From Clostridiales bacterium (GTDB lineage Bacteria; Bacillota; Clostridia; Christensenellales; Pumilibacteraceae): DNA of 64,000 bases. The notes beneath the pieces are model-generated. The model was not told where the DNA came from. It saw only the letters and a program-made list of their open reading frames with translations, and made no database searches. A program made the translations under genes and the position numbers. Of this stretch, positions 1 through 64,000 are shown piece by piece. Position 1 is the first letter of the stretch, and each line of letters opens with the position of its first letter. Location: the NCBI GenBank assembly GCA_022508505.1, contig JAFLVC010000011.1:1-64000 (forward strand). Reading direction: 5' to 3'.

Positions 1-2647
1 ATTTCTTTCTCGGGTTCTTGATGTTTGCCTGAGCGGCTGCGAGGCGCGCGATGGGCACGCGGTACGGCGAGCAGGACACGTAGTCGAGGCCGATCTTGTG
101 GCAGAACTCGATGGACGAAGGATCGCCGCCGTGTTCGCCGCAGATGCCGCAGTGAAGCTTTTTGCGCGACTTCTTGCCGAGCTTGACGGCCGTTTCCATG
201 AGCTTGCCGACGCCTATCGTGTCAAGCCTGCTGAACGGATCGGATTCGTAGATCTTGTTCGCGTAGTACGAAGGCAAGAACTTGCCCGCGTCGTCGCGGC
301 TGAAGCCGAACGTCATCTGCGTAAGGTCGTTGGTGCCGAAGCAGAAGAACTCCGCTTCCTTGGCAATCTCGTCGGCGGTGAGCGCCGCGCGAGGGATTTC
401 TATCATCGTGCCGACCTCGTACTTGAGCTTGACGTTTGCTTCTTTGATTACGGCGTCCGCCGTCTCTACGACGATCTTCTTGACGAACGCAAGCTCTTTT
501 ATCTCGCCTACGAGCGGGATCATGATTTCGGGAACGACCTTCCACTTGGGATGGCGCTTCTGCACGGCGACGGCGGCCTTGATAACCGCTTTGGTCTGCA
601 TGACGGCAATCTCGGGATACGTTACGGTAAGACGGCAGCCGCGGTGACCCATCATCGGGTTGAACTCATGCAAGTCGGAGATAATCTGCTTGATTTGAGC
701 GACGGTCTTGCCTTGCGCCTTCGCGAGCGCTTTGATGTCCGCTTCGTCGGTCGGGACGAACTCGTGCAGAGGCGGATCGAGGAAACGAATGGTAACGGGC
801 TGGCCTTCGAGAGCTTCCATGAGACCCTCAAAGTCTGCCTGCTGCATGGGCTCGATCTTGGCGAGCGCGGCCTCGCGCTCCTCGAGCGTGTCGGCGCAAA
901 TCATTTCGCGGAACGCGCCGATACGGTCGGGCTCGAAGAACATGTGCTCGGTGCGGCAAAGGCCGATGCCCTGCGCGCCGAACGCCGCGGCCTGCTTTGC
1001 GTCCTTCGGGGTGTCGGCGTTGGTGCGGACGCCGATTGCCTTGTACTTGTCGGCGAGCTCCATAATCCTGCCGAAGTAGCCGGAGTTGGGGTCTGCGGGA
1101 ACGGTAGGGATCAGGCAGTCGTAAATCGTGCCCGTCGAGCCGTCGAGCGACAGCGAGTCGCCTTCCTTGAACACCTTGCCGGCGAGAGTGAACTGCTTGT
1201 TCTCCTCGTCCATCTTGATATCGCCGCAACCCGACACGCAGCACGTTCCCATGCCGCGTGCGACAACTGCCGCGTGCGAGGTCTGGCCGCCGCGCACGGT
1301 AAGTATGCCCTGCGCGAACTTCATGCCCTCGATGTCCTCGGGGCTGGTCTCGAGCCTGACGAGAACGACCTTCTTGCCCTTCTTGCCTTCGATGACGGCG
1401 TCTTCGGCGGTGAACACGATCTGGCCGGCAGCCGCGCCCGGGGACGCCGCAATGCCCTTGCCGACGACGTTGTTCTTGTCGGCTTTTTTAAGCTCGTTGG
1501 GATCGAACTGCGGGTGGAGCAGCATGTCGAGCGACTTGGCGTCGATCTGCATGAGCGCTTCCTGTTCGGTTATCATTTTTTCGTCGATGAGGTCGCACGC
1601 AATCTTGATAGCGGCGGCGGCAGTGCGCTTGCCGTTACGGGTCTGGAGCATGTACAGCTTGCCCTGCTCGATGGTGAACTCCATGTCCTGCATGTCGCGG
1701 TAGTGGTTCTCGAGCGTCTTGCAGACATCGAGGAATTGCTTATACACGTCGGGAAGAACTTCCGCCATCTTGGATATAGGCATCGGGGTACGAACGCCAG
1801 CAACGACGTCCTCGCCCTGCGCGTTCATAAGGAACTCGCCCATAAGGCCTTTCTCGCCCGTCGCGGGGTTGCGCGTGAACGCGACGCCCGTGCCGCAGTC
1901 GTTGCCCATGTTACCGAACGCCATCATCTGGACGTTTACGGCCGTGCCCCAGCTGTACGGAATGTCGTGGTCCATGCGGTAGATGTTTGCGCGGGGGTTG
2001 TCCCACGAACGGAAAACCGCTTTGACAGCTTCGAAGAGCTGCTCCTTCGGATCGCTCGGGAAGTCCTTGCCGAGCTGCTTTTTGTATTCTGCCTTGAACT
2101 GGTTGGCAAGCGTCTTGAGGTCGTCGGCATTGAGGTCGACGTCGTATTCAACGCCCTTTTCTTCCTTCATCTTGTCGATGAGCTTTTCGAAGTATTTCTT
2201 GCCGACTTCCATGACGACGTCCGAGAACATCTGGATAAAGCGGCGGTAGCAGTCCCACGCCCAGCGGGGGTTGCCCGACTTTTTGGCGATGGTCTCTACG
2301 ACTTCCTCGTTAAGACCGAGGTTGAGTATGGTGTCCATCATGCCAGGCATGGAAGCGCGAGCGCCCGAACGAACCGAAACAAGAAGGGGGTTTTCCTTGT
2401 CGCCGAACTTCTTGCCGCAGATTTGCTCCATCTTGTCGATGTAGGTCATTATCTCTTTCTGAATGTCGGGGTTGATCTTGCGTCCGTCCTCGTAGTACTG
2501 AGTGCACGCCTCGGTGGAAATCGTAAATCCCTGAGGAACGGGAAGTCCGATGTTGGTCATTTCGGCGAGGTTTGCGCCCTTGCCGCCCAAAAGCTCGCGC
2601 ATCTTGGCGTTGCCCTCGGTGAACAGATAGCAATACTTCTTTGCCAT
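1..2647 (-). CDS. ppdK: pyruvate, phosphate dikinase (C-terminal end at or just beyond window edge)
   Basis: Minus-strand translation from ATG at 2647: MAKKYCYLFTEGNAKMRELLGGKGANLAEMTNIGLPVPQGFTIST..., GGQTSHAAVVARGMGTCCVSGC (phospho-His region), CRTEHMFFEPDRI, FGTNDLTQMTFGFSRDD, CGICGEHGGDPSSIEFCHKIGLDYVSCSPYRVPIARLAAAQ. Absent from ORF track because no stop lies inside the window. Confidence 0.97.
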   Translation of the reverse strand, partial: MAKKYCYLFTEGNAKMRELLGGKGANLAEMTNIGLPVPQGFTISTEACTQYYEDGRKINPDIQKEIMTYIDKMEQICGKKFGDKENPLLVSVRSGARASMPGMMDTILNLGLNEEVVETIAKKSGNPRWAWDCYRRFIQMFSDVVMEVGKKYFEKLIDKMKEEKGVEYDVDLNADDLKTLANQFKAEYKKQLGKDFPSDPKEQLFEAVKAVFRSWDNPRANIYRMDHDIPYSWGTAVNVQMMAFGNMGNDCGTGVAFTRNPATGEKGLMGEFLMNAQGEDVVAGVRTPMPISKMAEVLPDVYKQFLDVCKTLENHYRDMQDMEFTIEQGKLYMLQTRNGKRTAAAAIKIACDLIDEKMITEQEALMQIDAKSLDMLLHPQFDPNELKKADKNNVVGKGIAASPGAAAGQIVFTAEDAVIEGKKGKKVVLVRLETSPEDIEGMKFAQGILTVRGGQTSHAAVVARGMGTCCVSGCGDIKMDEENKQFTLAGKVFKEGDSLSLDGSTGTIYDCLIPTVPADPNSGYFGRIMELADKYKAIGVRTNADTPKDAKQAAAFGAQGIGLCRTEHMFFEPDRIGAFREMICADTLEEREAALAKIEPMQQADFEGLMEALEGQPVTIRFLDPPLHEFVPTDEADIKALAKAQGKTVAQIKQIISDLHEFNPMMGHRGCRLTVTYPEIAVMQTKAVIKAAVAVQKRHPKWKVVPEIMIPLVGEIKELAFVKKIVVETADAVIKEANVKLKYEVGTMIEIPRAALTADEIAKEAEFFCFGTNDLTQMTFGFSRDDAGKFLPSYYANKIYESDPFSRLDTIGVGKLMETAVKLGKKSRKKLHCGICGEHGGDPSSIEFCHKIGLDYVSCSPYRVPIARLAAAQANIKNPRKK

Positions 2648-2702
2648 TTTGTCAATCTCCTTGATTAGTATTTTTACCACAAGATATTGTATCAAACATG
2701 AT

Positions 2703-2748
2703 AAAAAAACGCAAGCGTTTTCGCCTACTTCTTTGAAAAGAAGTAGGC
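2703..2748. terminator. two adjacent hairpins upstream of ppdK (AAAACGCTTGCGTTTTTTT on the minus strand; GCCTACTTCTT-tgaa-AAGAAGTAGGC)
   Basis: Perfect inverted repeats; first followed by a T tract on the minus strand. Confidence 0.55.
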
Positions 2749-2873
2749 AAGAAACTTTTAGTGTCGTGTGTTTACTGCCGTTGTTCATTGTTTGTTTCAC
2801 CCGACGAGGGGCGCGGCGTTGGAAATTGCTCGACGCCACCATGTCGATAACGATAGCAGTACAAAAAAATTAT

Positions 2874-2990
2874 AGATTCTTCGACTCCGCGCCGTCGTCG
2901 CTTCGCTCAGAATGACACAATAAAGACATATTGTTGTGTCATAAAGAAATGCATAGTTTTACTATGTCGTCCTGAGCCTGCAAAGAACCT
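2874..2990. repeat. dispersed inverted-repeat element (arms AGATTCTTCGAC...GCTCAGAATGACACA and TGTCGTCCTGAGCCTGCAAAGAA)
   Basis: Arm similar to the copy at 29912-30004; matches the widespread 'TGTCATTCTGAGCG..GAAGAATCT' intergenic repeat type. Confidence 0.6.
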
Positions 2991-3088
2991 AAAAGCGCGA
3001 GCATCTATATCTCGCGCTTCAATAATTCTTATCTCTTATTTTTTATCTTTTATATCTTATCTTAGCCACGCAGTGGCGCTTTTCGGCA

Positions 3089-3721
3089 CTATTTATACAG
3101 GTCGACGGACTCTATGCTTTTAAGTCCGACGTCGAAGTTTTTGGAAAACTCGGAGATTATGTACTTAAGCGCGCGGCGCGTCATGTCGCTCTCCTCGCGC
3201 TTTTCGTAGCCGTGCCGTTGGCAATAGCCGAGCATTTGCACGGGGCTCTTAGGCTCGCTTTCGTACGTGTACTCGCGATAAAAGCCGGAAAGCTTGAGTA
3301 GCTCGCACACGTAGGTTATTGCCGAATAGTACGGATCGCCGTCGAACTGCGCAGACTTGATAAACCTCAGCATCTCGACGAAAACGTCGGGGTGCGGCTC
3401 GTCGTCGCCGAGCGCAAGCATAGTCGCCTCGGCGCAAACCGACGCTGCCGCATACATCTTTAAGTCGGCGCTCAGCCCGTAACCGTCCTGTATCATTGCG
3501 GGCTCAATCGGCGTAAGAAACGCGCCTCTGGTCGACGTGAACCGCGCATTGAAAACGGCAAACGCCTGAGCAAACGGCTTTAGCTTTGCCTTTGCCTTCT
3601 TCACGCCGCGGAACTGCAGCGTCGCCATGCCGTTTTCGGCTGTCAAGACATTCGCAAGCCTGTCGTCGTCGCGGTAGTCGCTTATCTTGAGCACTATGCA
3701 GTTGTCGGTAAAATCTCTCAT
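3089..3721 (-). CDS. recO: DNA repair protein RecO
   Basis: 210 aa; MRDFTDNCIVLKISDYRDDDRLANVLTAENGMATLQFRGVKKAKAKLKPFAQAFAVFNARF; directly downstream of era/yqzL as in Firmicutes. Confidence 0.93.
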   Translation of the reverse strand: MRDFTDNCIVLKISDYRDDDRLANVLTAENGMATLQFRGVKKAKAKLKPFAQAFAVFNARFTSTRGAFLTPIEPAMIQDGYGLSADLKMYAAASVCAEATMLALGDDEPHPDVFVEMLRFIKSAQFDGDPYYSAITYVCELLKLSGFYREYTYESEPKSPVQMLGYCQRHGYEKREESDMTRRALKYIISEFSKNFDVGLKSIESVDLYK

Positions 3722-3835
3722 TCAGCCTTGTTTATCGCGTTGATTTTTCTCTTTGCTACGAACGTACATCGAATAGTACGTCGGCTCGCCCGTCGCGCAG
3801 AACAATTCCCACAGCATTTTTTCGTCCTCTTTCAT
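3722..3835 (-). CDS. yqzL: YqzL-like small protein (37 aa)
   Basis: Minus-strand ORF MKEDEKMLWELFCATGEPTYYSMYVRSKEKNQRDKQG; between era and recO, as yqzL in Bacillus. Confidence 0.7.
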   Translation of the reverse strand: MKEDEKMLWELFCATGEPTYYSMYVRSKEKNQRDKQG

Positions 3836-3906
3836 AAAACACCTCCGTCGGTTACTCTGTCTATTTTGCCACCGACGTGAGTGTTTATGCTATTTCGACC
3901 GCATTA

Positions 3907-3960
3907 GGCTCCCTTGTGCAAGACCGGGCGGCGACGAAGGAGCCGACTGAGGGACTGTTT
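3907..3960. repeat. dispersed palindromic element of the 'GGCTCCCTTGTG...GGAGCC.GACTGAGGGA.TGTT' type
   Basis: ggctcccttgtgcaagaccgggcggcgacgaaggagccgactgagggactgttt; resembles a repeat I associate with gut Clostridia; it abuts the era stop codon. Confidence 0.5.
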
Positions 3961-5293
3961 AATATCCGATGTCGCGCAATATGTTTTGCTTGTCGCGCCA
4001 GCCGGGGCGCACCTTGACGAACAGCTCGAGGTAGACCTGCGTGTCGAGCAGTTTTTCTATATCGCGGCGCGCCGAGCTGCCTATGCGCTTTATCATCGCC
4101 GCGTCGTCGCCGATTACTATTCTTTTATGCGACTGCTTGTCTACTATTACGTCGGCGGTTATATGCACCGGTGACTTACTCTCGTCAACCTTCATGACCG
4201 AAACTCCCACGCCGTGCGGAATCTCGTCCTGCAAAAACAGCAGCGCCTTTTCGCGCACAATCTCGCCTATCATGAACTTGACGGGTCTGTCGGTGTACTC
4301 GTCGGGCGGGAACAAAAATCCGCCGTCTCTGCATTCGCCTTTAAGCGCGCGAATAAGAACGTCTATGTTCCGTCCCGTCTTGCAGCTCGTCGGAATTACG
4401 TCGCGAATGGAGCGCCCTTCCTTTTTTGACATGTACGGATTGAGCTTGTCGAGTATGGGATATATCGCCTCATACCCCTTTAAATCGGTCTTATTTACTA
4501 CGACGTACAGCGGGGCGCGGAATTTCAACCGTTCTTCTATCAACTTGATATCGTCGGGCGTGATGCCCTTTGTGCAGTCGAGAACGACGACAACGACGTC
4601 GGCGTCGCCGCCGAGCGAGCTCTTTATGCTCTTGTCCATGTGCTCGTCGAGCTTGCTTCTCGGCTTGAACATTCCCGGCGTGTCGAGGAATACTATCTGC
4701 TTATTTCCCGCCGTGTAGATGCCCGTAATCCTGTCGCGCGTCGTCTGCGGCTTGGGTGAAACGATTGAAACCTTTTCGCCGACTATTGCGTTTACGAGCG
4801 ACGACTTGCCTGCGTTCGGACGGCCGACGACCGCTACGACAACGGACTCGTCTTTTGCGCCGAGGATTTTTTCCTCCATGTCGCGCATTTTCTTTTTGTC
4901 CTCGTCCTCGATATGGTCGTAGCCGAGAATGTGCAATAACCCATGGACGAACAGGTAGTTTATCTCGCGTTCGCCCGTGCCGTATTCCTCCGCCTGACGC
5001 TTTGCGGCGTCCTCGTTTATCGCTATCTCGCCCAAAACGACTGCGTTTTGCAATTTGTCGTAGTCGTTCGGATAGTTCTTTTCGGTTAGCTCTTCAATCT
5101 TTTCAAGCGCGGGAAAGCTCAACACGTCCGTCGTCTTATCGACACCGCGCGTGTCGCGGTTGAGAGTGCGCATTTCTTCGTCGTCGATTATCTCGACGTC
5201 CACCGACGCGCTGCCCTTGAGAGAGAGCACGTCGTACGCAATATTGGCAAGCCTTAAAAATTCCGGCCTTGCATCGCCCGTCAGCTTAAACAT
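3959..5293 (-). CDS. YbeY-Era fusion protein: endoribonuclease YbeY (aa ~1-145) fused to GTPase Era (aa ~146-444)
   Basis: HGLLHILGYDH zinc motif of YbeY, then GRPNAGKSS, DTPG, NKTD and a KH domain ending RPGWRDKQNILRDIGY in one uninterrupted 444-aa frame. Confidence 0.93.
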   Translation of the reverse strand: MFKLTGDARPEFLRLANIAYDVLSLKGSASVDVEIIDDEEMRTLNRDTRGVDKTTDVLSFPALEKIEELTEKNYPNDYDKLQNAVVLGEIAINEDAAKRQAEEYGTGEREINYLFVHGLLHILGYDHIEDEDKKKMRDMEEKILGAKDESVVVAVVGRPNAGKSSLVNAIVGEKVSIVSPKPQTTRDRITGIYTAGNKQIVFLDTPGMFKPRSKLDEHMDKSIKSSLGGDADVVVVVLDCTKGITPDDIKLIEERLKFRAPLYVVVNKTDLKGYEAIYPILDKLNPYMSKKEGRSIRDVIPTSCKTGRNIDVLIRALKGECRDGGFLFPPDEYTDRPVKFMIGEIVREKALLFLQDEIPHGVGVSVMKVDESKSPVHITADVIVDKQSHKRIVIGDDAAMIKRIGSSARRDIEKLLDTQVYLELFVKVRPGWRDKQNILRDIGY

Positions 5294-6755
5294 GAGCGTC
5301 GTCTTTCTGCGCGCCAGTGTTGTACTTGATGCGCTTGTGGTACAGTCCGCCGTAAGCTCCGACGATTGCCGCGCGAATGGTGTTGAGCTCCTGCATGGTT
5401 ATCGCGCATTTGTCGAACTGACCGAGCCGCAGGCGCTCGTCGATCATCGCCTTTAACAACCTGTCAACCTTCTCGCCGTCGGGGTTGTCCATAGCGCGGA
5501 TGGCAGCTTCCGCCGAATCGCAAATCATGAGTATTGCGGAAACCTTGCCGCGCGGCGTATCGCCGTGATAGCGGTATTCTTCCATGTCGACTTCGCCGTC
5601 GGTAAGGCTTTTCGCCTTGTTGTAAAAATACGTTATGGGGAGCGTGCCCTGATGCTCTATCGTGGCGCGAGCTATTTCTTCGGGTATTCTATGCTCCTTG
5701 CAAAGATTATAACCGTCGACGGTGTGCTGGCGAATAATCTCCGCCGAAACCTCGGGCAAAATGTCGTTGTGCGGGTTGTAGCCCGACTGGTTTTCGGTAA
5801 AGTACATAGCGTTGTTGAGCTTACCTACGTCGTGATAGTAGGCGCAAGCTCTGGCAAAGTACGGGTTTTCGCCTATCGCCGTCGCGCATATCTCGGCGAA
5901 GTTGGCAACCGCTATGCTGTGATTGAACGTGCCCGGCGCTTCGACTATCAGCCTGTGAATGAGCGGCTGCTTGTGGCTTGTCAATTCTACGAGCTTGAAG
6001 TCCGTCGTCACGTTGAACACACTTTCGATGATCGGCTCGAGGAATGTCGCAAGCAGCATCTGCCCCGCCGCCGTTATTCCGATATACATGAAGTTGTCGA
6101 CGAGCGGCTCAACGCTCAGCGAATATACCGAAAGGAATACGACGTACATCGCCATTGCCGACAGCACCGTGACGAACGCGCGGAACACCGATTTTACTCG
6201 CGTCATGGCGGTCGGGAAAGCATAGACGCCTATCGCACCGCTGAGAACGCCGGATATCGCGGTAAACGACACGACGGCAAATCTGTTGCTTACAATGTCG
6301 ACAAGCGTGAAGGACGATATAAGACTGGCAAACACGTTAAGCGTAAATGCGTCATGTCGCTTCGAAAACGGCAGAACGAGAAGCGCCGTCAATGATATGA
6401 GCATTCCGTAAGGGTTTACGTATGCAATAAATATATTAGCCGTGACAACCACCGTAAAGACGGACATGAACGCCGTCGGTTCTTTCAGTCTCGACATCAA
6501 CTCCTTGCGCGAAAACGCAATATATAGGTACATCGCACCGAGAATAGTCAGGAGCGCAAACGCAAATATTAGGTTTGCCGCCGTTTCCGACAGCTCTTCC
6601 GTTCCGTCTTTTACGGTCAGAAAATGCACGCGCAATACGAGCGCTATGTAAATAACGGCAAACGACGCCAAAAATATTCCGGCGAGCACAACGTATGCGC
6701 TTTTAGGCGGTGAATTGGGTTTTTCGACATTCGGCTTATCCGTCCGAACTTCCAT
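5286..6755 (-). CDS. HD-domain membrane protein, PgpH/YqfF-type c-di-AMP phosphodiesterase (short form)
   Basis: 489 aa; multiple TMs followed by APGTFNHSIAVANFAEICATAIGENPYFARACAYYHDVGKL...PRGKVSAILMICDSAEAAIRA; located between phoH and ybeY as yqfF in Bacillus. Confidence 0.88.
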   Translation of the reverse strand: MEVRTDKPNVEKPNSPPKSAYVVLAGIFLASFAVIYIALVLRVHFLTVKDGTEELSETAANLIFAFALLTILGAMYLYIAFSRKELMSRLKEPTAFMSVFTVVVTANIFIAYVNPYGMLISLTALLVLPFSKRHDAFTLNVFASLISSFTLVDIVSNRFAVVSFTAISGVLSGAIGVYAFPTAMTRVKSVFRAFVTVLSAMAMYVVFLSVYSLSVEPLVDNFMYIGITAAGQMLLATFLEPIIESVFNVTTDFKLVELTSHKQPLIHRLIVEAPGTFNHSIAVANFAEICATAIGENPYFARACAYYHDVGKLNNAMYFTENQSGYNPHNDILPEVSAEIIRQHTVDGYNLCKEHRIPEEIARATIEHQGTLPITYFYNKAKSLTDGEVDMEEYRYHGDTPRGKVSAILMICDSAEAAIRAMDNPDGEKVDRLLKAMIDERLRLGQFDKCAITMQELNTIRAAIVGAYGGLYHKRIKYNTGAQKDDAHV

Positions 6756-6782
6756 GATTTCTCCTTTTGATGCTTTTGTGTT

Positions 6783-7772
6783 TTATTCTGTTTTACTGTC
6801 TTTGTTTTTATTTGTTTTTGTTGCTTTGTCGGCGGGCTTTGCTTGGCCCTTGCTTGCGTCCTTGTCATACGCCTCGACTATTCTTTGAACGAGATCGTGC
6901 CGCACGACGTCCTTGCCCGTAAGCCGCACGAACGCGACCGACTCGACGCCGCTCAGCACTCTTTCCGCATCCTTAAGTCCCGACGGCGCGCCCTGAAGAT
7001 CGACTTGCGTGTCGTCGCCCGTGACTATTGCGCGGCTTCCCTCGCCGAACCGCGTCAAAAACATTTTCATCTGTTCGGGCGTGGTATTCTGCGCCTCGTC
7101 GAGTATCATGAACGCCGAGGAAAGCGTGCGGCCGCGCATGTACGCAAGCGGTGCAATCTCGACAGTGCCGCGCTCGATGAGCTTGCCGTAATCGTCGCCG
7201 AACATATCGCCGAGCGCGTCGTAAAGCGGTCGCAGATACGGATCGACCTTCATCTGCAGGTCGCCCGGCAAAAAACCGAGCTTTTCACCCGCTTCGATGG
7301 CAGGCCTTGTCAAAATAATGCGCTTGACCTCGCCGCGCTTTACGGCCGCCGCCGCCATGGCGACTGCAAGATAAGTTTTGCCCGTTCCTGCGGGGCCTAT
7401 AGCAAAAGTCAAAAGATTATTGTTTACGGCGTCTGCAAAACGCTTTTGATTGCGCGTTTTTGCGAATATCTTTTTGCCGTATGCGTTGGTAGCTATCGGC
7501 TTTGCGACGATGTTCTCGAGGCCGTCGGGCTCGACGCACAAAATGTCGTAGTAGCGTTTTACGGCGGCGGGATCTACCGTCTCGCCGCGCACCTGTGCGT
7601 CGATGAGCTTGTCCAACAGAAGCCGCGCAAGCTCGACGCTTTGACCTGTTATGACAACTTCATCGCCTGCGACGCGCAACCGCACGTCGCACAGCGATTC
7701 TATTGTTTTTAGATTGGCGTCGTATGCGCCGAAAACCGCGCGCAGCTCGCCCTCGCTGTAAGCCTCTCTCAA
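6783..7772 (-). CDS. phoH: PhoH family ATPase
   Basis: 329 aa; AIGPAGTGKTYLAVAMAA, MILDEAQNTTPEQMKMFLTRFGEGSRAIVTGDDTQVDL. Confidence 0.95.
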   Translation of the reverse strand: MREAYSEGELRAVFGAYDANLKTIESLCDVRLRVAGDEVVITGQSVELARLLLDKLIDAQVRGETVDPAAVKRYYDILCVEPDGLENIVAKPIATNAYGKKIFAKTRNQKRFADAVNNNLLTFAIGPAGTGKTYLAVAMAAAAVKRGEVKRIILTRPAIEAGEKLGFLPGDLQMKVDPYLRPLYDALGDMFGDDYGKLIERGTVEIAPLAYMRGRTLSSAFMILDEAQNTTPEQMKMFLTRFGEGSRAIVTGDDTQVDLQGAPSGLKDAERVLSGVESVAFVRLTGKDVVRHDLVQRIVEAYDKDASKGQAKPADKATKTNKNKDSKTE

Positions 7773-7803
7773 AAGTTTTTCTCCGTTATGTGTGCGTCAT
7801 CTT

Positions 7804-7864
7804 ATTCGAGGAGCAAATTTGTTTGCTCGCAATGGCAAATTTGCGTCGACGACAAATTCGGTGT
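7804..7864. repeat. dispersed ~60 bp repeat, copy A (inverted relative to copy at 48186-48245)
   Basis: Reverse complement acaccgaatttgtcgtcgacgcaaatttgccattgcgagcaaacaaatttgctcctcgaat aligns with 48186-48245. Confidence 0.7.
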
Positions 7865-7932
7865 CTCCGCTGCTTGCGACAGAGCTTGCGTGCAAGCACG
7901 CGAGTTCGGAGCTTGTCCGGGAAATACCTAAT

Positions 7933-9324
7933 TCATTCTCCTATATTCTCGCTATCCTGCGGCATGCGGCGCGGCGAGCCTTTGGATATCAGCGCCTCGC
8001 CGCTCAAAAACAGGTTGACGCGGTACAGCCCTGTCTCCGTCGCCTTCACAGTGTACGACGTGGTAAATTCGCCGACAAACTCGAGCTCTTTTGCCTTGCT
8101 TTCCGCAAACTCCTTTGCTACGGCGTCGACGTCGCGCTCCACCGTCACCGGCTTTGTCTCGAAATACTCGTAAGTCGTGACGTAGAGCGGAATCAACACG
8201 TCATAGTTTGCCGTCGTCGTCCTGCTTTCATACGACTTATACGGCGGCTTGGGAGTGAACAGTCTGCGGCCGAAAACAGTAAAGCACGTTTGCCTTTTGC
8301 TCTTGCCCGTGCGGCGGTACTCCACCGAGTACGCGCTGACTTCCGCCGTCACCGTAATCGACACGTCGCCGTAAACGTCGGCGTCGCACTCACCCGTATA
8401 CAAGAGCTCGCCCGCAGTCGAATACACGTCGCCGTCCGCAAGAAGATCGCCTTTTTTTACGACGTCGCCGCGCGCGACGTGAGCTCTGCCTCGCCTGACG
8501 ACTATGCGCGTAACAGTCGCGTCGTAAGCCGACTCGTACGCCTCGAACTTTTGCCGCACGGTAAAGTCTTTAGCTTCGAGGACGTAGACGTAAAGCGTGG
8601 TGCCTATTATCTCCGCGCCGGCGTCCGAAACGCCGTCCATGCCGTTTACTGCGGCGCAGACGAGGTCTGTGTCGACGTCGGTCTTTTTAACGCCCGAAAC
8701 GAAGCCCGCTTTTTTCAAGACGCTCTCGATTGCCGCGTCCGACAAAACCTCGTTACCCGAAATGTCGATGCGCCAAATATGGGAATAAGAAATGTTCAAA
8801 GCGATTGCCGCGGCGACCGCGCCGAAGATTAGCCCCGACCGCGCGAGCCAAAAACGAGTTAACCGACCTATACCGAAGCCTTCGCCTATTTCAAAATTAT
8901 AGCACAATTCGTTTAAAATAGCAACAGCTTTGTGAAAGTCTTTTTTTCGTATTTTAAATGTCGAAAATCCGCCGCCGACGGCGACGTCCGCCATACCTAT
9001 CCCCGCCGTTGAAAGCCGCGAGGCGACCTCCGCGCCGCCGCCCTTTACTTTCAGCTCTACGCGCGGCAAAAACCCGTAATTGTTATAACCGAAGCCGCGC
9101 GGGTCGTTTTTGAGTTTTTTCTTTATTTTGCGGTAGACCTTTTGCCGCGCTTCAAGCTTTACCGCACGCTTTTTCGCATTTATTTCGGCGATTCTTTTGC
9201 GCGACTCTTCCTTTTCGCGCTTTAACTCCGTCTTTTTCGCCTTTTTTGCCGCTTTGATGCGTTTTAGCTCTTGCTCGCGCTGTTTCTTTTCCGCGGCACC
9301 GTCTGTCTTTTTCGCTCGGCTCAT
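7933..9324 (-). CDS. yqfD: sporulation protein YqfD
   Basis: MSRAKKTDG... start overlaps the yqfC stop (ATGA); VELKVKGGGAEVASRLSTAGI...HIWRIDISGNEVLSDAAIESVLKKAGF. ORF-track start at 9453 lies inside yqfC and is unlikely. Confidence 0.85.
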   Translation of the reverse strand: MSRAKKTDGAAEKKQREQELKRIKAAKKAKKTELKREKEESRKRIAEINAKKRAVKLEARQKVYRKIKKKLKNDPRGFGYNNYGFLPRVELKVKGGGAEVASRLSTAGIGMADVAVGGGFSTFKIRKKDFHKAVAILNELCYNFEIGEGFGIGRLTRFWLARSGLIFGAVAAAIALNISYSHIWRIDISGNEVLSDAAIESVLKKAGFVSGVKKTDVDTDLVCAAVNGMDGVSDAGAEIIGTTLYVYVLEAKDFTVRQKFEAYESAYDATVTRIVVRRGRAHVARGDVVKKGDLLADGDVYSTAGELLYTGECDADVYGDVSITVTAEVSAYSVEYRRTGKSKRQTCFTVFGRRLFTPKPPYKSYESRTTTANYDVLIPLYVTTYEYFETKPVTVERDVDAVAKEFAESKAKELEFVGEFTTSYTVKATETGLYRVNLFLSGEALISKGSPRRMPQDSENIGE

Positions 9325-9575
9325 ATATCTTTTACCGACACTCCGTCTATTCTTCCGACGATTGCCGTGCAGTCGCCTGTGAGGTCCTTTACCGTCATGC
9401 CGTCGCCCGTCACGGTCAGTATGCACCGCGGCGTGCGGAATATCATCTCGCATTTGTCGATGCTCATAGGCTTTGCGCCCTCGATATAAATGCCGTCGCG
9501 CCCGAACATGATCGCATGAAACTTGATTTCGACGGCGTTCCCGAATAATTTGGCTGTCTGTTCTATAAAGCTCAT
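9321..9575 (-). CDS. yqfC: sporulation protein YqfC-like
   Basis: 84 aa MSFIEQTAKLFGNAVEIKFHAIMFGRDGIYIEGAKPMSIDKCEMIFRTPRCILTVTGDGMTVKDLTGDCTAIVGRIDGVSV; upstream of yqfD. Confidence 0.85.
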   Translation of the reverse strand: MSFIEQTAKLFGNAVEIKFHAIMFGRDGIYIEGAKPMSIDKCEMIFRTPRCILTVTGDGMTVKDLTGDCTAIVGRIDGVSVKDI

Positions 9576-9659
9576 CGAACTATTATTATGTCAAAAGCCC
9601 TCGACATAGAACGTCCCGCGGCATACAAAAAACGCACCCGTTCGGTGCGTTTAAGTGCG

Positions 9660-10163
9660 TTACTCTTGTTCGTCGAGCTTTTCGATGATTATTCTGTTGG
9701 GCGTGACGGCGGTTATTACGACGCGCGCGCCGCTCGGGATCGGTTTTTCGCTGTACACCACGAGGTTTATGTCGTCGATTGCGACGTTGCCCGTGTGGTC
9801 GATGGGCGTATTCGCGACGCCAACCTTGCCGATAAGGCTTCCGTATCTGCGGCTGATACCGTCCGATTTTTTTATTCGCGCGACCCTGAGCCAATCACGC
9901 TTTTGCGTGGCGAGCGACACTATGTGCACGACGAACATGACTATTGACGTCAAGAACACGAACATAAACGCTTCACCCGGCGAGCCGTGCATCATTCGCG
10001 TTATGAACGACGCGCCGATAAGCGTTATGCCCAGCGAATACATCAGCCCGTGAAGCGGCCGAAAATACTCGACGGCGAACAGTATAAAGCCCGTCGTCCA
10101 CAGGCACACCGTCGCTATATCTATATAGCCGAACAGCGCCGCAAAACTCTCCGACGGCGACAT
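9660..10163 (-). CDS. NfeD-like membrane protein
   Basis: 167 aa; N-terminal TMs and C-terminal NfeD-type beta domain (GLIGKVGVANTPIDHTGNVAIDDINLVVYSEKPIPSGARVVITAVTPNRIIIEKL). Confidence 0.75.
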   Translation of the reverse strand: MSPSESFAALFGYIDIATVCLWTTGFILFAVEYFRPLHGLMYSLGITLIGASFITRMMHGSPGEAFMFVFLTSIVMFVVHIVSLATQKRDWLRVARIKKSDGISRRYGSLIGKVGVANTPIDHTGNVAIDDINLVVYSEKPIPSGARVVITAVTPNRIIIEKLDEQE

Positions 10164-10164
10164 A

Positions 10165-10968
10165 TCACGCCTTTTCGCGAAGTATCGCGTTGTAATAGAA
10201 AATGTACTGCTGAGCGTAGCCTGCGTAGTCGCCGTACCGCGACATCAGACGCGTTCTTAACTGCATTTCGGTTTCCATGCCCTGCCGCAGCGTTCGCAAT
10301 ATCCAAGTATCGACAGGAAAAATCTCTAGCCGCCCGAGCGCAAACAGCATTACGCAATCGGCGACTTTGGGTCCCACGCCGGGTAACGACCTCAAAAGCT
10401 TTTCGGCGTCAGTAGTACGCGCGCCGCGCACTCTGTTGAGTATGTCTGTCTCCGCGCAAATTCTTGCGGTGTCGTATATGTACTGCGAACGGTAGCCGCA
10501 GCCTATCGCGTCGAGCTGACGCACGGCAAGCGACGCAAGCTGCTCCGGCGTCGGAAACACGTCGTCGAACATCGCACACAGTCTGTTAATTATGCTCTTT
10601 ATGCGCGGAATATTGTTGTTTGCAGAAATGATGAACGAAATGAGCGTTTCGAAAAGCGGCTGGTGCAAAATCCTGAGCGCCCCGCAGCTGTCAAGCGCTT
10701 TTTGAAGCTCGGGAAAACGCGAAAGCTCGCGCTTTGTACGGTTTACGTCGCGGTCGAGGTTAAAAAAGCTGACAAAGTAATTTACGGAAGTAGTTTCGAT
10801 CGTTACGTAATTGCCCTTGGTATAGACTTTGGCCGTGTGTTCCCCTGACTTTACCGTGTAAATATCGTCCGCCTTTTCAAAGCGAAAAAGCTGACCGCAT
10901 TCAAGCGTCGCTTTTACGTCGATGTTGGCGGCGTCCACCGTTATACTGCCCGCGTCTGTCTTATACAT
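10165..10968 (-). CDS. 8-oxoguanine DNA glycosylase, HhH-GPD family
   Basis: 267 aa; FETLISFIISANNNIPRIKSIINRLC...LLRSLPGVGPKVADCVMLFALGRLEIFPVDTWI. Confidence 0.9.
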   Translation of the reverse strand: MYKTDAGSITVDAANIDVKATLECGQLFRFEKADDIYTVKSGEHTAKVYTKGNYVTIETTSVNYFVSFFNLDRDVNRTKRELSRFPELQKALDSCGALRILHQPLFETLISFIISANNNIPRIKSIINRLCAMFDDVFPTPEQLASLAVRQLDAIGCGYRSQYIYDTARICAETDILNRVRGARTTDAEKLLRSLPGVGPKVADCVMLFALGRLEIFPVDTWILRTLRQGMETEMQLRTRLMSRYGDYAGYAQQYIFYYNAILREKA

Positions 10969-11034
10969 AACAAATACCTAATCGAATAAATTTTACAAAA
11001 AAAGGGCTTTGCGTGCCCTTCTTTGTGCAAACCG

Positions 11035-11313
11035 TTATTGTGCAATCGGATAAACGCTTACTTGCTTGCGATTGCCTTTGCTTTCGAACTTGACCTTTCC
11101 GTCGACCAAGGCGAAAAGCGTGTCGTCGCCGCCAAGCCCTACGTTCTCACCGGGGTGGAACTTGGTGCCGCGTTGGCGGACGAGTATGTTGCCGGCCAAG
11201 ACGAACTGACCGTCCGAGCGCTTGACGCCGAGGCGTTGCGCGTTACTGTCTCTGCCGTTCTTGGTGGAACCGCCGCCCTTTTTGTGGGCAAACAACTGAA
11301 TATTAATAAACAT
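11035..11313 (-). CDS. rpmA: 50S ribosomal protein L27 with N-terminal cleavable extension
   Basis: [69 protein letters not shown]. Confidence 0.98.
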
Positions 11314-11314
11314 T

Positions 11315-11644
11315 TTAATTTCCTCCCGTAATCGTCTCCGTCTTGATGAATTGCGGATAGCCGCTGCGGAGATCCTCTACTCCCACGCGCAGTGCGCGCA
11401 GTAAAACTTGAATGTCGTGATCGAACTCTGTCCCTCGCTCCGCCCGAAACTCGAACAGCGCTTTGCCGTCGTCACGGTCGAACGTGACGGGAGCTCCGAG
11501 GTCCTTTATTGCAAGATACGCCGTTTGTACGAGTGTGGATACCGCCGCGCAAACTATGTCGCTTCCCGCCTCCGCGTAACCGCTGTGGCCCTCGGCGCGT
11601 ACCCTGTGCGTCTTTTCGTCAGATGAGAACGAAACCTTTATCAT
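11315..11644 (-). CDS. prp: ribosomal-processing cysteine protease Prp
   Basis: 109 aa; [26 protein letters not shown] (catalytic H and C); between rplU and rpmA. Confidence 0.93.
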
Positions 11645-11943
11645 GCAATACTTTCGATCTTTATGCGCGTATAGAACTGCCTGTGGCCTTGCTTTTTACG
11701 CACGTTCTTTTTTGCCTTGTACTTAAAGACGACAACCTTTTTCGCTTTGAGCTGCTTTACGACTGTTGCGGTAACCTTTTTGGCCTCCGCTTCCTTGCCG
11801 CAAACGATGTTCGCGCCCTCGCCCGTCATGAGCGTCTTGAGCTCGACCGTCGCGCCCTCCTCCGCGTCCAGATGCTCGACGTCGAGAACGTCGCCCACAT
11901 TGACGCGGTATTGCTTGCCGCCTGTTTCGATGATAGCAAACAC
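11641..11943 (-). CDS. rplU: 50S ribosomal protein L21 (GTG start)
   Basis: VFAIIETGGKQYRVNVGDVLDVEHLDAEEG...; GTG at 11943 preceded by GGAGG (GGAGGTAATGCTGTG). ORF-track N-terminal extension is the 5' leader. Confidence 0.95.
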   Translation of the reverse strand: MFAIIETGGKQYRVNVGDVLDVEHLDAEEGATVELKTLMTGEGANIVCGKEAEAKKVTATVVKQLKAKKVVVFKYKAKKNVRKKQGHRQFYTRIKIESIA

Positions 11944-12020
11944 AGCATTACCTCCGTTTAGTATTCGCCGTCGGGGTATCGGAGAACCGAATTTAAAACC
12001 CTTTTCGTGCGGTTCGGATA
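11944..12020 (-). promoter_or_regulatory. candidate L21 (rplU) leader RNA
   Basis: GGTTCTCCGATACCCCGACGGCGAATACTAAACGGAGG between promoter and rplU start; looks like the Rfam L21_leader class. Confidence 0.5.
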
Positions 12021-12022
12021 TA

Positions 12023-12051
12023 AGTATATCACAACGCAAAATTGCTGTCAA
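12023..12051 (-). promoter_or_regulatory. sigma-70-type promoter of rplU operon: TTGACA-17 bp-TATACT
   Basis: Minus strand TTGACAGCAATTTTGCGTTGTGATATACT. Confidence 0.8.
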
Positions 12052-12052
12052 C

Positions 12053-12084
12053 AAAAAAGACTACCTCTTTTATAAGAAGTAGTC
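12053..12084 (-). terminator. rho-independent terminator of lysC
   Basis: Minus strand GACTACTTCTTATAAAAGAGGTAGTCTTTTTTG. Confidence 0.85.
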
Positions 12085-12150
12085 CGCAAAATTTCCTGAA
12101 TTCGACTGCGTTTACCGCCCGAAAACCGCTTTTATGCTTACGCCGCGCCG

Positions 12151-13464
12151 CTAAACCTCGAACTCGCCGTTGAGCGCTTTTAGCGCCCTTTCGAAATCGT
12201 CGTTCGACACGCCGAGGATTATGTTTATCTCCGACGCGCCCTGGTCTATCATGCGGAGGTTGATGTCTGCGTTCGACAGCCTGCTTATCGCCCGCGCCGC
12301 CGTGCCCGGACGGCTTACCATGCCGTGACCGACGATTGCAATAAGCGCGAGGTCTGTCGAAAGGCTTATGTGGTCGGGATTGACCTCCTTTTGCACCGCC
12401 TCGACGAGCTCGTTCGCCGTTTTGCCGTCCACAGCCGAAAAAACTACGGTCATGGAGTCGATGCCGCTCGGAATGTGCTCGATCGGGATATTGAGCTTTT
12501 CGAAACAGTTTAAAACGCGCCGCGCAAAACCCACCTCGGCGTTCATCATCGACTTATCTATGTGCAACGAGAAAAAGTCCTTTTTGCCCGCAATGGCGGT
12601 AATGGGCCGCTTGTTCTTTCTCTTGTACTCGCCGTTCAAAAAGGCTTCGGTCGGCACGATCTTGGTCCCTTCCGAGTCGGGATTGAAGGTGTTAAGAATG
12701 TGAATGGGAATATTCGCCCTGCGGACGGGAAATATCGAGTCGGGATGGAGAACGTTTGCGCCCATATACGCGAGCTCGCGGAGCTCCTTGTACGTCAAAA
12801 CGTCTATTATCGTCGCGTGCGGCGCTATGCGCGGATCGCAGGTCATAAACCCGTCGACGTCGGTGAAGTTTTCGTAAAGCGACGCATTCACCGCGCGCGC
12901 GACTATCGCGCCGGACACGTCCGAACCGCCGCGTGTAAACGTAACTATATCGCCGCTCGCGTCGCTGCCGTAAAACCCGGGAATTACCGCCCGCTTATAC
13001 CCCGACAGTGCGAGCTTGCACACGCTTTGGGTGTAGTCGTCGTCAAACACTCCGTCGCGGAACTTGATCAGCTCGCAGGCGTCGACAAAGTCGTAGCCGA
13101 GCACCGCCGCGAGAAGCTTTGCGCAAAGATACTCGCCGCGCGATATGATGTAGTCGGCGCTCGCCGTCGGAAGTTTTTCGATGATTTGTTCAAAGTCCTG
13201 ACGAAGGTAATCCTTATTCGCCAAAAGTCCGCCGCACAGCTCTTCGAACCGCCGCATAACGGGCAAAAAAGCCTCGGCGCGAAGCTCCGGCTCTTTGTCT
13301 GCGACGGCAATAAGCATATCGGTAACTTTGGGATAGCCGTCCGCCTTCCCCGGCGCGGAAACAACGACGAACCTGCGCTCGCGGTCGGACGTTATGATGC
13401 TCTTTACGCGCTCTATGCTCTCTATTGTGGACATTGATGTTCCGCCAAACTTTACAGCCTTCAT
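12151..13464 (-). CDS. lysC: aspartate kinase
   Basis: 437 aa; MKAVKFGGTSMSTIESIERV...VTFTRGGSDVSGAIVARAV...ACT domains. Confidence 0.95.
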   Translation of the reverse strand: MKAVKFGGTSMSTIESIERVKSIITSDRERRFVVVSAPGKADGYPKVTDMLIAVADKEPELRAEAFLPVMRRFEELCGGLLANKDYLRQDFEQIIEKLPTASADYIISRGEYLCAKLLAAVLGYDFVDACELIKFRDGVFDDDYTQSVCKLALSGYKRAVIPGFYGSDASGDIVTFTRGGSDVSGAIVARAVNASLYENFTDVDGFMTCDPRIAPHATIIDVLTYKELRELAYMGANVLHPDSIFPVRRANIPIHILNTFNPDSEGTKIVPTEAFLNGEYKRKNKRPITAIAGKKDFFSLHIDKSMMNAEVGFARRVLNCFEKLNIPIEHIPSGIDSMTVVFSAVDGKTANELVEAVQKEVNPDHISLSTDLALIAIVGHGMVSRPGTAARAISRLSNADINLRMIDQGASEINIILGVSNDDFERALKALNGEFEV

Positions 13465-13525
13465 TATTTCTCCGTTGCTCTATTATATTCCGAAAAGCAC
13501 CAATGCGACATTGTCATCAGAGTTT

Positions 13526-14686
13526 TTATTCACGAATTATGCGCGCTTCGATGTAGTAGCGCTTTTCTTCCGCCTCGCCGAGCGAAAATGTCTTTTTGGG
13601 AAGCGTGCCGTTTTTGACGACGTAATTGAAAAGCTCGAACTTTTCCACGCCGCGCATCTTTATCCCGACGCAGCCCTCGCGAACAAGCGCGTCGTCACCG
13701 TGTACGTATTCGACGCTGCCGCCGAAAAGCTCGACGTACGCCTCGCAGTAGTTGTCCACTTCCTTTATCGCCTGTATCTTGTCCTCGGGAACGTTTATCG
13801 AAACGGTTCCGTTCGCGTGCGCGGTCGTGACGGCGGTGCCGTTAACAGCCAAGCGCAGTCCGTCCAAAAACAGCGCCGGATCGTCGGTCTTTACAAGTCT
13901 GTGTATGGGCTCGCACACCAGCCCATCGTCGTAGATGTTGACAAGCTCGACGAGCGCGTAGCCGTTGTACGGATTTGGCGAAGTGTCCCTGCAATGCTTT
14001 GCGGTCGCAAGCGAATGGTTGCCGTCACCGACGAGCGCAAACAGCTTTGTACCGAACTTTTTCTCGGACTCGGCTATGATGTCGAAAACCGCTTTTTTGA
14101 GCGGCGCTGTGTCGCGGGGCGCTATGAGCTCGCCCGTTATGTGTCCGCCGCCACCCTTGAGATCGCCGTCGTAAAGCGGCGTCTTTTGTGCGGCGTCAAC
14201 CGCTTTTTTAATCGCGTTTTTGCGGTCGTCGACGAGCAAGAGAATGTGCGGTAGCTCTATGTCTATCGCCTCGCGTATTGCGACGCGCGGAGGGATACGC
14301 TCCTGTATGGTGCGCTCAGAGGCGCGTATGAGCGCGGTGTTGCCCGCGGTGTACTCGTAGTCGTCTAGATTGATGGCGGCGACAAGCCCGTGCCGCACCC
14401 TGCCGTAAGGCGTTGTACGCGTAACCGCGACAGTGCCTTTCACCGCCGTAAACCTGCCGCCTATCAGCATATCCTCGGACATCTCGCGAATGAGCGGCAA
14501 GCGTTCCTCCGCTTCGTCCAAGAAGCATTCGGGTAGTATCAAATCGAGCGCAGACTGCGCTTTAAGTTCGGTTTTCAGATTGTTCCAATATTCGGGCTGC
14601 GACGAAAACTGATCGCAAGCAATTGCCGCAAAGTCTCCGACGTCCCCCTTCGGAATCAATATTTGACTGTCGAAATCAATAACCAT
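13526..14686 (-). CDS. DUF1015 family protein
   Basis: 386 aa; LFALVGDGNHSLATAKHCRD and overall DUF1015 layout. Confidence 0.85.
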   Translation of the reverse strand: MVIDFDSQILIPKGDVGDFAAIACDQFSSQPEYWNNLKTELKAQSALDLILPECFLDEAEERLPLIREMSEDMLIGGRFTAVKGTVAVTRTTPYGRVRHGLVAAINLDDYEYTAGNTALIRASERTIQERIPPRVAIREAIDIELPHILLLVDDRKNAIKKAVDAAQKTPLYDGDLKGGGGHITGELIAPRDTAPLKKAVFDIIAESEKKFGTKLFALVGDGNHSLATAKHCRDTSPNPYNGYALVELVNIYDDGLVCEPIHRLVKTDDPALFLDGLRLAVNGTAVTTAHANGTVSINVPEDKIQAIKEVDNYCEAYVELFGGSVEYVHGDDALVREGCVGIKMRGVEKFELFNYVVKNGTLPKKTFSLGEAEEKRYYIEARIIRE

Positions 14687-14701
14687 CTTCTTTAATCGTC
14701 T

Positions 14702-14860
14702 TTAAAGAGAGAGTCCGGCGACGAGTGCCCACATGAGGAAGGATGTACCGATTGCAAGCAGCTTCCACCCTATATTGTGCACGAATATTGCCTTTAAAAC
14801 GGATACGAACTTTCCGTCCTTTTTTTCGCTTTTCTTAGCCGTCTGTCTTTGCTCTTCCAT
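14702..14860 (-). CDS. 52-aa single-TM protein resembling the N-terminal anchor of CdaR/YbbR
   Basis: MEEQRQTAKKSEKKDGKFVSVLKAIFVHNIGWKLLAIGTSFLMWALVAGLSL; ATG overlaps the cdaA stop (TAATG). Confidence 0.75.
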   Translation of the reverse strand: MEEQRQTAKKSEKKDGKFVSVLKAIFVHNIGWKLLAIGTSFLMWALVAGLSL

Positions 14861-15729
14861 TATTTATCGCTCCTTAAAGATCTCTTGGTCTTCTTCTTTG
14901 CCGACACGGCTTTGAGACCGTACACCTGTTCGAGCTGATCGGTCAGCATCTGAGAATCGTAGTAGCGCGTGATGTTGCCGTGGTGCGCTACCGAAATAAC
15001 GCCCGTCTCCTCAGACACGATGATAGCGAGGACGTTGTAGCTTTCGGTTACGCCTATAGCCGCGCGGTGGCGCGTTCCGAGCTCTTTGTCGATCGAGTTG
15101 GACTGCGACAGCGGCAAGAAGCAACCGGCGGCGATTATTCTGTTGCCGCGGACGAAAACCGCGCCGTCGTGAAGGGGCGCCTTGGTGTTGAATATACTCT
15201 CCAAAAGTGCGCACGAAAGCACAGCGTCGAGCTCGGTTCCCGAATCGAGAATATGCTCGGGCATGCTGTGCGTGGAAATAACTATTAGCGCGCCGACATT
15301 CTTTTTGGACATGTTTTGCGCGGCACGCACTATATGCGATATAGTTTCGTGGAGCTGATCGTCCGTGATATCGTTTTCGGTGATGTAAACGTCATGCTCT
15401 TCCTTGGGCGAAGCGAGCTTCATTATGCCCCTTCTCGACTCCTGCGGGAACAGCAAAACTATTGCGATGATAGCCAAAATCAAGCTGTACGAGAGAACCG
15501 TGCCTATAACCGTCAGCCCGACCATGTCGGACGACAGCACGATGCCGGCAAACACGAGCGGCAAAAGATAGGCAACGAGCTTGACCGCGTTGTTCTTTTT
15601 AAGGAATACAATAATGCCGTAAATCAACAGCGCGGTGAGCACGACATCTATCACGCACGCGGCGGGATTATCTGCCATACTCTCGTATATTCGGACAAAA
15701 AACTCCTTCATACGCTCCTCCATCATCAT
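14860..15729 (-). CDS. cdaA: diadenylate cyclase CdaA
   Basis: 289 aa; three N-terminal TMs, DAC motifs APLHDGAVFV and GTRHRAAIG. Confidence 0.95.
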   Translation of the reverse strand: MMMEERMKEFFVRIYESMADNPAACVIDVVLTALLIYGIIVFLKKNNAVKLVAYLLPLVFAGIVLSSDMVGLTVIGTVLSYSLILAIIAIVLLFPQESRRGIMKLASPKEEHDVYITENDITDDQLHETISHIVRAAQNMSKKNVGALIVISTHSMPEHILDSGTELDAVLSCALLESIFNTKAPLHDGAVFVRGNRIIAAGCFLPLSQSNSIDKELGTRHRAAIGVTESYNVLAIIVSEETGVISVAHHGNITRYYDSQMLTDQLEQVYGLKAVSAKKKTKRSLRSDK

Positions 15730-16035
15730 TATACAATATAATCAATTCGTTTTCAATCGTTTTTTACTTTCTTTTTTGCGGAAATCGAAAAAATTTTTTA
15801 CTTTTTTCTATCGACTGCGCCGTAGTCTGCGCATTAAATTTGATACAAGCCCCAAACTAATGTGGAGCCGACTGTCCGGCCGAACGCGTAGGGCTATCCA
15901 CCCGAAAAAAGCGCGCCCGCCCCGAAAAACGCTTAAATTTATTCGCCGAAAATTATGAACAAATTTTTAAAAACACTTGATTTTTTTGTTTTTATAGGTT
16001 ATAATGTAATGTACACATCCGTATAAGAGGGTTTT

Positions 16036-16467
16036 ATGGCAAAAAAGGACGCTGCAACGCCTGAGAAGGCCAAAGAAGAAAAAAAGAAGGACGATAAGAA
16101 GGAAAAAGGCAAGAAAGGCAAAAAGGACGCCGCCGCTGCCGGAGCACCCGCAGACGGACAGGCCGCAACTTCTCTTGCCAACATGTCGCCCGAGCAGATG
16201 ACGGCGGCACAGATTGAGCAAGCGCTCAAAGAGAGCACCGATCCCGAATCTCGTCTCAAAAGGCTGCGCAGCCCCATCAACGTGAGGAGCTGCCTTCTCA
16301 ATATTCTCATACTTATCGTCATGACGCTCGGCATAGTTATACTGTGGTGCTTCCTCGCCGTCGACAAGTTCAACTTCGGCACGGTGTTTTCGGATATGAT
16401 GAGCAAGTTCGGCATATCACAGGCTTTTGAGGGCTTCTGGAACTGGCTGACAGGGCTATTCAGTTAA
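16036..16467 (+). CDS. Lys/Ala-rich single-TM hypothetical protein
   Basis: 143 aa; highly basic N-terminus then TM LLNILILIVMTLGIVILWCFLAV; upstream TTGATT-17-TATAAT promoter-like sequence and terminator downstream. Confidence 0.75.
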   Translation: MAKKDAATPEKAKEEKKKDDKKEKGKKGKKDAAAAGAPADGQAATSLANMSPEQMTAAQIEQALKESTDPESRLKRLRSPINVRSCLLNILILIVMTLGIVILWCFLAVDKFNFGTVFSDMMSKFGISQAFEGFWNWLTGLFS

Positions 16468-16473
16468 ACTTTT

Positions 16474-16502
16474 TAAGGCGATGCAAATGCACCGCCTTTT
16501 TT
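16474..16502 (+). terminator. rho-independent terminator
   Basis: AAGGCGATGCAAATGCACCGCCTTTTTTG after the 16036-16467 CDS. Confidence 0.7.
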
Positions 16503-16604
16503 GTTGCTCACTTCCCCATCACGATTAACTAAAAAGCGCGGCCGAAAGGTGTATTTCTTAGGGATTTACCTGTGGACGAAAAAGCAAACTACACTTCGAA
16601 AACA

Positions 16605-16852
16605 AAGTATAGTGTGCTATACTTTTTATTGTAAGTGCATTTAGCAAATGAAATTGCTTGCTGCGCAAGCAGTGAAATTTTTAGCCTTGCGACTAAAAAT
16701 GAAATTTTGCTTCGCAAAATGAAATAAAATTCGCCTTGTAATGTGCGAAGCACATTTCATATTCCGCAAGGAATATTTCATAGCGAAGCTATTTCACTCG
16801 CCGTAAGGCGAATTTCATTGGGTGTTTGTGATATTCCCTATCACAAACACCC
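16605..16852. repeat. array of short hairpins separated by TGAAAT / ATTTCA spacers, ending in a 14-bp perfect hairpin
   Basis: Four TGAAAT spacers (16649, 16673, 16700, 16720) and four ATTTCA spacers (16754, 16775, 16791, 16812) interleaved with perfect small hairpins; GGGTGTTTGTGATA-ttccc-TATCACAAACACCC at 16820-16852. Confidence 0.9.
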
Positions 16853-16877
16853 GGAAGCCGCGCTTTTTGTTTGTGGT

Positions 16878-18755
16878 CTATTCGTCCGACGGTTTGTCGT
16901 TTTCCTTTACGTCGGTTTTTTCCTTTTCAGCAGTCTTGTCGTTTTCGGCGTCCTTTTTCGCCGTCGACTTGATCGGCTTTTTGGTAGACGGTTTCTTTGC
17001 CGCCGTACCGCTCTTTGACGCAGACTTTACGCCCGACCTTTTGACAACTTCGATATTGCTCTTTGCAGCGGTCGCTTGAGCGTGCTTCTTCTCTTCCGCT
17101 TCCTTTTCTTGCTTTGGTTCTTCCGTCGTCTGCTCTTCCGTCGGCTTTTCGTCCGTCTCTTCCCTGTCGTTTTCCTGCTCGATTGTTTCGACTTCGTGCG
17201 TGTCTATTTCTATTTCCTCTTCTGTTTCCTCGTTCTTTGCGGTATCGCCCGATTGTTCGGACGTGCCGACGTGGGACGGACCGCCGCGAAGTATAGACGT
17301 GATAAGCGAGAACGGATCGTCGAAATCGACCGCAGGGTCGTTGTTGGGCACACCCGGGAAGATTTCCTCATCAGGCTGTTTGACGTCGATGTATATCTCG
17401 TCGTCCTTTTGGTCCTCATAGTCCATGCCGAACACCGCCATTTTCATTTTGCGCGGGGTGGGCGCGACAATCGGATATTTCTTTGTAAGGCGGTACGTCA
17501 CAAACATCATGACCGCTCCTGCCACGGCGGCTATGCCGAGCACGACGAGGTTCCACACCCAGCCCTTGGTGAGAACGTCGGTGTCAGGGAAATGATCGCG
17601 GTCGTAGCTCATTGTGTCGATAAAATCCGCCGCCTTGAGCCCCTCGACGACGAGCGTCGCCGCCGCCGCCATTTTTTTGCCGTAATCGGGATACAGCTTT
17701 TTAAGGTTTGCGAGGGTGTCTTTTTCGGTGAGCTCGACACTGTCGTTTTTTGCCGACTCGGCGTCGGTCAGGTCAATCGTTTCCCAATTGGCGCCGATGA
17801 GGTTTAGCGTGGGGATATTGTGATTGAAAAACACGGCAAAGTCGCCGTTCATCGCCCACTGATAATACGGAATGCCGTTAAGCGCCGAAAAGCTCGTAAT
17901 TGCGGGGCTTTTCTGCGTTACCTTGTAAATATCCAACCCGTTTTCCTTTGCAATGCCGTCGAAAAACTTTTCGCGTTTTGTCTCGCGCGAATCACAGTAC
18001 GCGTACACGTGATCGACGCCCAACCGCTGAAGTTCTATCATGAGCACGGTGTTGGTCTTTTCCTGCGCCGTCATGCCCGAATAGAATTCCGATGCGCCCA
18101 AGCTCCTCAGTGCGGACGCGCCGAAAAACACAATCGTCACGCTATACTCGAGCACAGGCTTTTCAATCTGCAAGTGCTCCGCTATCGCGAGAAGCGTCGC
18201 TACGCCCGTGCCGTTGGAGAGTGCGCCGTGCGAGCGCGTGCCCGTTCCGTCGCCTTCGTACGGAGCGTCGTAGCAGTTGTCGTAATAAGCGCCGATGACG
18301 ACGTTTTTATGCGATTCGGGAATGCCTTCCGGCTCATACACCGCGACGATGTTTTGACTTGTCAAAACTCTGTCGTCCGATTTGATGTCGAACGGCTGCA
18401 CAAGCGTTTCCCACCCCGCGTCCGGCTCCGGCTCCTCGGGTTCCTCAAGCTCCTCGGGTTCTTCCGGTTCATCGGGCTCTTGGGGCGCTGCTGGTTTTAC
18501 GTAGCCGTACTTGGCGAGCTCTCTTGCGAGATATTCCGCCGCGTCCGCTTCGGCGGAGGTGTACCGTGTGCGGTCGAATCTGCCGCTCGACATAAACTCG
18601 TCGAGCTTTTGCTCCACGCTTTCCACAGATATCGTGTACGTGGAAGAATCTGCGATTTTATGCGCGGGTGCGCCGGGATCGGAACAGCCGACAAGGGCGA
18701 ACGCGGCGACGACGACGGAGAGCAATATGAACAAAACGCGCGTGAGTTTTTTCAT
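16878..18755 (-). CDS. M28-peptidase-like lipoprotein, probably non-catalytic, with C-terminal TM and long charged tail
   Basis: 625 aa; lipobox ALVGCS; VVIGAYYDNCYDAP...GALSNGTGVATLLAIAEHL...VTIVFFGASALRSLGASEFYSG; TM NLVVLGIAAVAGAVMMFVTY; acidic/Lys-rich tail. Confidence 0.75.
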   Translation of the reverse strand: MKKLTRVLFILLSVVVAAFALVGCSDPGAPAHKIADSSTYTISVESVEQKLDEFMSSGRFDRTRYTSAEADAAEYLARELAKYGYVKPAAPQEPDEPEEPEELEEPEEPEPDAGWETLVQPFDIKSDDRVLTSQNIVAVYEPEGIPESHKNVVIGAYYDNCYDAPYEGDGTGTRSHGALSNGTGVATLLAIAEHLQIEKPVLEYSVTIVFFGASALRSLGASEFYSGMTAQEKTNTVLMIELQRLGVDHVYAYCDSRETKREKFFDGIAKENGLDIYKVTQKSPAITSFSALNGIPYYQWAMNGDFAVFFNHNIPTLNLIGANWETIDLTDAESAKNDSVELTEKDTLANLKKLYPDYGKKMAAAATLVVEGLKAADFIDTMSYDRDHFPDTDVLTKGWVWNLVVLGIAAVAGAVMMFVTYRLTKKYPIVAPTPRKMKMAVFGMDYEDQKDDEIYIDVKQPDEEIFPGVPNNDPAVDFDDPFSLITSILRGGPSHVGTSEQSGDTAKNEETEEEIEIDTHEVETIEQENDREETDEKPTEEQTTEEPKQEKEAEEKKHAQATAAKSNIEVVKRSGVKSASKSGTAAKKPSTKKPIKSTAKKDAENDKTAEKEKTDVKENDKPSDE

Positions 18756-19303
18756 GCCACACCGCCTACCGTCATGATGATTGAGATGAATGCGAGCACG
18801 CCGTAAACGGCTATAAATGCGCCCATGACGTGCGAAACGACGATGCGGTACACCGTTTTATCGACGTAGTTTTGCGAAAACGCGTACCACAAGTACAGCC
18901 CTACAAATATAAAAGTAACCGCCGGATCGAGAATGGCATTGAGTATGCCGGCATACATGGGTGCGGCTACATATATAAACTTAAGCCCGAAAAGGACGAT
19001 GTTTGCCGCAATAACGGCAAAGCAAAGGCCGTAGCGCACGGACGCTACGTCGTTTTTGAGTCCGATCTTGACGGTCACGGTTTTGAAAACAAACATCGTC
19101 AAAACCTCGTAGATTATGAGCGGGAAAATCCCGCCTATAAAAAACGCCCAGACGTCATTTGCAAACCACGCGCCGAAGCCGTACTGCTCGCCGTAGTACG
19201 CCATTGTGCCGCGCATTGTATACCAAGACATTGCGCAGTAGCTGAGATATACAAACAATCCCATTACCGGCATCGGTAGTTTCTTTTTGGCGATATTTAT
19301 CAA
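18752..19303 (-). CDS. multi-TM membrane protein of unknown function
   Basis: Likely TTG start at 19303 after GGAGGT; C-terminus overlaps the next gene (ATGA). Confidence 0.75.
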   Translation of the reverse strand: MINIAKKKLPMPVMGLFVYLSYCAMSWYTMRGTMAYYGEQYGFGAWFANDVWAFFIGGIFPLIIYEVLTMFVFKTVTVKIGLKNDVASVRYGLCFAVIAANIVLFGLKFIYVAAPMYAGILNAILDPAVTFIFVGLYLWYAFSQNYVDKTVYRIVVSHVMGAFIAVYGVLAFISIIMTVGGVA

Positions 19304-19323
19304 ACTGACCTCCGTGTTGAGTT

Positions 19324-20271
19324 CTATCTTGCGGACGCTTGTATTACAAACGAGCACAGCGCGTCGTACTGCGATATTGCGCCCGTCTTGTAGCTGTAAT
19401 CTATGTCGGCAAGCATGTCGACAAGGGCTTTGAGCCGCGCTTTGGTGAACGCCGCGCCCTCTTCCCTAAGCTTTTGTGCGGCGTACTGCTTTATGCCGAG
19501 CGCCGCAGCGCCGCCGCTGTCGACGGCGACGGTAAACATCTTTTTAAACCTGTTGTAAAGAATGGTGAACGCCGCGACGAGATCGTTGCTCTTTGCCATG
19601 CCGTCCACTATTTTGAGCGCCCTTGCCGTGTCGCGCTTGACTATACAGTCGGTGAGCTCGAAAACGACGTACTCGGTGTCGGCGCGAACCTCGGCAATGA
19701 CGTCCGCTTCCGTTATTTCGCCGCCCGCACGAAGAAGCGCGAGCTTTTCGGACTCCTGCGTTATGCGCGACATGTACCCGCCGCAGCGGCTGTACAGCTC
19801 TTTTACCGCCCTGTCGCCTATCGTCGCGTTCATGCCCGCCGCCTGTTTTTTGACAAACGGCGCGACGTAATTTATTCCGACGCGGTTGCAATCCACCGCG
19901 GTCGCGCCCTCGGGGTACGTCGGAGCCGCCGCGCGGTTATTCCAACTGTCGTGCGGAATGTAGTCTGTCGTCACGAGCACCGCCTGAGGATTTGGCGACT
20001 TCAAGTATTCCCCGACCGCCGCCATGTCAACCTTGCCGCGCGCAATTACTACCCGCCGCTCGCCCATCAAAGGAAGCTGCATGAGCTCGTCGACAAGATC
20101 TCGCCCCGAAGCAAACTCCTTGTCGGAAACGTTAAACTCCTGCGGTGGCGCCGCAAGCTCTTTAATCATTGCGACGGCGCGCGAGATGAGGTTCTCGTCG
20201 TCGCCGTAGCAACAATAGCACGCGCAGATATTGTTCGCTTTTAGGCTCTTTTTAAGCTCGGCGAATTCCAT
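19324..20271 (-). CDS. holA: DNA polymerase III subunit delta
   Basis: MEFAELKKSLKANNICACYCCYGDDENLISRAVAMIKELA...MGERRVVIARG...; HolA layout. Confidence 0.88.
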   Translation of the reverse strand: MEFAELKKSLKANNICACYCCYGDDENLISRAVAMIKELAAPPQEFNVSDKEFASGRDLVDELMQLPLMGERRVVIARGKVDMAAVGEYLKSPNPQAVLVTTDYIPHDSWNNRAAAPTYPEGATAVDCNRVGINYVAPFVKKQAAGMNATIGDRAVKELYSRCGGYMSRITQESEKLALLRAGGEITEADVIAEVRADTEYVVFELTDCIVKRDTARALKIVDGMAKSNDLVAAFTILYNRFKKMFTVAVDSGGAAALGIKQYAAQKLREEGAAFTKARLKALVDMLADIDYSYKTGAISQYDALCSFVIQASAR

Positions 20272-20356
20272 ATCGGTATTATAATACAAATAAAAGAAAA
20301 AATCAATCGATTTATATAAAAATCGGGTTCTACCGCTGTCGAACCCGATTATGTCG

Positions 20357-20749
20357 TTACAATATATTCGATAAGAACGGAATTCCGTCGAGGAGAATGT
20401 CGTCGATATAGTTGATAGCCGACGTTACGAATATGACGGCGTCGTTGTAGTTGTCCGATTTGACTACGCTCTCAAGGCTTACAATCTTGTCGTCGAGGGC
20501 GCGGACGGTGTTATGGTTTTGAAGTATCAAAAGAACGCGTTTGCCGCTCTCCCACTTTTTTACGAGCTTTTTGCAAAGCTCCACCGTTTCGGGGTTGTCG
20601 ACGTGCTCCTCGTTTTTTTCTATGCTGACCGCTATGCGTTCGAGGTCGGACTGCAAATCGTTATACAGTCTGTTTTCGTACACCATTTCGCCTATGATAC
20701 AGCCGACGACGACAGCGAAAACGGTGAGAATAATGATCATCTTTTTCAC
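20357..20749 (-). CDS. DUF4363 family protein
   Basis: 130 aa MKKMIIILTVFAVVVGCIIGEMVYENRLYNDLQSDLERIAVSIEKNE...; adjacent to a DUF421 gene. Confidence 0.75.
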   Translation of the reverse strand: MKKMIIILTVFAVVVGCIIGEMVYENRLYNDLQSDLERIAVSIEKNEEHVDNPETVELCKKLVKKWESGKRVLLILQNHNTVRALDDKIVSLESVVKSDNYNDAVIFVTSAINYIDDILLDGIPFLSNIL

Positions 20750-21450
20750 CAGTTGCCGCCCCCCGTAATCGCAAGCTTACTGCAAAACGCCTTTTTGTGC
20801 TTAGGCGAAAAATAAGCGTTGCCGTCCTGCCGCACGTCGCAGTACAAAAGGTCCTCAAGCTTTACGCCGTGCTCCGAAAGAACGTCGGTGATGTCGGTCT
20901 GCTTGGTGCCCGAAAGCTCGAGATTTTTTTGATTTATCTTGCCGTCGACGACGAGCTCGAGCGGCAAAAGCGTGGGCTGCGCATCGCCGTTTTCGTCCTC
21001 TTCTTGCTGTTCCTTTTCCACGACGCAAAGCTGACCGTTGGTTTCGAATATGGCGTACGCTATTTCCGAAAAATCGACGTAGCCCGCCGAACGCACCGCC
21101 TCGATAAGGTCTGCCATATTCATATTCATCTTTTGAAGATTGTCGTAGACTATCCCCGACTTGTCGATGACTATCACCGAGCTTCCGCTCAATATCTTTC
21201 GCGCCTTTACCGACTTTCTCGAAATGAACGACAGCACAATGTGAAGCATTGCGAGCGTTATAATCGGAATCAAGCCGTAATAGAGCGGAATGTACGGATC
21301 GTTCATCGGAATACACGCGACCTCGGAGATGATGAGCGTTATGACGAGCTCAAAGGGCTGCATTTCGCCTATCTGCCTTTTCCCCATCAGCCTAATTACG
21401 AAGAACACCACCAAAAAAATGATAAACGACTTCAACATTACCACAAACAT
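20746..21450 (-). CDS. DUF421 / YetF-like membrane protein
   Basis: MFVVMLKSFIIFLVVFFVIRLMGKRQIGEMQPFELVITLIISEVACIPMNDPYIPLYYGLIPI.... Start moved from 21702 to 21450. Confidence 0.88.
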   Translation of the reverse strand: MFVVMLKSFIIFLVVFFVIRLMGKRQIGEMQPFELVITLIISEVACIPMNDPYIPLYYGLIPIITLAMLHIVLSFISRKSVKARKILSGSSVIVIDKSGIVYDNLQKMNMNMADLIEAVRSAGYVDFSEIAYAIFETNGQLCVVEKEQQEEDENGDAQPTLLPLELVVDGKINQKNLELSGTKQTDITDVLSEHGVKLEDLLYCDVRQDGNAYFSPKHKKAFCSKLAITGGGNW

Positions 21451-21503
21451 AGTGATTGTAGTATGGCAAAAGGCAAAAGATTTATGCCGAAGAAAACAAA
21501 ACC

Positions 21504-21523
21504 GCCGTCTATTTAAAGACGGC
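21504..21523 (-). terminator. terminator downstream of uvrA
   Basis: GCCGTCT-TTAAAT-AGACGGC followed by a T-rich stretch on the minus strand. Confidence 0.7.
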
Positions 21524-21548
21524 AGTGTGAGCTTACGCAGATTTAACT

Positions 21549-24368
21549 TTATTTTCCGTTCTCTTTTGCGAGAATGGATTTGAGATACTGTCCTGTCTTG
21601 CTTTCCGCGACCTCGGCGACGCGTTCGGGAAGTCCCGCCGCGACAACCTTGCCGCCCATATCGCCGCCGTCGGGACCGAGGTCGATTATATAGTCGGCGC
21701 ACTTTATTACGTCGAGGTTGTGCTCTATTACGACGACTGTATTGCCGTTGTCGACGAGGCGCGAGAGAATATCTATAAGCCGCTCTACGTCGGCGGAGTG
21801 AAGCCCCGTCGTAGGCTCGTCGAGGACGTACAAAGTGTTGCTCGTAGCGACCTTACTCAATTCCGTTGCGAGCTTAACGCGCTGCGCCTCGCCGCCCGAA
21901 AGCGTCGTCGCGGGCTGACCGAGCTTGACGTAGCCGAGTCCGACGTCAAGGAGCGTCCCCAGCTTTCGCTTTAGCGTAGGCACATTTTTAAAGAACTCGT
22001 ACGCCTCTTCTATCGTCATTTCGAGTACGTCCGCTATCGACTTGTCGCGGTACTTGACCTGCAACGTCTCGCGGTTGAAGCGCTTGCCCTTGCACACGTC
22101 GCACGGAACGTACACGTCGGGCAGGAAGTTCATTTCGATACAGATTATGCCGTCGCCCTCGCAGTTTTCGCAACGCCCGCCGCGCACATTGAATGAGAAC
22201 CGTCCCGACGTATAACCGCGTTCCTTTGCGGCGGGAAGCTCTGCAAAAAGGTCGCGTATGGTCGACATGGCGCCCGTGTACGTCGCGGGGTTTGAGCGCG
22301 GCGTACGCCCTATCGGGCTTTGGTCGATGTTTATCACCTTGTCAATGCGATCGAGTCCGTCTATGCCGTCAATCTTGCCGACGCGCTGCTTGACTGTGTT
22401 AAACCTATTGGCGGCGGCAGGATAAAGCGTCTGATTGATGAGCGACGATTTGCCACTGCCCGATACGCCTGTGATACATGTAAAAACGCCGAGCGGAATC
22501 TTGACGTCTATATTTTGAAGGTTGTTCTCCGCCGCGCCGCGAATCGTAATAAACGAGTCGGCAAGCCGCCGCTTATCGGGGATTTTGATAGTGCGCTCGC
22601 CCGACAGGAACTTGCCCGTAACCGAGCCCGAAGCGATTATATCGTCAACGGTGCCCTGCGCAATAACCTTACCTCCGTGCGTTCCCGCGCCCTCGCCGAT
22701 ATCGACTATGTGGTCTGCGGCACGCATGGTGTCCTCGTCATGCTCGACTACTATCAAGGTGTTGCCGAGGTCGCGCAGATTTTTAAGCGTATCTATCAGC
22801 TTCGCGTTGTCGCATTGGTGAAGCCCTATGCTCGGCTCGTCGAGGATATAGAGCACGCCCGACAGTCCAGAGCCTATCTGCGTGGCAAGCCTTATGCGCT
22901 GCGCCTCGCCGCCCGAAAGACTTACCGCCGAACGCGAAAGCGTCAAATATTCAAGCCCGACGTTTATCAAAAAGTCGAGCCGTGCTCTTATTTCTTTTAG
23001 CACGCGCTCGGCAATCATCGCCTTTGAAGGAGACAGCTCGAGCTTGTCGAAAAAGCCGCGCAATTTCTTTACGGGGAGCGCGCACAGCTCGTCGATATTC
23101 TTGCCGCCCACCTTGACGGAGAGCGCCTCTTTTTTTAGCCGCTTTCCTCCGCAGTCGGGGCACGGTTGGGAGTTTGTAAACCTGCCTATCTTCCACCTGA
23201 CGCCGTCGCTCGTAGTTTCCGCGAGCCTGCGCTCCAAAAACGGCACCATGCCTTCATAAGCTATGCGCTCGCTCCTGTGGTAGTGCCCCGTCGTGTACTC
23301 GACGACAAGCGGCTCGTCCTTTGCGTAAAGGATTATGTCGCGCACTTCCTTGCTCAGTTTTTTGAACGGAGTTTTGAGCGAGAAGTCGTACTTTTTGGCG
23401 AGCGCGGAAAGGCACTGCTCGAAGTGCGGCGTGCTGTCGAGCTGACCGCCGTCCAATAAGTCTACTATCGACGAATCGCCGAAAAACAGCAGTTCGGGAT
23501 CTATTTTGGTCAAAAATCCGAGACCGCCGCAAGTCGGGCACGCGCCCCACGGGCTGTTGAACGAGAACAGCCGCGGCTCGACCTCCGATATGGAAAGTCC
23601 GCAGTTTCCGCAGGTGTACTTGGTGTTGAACAGTATCTCTTTGTCGTCGTAGAACGCTATTACAAGCCCGTCCGAAAGCTTGATTGCAGTCTCCACCGAG
23701 TCTGTCAGCCGCTTTTGAATATCGGGCTCTATTACGAGACGGTCGACGACGACAGATATGTCGTGCTTGGAGTTTTTGTCGAGCTTGATTTCTTCGTCGA
23801 GCGAGTAGATACTGCCGTCGACGCGCATGCGCGAATAGCCCGACTTTTTAAAGTCCTCGAACAGCTTGACGTATTCGCCCTTCTTGCCGCGAACGACGGG
23901 CGAAATTATCATGACGCGGCTCTCATTGGGAAGCGCCATGATCTTGTCGACTATCTCGTCGACTGTCTGCTGGTGTATTTCGGAGCCGCAGTTCGGGCAG
24001 TACACGTCGCCCACGCGCGCAAACAAGAGGCGCATATAGTCGTATATTTCTGTAACCGTGCCGACGGTCGAGCGCGGATTGCGTCCTGTCGTCTTTTGGT
24101 CGATAGATATTGCGGGAGAAAGCCCGTCTATGCTGTCGACGTCGGGCTTGTCCATCTGACCGAGGAACTGCCGCGCATACGATGACAGCGATTCGACGTA
24201 CCGCCTCTGCCCTTCGGCAAATATCGTATCGAAAGCGAGCGACGTCTTACCGCTTCCCGAAAGTCCGGTAAATACGATAAACTTCTCTTTTGGGAGCGTG
24301 AGATTGATGTTTTTCAGATTGTTGGCGCGCGCGCCCTTAATCACTATTTCGTTATTCCTGTCGTCCAT
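21549..24368 (-). CDS. uvrA: excinuclease ABC subunit A
   Basis: 939 aa; [14 protein letters not shown], zinc-finger CX2C motifs, [36 protein letters not shown]. Confidence 0.99.
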
Positions 24369-24379
24369 GTCGTCTCCGT

Positions 24380-26356
24380 TTACTTGCCGCGCTTTTTGGC
24401 GTTTGCCGCCATGTCGCGCTGAAGCTCCTTAAGTTCCGCTATCCTGTCGCGGTACGAAATAGCCGTTTCAAAGTCGAGCTCTTTGCTCGCGGCGTTCATC
24501 AGCACACGCAGGCGGTCGAGCTCTTTTCCGATATCCTTCAATTCGACTTTCGATTGCTTATGCGTTATCTCGATAGTGTTTTTGATCGGCTTGATAATCG
24601 TTTTGGGCGTTATTCCGTGCTCGCGGTTGTAGTCGATTTGCACCTTGCGGCGTTCTTCGGTCTCGTCGATTGCGCGGCGCATGGAGCCCGTAATCGTGTC
24701 GCCGTACATGATAACCCTGCTCTCGCTGTTTCGCGCCGCGCGGCCTATCGTCTGAATGAGCGAGGTCTCCGAGCGCAAAAATCCTTCCTTGTCTGCGTCG
24801 AGTATGGCTACAAGCTTGACCTCGGGAATATCCAACCCCTCGCGCAGGAGGTTTATTCCGACCACGACGTCAAAGTCGCCGCGGCGAAGCGCGTTGACTA
24901 TGGAAACGCGCTCCATGGTGTCGATATCGCTGTGCAGGTACTTGACCTTAATGCCCTGCTCGGCGAGCCAATCTGTAAGGCTTTCGGACATTCGCTTTGT
25001 CAGCGTTGTAACAAGCACGCGCCCGCCGCTTGCCGTAACGTCTTTTATTTCGGTCAAAAGGTCGTCCACCTGCCCCTTAGTCGGCTTGACGGTCACAGGC
25101 GGATCGACAAGCCCCGTCGGGCGAATGACTTGTCGGGCAAACCTCCCGCCCGTAAGCTCCAGCTCGTACGGCGCGGGCGTCGCCGACACGTAAACTACTT
25201 GGTTGACGCGTTCGCGGAACTCGTCGAACTTTAACGGTCTGTTGTCGAACGCCGCAGGCAAACGGAAGCCGTAATCGACGAGCGCCGTCTTTCGCGAGCG
25301 GTCGCCGTTATACATGGCGCGAAGTTGCGGAACGGTCATGTGGCTCTCGTCAATGAACATCAAAAAGTCGCGCGGGAAATAGTCGAGAAGCGTAAACGGC
25401 GGCTGACCGGGCAGGCGGCCGTCAAAGTAGCGCGAGTAGTTTTCTATGCCCGAGCAGTACCCGATTTCCTTCATCATCTCGATATCGTAGCGAACGCGCT
25501 CGCCTATTCTCTGCGCCTCGATAAGCTTGTGATTGTCGGTAAAGAACTTGACCTGCGCCTCGCAGTCCGCCTCTATTTGATCGATAGCTTTTAAAAGCGT
25601 CGCGTGCTCGACGGCGTAGTGGCTCGCAGGAAAAATTGCCGCGTGGCTGAGCCTCGACACGACGTTGCCCGAAACGATTTCAAACTCGCTCACTCCGTCT
25701 ATCTCGTTGCCGAAAAACTCGACGCGTATTCCGTGTTCGGACATGCTCGCGGGGAAAATATCCACCGTGTCGCCGCGAACGCGAAAATCGGTGCGTTCGG
25801 GCGCCATGTCGTTTCTTTTATAGTTGATTTCGATAAGCCGCGATATGAGCGCGTCGCGGCTAATCCGATCGCCCGGGCGGACTGAAAGCGCAAGCCTGTA
25901 ATACTCCTCGGGCGCGCCGAGACCGTATATGCACGAGACCGAAGCGACGACGAGCGTGTCCCGCCTTTCGTGAAGCGAGCACGTCGCACTGTGGCGGAGC
26001 TTGTCTATCTCGTCGTTTATGGCGAGGTCCTTTTCGATATATGTGTCCGTCGACGGAATGTACGCTTCCGGCTGATAATAGTCGTAATAGCTGACGAAGA
26101 ACTCGACGCGGTTTTCGGGAAAGAACTCGCGGAACTCGTTGCAAAGCTGTGCCGCGAGCGTCTTGTTGTGCGCGAGAACAAGCGTCGGACGCTGAACGCG
26201 CTCGATTACGTTTGCCATTGTAAACGTCTTGCCGCTGCCCGTAACGCCCTTAAGTACCTGCGCCGCAAGCCCGTCCTCTATTCCGTCCGCTATTTCCTTT
26301 ATCGCCTCGGGCTGATCCCCCGTCGGCTTGTAATTGCTGTGAAGCTTAAATTCCAT
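24380..26356 (-). CDS. uvrB: excinuclease ABC subunit B
   Basis: 658 aa; [46 protein letters not shown]. Confidence 0.99.
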
Positions 26357-26565
26357 ACTCTGCCTTATCTTTGCGCTTGTCCCGAAAACTTGTTGCCGTA
26401 TATTATATCATTTATAAGCGCGCGCTGTCAATTATATAGACGCTCCGCAAAGGCATTTTTCGGAAAACAGATTTTCGGCAAAACAAAAGCGGAAACCTAC
26501 GCTTGATTTCCGTTTCGTTTTGTAGTACAATAATGTACACAAAAACCAAAAGGAAGGTACTTAAA

Positions 26566-27171
26566 ATGAAAAAACTATTGACTGTGTTGGCTTTAACGCT
26601 TATGACCGTTGTTATGGCTATTGCAGTTATTGGTTGCGGAACAACGGATACTACTGCTATCGATGAACTTACCAAACGCATCGAGGCGCTTGAAAAAGAG
26701 AACGAAGATCTTAAGAAAAAGGACAACGAACTGCAAAATCAGGTCAATAATCTCAACGTTTTCTGGGCAGACAAGAAAGAATATGCTGAAACGGACACTA
26801 TGACAATATATTTCCGCGACACGGCTGTTTATAAAATCAGACTTAGATTTGATACACTAAATGGAACCCCTTTCTCAAGTGGTGGCTATTACCTTATAAA
26901 TGCATACTTTTACTTAACGGGATTGTGTTCAGATATACAAACAGGTGAGGTTGTTTTTGGAACCTTTCTTGAGTCTGATAAGGGGGACTATTTACGTTCT
27001 ACTGATTTTACGGAATTAGCAAAGCAAGGTGTAGAAACCTCTACAGGATCTAATTATACTAGTAAAAACATCGAAAATACAAGTATCACACGACTTGATT
27101 TTGTTGTTTGCGTCCCGGGAACCAAGGTAGAGCTCGCTCGTTTTAAGAATGTTTCATTTAATTTCAACTAA
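26566..27171 (+). CDS. small lipoprotein with coiled-coil segment
   Basis: MKKLLTVLALTLMTVVMAIAVIGCGTTDTTAIDELTKRIEALEKENEDLKKKDNELQNQVNNL; RBS AAGGAAGG. Confidence 0.8.
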   Translation: MKKLLTVLALTLMTVVMAIAVIGCGTTDTTAIDELTKRIEALEKENEDLKKKDNELQNQVNNLNVFWADKKEYAETDTMTIYFRDTAVYKIRLRFDTLNGTPFSSGGYYLINAYFYLTGLCSDIQTGEVVFGTFLESDKGDYLRSTDFTELAKQGVETSTGSNYTSKNIENTSITRLDFVVCVPGTKVELARFKNVSFNFN

Positions 27172-27254
27172 CATTTCAAGGAAATGATTGATTTTGGTTT
27201 ATCTTAACGACAGATAAATATCAATTTATCATTACATTTGTAAGCAAAACATTT

Positions 27255-27281
27255 AAGCCCGACTGCTGTGCGGTCGGGCTT
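27255..27281. terminator. bidirectional-type terminator
   Basis: AAGCCCGAC-tgctgtgcg-GTCGGGCTT between convergent genes. Confidence 0.75.
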
Positions 27282-27300
27282 TGCTGTGCGGTATTCTCGC

Positions 27301-28530
27301 CTATCTTTGGAACGGCAAAAAGTCCTCGGCGTCGGTCTTGTCGTATATAAAGTCCTTGCCGAGAAGCGACGCGCGGTGGATTATGTTGCCGTATTTTTTG
27401 TTGAGGTTATCGAGCGTTTCGTCAAGCTTTTCGAGCTTGTCGTTCCTGTTCACGTCCGAGAAAAATGATAGTTGCCTCGGACTGTCGTCGTGCTCGAGCT
27501 TTGCTACGGACACGGTTACGGTGCGCATGGGATCGCCGTTCCAATTATCCATAAACAGCGAAAACGCGCACTCCGCTATCTCGTCGGACGAATACGTCGG
27601 CATGGGGAGCGGCTTTTGGCGCACGATAGAAAACAGCCTATTGTCGCGCATTCCCACCGCAACGAGGCTCCCCCTCACATTGTTCTTTCGCATTCGTGCA
27701 GCAACCTTCTCGCTCAAATAGAATATCAAGTCTTTTGCGTCCGACTCCGTTTCTATGTCGCGGACAGCGGTCATTCCGTGCCCTATCGACTTTATGTCGC
27801 GCGACTTTACCGCCTCGCGCACAGGCTCGGTGTCGTCGCCGTTGGCGTACGCCTTCATTTTTAGCCCGTTTATTCCGAACTTGCTTTTGAGCACCGCGGA
27901 GTCGGCTTTTGCGAGGTCGCCTATCGTCATGATGTTGAGCTTTTGGAGCTCTGCGTAAGTCCGCCGCCCTATCATGAGCATTTCGCCTGCGTTAAGCCCC
28001 CAAATCTTTTCCTTGTAGTTGTTCCTGTCTATGACGGTGGTCGCGTCCGGCTTTTTCAAATCGGAGCCGAGCTTTGCGAACACCTTGTTGAAGCTGACGC
28101 CCACCGAGCAAGTGAGGTTAAACTCCTTTTTGACGCGCTCGCGTATGGTGTCCGCAATCGTCTTGCCGTCGCCGAAAAGCTTTTGCGAGCCCGTAACGTC
28201 CAGCCAGCACTCGTCCGCGCCGAACGGCTCTACCATGTCGGTATAGTCTTGATACAGCTCGAACATCTTTTTGGAATACTTCATGTAAAGCTCGAAATGC
28301 GGCGGTACGACGACGAGCCCGGGCGCCTTCTGCTTGGCTTCCCATATTACGTCGCCCGTTCTCACGCCGAACTTTTTTGCGATATCGTTTTTTGCGAGCA
28401 CGACGCCGTGCCGCTTTTCGGGGTTTCCGCAGACCGCGAGCGGCACGGTTTTCCATTCCGGGTGCGTAATGCACTCGGCTGAAGCGTAGAAATTATTGAG
28501 GTCGCTATGAAGAATTACCCTGTCGCTCAT
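27301..28530 (-). CDS. dinB: DNA polymerase IV (Y-family)
   Basis: MSDRVILHSDLNNFYASAECITHPEWKTVPLAVCGNPEKRHGVVLAKN...GADECWLDVTGS. Confidence 0.95.
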   Translation of the reverse strand: MSDRVILHSDLNNFYASAECITHPEWKTVPLAVCGNPEKRHGVVLAKNDIAKKFGVRTGDVIWEAKQKAPGLVVVPPHFELYMKYSKKMFELYQDYTDMVEPFGADECWLDVTGSQKLFGDGKTIADTIRERVKKEFNLTCSVGVSFNKVFAKLGSDLKKPDATTVIDRNNYKEKIWGLNAGEMLMIGRRTYAELQKLNIMTIGDLAKADSAVLKSKFGINGLKMKAYANGDDTEPVREAVKSRDIKSIGHGMTAVRDIETESDAKDLIFYLSEKVAARMRKNNVRGSLVAVGMRDNRLFSIVRQKPLPMPTYSSDEIAECAFSLFMDNWNGDPMRTVTVSVAKLEHDDSPRQLSFFSDVNRNDKLEKLDETLDNLNKKYGNIIHRASLLGKDFIYDKTDAEDFLPFQR

Positions 28531-28659
28531 ACACCTATTATACCCATTGTACACGCATTAAGTCAAGTGCGAATATCCCGAAGATGTCCCCAAAAAACTA
28601 TTGACAACGAGCTGTAAATGTTATATAATTTGTTAAATCGTTTTATATTCGGAGGAAAC

Positions 28660-29100
28660 ATGGAGAAAATAGAACTCACTCAGCTCTTTAAAGAAGCTGT
28701 CTTGAACACGCAGATGCGCAGAGCGACCTTCGATCGCCTCAACATCAAGCCCAACACCAACTACCGCGGCAGGACGCAGGACGAGGTTTACTTCCAAAAG
28801 CAGGACGGCGCCAACGTCGAGTACGAGGTCGTCCGCAGAATGGACTTCGATCCCGAGGGCGTTTTTGAAATCACCGTCGTTTACACGATAAGACGCCAGC
28901 TCGCCGACGAGTACGTCAATCAGGATATCGACTTCCGCGAGCAGCTCAAAAAGTACGAGGTCAAGGACTTCAACTTCCTCTGCGGCAACGTGTTCTCTTT
29001 GATGTCGCTCACCATTTCCGAGCTCACGCAGGCGTCCAACGGTATTCCCATGGTCTCGCCCCCCGTGTACTGCGGCGTAGCGGCAAAGTCGGCAGAATAA
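28660..29100 (+). CDS. SecB-like-fold protein (tentative)
   Basis: 146 aa MEKIELTQLFKEAVLNTQMRRATF...GVFEITVVYTIRR...LCGNVFSLMSLTISELTQASNGIPMVSPPVY; C-terminus resembles SecB '[32 protein letters not shown]'. RBS GGAGGAAAC. Confidence 0.5.
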   Translation: MEKIELTQLFKEAVLNTQMRRATFDRLNIKPNTNYRGRTQDEVYFQKQDGANVEYEVVRRMDFDPEGVFEITVVYTIRRQLADEYVNQDIDFREQLKKYEVKDFNFLCGNVFSLMSLTISELTQASNGIPMVSPPVYCGVAAKSAE

Positions 29101-29277
29101 TAATTCCGCAATCAACTTAATACAAAACAAAGTCGGTAGCTTCGTGGCTGCCGATTTTTTTGTGCGATTTTCCGTGCGACCGCCTGCCCTTGTCGATTTT
29201 TGACGGTTTTTATACATAACGCCAAAGCTTTGACGGCAAACTATACGTATAAAATCAACCGCAAGAGGAGACAATTC

Positions 29278-29481
29278 GTGGAGTATATCATCGAGGTAGA
29301 GGACGGTTTGGACGACATTCTGACTAACAACGCAAAGCGCAATAATATAAGCGTTCAGGCTCTAATCGTCGAGCTTTTGAAACGCTACGTTATCGACTCG
29401 CATATAATGGAACAGAGCGAGCTGTGGCAGCGCGGCATCGCCGCTTGCTCCGAGATAAATCTCGATTGGGCAAACCTTTAA
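29278..29481 (+). CDS. MazE/NdoAI-like antitoxin (GTG start)
   Basis: 67 aa (V/M)[77 protein letters not shown]; directly upstream of a MazF gene. Confidence 0.7.
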
Positions 29482-29497
29482 CAAAGGAGAAACACTT

Positions 29498-29845
29498 GTG
29501 TCGATATATAAGCGCGGAGAAATATATTACGCCGACCTCAGCCCGGTAATAGGCTCCGAGCAAGGCGGAGTGCGCCCCGTGCTCATCATTCAGAACGACG
29601 TCGGCAACAAGTTTTCGCCCACCGTCATAGTGTGCGCCGTAACGAGCAGAATAACAAAAGCAAAGCTTCCCACGCACGTAGAAATACCGGCGGGAAGCTT
29701 TGGGCTGTCAAAGGATTCCGTTGTGCTATTGGAGCAGCTCCGCACGCTCGATAAGCGTCGGCTTAAAGCGCGTATCGGCGAGCTTGACTCCGTCGCCATG
29801 CGAAAGATAGAGCGCGCGACGCTCATTTCGCTCGGATTTGTATGA
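29498..29845 (+). CDS. type II toxin endoribonuclease MazF/NdoA (PemK family)
   Basis: 115 aa; [60 protein letters not shown]...[13 protein letters not shown]. Confidence 0.96.
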
Positions 29846-29911
29846 TTATTTTTACTGCAATCTATCATTCCAAGCGTTGCTGATAATTTATAACGCGACT
29901 ATTGCCCCCTA

Positions 29912-30004
29912 TGTCATTCTGAGCGTTAGCGAAGAATCTGTTTAGACACGTACAAATAGATTCTTCGACTGCGCGCCATGCGGCGCTCCGCTCAGAATGA
30001 CACA
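29912..30004. repeat. MITE/REP-like inverted repeat (TGTCATTCTGAGCG...GAAGAATCT / AGATTCTTCGAC...CTCAGAATGACACA)
   Basis: Two arms in inverted orientation around a ~18-bp centre; arm also at 2874-2920. Confidence 0.8.
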
Positions 30005-30095
30005 CCGAAATAACAAATCGATAAATATGTGCAGCTATTTCAATCGATGTCCTACGGAGCAACCGCAGGTTATTCCGTGCGTCAGGAATAATATA

Positions 30096-31556
30096 TCACA
30101 CTTCTTCGTAGTCTGCGAACTTTAAAAACTCTTTGGGCGTAAGCATCATTTCGGCATACGAGCTCACCGCGCGTTCGGCGCCGAGACCGTTGCGGTAGCA
30201 CGCGACCGACGCGGCGTCTATCGGCGAAAAAGACCGCGACAGCGCGGCTATACACCCGCCGAGAACATCCCCGCTCCCGCCCTTTGCGAGCGCGGGCGTG
30301 CCTGCGATATTGAGCCGCACTTCCTTGCCGTCCGTCACGGCGGTTGTCGCGGACTTCAAAACCACGACGACGCCGAGGTCTTTTGCAAGCTTTTTGGCGT
30401 TTTCTTCGGTAGCGACCTCGCCCGTCAGCCGCTTAAACTCGCCGACGTGCGGCGTTAAAACAACCTTTGCCTTACTCGTTTTCAAAAACTCGTAGTCGCG
30501 TTTTATCGCATTTATGCCGTCGGCGTCGATTACGAGCGTTTTGTCGTAGTGCTCGCACAAGTAGCGAATAATCTTTTTCAAGTCGGGCGCCTCGCCCATG
30601 CCCATACCGATAACTATCGCGTCCGCCGTCGAAATTATTTCGTCGAGCGATTTTTCGTCGAACTTGATAAACCCGTCGATTGTATCGGGCATAAACTTCA
30701 TCATGGAAAGCACGCTACGCGACGCGAGAGCCACGCGGTTTATGGCGGGAACACACACCGTAGTCGTGCCCGCGCCGCTTAAAGACGCCGCATGCGCCGC
30801 CGCGCCCGCAAGTATAGGCGCGCCAACCATGGTCGCACAGCCGCCGATTATGAAAATCTTGCCGCTTGTGCCCTTGTGCGCGTTTTTATTTCGCCTTACG
30901 GGCTTGAAATCCTCGTCCTCATACACGCGGTAAGTCGAACCGACCTTGACGCCTATATCCTCGACCGCAATCTTTCCGCAGTACTCGCGCCCTTCGCCAA
31001 ACAGCATTCCGCGCTTTATGCAAGAAAAAGTGATTGTCGCGTCCGCCTTAAACGCTATGCCGCGCACCTCGCCGCTGTCGGGATCGATTCCGGACGGAAT
31101 GTCGATTGCGACCTTGAATGCGCCGTCCTGCACGTTCAGCCTGCCTATGATATCGGCGGCGGCGCCGTCAATATCGCGGTTTAGTCCAAACCCGAAAATA
31201 GCGTCTACGATTATGCTCGCGTCGCCCCTGTACTCGGAGGCTTTTTTGACAGGCACGCCGATCGACTTTGCCGCCGCGACCTCCTCGGCTATACCGTTTG
31301 CATCGGGATATACGAGATACGCCTCTACGGCACACCCCGTCGAATGTAGGCGCGCCGCCGTCAAAAGTCCGTCCGCGCCGTTGTTACCGCCGCCGCAAAA
31401 CACGGCGGTCTTTGCGCCTTCTATGCTCGCGCGTGGCGTCAACTCGTCGGCGACGGCGAGCGCGGCGCGCATCTTAAGCGCGGACAGCGTTACACCGTCG
31501 CCCATCGCCTTGCGCTCTGCCTCGCGCACTTCGTTTGCTGTAAGAACGAATTTCAT
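30096..31556 (-). CDS. nnr: bifunctional NAD(P)H-hydrate repair enzyme (epimerase + dehydratase)
   Basis: 486 aa; AVFCGGGNNGADGLLTAARLHS; C-terminal kinase-like domain VLTPHVGEFKRLTGE, LAKGGSGDVLGGCIAALS. Confidence 0.95.
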   Translation of the reverse strand: MKFVLTANEVREAERKAMGDGVTLSALKMRAALAVADELTPRASIEGAKTAVFCGGGNNGADGLLTAARLHSTGCAVEAYLVYPDANGIAEEVAAAKSIGVPVKKASEYRGDASIIVDAIFGFGLNRDIDGAAADIIGRLNVQDGAFKVAIDIPSGIDPDSGEVRGIAFKADATITFSCIKRGMLFGEGREYCGKIAVEDIGVKVGSTYRVYEDEDFKPVRRNKNAHKGTSGKIFIIGGCATMVGAPILAGAAAHAASLSGAGTTTVCVPAINRVALASRSVLSMMKFMPDTIDGFIKFDEKSLDEIISTADAIVIGMGMGEAPDLKKIIRYLCEHYDKTLVIDADGINAIKRDYEFLKTSKAKVVLTPHVGEFKRLTGEVATEENAKKLAKDLGVVVVLKSATTAVTDGKEVRLNIAGTPALAKGGSGDVLGGCIAALSRSFSPIDAASVACYRNGLGAERAVSSYAEMMLTPKEFLKFADYEEV

Positions 31557-31565
31557 CTCTGTTTC

Positions 31566-31931
31566 CTATTGAGTTTTTCTCTCGGTGAGCATGACCGCCG
31601 CGACGGCGTAATCCCCGTCGTGCGATATGGACACGTCGACGTTGAATTCACTGAAAAGTATCGCCGCTTTGCCGCACGCTTTAAAAAACGGCGTGCCGTT
31701 CCTGTCGTGGTCGATTTCTATGTCGCACGGCATGATTCCGCCGCCGAAGCCGCGTTTTAACGCCTTTACTGCGGCCTCCTTGGCACAAAACAATCCGGCA
31801 AAGCTCGCGGCAGGGTGCGCCCGTCCCTCGCAGTACGCGCGCTCCGTTTCGGTAAAAACGCGCTCTTTAAATGCCGTGCTCTTTACCGCCTTTTCTATTC
31901 TCGGAATGTGAACGGTGTCTATTCCAATCAT
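31566..31931 (-). CDS. acpS: holo-[acyl-carrier-protein] synthase
   Basis: MIGIDTVHIPRIEKAVKSTAFKERVFTETERAYCEGR...SFAGLFCAKEAAVKAL. Confidence 0.95.
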   Translation of the reverse strand: MIGIDTVHIPRIEKAVKSTAFKERVFTETERAYCEGRAHPAASFAGLFCAKEAAVKALKRGFGGGIMPCDIEIDHDRNGTPFFKACGKAAILFSEFNVDVSISHDGDYAVAAVMLTERKTQ

Positions 31932-32854
31932 GTGCCCTGCCCCACACTGTTTTCTATGGCGAACGCCGTAGCCTCTGCGGCGAGCGCCGCAACAATGCTG
32001 TAGTCGATGACCTTGTCGCCGCCGCTTAGCGCAAACATCGTGTCGCCGTCGGCGTCGGTATGCACGGGACGAATTGACATGGCGAGCCCGTCGTGCGCGA
32101 CTGCCGCAAGCTTATTTACGTGCGCCTTGTCGAGCTTTGCGTTTGTCATGACGCAGCCTATCGTCGTGTTGGTGCCCGAAGCCTTTTGCATAGCCGCGGC
32201 CGCCTGTGCGGCGAATATGCCGCCCGTTAGACACTCAACTGTGTTGATAAAACTTCCGTCGGGGCCTTTAGCGCCTGCGAGGATTTTGCCCGTGCGGTGG
32301 TCGTAAACGTCGCCGAGCGCATTGACCGCGACGACAGCCGTCACGAACACGTCGTTAAACTTGAGCGTAGCCGCGCCTATGCCGCTCTTACTCATGCACG
32401 CAGGCCCGAGGATTTTGCCGACCGTCGCGCCGCGGCCCGCTCCGACGTTTCCGAAAGCGACGCCGTGCGCCTTTGCGTTTTTTGCGGCGAGGTAGCCCAT
32501 ATTCTTATCTGGATAGTGATATTCGCCGGGCGTGTTTAAGTCAAACAGTATCGCCTGCGCGACGAGCGGCACGACCTTGTCGCCGACCGCAAAGCCGACG
32601 CCCTTTCCCTTTAGATACTCGACTACGCCGCAAGCGGCCTCCAGCCCGTACGCCGAGCCGCCCGAAAGCACTATTGCGTCGACATGCCCCTGCGACTTGT
32701 CGGCGCGGAGCATATCGGTCTCGCGCGTCCCCGGCGCGCCGCCGCGCACCGAAACGCCGCCCACCGCGCGCTCTGTCAGTATGCAGGTAACGCCGGTGTA
32801 GTCGTCCTGCGCGTGCCCTATTTTAATACCGTCCGGCAAAAGAATCTCGTCCAT
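31928..32854 (-). CDS. P1 family peptidase (DmpA/BapA-like)
   Basis: GIKIGHAQDDYTGVTCILTERAVGGVSVRGGAPGTRETDML...VLSGGSAYGLEAACGVVEYL. Confidence 0.9.
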   Translation of the reverse strand: MDEILLPDGIKIGHAQDDYTGVTCILTERAVGGVSVRGGAPGTRETDMLRADKSQGHVDAIVLSGGSAYGLEAACGVVEYLKGKGVGFAVGDKVVPLVAQAILFDLNTPGEYHYPDKNMGYLAAKNAKAHGVAFGNVGAGRGATVGKILGPACMSKSGIGAATLKFNDVFVTAVVAVNALGDVYDHRTGKILAGAKGPDGSFINTVECLTGGIFAAQAAAAMQKASGTNTTIGCVMTNAKLDKAHVNKLAAVAHDGLAMSIRPVHTDADGDTMFALSGGDKVIDYSIVAALAAEATAFAIENSVGQGT

Positions 32855-32869
32855 GATATCTCCTTATAT

Positions 32870-33535
32870 CTATTCAAAATCATCGTCGTCAGGCGCCTCG
32901 AATGCGCCCTCGTCGCCGAGAATGCGCACCGCCGCGCCTATGCTGTCCCAAGTAAACCCGCGCCCAGCCAAGTACCGCTTCAGCTTGGGCACTTCGGCAA
33001 ATCTATGTGTTTTCAAGTACCGCCGCGCCGTCTCCACCGCGCCGTCGTCCTCGTCGTAACTGCTTCCGTCATACTCGTCCTCATAGTCGTCGGAAAGAAG
33101 CTCCGAGATTATTTCGGAGGATATGCCGCGCTTTCGGAGCTCAGCGGAAAGCCGTATCTTGCCGTACTTACGTGATTTCGACTTGATATAGCTGTTTGCG
33201 TATGCACGGTCGTCGATATATCTGTACTGCTCGAGCCGCTCTACCGCCTCGGCGACAACCGACGCGTCGTAGCCCTTGTCCTTTAGATACCGCTTGATCT
33301 CGAGCGCAGAGCGCGGCGACGACGACAGATACCCCGCCGCTCGCTCGAACGCCGAGTTGACCTCGCTCTTGTGCGACACCTCTTTGAGCTTTTCCACCGT
33401 TATTTCGTCGCCGATCTTAATTCGCGCGCCGACGGCTGTTACCGCGTCAAGCCCGATAGCGAACTCGCCGTCGATAAAAACGCTCACTCGCGACGGATTG
33501 CGCTTTTGCTTAGCTATGTCGGTGATTCTACCCAT
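32870..33535 (-). CDS. recX: regulatory protein RecX
   Basis: MGRITDIAKQKRNPSRVSVFIDGEFAIGLDAVTA...YLSSSPRSALEIKRYLKDKGYD. Confidence 0.88.
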   Translation of the reverse strand: MGRITDIAKQKRNPSRVSVFIDGEFAIGLDAVTAVGARIKIGDEITVEKLKEVSHKSEVNSAFERAAGYLSSSPRSALEIKRYLKDKGYDASVVAEAVERLEQYRYIDDRAYANSYIKSKSRKYGKIRLSAELRKRGISSEIISELLSDDYEDEYDGSSYDEDDGAVETARRYLKTHRFAEVPKLKRYLAGRGFTWDSIGAAVRILGDEGAFEAPDDDDFE

Positions 33536-33610
33536 ACGCGTATTATACACCGCGAATAAAAATAAATCAAGCCTCACATATTATTTTTAACTTTTGACAA
33601 GGAGAAGAAT

Positions 33611-33793
33611 ATGACAACAAAAAGCCTTCAAGAACTCAGCGAGCTTTGCCGCAGTGAAAAACTCGCCTACAAAAAGTGCTGCAACTACGTTTCGGAAACT
33701 GACAACGCCGACCTTCAATGCGCGCTCGGCAAGCTCGCAAACGGTCACCGTCAGCGTTACGAATCGCTCCGCACATATCTCGACAAGAACTAA
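33611..33793 (+). CDS. small hypothetical protein upstream of CotF-like gene
   Basis: 60 aa; RBS AAGGAGAAGAAT before ATG; 12 bp before the next CDS. Confidence 0.65.
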   Translation: MTTKSLQELSELCRSEKLAYKKCCNYVSETDNADLQCALGKLANGHRQRYESLRTYLDKN

Positions 33794-33804
33794 GGAGAAA
33801 AACC

Positions 33805-34542
33805 ATGAACAACGATTTTGAAATGAACTACGACAACGATCCCGCCGACTGCAACGGATATTCGAGCGGCGCGGACTACTCCACCGAGAGCTCGGACGAA
33901 TTCTCGCCCGCTCCCTCCGAATTCGGCACGCCCGACAAAACGTCGGAAGAGAACGACGCTAAAGACTTTTTCAACAGCCCGGGAATAATCGCGCCCCTCG
34001 ACTACGCGGACGGGCGCACCGACCTCGGCAGTCTCTACGACACAGAAAGCGCAGAGGACAACGGTTGCGGCTGCGGTTGCGGCGACGACGACTGTCCCGG
34101 TTACGGCGGAGACGGAGATAAAGGCGGTTGCGGCTGCGGCTATAGCGATAACGACAGCGAGACGTCGGAGGAGTTCGAGCCCTCGCCCGAGGACGAAACG
34201 GCGGCGACGAGCGACGAGCTTTATAACAATTCCACCGTGTCGGCGCGCGAAAAATACTCGCTCGACGACTACGAGATAATTTCGGACGTGCTCGGCAGCG
34301 AGAAGCAGCTCGTAAAGCTGTACTCCACCGCGCTTTGCGAGAGCGCCGAGGAATCGCTTCGCGGCGTCATTCGCGAAAACCTCATAGAGTGCGCAAAGGA
34401 CCAATACTCCACCTTCGAGTATATGGAAAAGCGCGGGCTGTATCAAACCGAGCAAGCGCCCGAAGACCAGATTGCGCAGGCAAAACAGCAGTTCGGACCG
34501 CTCACATCCAACTGCAACTGCGGCTGCGGTTGCGACAACTGA
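33805..34542 (+). CDS. CotF-like spore-coat protein with Cys/Gly-rich low-complexity segments
   Basis: 245 aa; C-terminal LDDYEIISDVLGSEKQLVKLYSTALCESAEESLRGVIRENLIECAKDQYSTFEYMEKRGLYQTEQAPEDQIAQAKQQF resembles CotF; CGCGCGDDDC, GGCGCGY, CNCGCGCDN. Confidence 0.65.
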   Translation: MNNDFEMNYDNDPADCNGYSSGADYSTESSDEFSPAPSEFGTPDKTSEENDAKDFFNSPGIIAPLDYADGRTDLGSLYDTESAEDNGCGCGCGDDDCPGYGGDGDKGGCGCGYSDNDSETSEEFEPSPEDETAATSDELYNNSTVSAREKYSLDDYEIISDVLGSEKQLVKLYSTALCESAEESLRGVIRENLIECAKDQYSTFEYMEKRGLYQTEQAPEDQIAQAKQQFGPLTSNCNCGCGCDN

Positions 34543-34560
34543 CTTTTATTTTTTCAACGC

Positions 34561-34587
34561 AAAAACCGCCACATGGGCGGTTTTTTG
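34561..34587. terminator. terminator (AAAAACCGCC-acatg-GGCGGTTTTTT)
   Basis: Perfect stem with T tract. Confidence 0.8.
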
Positions 34588-34594
34588 TTTTACT

Positions 34595-35137
34595 TTACAT
34601 TAGAGGAATGGTTGCGAGGTATTCTACGTCGGTGCGGTCCTTGGCGTCGCCCTCGGCGAGGACGAACGCGCGGCACACGACCTCGCCGCCCGCTTTTTCG
34701 GCGAGAGCGCACAGCGCGGCATTTGCGGCGCCCGTACTAATCACGTCGTCGACGACGGCGACCTTTTTGCCGCGCAACAGGTTGACGTCGTGGGCGGAAA
34801 GGTACAGCGTTTGCTTTTCCTCCGTCGTTATCGTCTTGACGTCGACCGAAATGCCGTCCTGCATGTACAGTTTTTTGCTCTTGCGCGCAACGGCGTACAT
34901 GCTATGGCCGAGCTCGCGCGCCATACAATGCGCGAGCTGCAAGCCCTTGCTCTCCGCCGTGAGAATTACGTCGGGAGCATACTTTTTCACCCTTTCCGCG
35001 AGCTTCTTTGCGCAATGCTCTGTAAGCTCGACATTGCCGTGCAGGTTGAAAAAGCATATCCCGACGCCCGAAGGTAACTTCATTACGGGAAGCTCTTCCA
35101 CCCTGCCGCAAATGTCTACTTTGTAGAATTTATCCAT
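34595..35137 (-). CDS. phosphoribosyltransferase (adenine PRTase-like)
   Basis: PRPP-binding motif KVAVVDDVISTGAANAALC; 180 aa. Confidence 0.8.
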   Translation of the reverse strand: MDKFYKVDICGRVEELPVMKLPSGVGICFFNLHGNVELTEHCAKKLAERVKKYAPDVILTAESKGLQLAHCMARELGHSMYAVARKSKKLYMQDGISVDVKTITTEEKQTLYLSAHDVNLLRGKKVAVVDDVISTGAANAALCALAEKAGGEVVCRAFVLAEGDAKDRTDVEYLATIPLM

Positions 35138-35143
35138 GTGTTT

Positions 35144-38100
35144 TCAGCCGTTGTCTTTCTTGCTCCAGCGCGCGTAAAGCGGCAGGTCGTCAGAAAGCTC
35201 AAGTTCCGAGCCGTCCGTTATCTTTTGGCCCGCCTCTTTGTCGGTGTACCAGCCGTCAAACTCGTACTCGTCGCTGCTGTCGGTGGGCTCAGGGAGGTCG
35301 CACAAATCGCCGTCGGCGTAGAACTGCGACTCAAACGATTGACTCTTATTACCGTTAAAGTCTTCGGGATAGTTGAGGTCGAACGACACTTCGAAAAGCT
35401 GTGCCCAATGCGCATAGAGCACGATGTCTTTGGTGCCGACGGTTATCGTTTCCGCGCACTTTTTGTCCGTGCCCTGATTCTGCTCATTTTCAAACCAACC
35501 CTCGAACCTGTAACCTTCGCGAGTGGGCGTCACCATGGTGTGCATGACGAACGTATCGCCTGTCTTCATCTGCACGGACAGCGTATGTACGCTTCCGATA
35601 GTGCCCTCGCCCGCATTGAGCGTAACCGTGTAGAGAACTTCCTTCCATACGGCGGTGAGAGTCGTGTCATTGTCTGTTATCGTTACCTTTGTATCCTTGG
35701 TTACGACGTTGCCGGACGCGTCATGCCATTCGACGAAGGTGTAGCCCGGTCTCGTCGCGGTTACGTCGGCGAGAATTGCGTACGTTCCGTCGTAGGTTAC
35801 TCGTACCGTGGCGGTGTTCGTAGGCGTACCATCGGCGTTTTTGACCGTTACGGTCGCGCCGGTGCCGCCGCTAAGCGTTACGGTGTACTCATTTGCCGTC
35901 CAGTAGGCGTACAGCGTGTGGTCATACGCTACGTTAAAGGCCTTATTGGCTTCGATGAGCGCGCCCTCATTGTTCGTAATCTGCTTGCCGCCGCCGTTGG
36001 GCTGGGTGTACCAACCGCCGAATGCATAGCCTGCGCGAGTGGGCTTGGAATTACCCATAGCGGGATACTCGGTATCGTACGCGACCTTATACTGCTTCGT
36101 CTGGCTATCGCCGAGCGTACCGCCTGCGGGATCGAGCGTTACGGTATACGTCTCGGCAATCCACCTTGCAAAGAGGGTATGGGCTCTCGCGGTCTCTACA
36201 TGGTCGGTTGCATTTACTTTTTTGCCTGTAGCACCGTCGGAATCGGTTGCGGTTGTGTACCAGCCGTCAAACTTATATCCGACTCTCGACAGCACGGGCA
36301 GTGCGCCGTACTCGGCGGCGTATGTAACGGTCTTGGTCTTTACGAAATCGTCAAGCTCAACGCCGTTGCCGTCGAACGTCACTACGTATGTTTCTGCTGT
36401 CCACTGCGCGGTAACCGTTTGAGGATCGGCGGGAACGGTCCTATTGGATGTTATGCGCTGAGGGCCGGAGTACCAACCCGCAAAGGTGTAGCCTTCGCGC
36501 GTGGGTTCAACATCCGGCAGGACGTAAGCTTGACCGAATGTTTCGGTTACGGTCTCCTTGTCTGCCTGACCGACCTTGCCGCCGCCGTAATTGAACTCGA
36601 CTTGGTATGTCTTGGCTTGCCACTTGGCGTAGACGGTGGAAGAATATCCGGGGAGACTTCCCGTCGCTTGTTTCTCGCCTTCCTTATCGAAATACCAGCC
36701 TTTGAACTCATAGCCGGTGCGCTCGGGAGTATGGCTGCTGTCGCTCGGGATATTGGCATACGTTCCGTTATACGCTACGTTTGCCGTCGTGCTGTCCAAA
36801 GTTGCGTCGGGAGCGTTTTTGTCGAGATAGACAGGAACCGTGCTGCTGCTGAAGCTAACGGCGTAAATCTTGCTCATCGTGGTAGACGCGCTGTTAGACG
36901 CCGAGCCGTTGCGCGACTGATATTGCACCGTGAACTGTGCAGTCGAAGTTGCGGCCATGCCGAACGTGATTACGACGCGCTCCGCCGCCTTCGCCCTGAT
37001 AGTTTGCGAAAGATTTACCGTCGCCGACGAATAGCCGGAAACGACATATTCCGTCGTGCCGTACGGACTTACGGAGCCCACCGTTTCATATGCCTCTACT
37101 TTGACATAGGCAACGACTGACGAAATATAGCCGGTGGAAGGACGGAGCGTCAAGCTGTAAGGATACTTGTAGTCGTTGTCTTTGCTCGCGATCCACTCGG
37201 AAACAAAGCCGTGCACAGTCTGGTTTTGCGCATTGCCGGAGGAGGGCTTGTATGACACCCACTTTTTGGACGTTGCGACCGTAACCCTCTCGTTGGTGAC
37301 GGTGAACGCGTCGCCCTCCATGCGCGGCGAAATCGAGATTTTAATCGAATACTCGCCGTCTATATCAAAGGTGCTTGTGAGGTCGCGCACGCTGTAGACA
37401 ATCTTGACGGTCTGCTCTTGAGAATCTGTTACATCCGCGGCGGTGATTATGATATTTGCGCCGCTGTTGGCAGAGCTCAGATATTCGCCGAGGTCTTGCA
37501 CTTCGACGTCCAATATGTCGAGGCCGTGCTTTTCGGTCATGGACACGCTGAGCGATCCGCCCGCGATAAGGTCGACGGGATGGGTGTCGTCGTTGCTGCT
37601 CGCCGCGGGATTGAGCACGACGGCTACGTCGGGATGAATCGCTCCGACAGCGACAGAGCCTTTACCGAAATACTCGACTGAGCTACCGGTAAACGAGATG
37701 ACAAACTCGAGCTCGACAACCGCGGGATCGTTTTCACCGGGCTTCTTAACATTTATCGTCTTTTCGATTGCAAAGTGAGCGTCAGCCGTGCCGTTGGAGC
37801 GGTCGATAATCCACACGAACGAAGTGTACGTGCGCGCCTTGACCTCGATTATGCGCGGCAACTCCGCGAGCTCTTGCGGGAGCTTGGATGCAAGCGCAGT
37901 TGTGATATAATCCTTAAGATAGACGTCGGGATACTTATTCTGATCATTGCTCCACTCTACCGTTTTCACCTCGGCCATAAAGCCGTTGAGCGCTATTGTA
38001 ACATCATCGCCGCCGAACGACATTCCGGCATACACGCCGGTCGTCATTGTAACGGTGGGTTTAAGTATAACGTTGACTCCCGAAACCGCAAGGCTCTCAT

Positions 38101-41100
38101 GGAGCGTTACCGCACGTCCCGCTACGGAAACGACGTCCTGTATTGTCTTGTCGATGCCCGGTATCTGCGTAGTGCCGTTGGCGAGCTCGTACGATACCGT
38201 GTACTTGTCGGTGCTCTTGATGCGGTCCGTGTACTCTGCGGTGTCGTTTGTATTGAGCGAGACCGCCGTATACACGTCGTAGCTGCCGTGTTGTGCCGAG
38301 ATCGACACGCCGGACACGGCGTTGGCTTTGGGCACTACGAAGATGTAGTACGTGCGAACGATTTTCTTATCGACGTTTATGCCGCTGCCGGAAAGGATTG
38401 TCGCCGTGACGGTCAGAGTGAACGTGCCGCCCGCGCGAGTTGTTTTGCCTTCTGGATCTTTTACGGTCAGCGAGTTGTCGGTAGTGCCGTAATCGCCTGC
38501 GGTATAGCCGTTCGGCGCTTTGAACTCGTACTTGTATTCGACACTGTTAAAGTGATACGTGTGGCCTTCGCCCACCGTTACGGAAGAAAGCTCAAATACG
38601 CCCGCGAAGCTGAGTGTTTCGCCGATAGCGATTGTAGTGGAATTATCCTTCCACTTCGCCGTGTTTTTGATAACCATGTCGGGAAGCGGAATGCCGACTA
38701 TGATAATCGACTTTTCGAGCGTGTAGCTACCGATAAGGGCGCCGTCCGTGATTTTTACGGTAATGAGAACGACTATTCTCTGATTTTCGGCGTTGTTCTT
38801 TTTGGGAGTAAGAACGCCCGTGCTTTCCACAATATCCGCATAATCGCCGCCGTCGACTATTTCGTAAGACACCGTGTATGCACCGACGAATTTCTTATCT
38901 TGTTCGACGGTCGCGCCGAATTGCGCCGTCTCGTCGGGCATTATTTCGGTGACATCCGTGCCGCCCTTCTTGACGGTGGCCGTGATTTCCGGTTCGGTCG
39001 CCGTAAGCTCGAGAGTGAGCGTATCCATGTAATACGTTCTGCCGCCGACGACAATCGAGCTGCTGACAGTGAACGTAGTAACATGCTCGGCGGTGAACAC
39101 GACGTAGAACTTGTTGCCGCCCGCGCTTTGAACCGTCACTTTGCCGCCGTCGGGCGTTACGTTGCCGCCGTACAGAACCTTGATGTCCGAAGCGGACACG
39201 TCCACACCGACTGTCGACGCGTCGATATCGTACCTTATCTTGCGCGCTTTGACCGCAGTGCCGCCGCCCACAGGCGTGCCGAAGTCAATCTCGAGCTTGC
39301 CCTTGTTGCCGGAAAGCTCAAGCGCCTCGCCGTAGCTACCTCCGCCGTCGGTGGAAACGCTAAGCGAACTCGTCGCCATGCCGCCGTAATTAAAGGTTAT
39401 ATTCCTTGTCGCGGTGGTGGTCTTGCCGTACGCTTCGGCTTCGACTGCAATCGTGGCCGTGCCGAACTTGTTGTCGATTGTTATTTCCGCGCTGTCCGAG
39501 CTGAACGCGCCGATAGAAACTATTCCCTTTCTGTCGCTTGCGGAATACGTCCAATCGCCGCTCTCGTACCAGCCGAGCGCATTGACGTCTGTCGTGACGA
39601 TACGGACGTAGTACTTGGTGTCCGCGTCGTAAGTGACCTCGACGGGCTCGTTGCTGTCGCTGCCTGCAAGCTTTTTCTGATCGTTGCTCTTTTCGCTGTA
39701 TATCTCGAACTTGAGCTCGTCATACTGCCAATCGAGTCCGAGCGTGATTGTCTGTGTGACCGCGAAGCTTGCGCCGCCCTCAACCGTCGCACTCGTGCCG
39801 TCGTTGGAGTACGTAATCTTAACGGTGAACGAATAGGTCTTATCTGCGGCGTACTCGCTGCCGTCAAAGATGTGGCTGCGGTTTACCTTGACGTTGACCT
39901 TTTCGGAGCCCTTGGTGTCCGTCTTTACAACGGTGAACATGTCGCTGTCGTAGCTTGCGATATCAAACGTGTACGAAAGACCGGTGTAGTTTCTTACGGT
40001 TGCAGATATGTCTGACTCCTCGTTCTTTACGACGTTAATCTCGTCCTTGCTCGTAGAAAGCTGAGGCTTTTCGAGCGCGACGATATTGACCCTGTACGTG
40101 CTCTTTACGGTGTTTATTCCGTCCGCCGCCGACACGTCGAGCATAACCTCGCCCGCGCCATTCGGCACGAGAATCTTGCCGTTGGCGGTGAGGCTTGCGC
40201 TCCTCGGAGTCAAGGTGATTATTGTCGTTTCGGGAGCGGCGACGCCTGCAAAAGGCGTGCCGACCGTAATGAAGTTCGTGAGGTCGAGCTGGGTGTACGC
40301 GCCGCTTTGTGCATAGTAAAGCGTGATCGTGTCGTCGCTCATAATGCCGCCGAGGACGCCCGATACGGTTACGCTCGATATGGCAATTGTGTATTCGATA
40401 TCGACGTCGATGTAGCGGAGTTCTTCACGGCCTGCGTCGTAGAACTCGGCGCGGTAGTACAACGTGCCGCTGTACGACGACGGCTTGACAAACGTAATCT
40501 TGCCGTATTGATCGATTTTGGCGACCGCGTCTTCGCCGGTCATTTCGGACGTGCGGGCACTGCTATTATACAGCTTATACGTTACGGTTTTGCCCGACGG
40601 CTCGTTCGTTCCGCGGTTGACGACGCGCGCGGGAAGAGTGAATATATCGCCCGCCGTCTTTACGGTGACGCTAGCGTCGCCCGACCTGCCGTTGACCTCG
40701 GCGTTGGTGACGTCGAGATAGTCGCCGCCCTTTTCGAGCTCGATCTCTTCCGAGGATGTCGTAACGGTTATGGGTGCGTAATAGGTCTTGCCGCCGTAGG
40801 TCAAGCCGAGATAATATTTGCCGCTCAGTACAGTGTTCTTGACGGTGATTGAGAACACGCCGTTCTCGCCGCTCACTCTTACGTCGCCTACGTACGTCGA
40901 GTACGTGCCGTCGCCGAGCGTGTAAATCGCCGCCGTGACTTCGCTAATCAGCGCAGACGAGGGCTGCAAGCTTACATTGCCGCCGTTGTATTTGATTTGT
41001 ACCGACTGAGGCGCTGCGTCGCCGTCCTTGCCGTTCGTCACGAACGAGTACGAGCCGCTGTCTATTGCGTATATGTCGCTCTCGACGGTGATTTTGAACG

Positions 41101-44100
41101 TGACGGTAATCTGACGCGCAGGCATTCTCATGCTGTCGGTGAACGTGACGGTAAACGTCTCGCCCGCTATATTTCGTATTTCGTTCTTGTTGATTGCGAA
41201 CATGAGGTACATGTCGCGCGAGTCCGTGCTGTACGTGAATGTGATGCCGTTCATCGTCGCACCGCTTACCGAAAGTTTGGACAATTTGTATTCAATCGAG
41301 CCGAAGCCGTCGGCGGACGCATAACTGTTGACAGCAAACGGGACTTTGACCGACTTTTCGTCGCTCGCGCTCATGAGAAGCGGGAACTTGATGTCGGTCG
41401 TCTCGCCGTCCTCGCTGTTTTGCGTATTTTGGTCGACGGTGTACGATATTGACGCCACGCCCGTGCCGACCATTGCCTTGGCGTTAACGGTCTGCGCCGA
41501 ATAGCTGAGCTGAATGCGGTCGCCGTCGCCCTCGCCGTCGGCGTACTTCGCGCTCTCGGGAACGAGCTTAACCGAGCATTCCTGTATGTAAACGACGGTC
41601 TCGTCGTCTACGTTGGAGGTTAAAATGCCGTCGGGACCGTTGGTGGTGGAAACGTCATTGCGGAATTCGTATATGCCGCCGCCCTTATATTCGCCGACTG
41701 TGCCGTTGACGAGTGCGAGCTGCAGGTACTCGGGAAGAACGAGCGTCGCCGAAGCGAAGTACACGTACTTGCCGGTGTTTTCTTCCGTTATCCGGACGTA
41801 CTCTATTTTGACGTAGAGCGTCTTGACGTACGGCGACGACGTATCGTCGGTGAACCTACCGAAGTCGAGCTCGGTGAGCGCCCTGTCACAGCTCGCGTCT
41901 TGATAGAGCCCGATGCTCTCAATGGGACGTGCGCTGTTCTTGACGGTTACTTTGACCAACGTAGGCGTACCAGACGCGTCCTCTTTGTAAATCGATATGC
42001 CGGAATAAGTATCGCCGTTTTCGTTGATAACGTCGGGCCCGACAAACGTAATGGACGTGTATGCGTCGCTCTTGGTATTGCCCTTGACGTCTTTGAACTT
42101 GTCGCCGTCCAGCTGCGACAAGCCGATGGTCTGAGGTGCGCGGATATACACGCCCTCTGTCTTGGAAAGCGTCAACGACTTGTCGGAAACTATGATCTTC
42201 TCGCCGCCGTTCATTATTATTCCGGAGACGAAAACCGCGCCGCTCTCGCCCTGATTGAGCTCGTAAATGTAACCTTGAGCGTCCTTAGCGACTTCTTTTA
42301 CATAATCATTGTCCTCATAGAGCGCAACACTGTCGACGTGGCGAATAATGTCGTACGTGCGGTAGCACTCGTAAAGCTCTTGAACGACGTGCGACCTCGG
42401 GCAAAGCTTATACGTTATGCGTATCTTGTCGAGCTTGATTCCGGCTTCGTACGCAATGAGGAAAGGATCGCCTACGGCATATATTTCATTGCCGTTGAAC
42501 TTAAACACCTGCTTGTACTCGCCGCTCGACATGACGCGGAAGGTCCTGTTATTGCCGCTGCCTATCTCGTCGAAGTCGACGTATTCCCCGCCGTAATAAT
42601 ACGCGAGAGTAAATTCCCATTCCGAGGAGGAAAGAGCATTGGTCGTTTCCGGGTATTTGCCCGTGCCCGATACGGTATCGAGCTCGAACAACAAGTCGGT
42701 GCCCGTGTAGTATCTCGGGCTGTTCGGATCGTCGCCGCAACTTATTGACACGATCTCGTTTACGACGTAGACGTTGACCGTAAACGTGCCGATTGTCGCG
42801 CCGCTGCCTAACGCGGTCGCCGTGAGAAGAAGCGTCGCGTGCAAGTCCGTATACTTGCCGTTAAACGTAAGCTCCGATGCAGGTCTTCCGCTGTTGCCGT
42901 TAAAAGACCCGTTCTGCGAACTGTTGCTCTGTATTCTGCCGGTTATGTTGTAAGCGCCCTTGTTGGGCTTTATCAAGTCGTAGAAGTCTATTAAGTCTGT
43001 GAGCGAGCCTTCTTTTTGGACCTGAATGTAAATATCGCATTCGGTATTCGATTTTTTGACAAAATCGCCCGCCCTGCCTTCGGCGGTTACTACCGATCTT
43101 CCGGTTTCTTCATCGACTAAGTTCGCAGCCGTCGCGACCTCCGAAACGTAGAAGCCTATAGTGCGCTCAACATCGGGATCGACCGTCGTAATCGGCAGAC
43201 CTATCTTTGTAAAGTTAAGGTAATAATATGAACCGTTCTCGACCACGCCCTCGTCGCCGATTGTCAGCTTGAACTCTGCCGTACCGGTAAAGTTTTTGGT
43301 TGCCGGAGAGCCCGCGACCGCTTTGACCGTGAAGTTTTCGCTCGTAAATTTGTTTTCCTTGGTGAGCGAAACGTCGCCTTCCTTTTTTAACATCGCCTTC
43401 AAGAAGCCCGTCTCGCTGAGCGTCATGAGGTACGTGTTGCTTATGTATCTGTCCGCCAGCGTGGAAACGTCGGCAGTCTTGGGCGCGGTGAACGTGTAGG
43501 TTACGGTGAGCGTCGCCTCAACGCCTTGAGAAACTGTTATCGCCTTGTTGCCGCCCGCAGCGGACGCCGCCAAAGCCTTGTCGTCATACGTCTGACCTCC
43601 CAAGGATAGGCTCATTACCAAATCGGATTCGCCGCTCGGCGCCAAGACGCTCAAAAGAACGCGACAAGCCGACGCGACTGCGCCCGACGATTCGTCGGTA
43701 ATGGTCAGCGTGCACTGCGATCCCGTGGAAAGTCCGCGGCAGGTCAAGCCGTAATTTTTGATATTATTGGGGCGCGTCTCGATGACGTTGCAGATTGCCG
43801 AGTCCGACGAAGCGATTTTAATCTTATTCTTCCACGATTCGTCTTTTTTGAACTCGTACTTTGCGGCGTTGCCCTCGCCCGTCTTGGTGCACTGAAGCGT
43901 GAACGGCAAGAGCACAACGTGCTTTAAGACGTCATTGTAAGGCGCAACCTCGTTGTACGGCAAGGTGAGCGTGGTGGAAACCTTTATGCCGTCGGCGTCC
44001 TTAGGCACCCTGCCGAGCGACGCGTCCGTCCAGTTCGCCTCGAAAAACTTTTCGGTTACCGGCTTGTCGGTAAAGTATATAGCCTCGATGTAGCCGAGCT

Positions 44101-45061
44101 CGCCCGACGATTGCGCGACTACGTGAAGCGTCGCACGTACTTCGGGGGCCCCCTGACGGTTGACGTTTGCGGTGACGATTATATTGGTCTCGCCCGCAGA
44201 CTTGATCGTAAATGCAAACGTCGAGGCCGTGTAGTTGTAGCTGATGCTGTCGATGACGTTGGTGTTTGAGGACGTCACCCTTACTGCGTTCGATTGGGTT
44301 TCGGAATTTACGGAAATTTCCGCATACTCGTTTTCCTTTACGCCCGCTTTGCCCTTTTGCGTGAACGAGACTACATACTGCGAGTTGTTGCTCGAAGAAA
44401 TGTAAACGGGCAGGTTCAGCTTGTCGCCGTTGATATCGACGTCACGGTTGCCCGTCGTCGCGCCACGGTATCTTGTAAAGAATATGTGCTCGGTCGCCTG
44501 CTCTACCACTGTAAAAGTGATTTTATCGCTTTTTGCCGTGTTCTCCTGTGAAACAGCCGAAACGGTTATCTTCTCGCCGGCATGAGCGCCATTGGGCGTG
44601 AACGTGAAGAAATACGTGTAGCGCTTGACGTCCGAATCGTCAGATCCCGAAACGGCGTCGGCGTTTGCGACCGACTTGCTGTCGGCAATGCCGCTCTTGG
44701 TATCCGCAAACACTGCCGTCGAATCGACCTTTTTGCCGTTGCACTCGATGAGCCATACTATTTCCGCGCTCATCTTGCCTTTGAGATTGATGGTCGCATA
44801 CACAGTGTAAGGCTTACCTACCGAAGCGGTAAGAATGGGATCGCCGTTTTCGTCGATCGACGAAAATAACGTAGTCGATTCGGTAATCCTGACTCCGTCT
44901 ATACTTCCTTCGCTTACTACCGCGCTCGGCTTTAACAAATACAAAACCAACATAGCCGCCGCGGCTGCAAGAAACAGCGCCGACAACACAATCATGATGA
45001 TGACTATTTTCTTGGTTTTTTTAACCGGGGCAAGTTCGATGATCTCGTCCGAAATGGGCAT
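35144..45061 (-). CDS. giant surface-type protein: N-terminal membrane anchor, Ig-like repeats, seven C-terminal InlB-type repeats
   Basis: ~3,305 aa; KKTKKIVIIMIVLSALFLAAAAAMLVLYLL near N-terminus; repeated 'TR.GY.F.GWYT...YA.W.A..Y.VTF..' modules at the C-terminus ending LYARWSKKDNG. Confidence 0.9.
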   Translation of the reverse strand: MPISDEIIELAPVKKTKKIVIIMIVLSALFLAAAAAMLVLYLLKPSAVVSEGSIDGVRITESTTLFSSIDENGDPILTASVGKPYTVYATINLKGKMSAEIVWLIECNGKKVDSTAVFADTKSGIADSKSVANADAVSGSDDSDVKRYTYFFTFTPNGAHAGEKITVSAVSQENTAKSDKITFTVVEQATEHIFFTRYRGATTGNRDVDINGDKLNLPVYISSSNNSQYVVSFTQKGKAGVKENEYAEISVNSETQSNAVRVTSSNTNVIDSISYNYTASTFAFTIKSAGETNIIVTANVNRQGAPEVRATLHVVAQSSGELGYIEAIYFTDKPVTEKFFEANWTDASLGRVPKDADGIKVSTTLTLPYNEVAPYNDVLKHVVLLPFTLQCTKTGEGNAAKYEFKKDESWKNKIKIASSDSAICNVIETRPNNIKNYGLTCRGLSTGSQCTLTITDESSGAVASACRVLLSVLAPSGESDLVMSLSLGGQTYDDKALAASAAGGNKAITVSQGVEATLTVTYTFTAPKTADVSTLADRYISNTYLMTLSETGFLKAMLKKEGDVSLTKENKFTSENFTVKAVAGSPATKNFTGTAEFKLTIGDEGVVENGSYYYLNFTKIGLPITTVDPDVERTIGFYVSEVATAANLVDEETGRSVVTAEGRAGDFVKKSNTECDIYIQVQKEGSLTDLIDFYDLIKPNKGAYNITGRIQSNSSQNGSFNGNSGRPASELTFNGKYTDLHATLLLTATALGSGATIGTFTVNVYVVNEIVSISCGDDPNSPRYYTGTDLLFELDTVSGTGKYPETTNALSSSEWEFTLAYYYGGEYVDFDEIGSGNNRTFRVMSSGEYKQVFKFNGNEIYAVGDPFLIAYEAGIKLDKIRITYKLCPRSHVVQELYECYRTYDIIRHVDSVALYEDNDYVKEVAKDAQGYIYELNQGESGAVFVSGIIMNGGEKIIVSDKSLTLSKTEGVYIRAPQTIGLSQLDGDKFKDVKGNTKSDAYTSITFVGPDVINENGDTYSGISIYKEDASGTPTLVKVTVKNSARPIESIGLYQDASCDRALTELDFGRFTDDTSSPYVKTLYVKIEYVRITEENTGKYVYFASATLVLPEYLQLALVNGTVGEYKGGGIYEFRNDVSTTNGPDGILTSNVDDETVVYIQECSVKLVPESAKYADGEGDGDRIQLSYSAQTVNAKAMVGTGVASISYTVDQNTQNSEDGETTDIKFPLLMSASDEKSVKVPFAVNSYASADGFGSIEYKLSKLSVSGATMNGITFTYSTDSRDMYLMFAINKNEIRNIAGETFTVTFTDSMRMPARQITVTFKITVESDIYAIDSGSYSFVTNGKDGDAAPQSVQIKYNGGNVSLQPSSALISEVTAAIYTLGDGTYSTYVGDVRVSGENGVFSITVKNTVLSGKYYLGLTYGGKTYYAPITVTTSSEEIELEKGGDYLDVTNAEVNGRSGDASVTVKTAGDIFTLPARVVNRGTNEPSGKTVTYKLYNSSARTSEMTGEDAVAKIDQYGKITFVKPSSYSGTLYYRAEFYDAGREELRYIDVDIEYTIAISSVTVSGVLGGIMSDDTITLYYAQSGAYTQLDLTNFITVGTPFAGVAAPETTIITLTPRSASLTANGKILVPNGAGEVMLDVSAADGINTVKSTYRVNIVALEKPQLSTSKDEINVVKNEESDISATVRNYTGLSYTFDIASYDSDMFTVVKTDTKGSEKVNVKVNRSHIFDGSEYAADKTYSFTVKITYSNDGTSATVEGGASFAVTQTITLGLDWQYDELKFEIYSEKSNDQKKLAGSDSNEPVEVTYDADTKYYVRIVTTDVNALGWYESGDWTYSASDRKGIVSIGAFSSDSAEITIDNKFGTATIAVEAEAYGKTTTATRNITFNYGGMATSSLSVSTDGGGSYGEALELSGNKGKLEIDFGTPVGGGTAVKARKIRYDIDASTVGVDVSASDIKVLYGGNVTPDGGKVTVQSAGGNKFYVVFTAEHVTTFTVSSSIVVGGRTYYMDTLTLELTATEPEITATVKKGGTDVTEIMPDETAQFGATVEQDKKFVGAYTVSYEIVDGGDYADIVESTGVLTPKKNNAENQRIVVLITVKITDGALIGSYTLEKSIIIVGIPLPDMVIKNTAKWKDNSTTIAIGETLSFAGVFELSSVTVGEGHTYHFNSVEYKYEFKAPNGYTAGDYGTTDNSLTVKDPEGKTTRAGGTFTLTVTATILSGSGINVDKKIVRTYYIFVVPKANAVSGVSISAQHGSYDVYTAVSLNTNDTAEYTDRIKSTDKYTVSYELANGTTQIPGIDKTIQDVVSVAGRAVTLHESLAVSGVNVILKPTVTMTTGVYAGMSFGGDDVTIALNGFMAEVKTVEWSNDQNKYPDVYLKDYITTALASKLPQELAELPRIIEVKARTYTSFVWIIDRSNGTADAHFAIEKTINVKKPGENDPAVVELEFVISFTGSSVEYFGKGSVAVGAIHPDVAVVLNPAASSNDDTHPVDLIAGGSLSVSMTEKHGLDILDVEVQDLGEYLSSANSGANIIITAADVTDSQEQTVKIVYSVRDLTSTFDIDGEYSIKISISPRMEGDAFTVTNERVTVATSKKWVSYKPSSGNAQNQTVHGFVSEWIASKDNDYKYPYSLTLRPSTGYISSVVAYVKVEAYETVGSVSPYGTTEYVVSGYSSATVNLSQTIRAKAAERVVITFGMAATSTAQFTVQYQSRNGSASNSASTTMSKIYAVSFSSSTVPVYLDKNAPDATLDSTTANVAYNGTYANIPSDSSHTPERTGYEFKGWYFDKEGEKQATGSLPGYSSTVYAKWQAKTYQVEFNYGGGKVGQADKETVTETFGQAYVLPDVEPTREGYTFAGWYSGPQRITSNRTVPADPQTVTAQWTAETYVVTFDGNGVELDDFVKTKTVTYAAEYGALPVLSRVGYKFDGWYTTATDSDGATGKKVNATDHVETARAHTLFARWIAETYTVTLDPAGGTLGDSQTKQYKVAYDTEYPAMGNSKPTRAGYAFGGWYTQPNGGGKQITNNEGALIEANKAFNVAYDHTLYAYWTANEYTVTLSGGTGATVTVKNADGTPTNTATVRVTYDGTYAILADVTATRPGYTFVEWHDASGNVVTKDTKVTITDNDTTLTAVWKEVLYTVTLNAGEGTIGSVHTLSVQMKTGDTFVMHTMVTPTREGYRFEGWFENEQNQGTDKKCAETITVGTKDIVLYAHWAQLFEVSFDLNYPEDFNGNKSQSFESQFYADGDLCDLPEPTDSSDEYEFDGWYTDKEAGQKITDGSELELSDDLPLYARWSKKDNG
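35150..36850 (-). repeat. seven InlB/Listeria-Bacteroides-type repeat modules (coding)
   Basis: GYEFKGWYF, GYTFAGWYS, GYKFDGWYT, GYAFGGWYT, GYTFVEWHD, GYRFEGWFE, EYEFDGWYT. Confidence 0.85.
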
Positions 45062-45483
45062 AATACACCTCATGTTACAGTATTACCGATATATGATACA
45101 CTAAAACACTGCAAATGTCAATATCATATACCAGAAAATTGCCTTTATTTTAGCTGAATTTAAATTTATTGCGTTTACTAAATTATTCAATTTGCGGCGA
45201 CAATAATCGAGAAATTTCAATTATATTGGAAATTGATTTCGATTATCACCTGTTTTAGGTCGCAAGTGGTCAATACTCAAAACATAATAAAATTTATTTT
45301 AGTCATGTTTAAATATTATTTTTAGCAGTCTACATATAACACTGCTAACACTTGACGCACGAGAGCACTAACTTTTATATCCGTCAAATGTGCGCGGAAT
45401 GTGGCACTTTCACGCTTATTCGACAGCAAAAACACGGAACAATCGTCGCAAAACCGTTCATTTTTAAAAATGGCGTAAAACCG

Positions 45484-45514
45484 ATTGACAAAGGAGCATA
45501 TAATATGATAGAAT
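45484..45514 (+). promoter_or_regulatory. promoter-like TTGACA-18-TAGAAT upstream of MarR gene (approximate)
   Basis: ttgacaaaggagcatataatatgatagaat. Confidence 0.5.
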
Positions 45515-45542
45515 ATCGAAAATCGGAAAACGAGGCGTTTTT

Positions 45543-45947
45543 ATGTTAGCAGAACAAATTCTTTCACTCAATCTCACCACGAGAAAGCTGTGCAAAAACT
45601 GCGACAACGGTGCAATTATCACGCAAAAAATGCGTTTGCTTTATTTGGTGCGCAACGAAGTTCTCTCCCCGCGCGAGCTTGTAGGCGAGCTTTCCATAGC
45701 TAAGCCCAATCTCACAATACTCGCCCGCAACATGATAGCCGAGGGACTTATCGAAAAAATGCGCGTGGAGCGCGACATGCGCTCGGTGCACTACCGCATC
45801 ACCGACAAAGGCATGGAGGAGCTTAACCGCATGATTGCCGAGCTCAACGACTCAATTGTCAAGCAGCTGCAGCTCAATGACAAAGAAGTGCAAAAGGGCG
45901 AGAAAAAGCTCGAAGCCGCACTCAATTTCCTCAACGGCGTAGAATAA
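45543..45947 (+). CDS. MarR-family winged-helix regulator
   Basis: 134 aa; LLYLVRNEVLSPRELVGELSIAKPNLTILARNMIAEGLIEKMRVERDMRSVHYRITDKGMEEL. Confidence 0.8.
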   Translation: MLAEQILSLNLTTRKLCKNCDNGAIITQKMRLLYLVRNEVLSPRELVGELSIAKPNLTILARNMIAEGLIEKMRVERDMRSVHYRITDKGMEELNRMIAELNDSIVKQLQLNDKEVQKGEKKLEAALNFLNGVE

Positions 45948-45962
45948 TTATTTTGCTGTGTA

Positions 45963-45989
45963 AACGCCGCGCGTTTTGCGGCGTTTTAT
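45963..45989 (+). terminator. terminator AAACGCCGC-gcgtttt-GCGGCGTTTTATTTTA
   Basis: Stem plus T-rich tail. Confidence 0.75.
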
Positions 45990-46037
45990 TTTACGATTTT
46001 CTCACACCACACTTCCCGATCCTTAAAAGAGTCCATC

Positions 46038-46715
46038 ATGAGAACGAGCGCATTTACTGCCATTCGGTACGACCTTAACGCCGTGATGCGGCACGATCCC
46101 GCCGCAAAGAGCAAACTTGAGGCGGCGCTGTGTTACAGCGGCTTTCACGCGCTCGTCATGTATCGGTTTTTTCACTTTTTGTACGTTCACCGATACTTTT
46201 TGCTCGCGCGCTTTCTTTCCGCCCTCACCCGTTTTTTTACCGGCATAGAAATTCATCCCGGCGCGGTAATCGGCAAAGGCGTCTTTATAGACCACGGTGC
46301 GGGCGTCGTAATCGGCGAGACCGCCGTCGTAGGCGACAACGTCGTCATATATCAGGGCGTGACGCTGGGCGGAACGGGCAAAGACAAGGGAAAGCGCCAC
46401 CCCACCGTCGAGAACGACGTCGTCGTGTGTTCGGGCGCAAAGGTGCTCGGTCCGTTCACCGTGGGACGCGGCGCAAAAATAGGCTCGGGCTCGATAGTGC
46501 TCGGCGAGGTGCCGCCGCACGCGACGGTCGTGGGCGTTCCCGGCCGCATCGTCCGTATTGCGGGAAAGCGCATAGACGAGCTCGACCAAACGCTTCCCGA
46601 CCCCGTTAATGACGAAATAACCGCGCTCACAGAGCGAGTTGACGGGCTCGAAAGGCTTTTAGCAAATATTATTAAAGAAAACGGCGACTTTTCTCTCGCC
46701 GACACGGAGCAATAA
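46038..46715 (+). CDS. cysE: serine O-acetyltransferase
   Basis: 225 aa; GIEIHPGAVIGKGVFIDHGAGVVIGETAVVGDNVVIYQGVTLGGTGKDKGKRHPTV. Confidence 0.96.
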   Translation: MRTSAFTAIRYDLNAVMRHDPAAKSKLEAALCYSGFHALVMYRFFHFLYVHRYFLLARFLSALTRFFTGIEIHPGAVIGKGVFIDHGAGVVIGETAVVGDNVVIYQGVTLGGTGKDKGKRHPTVENDVVVCSGAKVLGPFTVGRGAKIGSGSIVLGEVPPHATVVGVPGRIVRIAGKRIDELDQTLPDPVNDEITALTERVDGLERLLANIIKENGDFSLADTEQ

Positions 46716-46718
46716 TAA

Positions 46719-48113
46719 ATGGAAAAAATCGTGCTTTACAACACACTTACGCGAAAAAAAGAGGAGCTAAAGCCTATCGCTCCCCCCACCGTGTCGATGT
46801 ATTCGTGCGGTCCGACCGTGTACAACTACGCGCATATCGGTAACTTGCGCACGTACGTGTTTATGGACGAGCTTCGCCGTGCGCTCAAATTTGCAGGCTA
46901 CACGACGAAGTCTGTCATGAATATAACCGACGTCGGGCACTTGATGTCTGACGGCGACGACGGCGAGGACAAAATGCAGTCGGCGGCACGCAAGCAGAAC
47001 AAGACGCCCGAAGAAATCGCCGCCGTGTATTCGGCAGCCTTTTTCAAGGATTTGGAGCGACTCAACATTCTTCTGCCCGAAATAATAGCAAAGGCCACCG
47101 ACAACATCGAAGAGATGATCGACTTCGTCAAAACGCTCGTAGAACTCGGTTACGGCTACGAGACGGACGACGGCATATATTTCGACATATCCAAGTTCGA
47201 CGGTTACGGCAAACTGTCGCGCTGCAATCTCGACGAAGCGCTCGCCGGTGCGCGAGTTGCCGTCAACACGCAAAAACGCCACCCCGCCGACTTCGCGCTG
47301 TGGAAAAAAGCCGAAAAGAACCACATAATGCAGTGGCCCTCGCCTTGGGGAATGGGCTATCCCGGTTGGCATATCGAGTGCTCCGCCATGGGCAAAAAGT
47401 TCCTCGGAGAGCGCTTTGACATTCACACCGGCGGCGTCGACCATATTCCCATTCACCACGAAAACGAGATCGCTCAATCGGAAGCGCTCGAAGGGCACAA
47501 GGTGGTCGAAATGTGGCTGCACGGCGAATTCATGCTCGTCGACGGCGGAAAAATGAGCAAGTCCCTCGGCAACGTGTACACGATTGACGATCTAATGGCG
47601 CGCGGATACTCGCCGCTCGCCTTCCGCTACTTCTGCATGAACACGCACTACCGCAACAAGCTCAACTTCACATTTGCGGGGCTCGACAGCGCAAAAACGG
47701 CGTACGACAGACTGCGCGCCGCGTTGTCGCAAAGCGCGTCCGCACCGTCAAACCCAGACGCTTTGCCGGAGCTTGCAAAGCACCGTAAGAACATACTCGA
47801 CGCGGTGTACGACGATCTCAACTACCCGCTCGCGCTCGGCGAGCTATGGACTGTAGCCAAACTCACACCCTGCCGTGAGATCTACGAGCTGACTAAAGAG
47901 CTTGACGCCGTGTTCGGCTTAGAGCTTCACCTCCCGCCCGAAAAACAGGCGGACGACGACATTCCCGCAGACGTTCGGGCGATAGCCGACAAGCGGCTTG
48001 CGGCACGCAAGAACAAGGATTGGGCGACCTCCGACGCACTCCGCGCAGAGCTCGACAAGCTGGGCTACACAGTGCTCGACGGCAAGGACGGCTACGAAAT
48101 AAAGAAAAAGTAA
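46719..48113 (+). CDS. cysS: cysteinyl-tRNA synthetase
   Basis: 464 aa; YSCGPTVYNYAHIGNLRTYVFMDELRR, GWHIECSAM, GGKMSKSLGN. Confidence 0.98.
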   Translation: MEKIVLYNTLTRKKEELKPIAPPTVSMYSCGPTVYNYAHIGNLRTYVFMDELRRALKFAGYTTKSVMNITDVGHLMSDGDDGEDKMQSAARKQNKTPEEIAAVYSAAFFKDLERLNILLPEIIAKATDNIEEMIDFVKTLVELGYGYETDDGIYFDISKFDGYGKLSRCNLDEALAGARVAVNTQKRHPADFALWKKAEKNHIMQWPSPWGMGYPGWHIECSAMGKKFLGERFDIHTGGVDHIPIHHENEIAQSEALEGHKVVEMWLHGEFMLVDGGKMSKSLGNVYTIDDLMARGYSPLAFRYFCMNTHYRNKLNFTFAGLDSAKTAYDRLRAALSQSASAPSNPDALPELAKHRKNILDAVYDDLNYPLALGELWTVAKLTPCREIYELTKELDAVFGLELHLPPEKQADDDIPADVRAIADKRLAARKNKDWATSDALRAELDKLGYTVLDGKDGYEIKKK

Positions 48114-48185
48114 ATTAGTGTGCCGACGTAGCAAGCCGCGTCGCCGCGCACTGCGTGCGCCGTTCCGCTAAACCAAGTAGCGCAC

Positions 48186-48245
48186 ACACCGATTTGTTTT
48201 CGTCGCAAATTTGCCTTTGCAAGCAAGGAAATTTACTCCTCGAAT
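48186..48245. repeat. dispersed ~60 bp repeat, copy B
   Basis: acaccgatttgttttcgtcgcaaatttgcctttgcaagcaaggaaatttactcctcgaat; see 7804-7864. Confidence 0.7.
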
Positions 48246-48344
48246 AAATTTGGCGTATAATTAACACAATTCCGCACAATATAATAGTGTAAGACGGTTG
48301 AGTTCATTTGAGAGTTTAAATAATTTGACAGTTTTACAAACTTA

Positions 48345-48371
48345 AAAGGAGCGCAAAAGCGCTCCTTTTTT
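48345..48371. terminator. terminator AAAGGAGCGC-aaaa-GCGCTCCTTTTTTT
   Basis: 10-bp perfect stem with T tract. Confidence 0.85.
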
Positions 48372-48596
48372 TCAAGCAAATATTTTTATTGTTTTGAATA
48401 TGGCAACTGCGAATATATCGAGTAGCCACCCTATCCCGAAAAGCCCGAGCGTCAATATCCACAGCACGCCGAACGCCGTTTCCTTTGCTTCGCCGCGGTG
48501 GCGCAATATCCTGTTGACGCCCTGCCATATCGGATCGATGATGACAGTCAGTATTAAAGAAATTATCCAAGGGACTTCGTCGATAAATGTCTGCAC
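48372..48596 (-). CDS. small membrane protein (TM2-like)
   Basis: 74 aa with two hydrophobic segments; VLWILTLGLFGIGWLLDIFAVAIF. Confidence 0.6.
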   Translation of the reverse strand: MQTFIDEVPWIISLILTVIIDPIWQGVNRILRHRGEAKETAFGVLWILTLGLFGIGWLLDIFAVAIFKTIKIFA

Positions 48597-48652
48597 GACA
48601 AGAACCCCGCTTAAATGTTTTTCTTATCTTTATTCGCCGTTATATAAGCGTG

Positions 48653-50917
48653 TTACTTCTTTTTGGCGGCGGGTTTTTTGACCGCGGGCTTTTTGGCGGC
48701 CGTCGTCGTTTTCTTGGCTGCGGGTTTTTTAGCTGCAGTCGTCTTTGCGGCGGGTTTTTTGGCTGTCGTTTTCTTGGCTGCGGGCTTTTTGACCGCGGGC
48801 TTTTTGGCCTTTTCTTCCGCGACGTAAGCTTCGGCTTCGGCAATCGCTTCCGCCATTTCGTTCGCCATTGCGGCCTGTTCTTCTGCGGCTTTTGCGGCGC
48901 TGAGCTCAAGCTCGCGCTCCTTCTCGCGCACCGCCATAATTTCTTTATAGCGAACCTCGCCCTCGGCCTGCGCATCCGCTATCGCATTGGCGTTGGTGTA
49001 CACAGGTCCGACCTTTACCGCGGCGGGATTGACGCCGAGCTTGATTCTGTCGCCGACGTTGTAGCCGGAGAAGTTTTTGATGAGCACCGTCAGCGGCGCG
49101 TCGAAGCCGGGCGCTTCCACTGTTACGACCGCGTCCTTGCGGTACTCGTCAAGGTTGGTAATATTGCCCGAAACGACCATCTTGGGATTCTTTGCAATCT
49201 CGGCCTTTTCGATGGTGAAGCCGTTCGAAAGAATGTGCACGGGCGCGTCGGTCTCGGTCTTGTCGAATGCGCCGGTAATTGCCGCCTTGTCAATCGACAT
49301 CTTGGCTTTGGAACCGTCAGCGCCTACGAGCTTATAGCTGACGGAACTGCCGTTGTCGATAACGGTTCCGGTAGCGGCGTTGCCCGATACAGGCTTTACG
49401 GTTATGATGCGCTCGCCGTCCGCATTGAACAGGTTGATGTCGTTGGGATCGACGTACATCGTCAGCTTTTCGCCGCCCGTAAATGACTCGTCGAGCGGGC
49501 GCGCTATAATCATGTAGTTGCTCATGCCGCGAACGGTCGCATACACCGCCTTGTAGCGCGGATATTTGTCGTGGAACTCGGCGACGCCCTCGATGGCGAC
49601 GTCGTTTTCGCCGTGGTCTGCCTCCGACTTGAACGCCTTGGGCGGAATGCCGAGCATGACGTCGTTGTTTATTACCGACTGATCGGTAAGGCGCTCGGTA
49701 ACCGCAGTGGGAAGCTTGATTGTGGTGTCGCCGAACATGACGGCGAGCGTGCCGTCGACGGCAACGAGCTTAGCGGGAATGAGGTTGTAATCGGGGACGC
49801 CCATGAGCGTGAGCTCGGTGTTCGGATCGAACAGGTGCGCGTGATCGGTTGCGAGATACATCTTGACCTGATCGCCCTGATTGAACACGTAACGCGAATT
49901 GACGCGCGAAATTGTGTAGTCCTCTTTGCCCTCGACGTTGAGATACAGTATGGTCTCGTTGCCGAGATTTTCTATAACGTCTACGGTAGCGTCTATGACA
50001 GACTCGGGATGAGCGTCGACAAGCGCTTGCTCATAGTGCACGTCCTCGGGACGAATGCCGAGCAGGACGTCGCTGCCGATAACGCTCTTGTCGATGAGGC
50101 GCTGCGCCCTCGACTTGGGAATCATGACCTTGTTTGTCTCGCCTATCAGAGCGTAAAGGTTGCCGCCCTCTTCGACGAGCTTAGCCTTAAATATGTTCAT
50201 TTGCGGCGAGCCGAGGAAGCACGCGACAAACAGGTTGGCGGGATTGTCGTACAGCGTCGTCGGGGTGTCGACCTGCTGAACGATACCGTCTTTCATGACG
50301 ACGATACGAGTACCCATCGTCATAGCCTCGGTCTGATCGTGCGTGACGTAAATAAATGTGGTTGCAAGCCTGTGGTGTATCTTGGTAATCTCGGTGCGCA
50401 TCTGCACGCGCAGTTTTGCGTCGAGGTTAGAGAGCGGCTCGTCCAAAAGGAATACCTTGGGCTCGCGAACGATTGCACGACCGAGCGCGACGCGCTGACG
50501 CTGACCGCCCGAAAGCGCTTTGGGTCTGCGGTCCAAAAGGTGCTTGATACCGAGGATTTCGGCGGCTTCTTGAATCTTCTCGTCAATAACCTGCGGAGAG
50601 ATGTGGCGCAGCTTCAAGCCGAACGCCATGTTGTCGTATACCGTCATATGCGGATAGAGCGCGTAGTTCTGGAAAACCATCGCTATATCGCGGTCCTTGG
50701 GCTCTACGTCGTTTACAAGCCGATCCTCGATGTACAGCTCGCCCGCCGATATGTCCTCGAGACCCGCTATCATGCGGAGCGTCGTGGATTTGCCGCAACC
50801 GGACGGTCCGACGAACACGATAAACTCTTTGTCGTCGATTTCGAGGTTAAAGTCGCTGACAGCGCGAACGCCGCCGTCATATACCTTATAGATGTGTCTT
50901 AAAGACAGACCTGCCAT
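48653..50917 (-). CDS. MsmX/UgpC-type ABC transporter ATP-binding protein with extra C-terminal TOBE-like modules and Lys/Ala-rich tail
   Basis: 754 aa; GPSGCGKSTTLRMIAGLE, LSGGQRQRVALGRAIVREPKVFLLDEPLSNLDAKLR, then MalK-like regulatory region, then about 380 extra aa ending KKPAVKKPAAKKTTAKKPAAKTTAAKKPAAKKTTTAAKKPAVKKPAAKKK. Confidence 0.93.
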   Translation of the reverse strand: MAGLSLRHIYKVYDGGVRAVSDFNLEIDDKEFIVFVGPSGCGKSTTLRMIAGLEDISAGELYIEDRLVNDVEPKDRDIAMVFQNYALYPHMTVYDNMAFGLKLRHISPQVIDEKIQEAAEILGIKHLLDRRPKALSGGQRQRVALGRAIVREPKVFLLDEPLSNLDAKLRVQMRTEITKIHHRLATTFIYVTHDQTEAMTMGTRIVVMKDGIVQQVDTPTTLYDNPANLFVACFLGSPQMNIFKAKLVEEGGNLYALIGETNKVMIPKSRAQRLIDKSVIGSDVLLGIRPEDVHYEQALVDAHPESVIDATVDVIENLGNETILYLNVEGKEDYTISRVNSRYVFNQGDQVKMYLATDHAHLFDPNTELTLMGVPDYNLIPAKLVAVDGTLAVMFGDTTIKLPTAVTERLTDQSVINNDVMLGIPPKAFKSEADHGENDVAIEGVAEFHDKYPRYKAVYATVRGMSNYMIIARPLDESFTGGEKLTMYVDPNDINLFNADGERIITVKPVSGNAATGTVIDNGSSVSYKLVGADGSKAKMSIDKAAITGAFDKTETDAPVHILSNGFTIEKAEIAKNPKMVVSGNITNLDEYRKDAVVTVEAPGFDAPLTVLIKNFSGYNVGDRIKLGVNPAAVKVGPVYTNANAIADAQAEGEVRYKEIMAVREKERELELSAAKAAEEQAAMANEMAEAIAEAEAYVAEEKAKKPAVKKPAAKKTTAKKPAAKTTAAKKPAAKKTTTAAKKPAVKKPAAKKK

Positions 50918-51041
50918 AATTTTCTCCTTATTTATAATAGTTTATTTTGAGTTTATTATACTCCTTTGAAGAAGTAATTTCAATATAAAACTGCATAAAA
51001 TTTTGACAATGTTTTGTATAATTTGACCACAAAAAACTCCG

Positions 51042-51650
51042 CTATTTTGCGGAGTTGTCGTCGGTGTTGTATGCGGCGAGCTTGCGCTCGTTTTTGCGGC
51101 CGTGCCCCATGCTTCTCAGCGCCCGCATTATGGAAGGATACAGCCAAGCGACGATCCCCAAGAGCACCGCGTCCTTTACGGCGAGCACGAGCACCGCGGG
51201 AAGCCCGCCCACTGCCGCCGCCCAACCGATTCCGATGTAGTAGTAGAGTATGAGCACCTGATAGGTCATGCCGATCACGTATACAGGCACCATGCCGACG
51301 AGCGCCGCGACGAATGCGCGCGTTTTTGTCGGCTTTTCGCCGCGCGAAGCTATTACTCCTGCGACAAACGCACCTATAGGGAAGCCTATCAAATACCCAA
51401 ACGACGGCATAAACACGTACGCGAGTCCGCCGCCGCTCGTAAACACGGGAAGCCCCAATAGTCCCATGGCGATATATATGAGTACGGCAAGCGCGCCGTC
51501 GCGACCGCCGAGCACCAATCCCGCCATCACGACAAACAGCGTTTGGAAAGACAACTGAACCTGCGTAAACGGTATTTGCACCGAAACGAGCCCGCCGACA
51601 ATTATGAGCGCCGTAAATACGGCGATCGAAACAAGTCTCCGCGTGCTCAT
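51042..51650 (-). CDS. bioY: biotin transporter BioY
   Basis: MSTRRLVSIAVFTALIIVGGLVSVQIPFTQVQLSFQTLFVVMAGLVLGGRDGALAVLIYIAMGLLGLPVFTSGGGLAYVFMPSFGYLIGF. Confidence 0.93.
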   Translation of the reverse strand: MSTRRLVSIAVFTALIIVGGLVSVQIPFTQVQLSFQTLFVVMAGLVLGGRDGALAVLIYIAMGLLGLPVFTSGGGLAYVFMPSFGYLIGFPIGAFVAGVIASRGEKPTKTRAFVAALVGMVPVYVIGMTYQVLILYYYIGIGWAAAVGGLPAVLVLAVKDAVLLGIVAWLYPSIMRALRSMGHGRKNERKLAAYNTDDNSAK

Positions 51651-51916
51651 TGCGCGGCTCCGTCCGCTTTTTGGGTGTGCTCCGTTCTGTACGCCTTGAG
51701 CGCCTTGGCGAGCTGATCGGGGCACGACGTGCCGTTACGGCACACCACGCCGTCGAGAAGCTTTATTACGTCGTCGACCTTTCTGCCCTCGGCAAGCCGA
51801 GCGACACCCTGCGTGTTGCCGCGGCAACCGCCCACAAACTTGACGGAAGTCAAAACGTCGCCCTCTATTTCAAATACTATCTTATTGGAACAAGTTCCTT
51901 TTGTCGTATATTCCAT
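51647..51916 (-). CDS. TSCPD domain-containing protein (TIGR03905-type)
   Basis: 89 aa; VKFVGGCRGNTQGVARLAEGRKVDDVIKLLDGVVCRNGTSCPDQLAKAL. Confidence 0.9.
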   Translation of the reverse strand: MEYTTKGTCSNKIVFEIEGDVLTSVKFVGGCRGNTQGVARLAEGRKVDDVIKLLDGVVCRNGTSCPDQLAKALKAYRTEHTQKADGAAQ

Positions 51917-51922
51917 ATAGCC

Positions 51923-52483
51923 CTACTCGATAAGTCTGTCGTGCAGCAACAAATAAATGCTTGCCGCGTTCTTTTCCCAGTTTTCGTGAATGTACTTTGC
52001 CGTCTTGTTGTTGGCGACGACAAACTTGAGCTCCATGAGCGTCGCCGTCGGCTCGACTATGCGCAGCCAAACGGTGTACGTGCCGTCCTTATTCTTGTAA
52101 TAGGTGTGCATGTACTCCTGCTGACGCTTGAACGACATGCGGTTCTCTTTTACGTACTCGCTTATCTCCTGCCGGAGCGACTCGGGTATTCGCGAGTAGA
52201 AATTCGCAAGGCAAACCCTGCCGTCCGCGGTGAGCGTGTAAAGCTTCTCCCGACCGCGTGCGACTTGGTGAATGAAGTTCGCCTTGACAAGTTTTTGAAT
52301 GGCGTCTAAGAGAATGAGCGGCTCCATCCAGCCGTTTTGAGTGTAGCAAACAGTAATCAGCGTCTTCTCGTCGAGCGCTATATCCATCTTGTCGAAAACG
52401 AACAGTACGATGAGCTTATTAAGCAGATCTTCTTCGGCCTGTTCCAAAATTAACTCCAACGATATAGTGTGCGATTGTTCCAC
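51923..52483 (-). CDS. DUF4364 family protein
   Basis: 186 aa; LNKLIVLFVFDKMDIALDEKTLITVCYTQNGWMEPLILLDAIQKLVKANFI.... Confidence 0.8.
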   Translation of the reverse strand: MEQSHTISLELILEQAEEDLLNKLIVLFVFDKMDIALDEKTLITVCYTQNGWMEPLILLDAIQKLVKANFIHQVARGREKLYTLTADGRVCLANFYSRIPESLRQEISEYVKENRMSFKRQQEYMHTYYKNKDGTYTVWLRIVEPTATLMELKFVVANNKTAKYIHENWEKNAASIYLLLHDRLIE

Positions 52484-52579
52484 CGCAGAAATTGTGGTAG
52501 AACAGCATTATAACACGAAACTATGTAAATGTAAACCCTTTCGGGCAAAAAAAGCCGCGCAAAACCGACAGATTATGCT

Positions 52580-55150
52580 TTATGCTATGCCCAGCTTTTC
52601 TTTGACCGCCCTGACGCGCTCGGTAAAGTCGACAACCTTTTGCTTTTCGGCGTCGACAAGCTTTTGCGGCGCTTTTGCGACAAAGCCGGCATTATTGAGC
52701 TTAGACTGCGCGAGTTTCAATTCGCTGAGTGCAAACTCCAGCTCCTTTTCAAGCCGCTCACGCTCCTTGCCTGCGTCGGCGAGCGGGATATAAAGCTTAA
52801 TTCCGTCGAGCGCTATGAGCGCGGCGTTTTGAACGTCGTCCGCCGTCTCAACCACATCGCTCGTTCCGGCGAGCTTAGGCAGGTACATTTGGAGAGCTCC
52901 AATGAGCTCGGCATCGCCCGCGACGAACACCTCGGGCGTCTTTGCGACCGCCTCGTTGGTGTGCTTTAGGTTGCGCACGGCGCGAACGCAGTCCTTTACG
53001 CGCTCGATTAAGCTTTCCGATGCGGAATAGTCGACGCGCTTTTTGCTCGGATAGTCGGTCAGCATGAGCTCGCCTTCCGCGCCGGGCAGGTTGTCGTAAA
53101 TCTCCGTCGTGATGAATGGAATTATGGGGTGCACGAGCTTCAACAGCGTTTCGAGCGCATACCGCAAAATGCCGGCGGTGTTTTTTGCGTCGTCGGTGCG
53201 GAGCTGCACCTTGCCGAACTCGATGTACCAATCGCAGAACTCGTCCCAAATAAAGTCGTAAAGCGCTTCTGCGGCGTGGCCCACGTCGTAGCGGTTCATG
53301 GCGGTATTGACGTCGCCGATGAGCTTGTTTAGCTTGCCCATAAGCCAACCGTCGGCGGCGGTTACGGGCTTGGGCTTTTTCTCGTAGCCGCCATCGCACG
53401 CGCCCAAAACGAATTTTGCCGCATTGTAAAGCTTATTCATAAAGTTGCGGTAGCTCGCGAGCGATTCGGTGGAAAAGCACACGTCGCCGCCGCGCGCTAT
53501 GCCGTTTACGAGCGAAAAGCGCAGTGCGTCCGCGCCCGTTTCTTTTACGACCTCCAAAGGATCGACGCCGTTGCCGAGCGACTTACTCATCTTGCGCCCC
53601 TGCCCGTCGCGCACAAGCCCGTGGATATACACTTCTTTAAACGGCACCTCGCCCGTGAATTTAATTCCCGAAAATATCATGCGCGACACCCAGAACGTGA
53701 TGATGTCGTATGCCGTAACGAGAAGGTCGGTCGGATAGTATTTTGCGAGGTCGTCCGTCTTGTCCGGCCAGCCGAGCGTGGAGAACGGCCACAGCGCCGA
53801 CGAGAACCAGGTGTCGAGAACGTCCTCGTCCTGCCGCACTTTTCCGCCGCACTTAGGGCAAACCGTTAAGTCGGTATTGCTCGCAAACTCTTTTCCGCAG
53901 CCGTCGCAATAGAAAACGGGAATGCGGTGTCCCCACCAAAGCTGACGGGAAATGCACCAATCCCTTATGTTGTTCATCCAATTGAAGTACGCTTTTTCAA
54001 AACGCTTGGGTATGAACTTGATCTTGCCCGTCTTGACAGCCGCAATCGCGGGCTCGGCAAGCTCCTTCATCTTTACAAACCACTGCTTGGAAACGATGGG
54101 CTCAACCGTCTGCTTGCACCTACTGCAATGTCCGACGTTGTGAGTGTAGTCCTCCGTCTTTTCGAGAAGCCCGAGCTTTTCCAAATCGGCGACAATCGCC
54201 TTGCGCGCTCTATCACGAGTCATACCCTCGTACTTGCCCGCCTCTGCGTTCATAGTGCCGTCGTCGTTCATTACGCGTATGACCGCAAGGTTGTGTCTCT
54301 GCCCCACTTCGAAGTCGTTGGGATCGTGCGCAGGTGTAATCTTGACCGCGCCCGTTCCGAAATCCTTTTCTACGTAGCTGTCGAACACAATGGGAATCTC
54401 GCGCCCGACGAGCGGAAGCACGACGATTCGCCCTTCCATGCCCGCATAGCGCGGATCTTCGGGATTGACCGCGACTGCCGTGTCGCCGAGAAGCGTTTCC
54501 GGCCGCGTGGTCGCGACTGTAACATACCCTTTGCCGTCCTTAAACGGATACTTGATATGCCAAAGGTGGGACGGCTCGGAAACGTAGTCGACCTCGACGT
54601 CCGATATCGCGGTTTTGCAGCCCGGGCACCAATTGATAATCCTGTCGCCGCGATAGATATACCCCTCGTTATAGAGCGTAACAAACGTCTCGCGCACCGC
54701 CTTTGCGCGCTTTTCGTCCATGGTAAAAGACATTCTCGACCAGTCGAGACTGAACCCCATGGTCTTTTGCTGTTCGACTATGCGATCGCCGTACTTGCGC
54801 TTCCACGCCCAGGCGTGTTCCAAAAACCCGTCGCGCCCGACGTCCGCTTTGGTTAAGCCCTCCTCCTTCATCGCCTCGACAACCTTTATCTCGGTGGCGA
54901 TAGAGGCGTGGTCGTAGCCGGGAAGCCACAGCGTCTCGTACCCCTTCATTCGCTTGTAGCGAACGATCGCGTCGGGAATGGTCATGTTCATCGCATGCCC
55001 GATGTGAAGCTGTCCCGTGATATTGGGCGGCGGCAAAACTATAGAAAACTTCTTTTTCTTCTTGCCGGGTCGCGGCTGAAAACAGCCGTTATCCAGCCAC
55101 CTTTTGCCAATCCGCGCTTCGAAATTTTTCGGTTCGTACGTCTTATCCAT
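52580..55150 (-). CDS. valS: valyl-tRNA synthetase
   Basis: MDKTYEPKNFEARIGKRWLDNGCFQ...PPPNITGQLHIGHAMNMTIPDAIVRYKRMKGYETLWLPGYDHASIATE; GRKMSKSLGNGVDP. Confidence 0.98.
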   Translation of the reverse strand: MDKTYEPKNFEARIGKRWLDNGCFQPRPGKKKKKFSIVLPPPNITGQLHIGHAMNMTIPDAIVRYKRMKGYETLWLPGYDHASIATEIKVVEAMKEEGLTKADVGRDGFLEHAWAWKRKYGDRIVEQQKTMGFSLDWSRMSFTMDEKRAKAVRETFVTLYNEGYIYRGDRIINWCPGCKTAISDVEVDYVSEPSHLWHIKYPFKDGKGYVTVATTRPETLLGDTAVAVNPEDPRYAGMEGRIVVLPLVGREIPIVFDSYVEKDFGTGAVKITPAHDPNDFEVGQRHNLAVIRVMNDDGTMNAEAGKYEGMTRDRARKAIVADLEKLGLLEKTEDYTHNVGHCSRCKQTVEPIVSKQWFVKMKELAEPAIAAVKTGKIKFIPKRFEKAYFNWMNNIRDWCISRQLWWGHRIPVFYCDGCGKEFASNTDLTVCPKCGGKVRQDEDVLDTWFSSALWPFSTLGWPDKTDDLAKYYPTDLLVTAYDIITFWVSRMIFSGIKFTGEVPFKEVYIHGLVRDGQGRKMSKSLGNGVDPLEVVKETGADALRFSLVNGIARGGDVCFSTESLASYRNFMNKLYNAAKFVLGACDGGYEKKPKPVTAADGWLMGKLNKLIGDVNTAMNRYDVGHAAEALYDFIWDEFCDWYIEFGKVQLRTDDAKNTAGILRYALETLLKLVHPIIPFITTEIYDNLPGAEGELMLTDYPSKKRVDYSASESLIERVKDCVRAVRNLKHTNEAVAKTPEVFVAGDAELIGALQMYLPKLAGTSDVVETADDVQNAALIALDGIKLYIPLADAGKERERLEKELEFALSELKLAQSKLNNAGFVAKAPQKLVDAEKQKVVDFTERVRAVKEKLGIA

Positions 55151-55216
55151 GTTGAGCTCCAAAACCCACTGATATAACTCATTAAAGTATAGCATGCGCC
55201 ATAAAAAAAGGCAAAC

Positions 55217-55243
55217 AAAAAGAGCGCCGAAGCGCTCTTTTTT
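55217..55243. terminator. terminator AAAAAGAGCGC-cgaa-GCGCTCTTTTTT
   Basis: Between the 55266 CDS and the valS promoter region. Confidence 0.8.
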
Positions 55244-55265
55244 GCTTTGCATTATTATTATCAAA

Positions 55266-55787
55266 TTACTCTTTGAAAGGGCCGACTGCGGGAAGCAGTG
55301 CGCAAACGCCGCCGAGCAAGCCGCCGATGAAAGCGAGGATGCCGCCGATGCCGATGCTGTAAGATACAGTCATTCCCGGCACGTTGACGTCGGGGAACTG
55401 ACCGGCAAGGACAATGCCCGAAACGAGAACGAGAACCGCGCCGACAAGCGAAACAATAGCCGCGCAAAGCGTCAAAAGCTTGATGTTCTTCTTGACGAAC
55501 AGGCGAAGTATCGCGTCAACGAGAGCGGCAGCAAGTCCGACAACGAGAACGATGAACGAAATCACCGCGAACACGTTGCTCGGAGCGCCCATCTCGCCCC
55601 AACCTTCTTCAAACAGGTTGACGGTCGTGCTGGTGTTTATACTTTGCCCCCCAACCGAAGCCCCAGCCGTCATGGTGACTTCGCCGATGAACATGCCGAC
55701 AATGGCGAGCACGAGTCCGACGAGGACGACGCCTGCGAAAATGAAGCCGCAGAGCTTTTTGGTCTTTTCTTCCATTTCTACCTCCAA
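55266..55787 (-). CDS. four-TM membrane protein of unknown function
   Basis: 173 aa; hydrophobic segments LCGFIFAGVVLVGLVLAIVGMFIG, VFAVISFIVLVVGLAAALVDAIL, LCAAIVSLVGAVLVLVSGIVLA, IGGILAFIGGLLGGVCALL. Confidence 0.75.
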   Translation of the reverse strand: MEVEMEEKTKKLCGFIFAGVVLVGLVLAIVGMFIGEVTMTAGASVGGQSINTSTTVNLFEEGWGEMGAPSNVFAVISFIVLVVGLAAALVDAILRLFVKKNIKLLTLCAAIVSLVGAVLVLVSGIVLAGQFPDVNVPGMTVSYSIGIGGILAFIGGLLGGVCALLPAVGPFKE

Positions 55788-56011
55788 TAGGATTATTGTG
55801 GTTTCATTTTAACACTGTAAAAAGGCGGTTTAGGATTAAAAAATATCCTTTTATACAAAATAAACAAATTTGTGTAAGTGTGTCGAAATGTAAACTGTCA
55901 ATACATTATATTGTCAGAAAATATGTAATATTCTATGTCGCACGACAGCCGCCGCCGCGCATACACTGAAATATAATTACGCCGCACATCGCGGCAAATC
56001 GGAGGAAAACA

Positions 56012-56293
56012 ATGAAGAAAAAACTAACCGCAATGTTGACGGCGCTGACGCTGTTGATACTCCCCATCGGGCTCGCCGGCTGCTCGGACGACGGAAAGAC
56101 GACCGTTAGGCTCAGCGAGGTCACTCACTCAATTTTCTACGCGCCGCTGTACATAGCCATAAACAAGGGCTATTTCGATGACGAGAACATCAAGATCGAG
56201 CTACAAAACGGCGGCGGCGCCGACAAGGTAATGACTTCAGTCATTTCGGGCTCTGCCGACATCGGACTCATGGGCCCAGAAGCCACAATTTAA
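56012..56293 (+). pseudogene. 5' remnant of an NMT1/THI5/SsuA-like ABC transporter substrate-binding lipoprotein gene, truncated at the prophage junction
   Basis: RBS GGAGG; lipoprotein signal LIGLAGCS-type (LPIGLAGCSDDG); SEVTHSIFYAPLYIAINKGYFDDENIKIELQNGGGADKVMTSVISGSADIGLMGPEATI then stop; family members are normally ~300+ aa. Confidence 0.85.
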
Positions 56294-56320
56294 GCGGATA
56301 CTTCAATAGGGACTAATTTT

Positions 56321-56349
56321 AAAAAGCGACTGAATTCAGCCGCTTTTTG
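56321..56349. terminator. terminator at prophage edge (AAAAAGCG-a-CTGAATTCAG-c-CGCTTTTT)
   Basis: Near-perfect 28-bp palindrome with T tract. Confidence 0.75.
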
Positions 56350-56362
56350 AATTTCATATAAA

Positions 56363-56524
56363 TTACATTTCTTGCTCATCTTCATCATAATAACTTGGAG
56401 TTGCGAAAGTATCTGGTTCACCATCATCATCACCACCGCCACTCCTGTACGTAGTGCCGCTTAGTGACGAACCATCGTTATAACCATAAAGGTTATCGCT
56501 TTTAAGGATTTCATCATCGCTCAT
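56363..56524 (-). CDS. 53-aa acidic peptide (prophage moron candidate; absent from ORF track)
   Basis: MSDDEILKSDNLYGYNDGSSLSGTTYRSGGGDDDGEPDTFATPSYYDEDEQEM; SD AGGAGGC; consensus promoter at 56557-56585. Confidence 0.75.
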   Translation of the reverse strand: MSDDEILKSDNLYGYNDGSSLSGTTYRSGGGDDDGEPDTFATPSYYDEDEQEM

Positions 56525-56556
56525 AATACTGCCTCCTAATTGTTTATTGTTTTAAC

Positions 56557-56585
56557 ATTATATACAATTATCTATAATTTGTCAA
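56557..56585 (-). promoter_or_regulatory. consensus promoter TTGACA-17-TATAAT
   Basis: Minus strand TTGACAAATTATAGATAATTGTATATAAT. Confidence 0.88.
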
Positions 56586-56610
56586 TACACTTTATTACTT
56601 TTTTTCAAAT

Positions 56611-56643
56611 TAAAATCGGACGACAATATCCGCCGTCCGATTT
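56611..56643. terminator. terminator AAAATCGGACG...CGTCCGATTTT
   Basis: Inverted repeat between the two small cassettes. Confidence 0.7.
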
Positions 56644-56669
56644 TAATTTATGAAACAAAAATATTATCA

Positions 56670-56807
56670 CTAAACTCCAATTTCTTTTTCGGGTTCAGGC
56701 TCGGGCGCAGGTTCAGGACTAGCAGAAGACGATGAACTCGGAGTGCCATCATCTCCTTTTGCGCCGCTACCAATCCTTATCATCTTTTGAATAAGCGTTT
56801 CTCCCAT
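56670..56807 (-). CDS. 45-47-aa Ser/Pro/Glu-rich peptide (prophage moron candidate; absent from ORF track)
   Basis: MGETLIQKMIRIGSGAKGDDGTPSSSSSASPEPAPEPEPEKEIGV (alternative ATG at 56813); SD AGAGGTG; promoter at 56838-56866. Confidence 0.7.
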   Translation of the reverse strand: MGETLIQKMIRIGSGAKGDDGTPSSSSSASPEPAPEPEPEKEIGV

Positions 56808-56837
56808 AATCATCACCTCTTTACAATTTGTTATTTT

Positions 56838-56866
56838 ATTTTACACAATTTTCAGAGATTTGTCAA
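56838..56866 (-). promoter_or_regulatory. promoter TTGACA-17-TAAAAT
   Basis: Minus strand TTGACAAATCTCTGAAAATTGTGTAAAAT. Confidence 0.8.
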
Positions 56867-56873
56867 TACATTT

Positions 56874-57728
56874 TCATTTTTTTGCTACACTTAACCTCGG
56901 CACGCTCACCCACTCGTCGAACTCATGCAAGAAAGCGATTCGCCGCAAAATGACCTTGTTTTTGGTCTCTGTAATCCGCGCATAACCTTCGTGCTCGGAA
57001 CTGTAAGCCGTCAGCACTATTGTTAGGAGCCGCAAAAAGAACATCACCCATGCGCTAATATCCGTAATGTCTTTTGCCGGCTCCCATGCAAGCAGTGCCA
57101 AAATGAGAGCAATAAATACGGCACGGAGCGCACGGAGCGATATGCGAGCCGTCTTGTCCGCACGCTCGTTATAGTTCACGCCGCAGTCATCGTCCGTTTT
57201 GCTGTCGCTCAACAAATCAATCGCCCGAACAGGCACTACGCGTACTCGCCCATTCTGAACTTTTGCAACCGCTCGTCGCTGTCGACGAGTATAACCGTCT
57301 TCTTTCAGCTTCTTGGTAGACATAGTTTTAAGCGTATCGTCATACAGCTTGCGGTCTATACCTACATTTGCGAGAATGACCGTAATCTTATCATCTCGCA
57401 TTTGCTCGGTCTTTGCTTTGCAGAATGCTCGTAGATCGCCGAGCTGTCCGCCATCAGTAACAGCCTTAATCTGCTTACCGTAAATGGCGGCATTATCCTT
57501 ATAAGCGGAGTTCTCTTCGCGCTTGGCACGGTCAGTCCCCGAATTTATCCACAATATGGCAGTCGACACCAAAAGAAAAATGTTGATGATGAGCTGCGGC
57601 AAAAACACAGCCATGTCGAACTCGTCGTTAAGGCTGAAAACGACGAATTGCAACAGAAGCGTAACAATGATTGTAAGGGCGCTTATTGTTATAGGTATAA
57701 GACCTCTGATGCTTATCTTCTCTTTCAT
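56874..57728 (-). CDS. prophage membrane protein, unknown function
   Basis: 284 aa; two N-terminal and two C-terminal TMs; overlaps next gene by 4 bp. Confidence 0.75.
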   Translation of the reverse strand: MKEKISIRGLIPITISALTIIVTLLLQFVVFSLNDEFDMAVFLPQLIINIFLLVSTAILWINSGTDRAKREENSAYKDNAAIYGKQIKAVTDGGQLGDLRAFCKAKTEQMRDDKITVILANVGIDRKLYDDTLKTMSTKKLKEDGYTRRQRRAVAKVQNGRVRVVPVRAIDLLSDSKTDDDCGVNYNERADKTARISLRALRAVFIALILALLAWEPAKDITDISAWVMFFLRLLTIVLTAYSSEHEGYARITETKNKVILRRIAFLHEFDEWVSVPRLSVAKK

Positions 57729-58222
57729 GATTCTCCCCCTCCGTGCTTGCCGTGCACTTCTCGCGCCGCGAGCACGCCGAACACTGTGCCGACGACATAC
57801 GCCGCGAGCGTAAAACCGATTGCGCCGGACATCTGCAGAATAGCGTTTTCCATAGCTTTACAGGCTATCAGGAGCGCGGCGAGCAACAGTACGGGAATAA
57901 TGGCGTTGATAACCGCCTCGACGGTGCGCTTGCACTTCAAGTCGGACTCCAAGTTTTTGACCTTTTCCGCGTCGCACTCGACGGACAAGTCCGCTTCCTG
58001 CTGCGCGATCTGCGCCGACAGCTTAGTCATTCGCGGCTTCAACAGCGTGTTCTTGGCGATTATCACGACAACAATCACAAGCAACAGCGCGGCAAGCGGC
58101 AGCTTGTACGCAAGTCCGCCGCCTGTATCGCCATACTGTATGAAAATGAACACGAGCGGCGCCACAGCGCAAAACAGCGCCTGCAACACCGTGAATATAA
58201 TCAGCTTTTTCGTTATCTTCAT
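57725..58222 (-). CDS. prophage membrane protein, unknown function
   Basis: 165 aa; two N-terminal TMs, coiled-coil segment, two C-terminal TMs. Confidence 0.7.
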   Translation of the reverse strand: MKITKKLIIFTVLQALFCAVAPLVFIFIQYGDTGGGLAYKLPLAALLLVIVVVIIAKNTLLKPRMTKLSAQIAQQEADLSVECDAEKVKNLESDLKCKRTVEAVINAIIPVLLLAALLIACKAMENAILQMSGAIGFTLAAYVVGTVFGVLAAREVHGKHGGGES

Positions 58223-58226
58223 GGCA

Positions 58227-58721
58227 TCACCCGAAGTTGATTGTGTCCGCCCTATCTTCTGCGGTCGGCTTATCCAAACTTATAGGATTGAGCTTGACCG
58301 TGGCGATAACCTCTTTTTCGGGCGGCTTATACTCGCTGTCGAGTTCCTTGACTGCGGCTATAAGCGCGGCGCGTTCCTCGTCGGTCAACATTCTGAGGTG
58401 CGTAAGCGCCTCGCCTATAAGTGCGAGAAGATGCTTGTAAGAGTTTGTCTCATCGGCGACGATTTTTACTTTTTCGGACAACGCATCGCTTATCTCTTTC
58501 AGTCGTTTTTCGACTATCGCCGTGATGTCGATATCAAGCGTCTTTCCGGCGAGCTTGTCCGCGACCTTGCTTGCAATGGCGTTTATGTCGTAGACCGACG
58601 ATGCCTTTGCTATGAGTTGCCCGAGAAGCACACGCGCGAGCACATATATAATCGTGCCGCCGCCGAGTGCGCCGATGATTGAGAGTATGTACGGCTGTAC
58701 AGTTTGCCAAATTGCGTTCAT
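58227..58721 (-). CDS. phage holin-like protein (LLH-type, tentative)
   Basis: 164 aa; single N-terminal TM YILSIIGALGGGTIIYVLARVLLG followed by a helical domain; position after tail genes. Confidence 0.6.
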   Translation of the reverse strand: MNAIWQTVQPYILSIIGALGGGTIIYVLARVLLGQLIAKASSVYDINAIASKVADKLAGKTLDIDITAIVEKRLKEISDALSEKVKIVADETNSYKHLLALIGEALTHLRMLTDEERAALIAAVKELDSEYKPPEKEVIATVKLNPISLDKPTAEDRADTINFG

Positions 58722-58735
58722 GATATATCTCCTTT

Positions 58736-59389
58736 TTAATTGATTACTGTGGGATCGTAGTTGCTTTCAAGCGCGGTCAAGCGCTCCGAAAGGTTGTTGA
58801 TGACTTCGATTGCTTTGTTGTAGTTCTCTGCGAGCGTTCCGTTTGCCGCCTGCACTGCCGCAAGCGCCTTTAACAGCTCCGTCAGCCGCTCGGCGTGTTC
58901 TTGTTCGGCTCGGTCGGTTTCTTTCTTGTAGCTTGCAAATTCGGTTTGTAGGCTATCGAAAGCCGCGAGCAACGCGCTGTACTCGGCACGCGCTTTCGCA
59001 TTGGCGCTCTCGATTTCCGCGAGCCGCGCGAAGAGCGCCTTGTCGTCGACGCCTGCGGTGATTTGCCATTGGGTTTGACGGAGCGATATAAACGATCCGA
59101 CTTTGAGTGTCTGACATTCCCAAGAGCGCAGAACCGCATCGTCGCTCACTTGGCACACCGTCAGCCCGACGAGCTGCTCTTTTTTGAGCAGTTCCTTGGG
59201 CACTTTCGCCACACCGTCCTTTACGATCGTGCGGTACTCGATGCCGCTCTCGTCGCGGAACAGTGCCACATACGCGCCGTTTTCGGGCAAAACAAAAGAC
59301 ACAGTGAAAGTGCCTTTGATGTCGCGCAATATAGGCGTGGAGTCGACTATGACGCCGACGTCGGAATTATGTATAAGTTCGTATTTCAT
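58736..59389 (-). CDS. phage tail-region protein with C-terminal coiled coil
   Basis: 217 aa; beta-rich N-terminus, coiled coil EIESANAKARAEYSALLAAFDSLQTEFASYKKETDRAEQEHAERLTELLKAL. Confidence 0.6.
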   Translation of the reverse strand: MKYELIHNSDVGVIVDSTPILRDIKGTFTVSFVLPENGAYVALFRDESGIEYRTIVKDGVAKVPKELLKKEQLVGLTVCQVSDDAVLRSWECQTLKVGSFISLRQTQWQITAGVDDKALFARLAEIESANAKARAEYSALLAAFDSLQTEFASYKKETDRAEQEHAERLTELLKALAAVQAANGTLAENYNKAIEVINNLSERLTALESNYDPTVIN

Positions 59390-59401
59390 ATCCCACCGTC
59401 C

Positions 59402-59746
59402 CTATAAATAGTAAGCGATGCGGCTTGGTATATCCGAAAAAGCCCATTCTTCAAGGTTAAGTAACGCCTTGTACCATCGCATTACTTGATCGTCGTCAAT
59501 TTCTCGACCGCGCAGGACGGCTTTTTCCCATTTATCGAAAGCGATAAGAAGCGACGAACGTTGCTGACGTTTTATATTAAGCAACTCGTCTTGTGTTGGC
59601 TGCGGTACTTCGGCTATCCTAAACCGCCGACCGTTTTCGTCGGACTCTATTTCCTCGATATACAGATTTCCGAGAGAATTACAAAACTCCGCACGCTGAG
59701 CGTACTCGTCATCGGCGTAAAATATATCCCCTACTTTGTATTCCAT
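59402..59746 (-). CDS. phage tail-fibre-associated small protein (XkdW-like, tentative)
   Basis: MEYKVGDIFYADDEYAQRAEFCN...PTQDELLNIKRQQRSSLLIAFDKWEKAVLRGREIDDDQVMRWYKALLNLEEWAF. Confidence 0.55.
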   Translation of the reverse strand: MEYKVGDIFYADDEYAQRAEFCNSLGNLYIEEIESDENGRRFRIAEVPQPTQDELLNIKRQQRSSLLIAFDKWEKAVLRGREIDDDQVMRWYKALLNLEEWAFSDIPSRIAYYL

Positions 59747-59760
59747 GATTATTTCTCCTT

Positions 59761-62103
59761 TTAATATCCGCAACAATACATATCTACCAGCTCACTTCCA
59801 TCAGTACCTGCCTTCGACGCCGTTGCCCAAGTTACTACAAAACTAATAGAAGTTGTGCTTTTACTTGCAATAACGGGAGAAATCGCCCCCGATAAAGAAT
59901 CCCCTTTTATTGGTGTTAAAACAGCTGTATATGAAGTACTTGAAAATGGAATTTGAAATGACCAAGTTCCGGCATATATACCAAATCGACCGCACTCTTT
60001 CCAACCGCTTGCCCATATCCTATACCACTCCAATGTAGAAGAAGAAATGTAGTATTGCTTAACGTAATCATGCTGATATTTACGATTTGTACTACTTCCT
60101 GAAGTTATATTTGCTGCACTTTGTCCAGATAGAAATCTCCAGCACGTACCGTCGTATATAAACTCGACAAGAGAACCACCGCCTGTAGCACCATTGTTAT
60201 CTTCCCACGTTGGTAACGCATATATATTCGTATCTGCTGCAATTCTTACATCTTTAATCGTAATAGCGCCTGAATTATTTACATTCAGTGTTGGATTAGC
60301 TGCCGTATTTTTGTATGTAAACTTTACGATTACCCTCGCGCCTGCTACTAATGAAAATGTTTGATCGCCCGTTAATGTAACAATTTTTGCAGCTGTTGCG
60401 CCGGCTGTCGAGCAGGTTCCATAATGAGCTATGTTCTGTGTGCCGTTAAACGCAACGCCATCTATGTATCGAATTGAAGATAACTGCGTAGCGTTTGTCG
60501 CCTTTGTGGCGCTGTCAGCAGTTCCTGCATTCGTCGCTTTCCCCACCGTCATATTTGGATATGTTCCGGCAGGATCGAGAGTAGTGTAGGTATCTGTCCA
60601 CGGCACGTTTACGAACATAGTTCCGTCAGAAGATATCTCAACACCATAATAGCGCCCACTCGTATTGCTCGCCGCTTGGATTGTTGGCTTACTAATGACA
60701 TTCGTAGGTTTGACAAGCCCTGCTTTGGATGCCGTAGCTACGCTATAAGTCGTATCGGTGTCAGTCCAAGGAACGTTTACAACCAGGCTTCCGTTTTCAT
60801 CGCACTGCACGCGGTACGAGCGATTTCCGACTTGCGACGGTGCATTTGCCGGAACGCTTTGAACAACATCGCTTCCGAGCTTAACCGTACCGCTTTGGTC
60901 TGCCGTAGCGACTGGCGGAGGATTTCCGTCCCAATAATAACGCTCGTCTAATTCGTCGATATTTGCCGGATCTCCTCGGTCTCCCTTATCGCCCTTATCT
61001 CCCTTGTCACCTTTATCGCCCTTATCTCCCTTTATACCCTGCGCTCCCGATAGGTCGATAAGATATTCGTACTTGGTTGCGGTTTTTATAAACAGTTTAG
61101 CATTATCCTCATCCTCAACATTGCCTGTTTCTATTGCGACGAAGCCGTACAGACGCACACCGTCAGTAGCAAATCCGGCGTTCATAGCTTCAATAGACGG
61201 ATAAGTTTTATCAATACGGAAACCAACGCCCTCGGGGATATAAAAGTCAAAAATTGGTTCATTATCCGTTCCTGTGTTTACGACAAATGCATCACTTTCG
61301 GGCGGCAATGTAACAACCTTGCCAAGTTTTATAAACGCCGGTTTTCCTTGCGGTATCTTGAAATCAAGTACCGCGTCGATCGACGTGCCACTGTTAGTTA
61401 CCTCGGCTTTTTCGTTATACGACACAGTTTCAACCGTTCCAACCGTTATCTCGCCTGTGTCGCCTTTGTCACCTGTCTCGCCTTTCAGATTGATGAATTT
61501 AAGCCGTCCATCATCAGCAAGCGAAACATCCACATCGCCGACATTATTTGCGTCGGTGCAGTCGGGCTTTTGCAAAAGCGCCTCTATGCTGTCTTCTATA
61601 TGCTCGATCTTGATAGTCAAATCGTTTAGCCGCGCCAACTCGCCACCAACGGAATCTACTGTATCGCCGTCCGACACATCACTTTCGGCTATATCCGTAC
61701 GATATATGCCACTCGCGAGCCGCGAGGCAGCCTTATTCTCGGCGTTTATCTCCGAATATGTAAACACTATTTCAAGCGTGCCGGTTGTGTCTGTAAATGC
61801 TTTCGGGAACGGACACTCGAATACCATGTACTTGGCGTTGTCGATTTCCGCATCGGTCGTGTACAGCATATTGTAAATGTCGTTGTTGAACTGCTTACGG
61901 TTGCCGAAGCGGTCTATCGTTGTGCGGAATACCGTGCATAACGGACTTGTTATCCCCGGCGAGCGGTTTTGCGTGACAGGCACATAGCATTGCAATACCA
62001 CAAAGCCGTAGCCGCCTTTATACAGCTTCGTTTCGGATATCGGTACTACCGTGCCGCTTACGCCGAGCTTTACGGCTATGCGCCGTAGCTGTTTTTCTTT
62101 CAT
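59761..62103 (-). CDS. phage tail fibre / receptor-binding protein with collagen-like Gly-X-Y repeat
   Basis: MKEKQLRRIAVKLGVSG...; GAQGIKGDKGDKGDKGDKGDKGDRGDPA; duplicated VNVPWTDT modules; SD AAGGAGG. Confidence 0.85.
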   Translation of the reverse strand: MKEKQLRRIAVKLGVSGTVVPISETKLYKGGYGFVVLQCYVPVTQNRSPGITSPLCTVFRTTIDRFGNRKQFNNDIYNMLYTTDAEIDNAKYMVFECPFPKAFTDTTGTLEIVFTYSEINAENKAASRLASGIYRTDIAESDVSDGDTVDSVGGELARLNDLTIKIEHIEDSIEALLQKPDCTDANNVGDVDVSLADDGRLKFINLKGETGDKGDTGEITVGTVETVSYNEKAEVTNSGTSIDAVLDFKIPQGKPAFIKLGKVVTLPPESDAFVVNTGTDNEPIFDFYIPEGVGFRIDKTYPSIEAMNAGFATDGVRLYGFVAIETGNVEDEDNAKLFIKTATKYEYLIDLSGAQGIKGDKGDKGDKGDKGDKGDRGDPANIDELDERYYWDGNPPPVATADQSGTVKLGSDVVQSVPANAPSQVGNRSYRVQCDENGSLVVNVPWTDTDTTYSVATASKAGLVKPTNVISKPTIQAASNTSGRYYGVEISSDGTMFVNVPWTDTYTTLDPAGTYPNMTVGKATNAGTADSATKATNATQLSSIRYIDGVAFNGTQNIAHYGTCSTAGATAAKIVTLTGDQTFSLVAGARVIVKFTYKNTAANPTLNVNNSGAITIKDVRIAADTNIYALPTWEDNNGATGGGSLVEFIYDGTCWRFLSGQSAANITSGSSTNRKYQHDYVKQYYISSSTLEWYRIWASGWKECGRFGIYAGTWSFQIPFSSTSYTAVLTPIKGDSLSGAISPVIASKSTTSISFVVTWATASKAGTDGSELVDMYCCGY

Positions 62104-62120
62104 GAAAATGCCTCCTTGTA

Positions 62121-62149
62121 TTGACTTTATGATTTCGTTTGTATATAAT
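62121..62149 (+). promoter_or_regulatory. promoter TTGACT-17-TATAAT
   Basis: Plus strand TTGACTTTATGATTTCGTTTGTATATAAT. Confidence 0.82.
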
Positions 62150-62151
62150 AA

Positions 62152-62170
62152 AACCACCTTTGGAGGTGGT
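62152..62170. promoter_or_regulatory. hairpin ACCACCTttGGAGGTGGT overlapping the Shine-Dalgarno of the downstream gene; terminator-like on the minus strand
   Basis: CCACCT/AGGTGG self-complementarity; minus strand followed by TTTTATTATA. Confidence 0.6.
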
Positions 62171-62174
62171 GAAG

Positions 62175-62669
62175 ATGGGACATATTAGCGGCAAACATCT
62201 CGTTCGCATCACGTGTACAACATTGGTGCTTGTTATACTTGTTTACTTGCTTGTTTTAGCAGTAGTCGCGTTAATTCAATCAGTGAGTGACTACATTATG
62301 CCGTTTTCAGTAGTATACACAATTGCAATACCGCTTCTATTATTATCTATATGCTGTACATGCGCAATGTCTTTCAACTATTGTCCAAAAAGATTGTTAT
62401 CTAAGCAATTGATATATATATGGTTCCTATTCCTTGTCCTTTGTATTGTCTTAATATATATGATTATTTTTTTCGCTTATTGTATTTATTCTAATTATTC
62501 AGTAATGCAATCGCTTCTTACAGGAAACATTATCGATCCGAATAATATTTTACTAGCTGAAATTGCCATCGTTAAACAACTAATTATTTGGAATTGGCTG
62601 AGCTTTGCATTATCGCTCTTCGGTCTTGCAACTTCTATATGCTTATTTGTATTACGAATTAAAAACTGA
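62175..62669 (+). CDS. four-TM membrane protein, opposite strand to phage tail genes (lysogenic-conversion candidate)
   Basis: MGHISGKHLVRITCTTLVLVILVYLLVLAVVALIQ...; SD GGAGGTG 5 nt before ATG; own promoter. Confidence 0.75.
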   Translation: MGHISGKHLVRITCTTLVLVILVYLLVLAVVALIQSVSDYIMPFSVVYTIAIPLLLLSICCTCAMSFNYCPKRLLSKQLIYIWFLFLVLCIVLIYMIIFFAYCIYSNYSVMQSLLTGNIIDPNNILLAEIAIVKQLIIWNWLSFALSLFGLATSICLFVLRIKN

Positions 62670-64000
62670 ATAAATAAACCAATCCGGTAATCTACCATCG
62701 GGTGTAAGTAGAGATATGTTTTTTACTATATATGCGCTCCGGGTTCTAGGTTCGCTTTGTGTTTCATCTTCATCATAAAGCACGATTGCTTTTACCCGTG
62801 ACAAGTCGATTTCAGCGCTCGGATTAAAACGTATTCCTATTGCCCCATCGCTCGCATCATAAAATTTGTAATCCACCTTATCAGCCAATATATCTGCTGT
62901 AGAAATATTGACATTCTCGTTAAATAAACTTTGAGACTCACTCAACAAACAAGCTTTGAGCGAGCTTTTTTTCTCTCCGAAAAGATTCGGGAATGTAAAG
63001 AAATCTGCACGGTCATTTTGCGTCGGTCGGTGTAAAAGGTTGATTTGATAGTTGAACGATATCTCTTCGCGACAATCCTTATCAAGCGCAATAGCCCAGT
63101 TATCTCCCCCTGGAACGCGCACAATGCTGTCACTATCAGAAACAGAAACAATCGCTTGAGGTAACTTCTGTACTTGCTCAGGTTCCCAATCTGTTTTATG
63201 AAACAGTCGAAAAGACATCAAATCGGCCCGGCCTAATACATCGACATAACGAAGTGGTTGCATCGACAAATATGCACTATCGTTGTCAAGTTTTTTATTG
63301 TATTCGAATGAATCAACAAAATCGCCTGCCTTGAAATTGTCAACCATATCCCACGCAAAAACTATACCATCATGTAATGGAAAATGTAACACAGGAACTA
63401 TGCAGTCTGAGTGATCATTTGGCGCTTGAGGAAAAACTTCGTTTATGCCTATTTCAAGACTTTTTCTGACAATCAAGCTCGACGGGAACAATTTATCATA
63501 TGTAATCACGAAGCCATTGCTGTCGATATGATTTCTTTTTCTATCTGCCTTAAATCTCGTGAACGCATAATTAGGAAGTGTTACAGGGTTTTTGTTAAAA
63601 ATTAAGTTTTTTATAAAATCTTTCCACATAGTAGAATTCAAATATCGCGGCGTTGCAGAATTGTTCGGAGGGGTCGTTGAGAGTTCGAAAAATTCCATAA
63701 TGCGGACTTCGCGCCGCACTTTCGATCGCTCGCTTACCTCATAGAATCGCGGTTCACTCGGTATAGTAACTATTTGAGATAATTGATTAAAATTCTTCGA
63801 ATACGTTACCTTTTGTAAAATTGCGTCCGCATAATATTCGTTTTCAACAGAGGTTACATAATACGGTTCACCGCTTATCTCTACCAAGTCGCCGCTTACC
63901 TTTTCGCTTTCAGCATCCGCGCACTCTTGCCGTTGATATACGGCGTTACCTACACGTATTAGCTTGCCGAAAAGATTAGCGGAAAACCTTTCGCTGTCAA
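62652..64000 (-). CDS. phage tail/baseplate protein (5' end beyond window)
   Basis: Frame is open from 63887 through 64000 (DSERFSANLFGKLIRVGNAVYQRQECADAESEKVSGDLVEISGEPYYVTSVENEYYADAILQKVTYSKNFNQLSQ), so the ORF-track TTG start is internal. Confidence 0.65.
   Translation of the reverse strand, partial: DSERFSANLFGKLIRVGNAVYQRQECADAESEKVSGDLVEISGEPYYVTSVENEYYADAILQKVTYSKNFNQLSQIVTIPSEPRFYEVSERSKVRREVRIMEFFELSTTPPNNSATPRYLNSTMWKDFIKNLIFNKNPVTLPNYAFTRFKADRKRNHIDSNGFVITYDKLFPSSLIVRKSLEIGINEVFPQAPNDHSDCIVPVLHFPLHDGIVFAWDMVDNFKAGDFVDSFEYNKKLDNDSAYLSMQPLRYVDVLGRADLMSFRLFHKTDWEPEQVQKLPQAIVSVSDSDSIVRVPGGDNWAIALDKDCREEISFNYQINLLHRPTQNDRADFFTFPNLFGEKKSSLKACLLSESQSLFNENVNISTADILADKVDYKFYDASDGAIGIRFNPSAEIDLSRVKAIVLYDEDETQSEPRTRSAYIVKNISLLTPDGRLPDWFIYSVFNS

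Follow-up and report, generated by a model that had tools for sequence, protein, structure and literature searches.

The window analysed here is a stretch of 64 kb from a genome assembly of 1.89 Mb. In it, a plus-strand gene (16036..16467) and a minus-strand gene (16878..18755) face each other tail to tail, as had been read from the sequence alone, and between them lies an array of small hairpins enclosed in a larger module. The parts of the locus are:

16036 to 16467, plus strand: left neighbouring host gene, 143 aa, with orthologues in sister species
16475 to 16503, plus strand: this gene's own terminator, intact and outside the element, recognised from the sequence and from its sister-species counterparts
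16531 to 16542, no strand: left arm of a bracketing terminator stem (AAAAAGCGCGGC), which pairs with 16857-16868 and closes the MFE fold
16548 to 16564, plus strand: left end of a TIR-like module (GGTGTATTTCTTAGGGA), which recurs in L115-L134 and resembles the inverted right end GGTGTTTGTGATAGGGA
16583 to 16618, plus strand: the left module's terminator-like hairpin, multi-copy, with 80-90% identity in other species
16646 to 16730, plus strand: Gut-1 motif, left array half (TGAAAT), RF01706, 59.8 bits (gathering threshold 50)
16727 to 16739, minus strand: array centre (AAATTCGCC on the plus strand), where the strand of the terminal hairpin occurs a second time
16749 to 16820, minus strand: Gut-1 motif, right array half (ATTTCA), ending in hairpin 1 (TCGCC..GGCGA), RF01706, 68 bits
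16820 to 16852, no strand: 14-bp perfect hairpin, the palindromic right end of the module (inverted GGTGTTTGTGATAGGGA), abutting the array
16857 to 16868, no strand: right arm of the bracketing terminator stem (GCCGCGCTTTTT), pairing with 16531-16542 in the MFE fold
16878 to 18755, minus strand: convergent flanking host gene, 625 aa, which in sister species follows without an array

Nine perfect hairpins, with stems of 5-14 bp and 66 stem bp in total, lie within 16595-16852. Markov shuffles (2000) averaged 1.8 hairpins and 9.7 bp and never exceeded 6 hairpins or 33 bp, which rules out a chance origin of the array. This interval is the richest in hairpins among the 258-nt stretches of the window, and the density of eight spacers per 300 nt is reached nowhere else in it. 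The sequence-only reading had counted at least eight small hairpins with differing stems, set between constant spacers, and those that it named are all present; the four TGAAAT spacers on the left (16649, 16673, 16700, and 16720) and the four ATTTCA spacers on the right (16754, 16775, 16791, and 16812) were all located. The left-hand unit TTTTTAGCC..GACTAAAAA (about 16679-16699) does form a hairpin, but with an imperfect apex. The fold of 16528-16872 has an MFE of -127 kcal/mol, compared with -78.8 +/- 4.8 for shuffled sequences (z = -10). The array sits where it was first placed, at 16595-16852, but the true feature is bigger, extending over about 16531-16868. Likewise, the 14-bp hairpin at 16820-16852 is exact but is not a unit of the array, and its outer half matches the inverted module end at 16548-16564.

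Both halves of the array match the orphan Rfam family Gut-1 (RF01706) over the full length of the model and at or above its gathering threshold. The inverted arrangement noticed earlier corresponds to two head-to-head Gut-1 copies, with a plus-strand match on the left and a minus-strand match on the right. Gut-1 was described in 2010 from human gut metagenomes and was listed as not cis-regulatory and without mRNA affiliation (PMC2864571); no text on it beyond that paper was found in the open-access literature. The Rfam family is a single half array of three hairpins modelled as a non-coding RNA, whereas the arrays described here are head-to-head pairs with a centre able to close a long-range stem, and they are associated with terminators and with a gene for a four-helix-bundle (4HB) protein. 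A second copy in the same genome (C12, 82% identity) occupies an unrelated intergenic site, likewise within a terminator-like stem, and weaker relatives are found on C1 and C20. Among MAGs, with one genome per species, Gut-1 is present in 27 of the 74 genomes of the family; the order has it in 99 of 396 genomes and 50 of 142 genera, frequently with more than 10 copies per genome.

The left-hand 143-aa gene has orthologues across the genus, and in sister species, at nearly all of the sites read, the convergent large gene comes after a short terminator with no array between. Because this orthologous intergenic region lacks the array in sister species, the array in the window is lineage-specific. 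The tail-to-tail position and the strong fold might suggest a one-off 3' UTR or terminator structure shared by the two convergent genes, an explanation that we rejected and consider extremely improbable, given copies elsewhere in the genome and the order and array-free sister sites. The search of this genome and its relatives that the sequence-only reading had proposed thus returned further arrays as well as variation between species. Its suggestion of a mobile or generative process is partly supported: further copies and array-free sister sites bear out mobility, but copies match one another hairpin by hairpin with compensatory changes, which is structure-conserving evolution and lends no support to a process generating new hairpins.

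The module ends, GGTGTATTTCTTAGGGA at 16548 and the hairpin at 16820-16852, enclose the terminator-like hairpin and both arrays, and the same TIR-like module occurs in G006, G007, G009, G010, G002, and others. Most copies readable at both ends (about ten) lie inside a stem that is preceded by a run of A and followed by a run of T; the sequence of this bracketing stem differs from one copy to the next, yet its arms remain complementary. This pattern suggests that an intrinsic terminator took up the module in its loop and that, in the window, this terminator belonged to the convergent 625-aa gene. Several module copies carry arrays with a TGATAT spacer instead, and others (L128-L132) carry no array at all.

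The window copy may have moved with a MITE that targets terminator loops through its TIR-like ends, the array being a passenger. Dispersed copies with inverted, imperfect GGTGT..TAGGGA ends (L115-L134), the about ten copies in loops of differing A-stem-T terminators, the array-free copies, and contigs breaking at the right end all agree with such a vehicle, whereas the arrays at 4HB genes are left unexplained by it and no transposase ORF was found in the TIR-bearing contigs, which were inspected by eye and end at the repeat. On balance we regard this as a serious possibility, somewhat less than an even one, and it is compatible with the mobile-element reading developed below. A full autonomous TIR element with a transposase was also sought; none was found, the TIR-bearing contigs stopping at the repeat, and module copies showed no clear target-site duplication. 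In G002, G004, G006, and G007, contigs break where the module has its right end, a sign suggestive of copies so nearly identical that they collapsed. In L038 (the C12 copy) and L121, the loop of the palindromic right end is interrupted by a further hairpin-rich segment of about 90 nt, an insertion nested within the loop of a hairpin.

Several Gut-1 pairs in relatives adjoin an ORF of about 115 aa belonging to PF05635, the 23S rRNA-intervening sequence protein (hereafter the 4HB protein). Hairpin-rich flanks (z > 3) were found for 48% of 48 distinct 4HB genes of the family and for 7% of control segments, and the spacer varies by 4HB lineage (TGAAAT, GATAT, GCGATAT, GTTATAT, TAATGAAG, TGAATT, TGTAAT, and others). 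An independent set of 4HB genes was collected by protein search alone in GTDB genomes, from other Clostridia MAGs. In this set, which is biased to TGAAAT-type relatives because the query was an alignment headed by a TGAAAT-type protein, an array lies immediately upstream of 75 of 79 4HB genes (mean z 6.5), as against 5.6% of the other genes in these loci and 6% downstream (Mann-Whitney p = 1e-24). In 12 of 14 such loci, a plus-strand Gut-1 ahead of the 4HB gene is called by Rfam itself, with 11 of the calls at or above gathering. No description of this association was found in open-access papers on 4HB genes with hairpins or mobile elements. A second 4HB class (L066-L070 and similar) has flanking repeats of the AATTAAGAATTAAG (AATTAAG) type, in which hairpins are few.

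No 4HB/PF05635 ORF stands beside the window copy, which we therefore call gene-less; its full-length relatives do encode a PF05635 protein. The one 4HB gene of its genome goes with another spacer, and a TGAAAT-type 4HB gene is absent, so that the window copy has no evident partner at present. Judged against the complete elements, it shares their head-to-head arrays, constant spacer, and covarying stems and lacks the adjacent 4HB gene.

Complete elements usually follow the order tRNA, terminator, array, promoter, and 4HB gene, with an overlapping variable cargo gene next in about 30%. The 4HB start lies 212-285 nt beyond the end of a tRNA gene in 41 of 71 loci, compared with 0 of 64 for the downstream control, and a perfect hairpin of at least 9 bp lies between tRNA and 4HB start in 56 of 74. 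Homology between 4HB loci at different sites typically runs from the array start to the 4HB stop codon. A promoter-like, sigma-70-like site with at most two mismatches and a -10 element near -23 occurs between arrays and gene in 40% of cases, compared with 3.5% in shuffled sequences; the 4HB mRNA therefore need not contain the arrays. Adjacency to hairpins was scored at the TCGCC ends of Gut-1, which abut a hairpin of at least 10 bp in 9 of 21 cases as against 0.2% of random positions; a strict-spacer version of this score comprises only 14 elements in mixed orientations. At one tRNA site, TAATGAAG arrays follow the terminator in our genome (with a 4HB gene), G005, and G002, whereas most other sister species have a plain terminator there. 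In L060 (about 1515-1600), the hairpin abutting the Gut-1 array duplicates a tRNA 3' end (AACCCTGTATTGCCCACCA) in inverted orientation, and the tRNA-terminator-array segment of G014:C21 and G015:C30 looks inverted relative to that of sister species (G011:C46 and G013:C1).

The array of these elements begins with four hairpins, followed by a centre and then by three more hairpins. In 36 of 54 related loci, the centre copies hairpin 1's 3' strand, with 20 different sequences (5-14% for other hairpins), and TGAAAT plus hairpin 1 could therefore pair either locally or with the centre; in the window the long-range partner is 16727..16739. Such long-range pairing would enclose hairpins 2-4. Local hairpin 1 is paired in 80 of 80 cells (100%), with 24 double changes compared with 6 in shuffles and a covariation score of 0.89 compared with 0.30, and the long-range pairing is maintained in 95.6% with modest covariation. 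Strong covariation, together with the rating of 'Y', certainly an RNA, given by the authors of the 2010 study (PMC2864571), would fit the published view that Gut-1 is a trans-acting non-coding RNA and its copies ncRNA genes. However, covariation fits RNA and single-stranded DNA equally, the head-to-head pairing of copies makes both strands fold alike, the copies follow closely on terminators and precede the 4HB promoter, and they are numerous per genome and inserted species by species. We thus think it unlikely that Gut-1 is such an RNA.

Spacer and protein are inherited together. A shared spacer 6-mer is found in 0-1% of 4HB pairs below 50% identity and in 93% above 70%, and spacer sharing correlates with 4HB identity (Mantel r 0.715; best of 999 permutations 0.21); since part of this correlation comes from relatedness alone, it demonstrates co-inheritance and not binding. 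This co-inheritance and the presence of an array directly 5' of the promoter at nearly all 4HB loci might also point to a local control region of the 4HB gene, either an operator bound by the 4HB protein or an insulator against read-through from the tRNA operon. As many arrays, the window copy included, adjoin no 4HB gene, and insertions are species-specific, we find it doubtful that this is their main function, and control of the 4HB gene may be an additional role.

Among known systems, the intervening sequences (IVSs) of 23S rRNA share with these elements the PF05635 (S23p/4HB) ORF, a neighbourhood of hairpins, and repeats ahead of the gene. IVSs are reported to stand in place of the hairpin tetraloops of helices 9, 25, and 45; that of Coxiella carries heptamer tandem repeats ahead of its S23p ORF, the function of the PF05635 protein was described as not known, and a mobile-element role for rRNA IVS forms, proposed by others in 1993, is cited in the same paper (PMC4990558). 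Unlike IVSs, the 4HB-array elements lie outside rRNA, at terminators, with differing hairpins, their own promoter, and cargo genes; the window copy has no PF05635 ORF, and its site is a terminator-like stem between protein genes, not a 23S helix. We propose kinship because the protein family and the preference for hairpins are common to both, and this kinship is not proven.

Other systems share single features with the arrays. REP/BIME palindromes are likewise short and intergenic with a conserved adjacent motif, and are amplified in trans by one small protein; RAYT is a Y1 HUH nuclease. In the arrays, unlike in REP/BIME, the stem sequence is not conserved. Integron cassettes resemble the elements in having structured sites with variable cargo genes behind and, in some loci, a second array behind the first unit, but no attC core or tyrosine integrase was seen here, and every unit comes with a 4HB gene and a promoter of its own. 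PF05635 also turns up in the literature on diversity-generating retroelements, of which Avd is a 4HB accessory protein.

Taken together, Gut-1 arrays most likely form the cis-acting DNA component in a family of mobile elements akin to the 23S IVS elements, and the array in the window is probably a gene-less copy of such a small element, whose complete relatives carry a 4HB gene; this copy may have spread in trans or by hitch-hiking. In this family, the cis part would consist of two head-to-head arrays of short hairpins with a lineage-specific spacer (TGAAAT/ATTTCA, that is Gut-1, in the window); complete relatives add a promoter of their own and one 4HB gene right after the arrays, often followed by a variable cargo gene, and are placed right after intrinsic terminators, mostly of tRNA genes. 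The 4HB protein may bind and move the arrays. As its cis site it most likely recognises the folded array, reading spacer and hairpins in single-stranded DNA (or RNA), and it would guide insertion, with hairpin-forming DNA favoured. We know of no nuclease, recombinase, or reverse transcriptase activity in the 4HB family, and none is linked to the elements, so that a host enzyme or a replication-fork event must be assumed. This speaks against the proposal, as do the missing partner of the window copy, its position inside a TIR-like module that may move by an unrelated transposase, and the 4HB class whose repeats have few hairpins. Gene-less copies would be spread by a 4HB protein acting in trans or hitch-hike in the TIR-like module; the window copy would be non-autonomous, the module being perhaps its vehicle. 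If this is true, two orphans, an Rfam family without a function and the PF05635 proteins, would receive a single explanation, a specificity code between spacer sequence and 4HB protein is predicted, and many hairpin arrays of gut Clostridia would be mobile DNA.

A broader reading is put forward tentatively, as one that may well turn out otherwise: the elements would form a new class of mobile gene cassettes in bacteria, composed of array pair, promoter, 4HB recognition or mobility factor, and swappable cargo, with 23S IVSs and Gut-1 as its two faces. Units would insert beside terminators, chiefly those that follow tRNA genes, and line up in tandem, amounting to a cassette system whose variable cargo lies downstream of tRNA genes. 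The start of a different gene overlaps or adjoins the 4HB stop codon in 24 of 80 loci (L226-L305; for example, L232, L233, L240, L254, and L262), including genes for a HAD hydrolase, AAA_18, GNAT, ASCH, WapI-like immunity, and DUF6678 proteins, and these genes resemble cassette cargo. BLAST comparison of sequences 3' of the cargo gene revealed two conserved motifs of about 50-90 nt, a (L270, L276, L279, L282, L287, and L290) and b (L238, L239, L262, L275, and L280); they fit no Rfam family and are perhaps the 3' end of the element. A further Gut-1 array lies behind the first unit at L270:2849, L280:3101, and L262:1219, which suggests units in tandem.

Follow-up and report, generated by a model that had tools for sequence, protein, structure and literature searches.

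Two small acidic-peptide cassettes between the last late gene and attR of a Clostridiales prophage are probable lysogenic-conversion cargo

Results

The window, a 64-kb stretch of Clostridiales DNA, contains two small open reading frames (ORFs), A and B, that lie on the minus strand between positions 56290 and 56873 (Table 1). Both are open and correspond to the ORFs of 53 aa and about 45 aa that an earlier note on this DNA had proposed. As also claimed there, each has a strong Shine-Dalgarno (SD) sequence (TTAGGAGGCAGTATTATG for A and AAAGAGGTGATGATTATG for B) and a near-consensus promoter of its own, matching at 12 of 12 positions for A and 11 of 12 for B. ORF B could begin at a GTG, which gives 56670-56816, but the ATG is better spaced. 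The -35 box of B starts 7 bp past the stop codon of the upstream gene, which encodes a 284-aa membrane-type protein.

Hairpins had been described as flanking the two ORFs, and this was borne out in part. Terminator-like hairpins are present on both sides of A (56315-56354 and 56606-56654), the second of which is also downstream of B, but a search between the 284-aa gene and B revealed no hairpin. The peptides are as acidic as had been described: A has a pI of 4.05 and a net charge of -13.5, B a pI of 4.4 and a net charge of -4.5, and both are of low complexity. From the single sequence, AlphaFold predicted A to be disordered and to lack secondary structure (mean pLDDT 57); for B, modeled without relatives, one short N-terminal helix was predicted, with no secondary structure in the rest.

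Table 1. Positions of the two cassettes and neighboring features in the window
Feature	Position	Strand	Basis
Host NMT1/THI5-like ABC transporter substrate-binding gene, 5' part	56012..56293	+	Pfam NMT1, E = 1e-8
attR core (ATTTA), prophage edge	56287..56291		attR/attL/attB comparison
Hairpin 3' of ORF A, bidirectional terminator-like, AAAAAGCG..CTGAATTCAG..CGCTTTTT	56315..56354		85% complementary, -15.9 kcal/mol
ORF A, 53 aa, Asp/Gly-rich acidic peptide	56363-56524	-	open frame
SD of ORF A (AGGAGG)	56532..56537	-	sequence
Promoter-like site of A, TTGACA-17-TATAAT, 12/12	56557..56585	-	sequence
Terminator-like hairpin between B and A	56606..56654		hairpin search, folding
ORF B, 45 aa, Ser/Pro/Glu-rich peptide	56670-56807 (from ATG)	-	open frame
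SD region of ORF B (AGAGGTGAT)	56812..56820	-	sequence
Promoter-like site of B, TTGACA-17-TAAAAT, 11/12	56838..56866	-	sequence
284-aa membrane-type protein, last conserved late gene	56874..57728	-	70% (G005), 72% (G011) identity
165-aa membrane-type protein, conserved late block	57725..58222	-	73% (G005), 64% (G011) identity
164-aa protein, conserved late block	58227..58721	-	76% (G005), 57% (G011) identity
Tail-fibre-like protein, collagen-like repeats	59761..62157	-	PHROG tail fiber, 2.3e-13

The cassettes had been placed at a prophage edge next to an attachment site, and this location is directly shown by a truncated host gene, both att halves, a serine integrase, and a sister prophage at the same site. 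The host NMT1-like gene is interrupted by the prophage after codon 93 (window ~56290), and the opposite prophage end is on contig C25 of the same genome, which carries the remainder of the gene (L031 571-1302). Immediately before this 3' part, the contig encodes the C-terminal portion of a serine integrase (PHROG integrase, E = 1.5e-14). An uninterrupted 336-aa homologue is present in G018, and the uninterrupted attachment site can be seen in intact homologues of relatives. The ATTTA core was defined by comparing attR, attL (contig C25), the intact attB in relatives, and the junction in a related genome, G005. Elsewhere in the window, we noted two matches to the Gut-1 RNA (RF01706) at 16646-16820, on opposite strands and 18 bp apart, and an ORF of 3309 aa (35144-45073, minus strand), by far the longest of the window.

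The late genes allowed us to find related prophages. When 85,462 species genomes were scanned, only G005 and G011 carried the 284-aa gene at comparable similarity; one further, distant match was found in the order (E = 1.7e-9). The sister prophage in G005 is complete (~34 kb, at about 22.1-55.8 kb of C42), is integrated at the same attB, and encodes a full serine recombinase. Beside this integrase, at the prophage end opposite the slot described below, is a gene of the AbiD/Abi_2 family (G005:C42:23522-24442, minus strand). The third prophage, in G011, has late genes in common with the window prophage, and a serine integrase of the G005 type was absent from the 64 kb examined; a 381-aa ORF (32925-34070) resembles, by eye, a tyrosine integrase.

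DNA homology with both relatives extends to the 3' end of the 284-aa gene, stopping at window position 56891. Beyond this gene, the three prophages contain non-homologous, AT-rich sequence in what appears to be a variable cargo slot. The GC content of the slot is 0.35 in the window, 0.31 in G005, and 0.32 in G011, compared to 0.46-0.55 in the five late genes nearest to the window slot; a 411-aa ORF further into the window prophage has 0.39. In G005, the slot holds ORFs of 144, 78, and 226 aa behind a 12/12 promoter. In G011, it begins with a protein with a Spo0A_C domain on the other strand. Next come a 67-aa ORF with an 11/12 site before it, a 271-aa membrane-type protein preceded by a 12/12 site, and a Cro/C1-type regulator. 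Last, behind a further 12/12 site, are an EcoRI-type adenine methyltransferase and a GmrSD_N/HNH type II restriction enzyme (G011:C54:67635-69750; L024:2636-4748; PADLOC E 1e-128 and 1e-139). The Spo0A_C-domain protein, of 107 aa (L017:4291-4611; G011:C54:65291-65611, minus strand), matches the Spo0A C-terminal DNA-binding domain above the Pfam cut-off (E = 1.1e-7) and would be a phage-borne protein resembling a sporulation regulator. We considered whether an array of 11 strong promoters in this region (G011:C54, 65-85 kb) consisted of cassettes throughout and rejected this, as the genes from about 72 kb onward look, by eye, like ordinary chromosomal genes; the first three sites alone were assigned to the slot.

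Beyond the 284-aa gene, the only sequence found in more than one of the three prophages is the hairpin between B and A, which aligns with the hairpin directly 3' of this gene in G005, with about 28 of 35 nt identical. Its score against this G005 late terminator was 33, and the next best among 377 terminator-like stretches was 23. The two terminators are homologous, and the simplest reading suggests that B entered upstream of the late terminator, next to the late gene, and A downstream of it.

Searches for relatives of A identified no homologue in its own genome, 73 family members, 50,697 phage records, 72,556 plasmids, PDB sequences, or 85,462 species genomes, and no family in Pfam, PHROGs, or PADLOC-DB. 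Nothing convincing was found in 392 genomes of the class, where the one match (E = 0.04) lay inside a longer frame and was at chance level. For B, there was no match in the 73 family members, the phage records, or the PADLOC-DB defence profiles, and the Pfam and PHROGs searches gave weak low-complexity matches only (Pfam Trypan_PARP, E = 0.006, far below the cut-off). At the class level, nine B matches besides self (E 0.006-0.05) involved low-complexity stretches, mostly within long unrelated frames, and were read as chance, as was the best of them, a 76-aa frame of different composition that adjoins a transporter-like gene (G399).

When the DNA of the whole slot was searched, the distant matches, besides the self match, were short (about 20-60 nt). 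Those inspected in G023 and G022 were promoter and leader sequence (ATTGACAAAT...TATAATA) upstream of unrelated genes, and one in G039 consisted of Pro-Glu repeats. The promoter of A matched two Streptococcus prophages and one Enterocloster phage. A link to the Streptococcus prophage protein paratox through these matches was discarded: the matched DNA precedes another hypothetical gene, and in those prophages paratox is encoded on the opposite strand.

To what extent could such an arrangement arise by chance? In the 583-bp stretch, about 0.1 sites of at least 11/12 are expected and two are observed, each correctly placed for its ORF; the whole window has only 12 such sites, counting both strands. 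Two minus-strand ATG ORFs of at least 44 codons, each with an SD, occurred in none of 2000 dinucleotide shuffles of the stretch, and in 2% when the SD was disregarded. GC1-GC3 was 0.25 for A and 0.27 for B (permutation p = 0.007 each and 0.0003 together), a signal to which Asp GAT codons contribute. Using log-odds trained on 781 codons from five cargo genes carried by two related prophages (with no penalty for stops), A scored +9.4 bits and B +9.6 bits in frame, while scores in the five remaining frames ranged from -10.7 to +2.2. Since tables trained on host or late-phage genes did not single out the true frame, we regard the coding signal of A and B as moderate. RNA folding energies over the ORF regions equaled those of shuffled sequence (z -0.44 to 0.03).

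Discussion

We propose that the A and B cassettes are probably lysogenic-conversion cargo, or "morons", located between the last late gene and attR of a temperate phage. The earlier note had interpreted them in this way, and the architecture and the swap of content among related prophages support it well. That note had also named, among the outcomes that could refute it, a failure to find the ORFs conserved in related prophages, and A and B are indeed not conserved. As slot content is replaced in every relative examined, such a lack is expected and does not count against morons, although conservation can then no longer be cited in favor of a function.

One alternative is that the ORFs are spurious or decaying, with promoters and hairpins that are real or left from earlier cargo and peptides that lack a function. 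The lack of homologues of A and B in the 73 family members, the absence of A from phages, plasmids, and species genomes and its chance-level match in the class genomes, and the low-complexity composition of both peptides are all consistent with this explanation, and one such ORF occurred by chance in 23% of shuffles. Since both ORFs come with a strong SD and a near-consensus promoter in a suitable position, and both display an in-frame coding signal and the codon-position GC pattern, we consider it unlikely.

The two other alternatives seem more remote. The cassettes might yield small regulatory or superinfection-control RNAs, with the ORFs incidental, on the model of STnc6030, an antisense RNA of the Salmonella prophage BTP1 (PMC7067206). 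Short units (about 200 nt) bounded by a strong promoter and a hairpin would suit such RNAs, but the strong SDs and coding signal, the absence of an Rfam match in the stretch, and folding energies over the ORF regions that are the same as in shuffles make them improbable. Slightly less credible still is that A and B are late lytic products (small accessory peptides for structure or lysis, for example) of the operon whose final gene encodes the 284-aa protein. They are on the strand of the late block and directly 3' of it, and no hairpin separates B from the 284-aa gene; however, both have their own vegetative-type promoters, both are absent from the two relatives with the late block in common, and A sits behind a homologue of the late terminator.

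If the cassettes are moron cargo, the vegetative promoters would drive A and B during lysogeny, when the late operon is silent. Since no hairpin precedes B, read-through from the late operon may also transcribe B, stopping at the ancestral late terminator, and A would be insulated by the hairpins on either side. Our suggestion as to what the peptides do is much weaker: being acidic and largely unstructured, they might bind and block a protein of the host or of a competing phage, which, by analogy, seems the likeliest action here for a highly acidic, unstructured small protein. The DNA-mimic or anti-defence role that the earlier note had offered as speculation gained no support from the family searches. 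DNA mimicry generally requires a folded charged surface, and it appears less likely for a peptide predicted to be unfolded. The restriction-modification pair in G011 raises the further idea, to which we give only a slim chance, that the slot is dedicated to conflict genes and that A and B, as new acidic and disordered peptides outside any known family, inhibit a function of the host or of a rival phage.

These observations place a slot of changing cargo in prophages of uncultured Clostridiales that form a little-known group. Conserved late genes mark its position and, in two members, so does a common attachment site. Annotation usually misses genes of the size of A and B. As different cargo is to be expected in every further prophage of the group, the slot can guide the search for new small phage proteins.

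Among known systems, SPO1 Gp44 is an acidic phage protein that acts as a DNA mimic (PMC8208478). A and B share with it that they are acidic, phage-encoded peptides, but there is no sequence match, and A is predicted to lack secondary structure. A second comparison is with paratox (Prx), a small protein that is encoded near the end of Streptococcus prophages, is reported to be intrinsically disordered in solution, and binds and blocks the host regulator ComR, folding on binding (PMC6224593, PMC11129628). As small peptides at a prophage end, A and B may be likened to paratox as a working analogue and not as a relative; no paratox-like match for A was present in Pfam, PHROGs, or PDB sequences. 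Moreover, prx has a CIN-box and is transcriptionally activated by XIP (PMC6224593, PMC11129628), whereas A and B carry vegetative-type promoters.

A third likeness is to morons, as described at Salmonella prophage loci (PMC7067206). A and B resemble autonomous units of promoter, ORF, and hairpin that are AT-rich, stand outside the phage's own gene programme, and are swapped between related prophages. As judged from sequence, each has its own promoter and a hairpin 3' of the ORF; among three related prophages with a common late block, the content at this position differs from one to the next; and the base composition is unlike that of the neighboring phage genes. As peptides, A and B are of an ordinary kind, and they differ from known morons in being orphan sequences.
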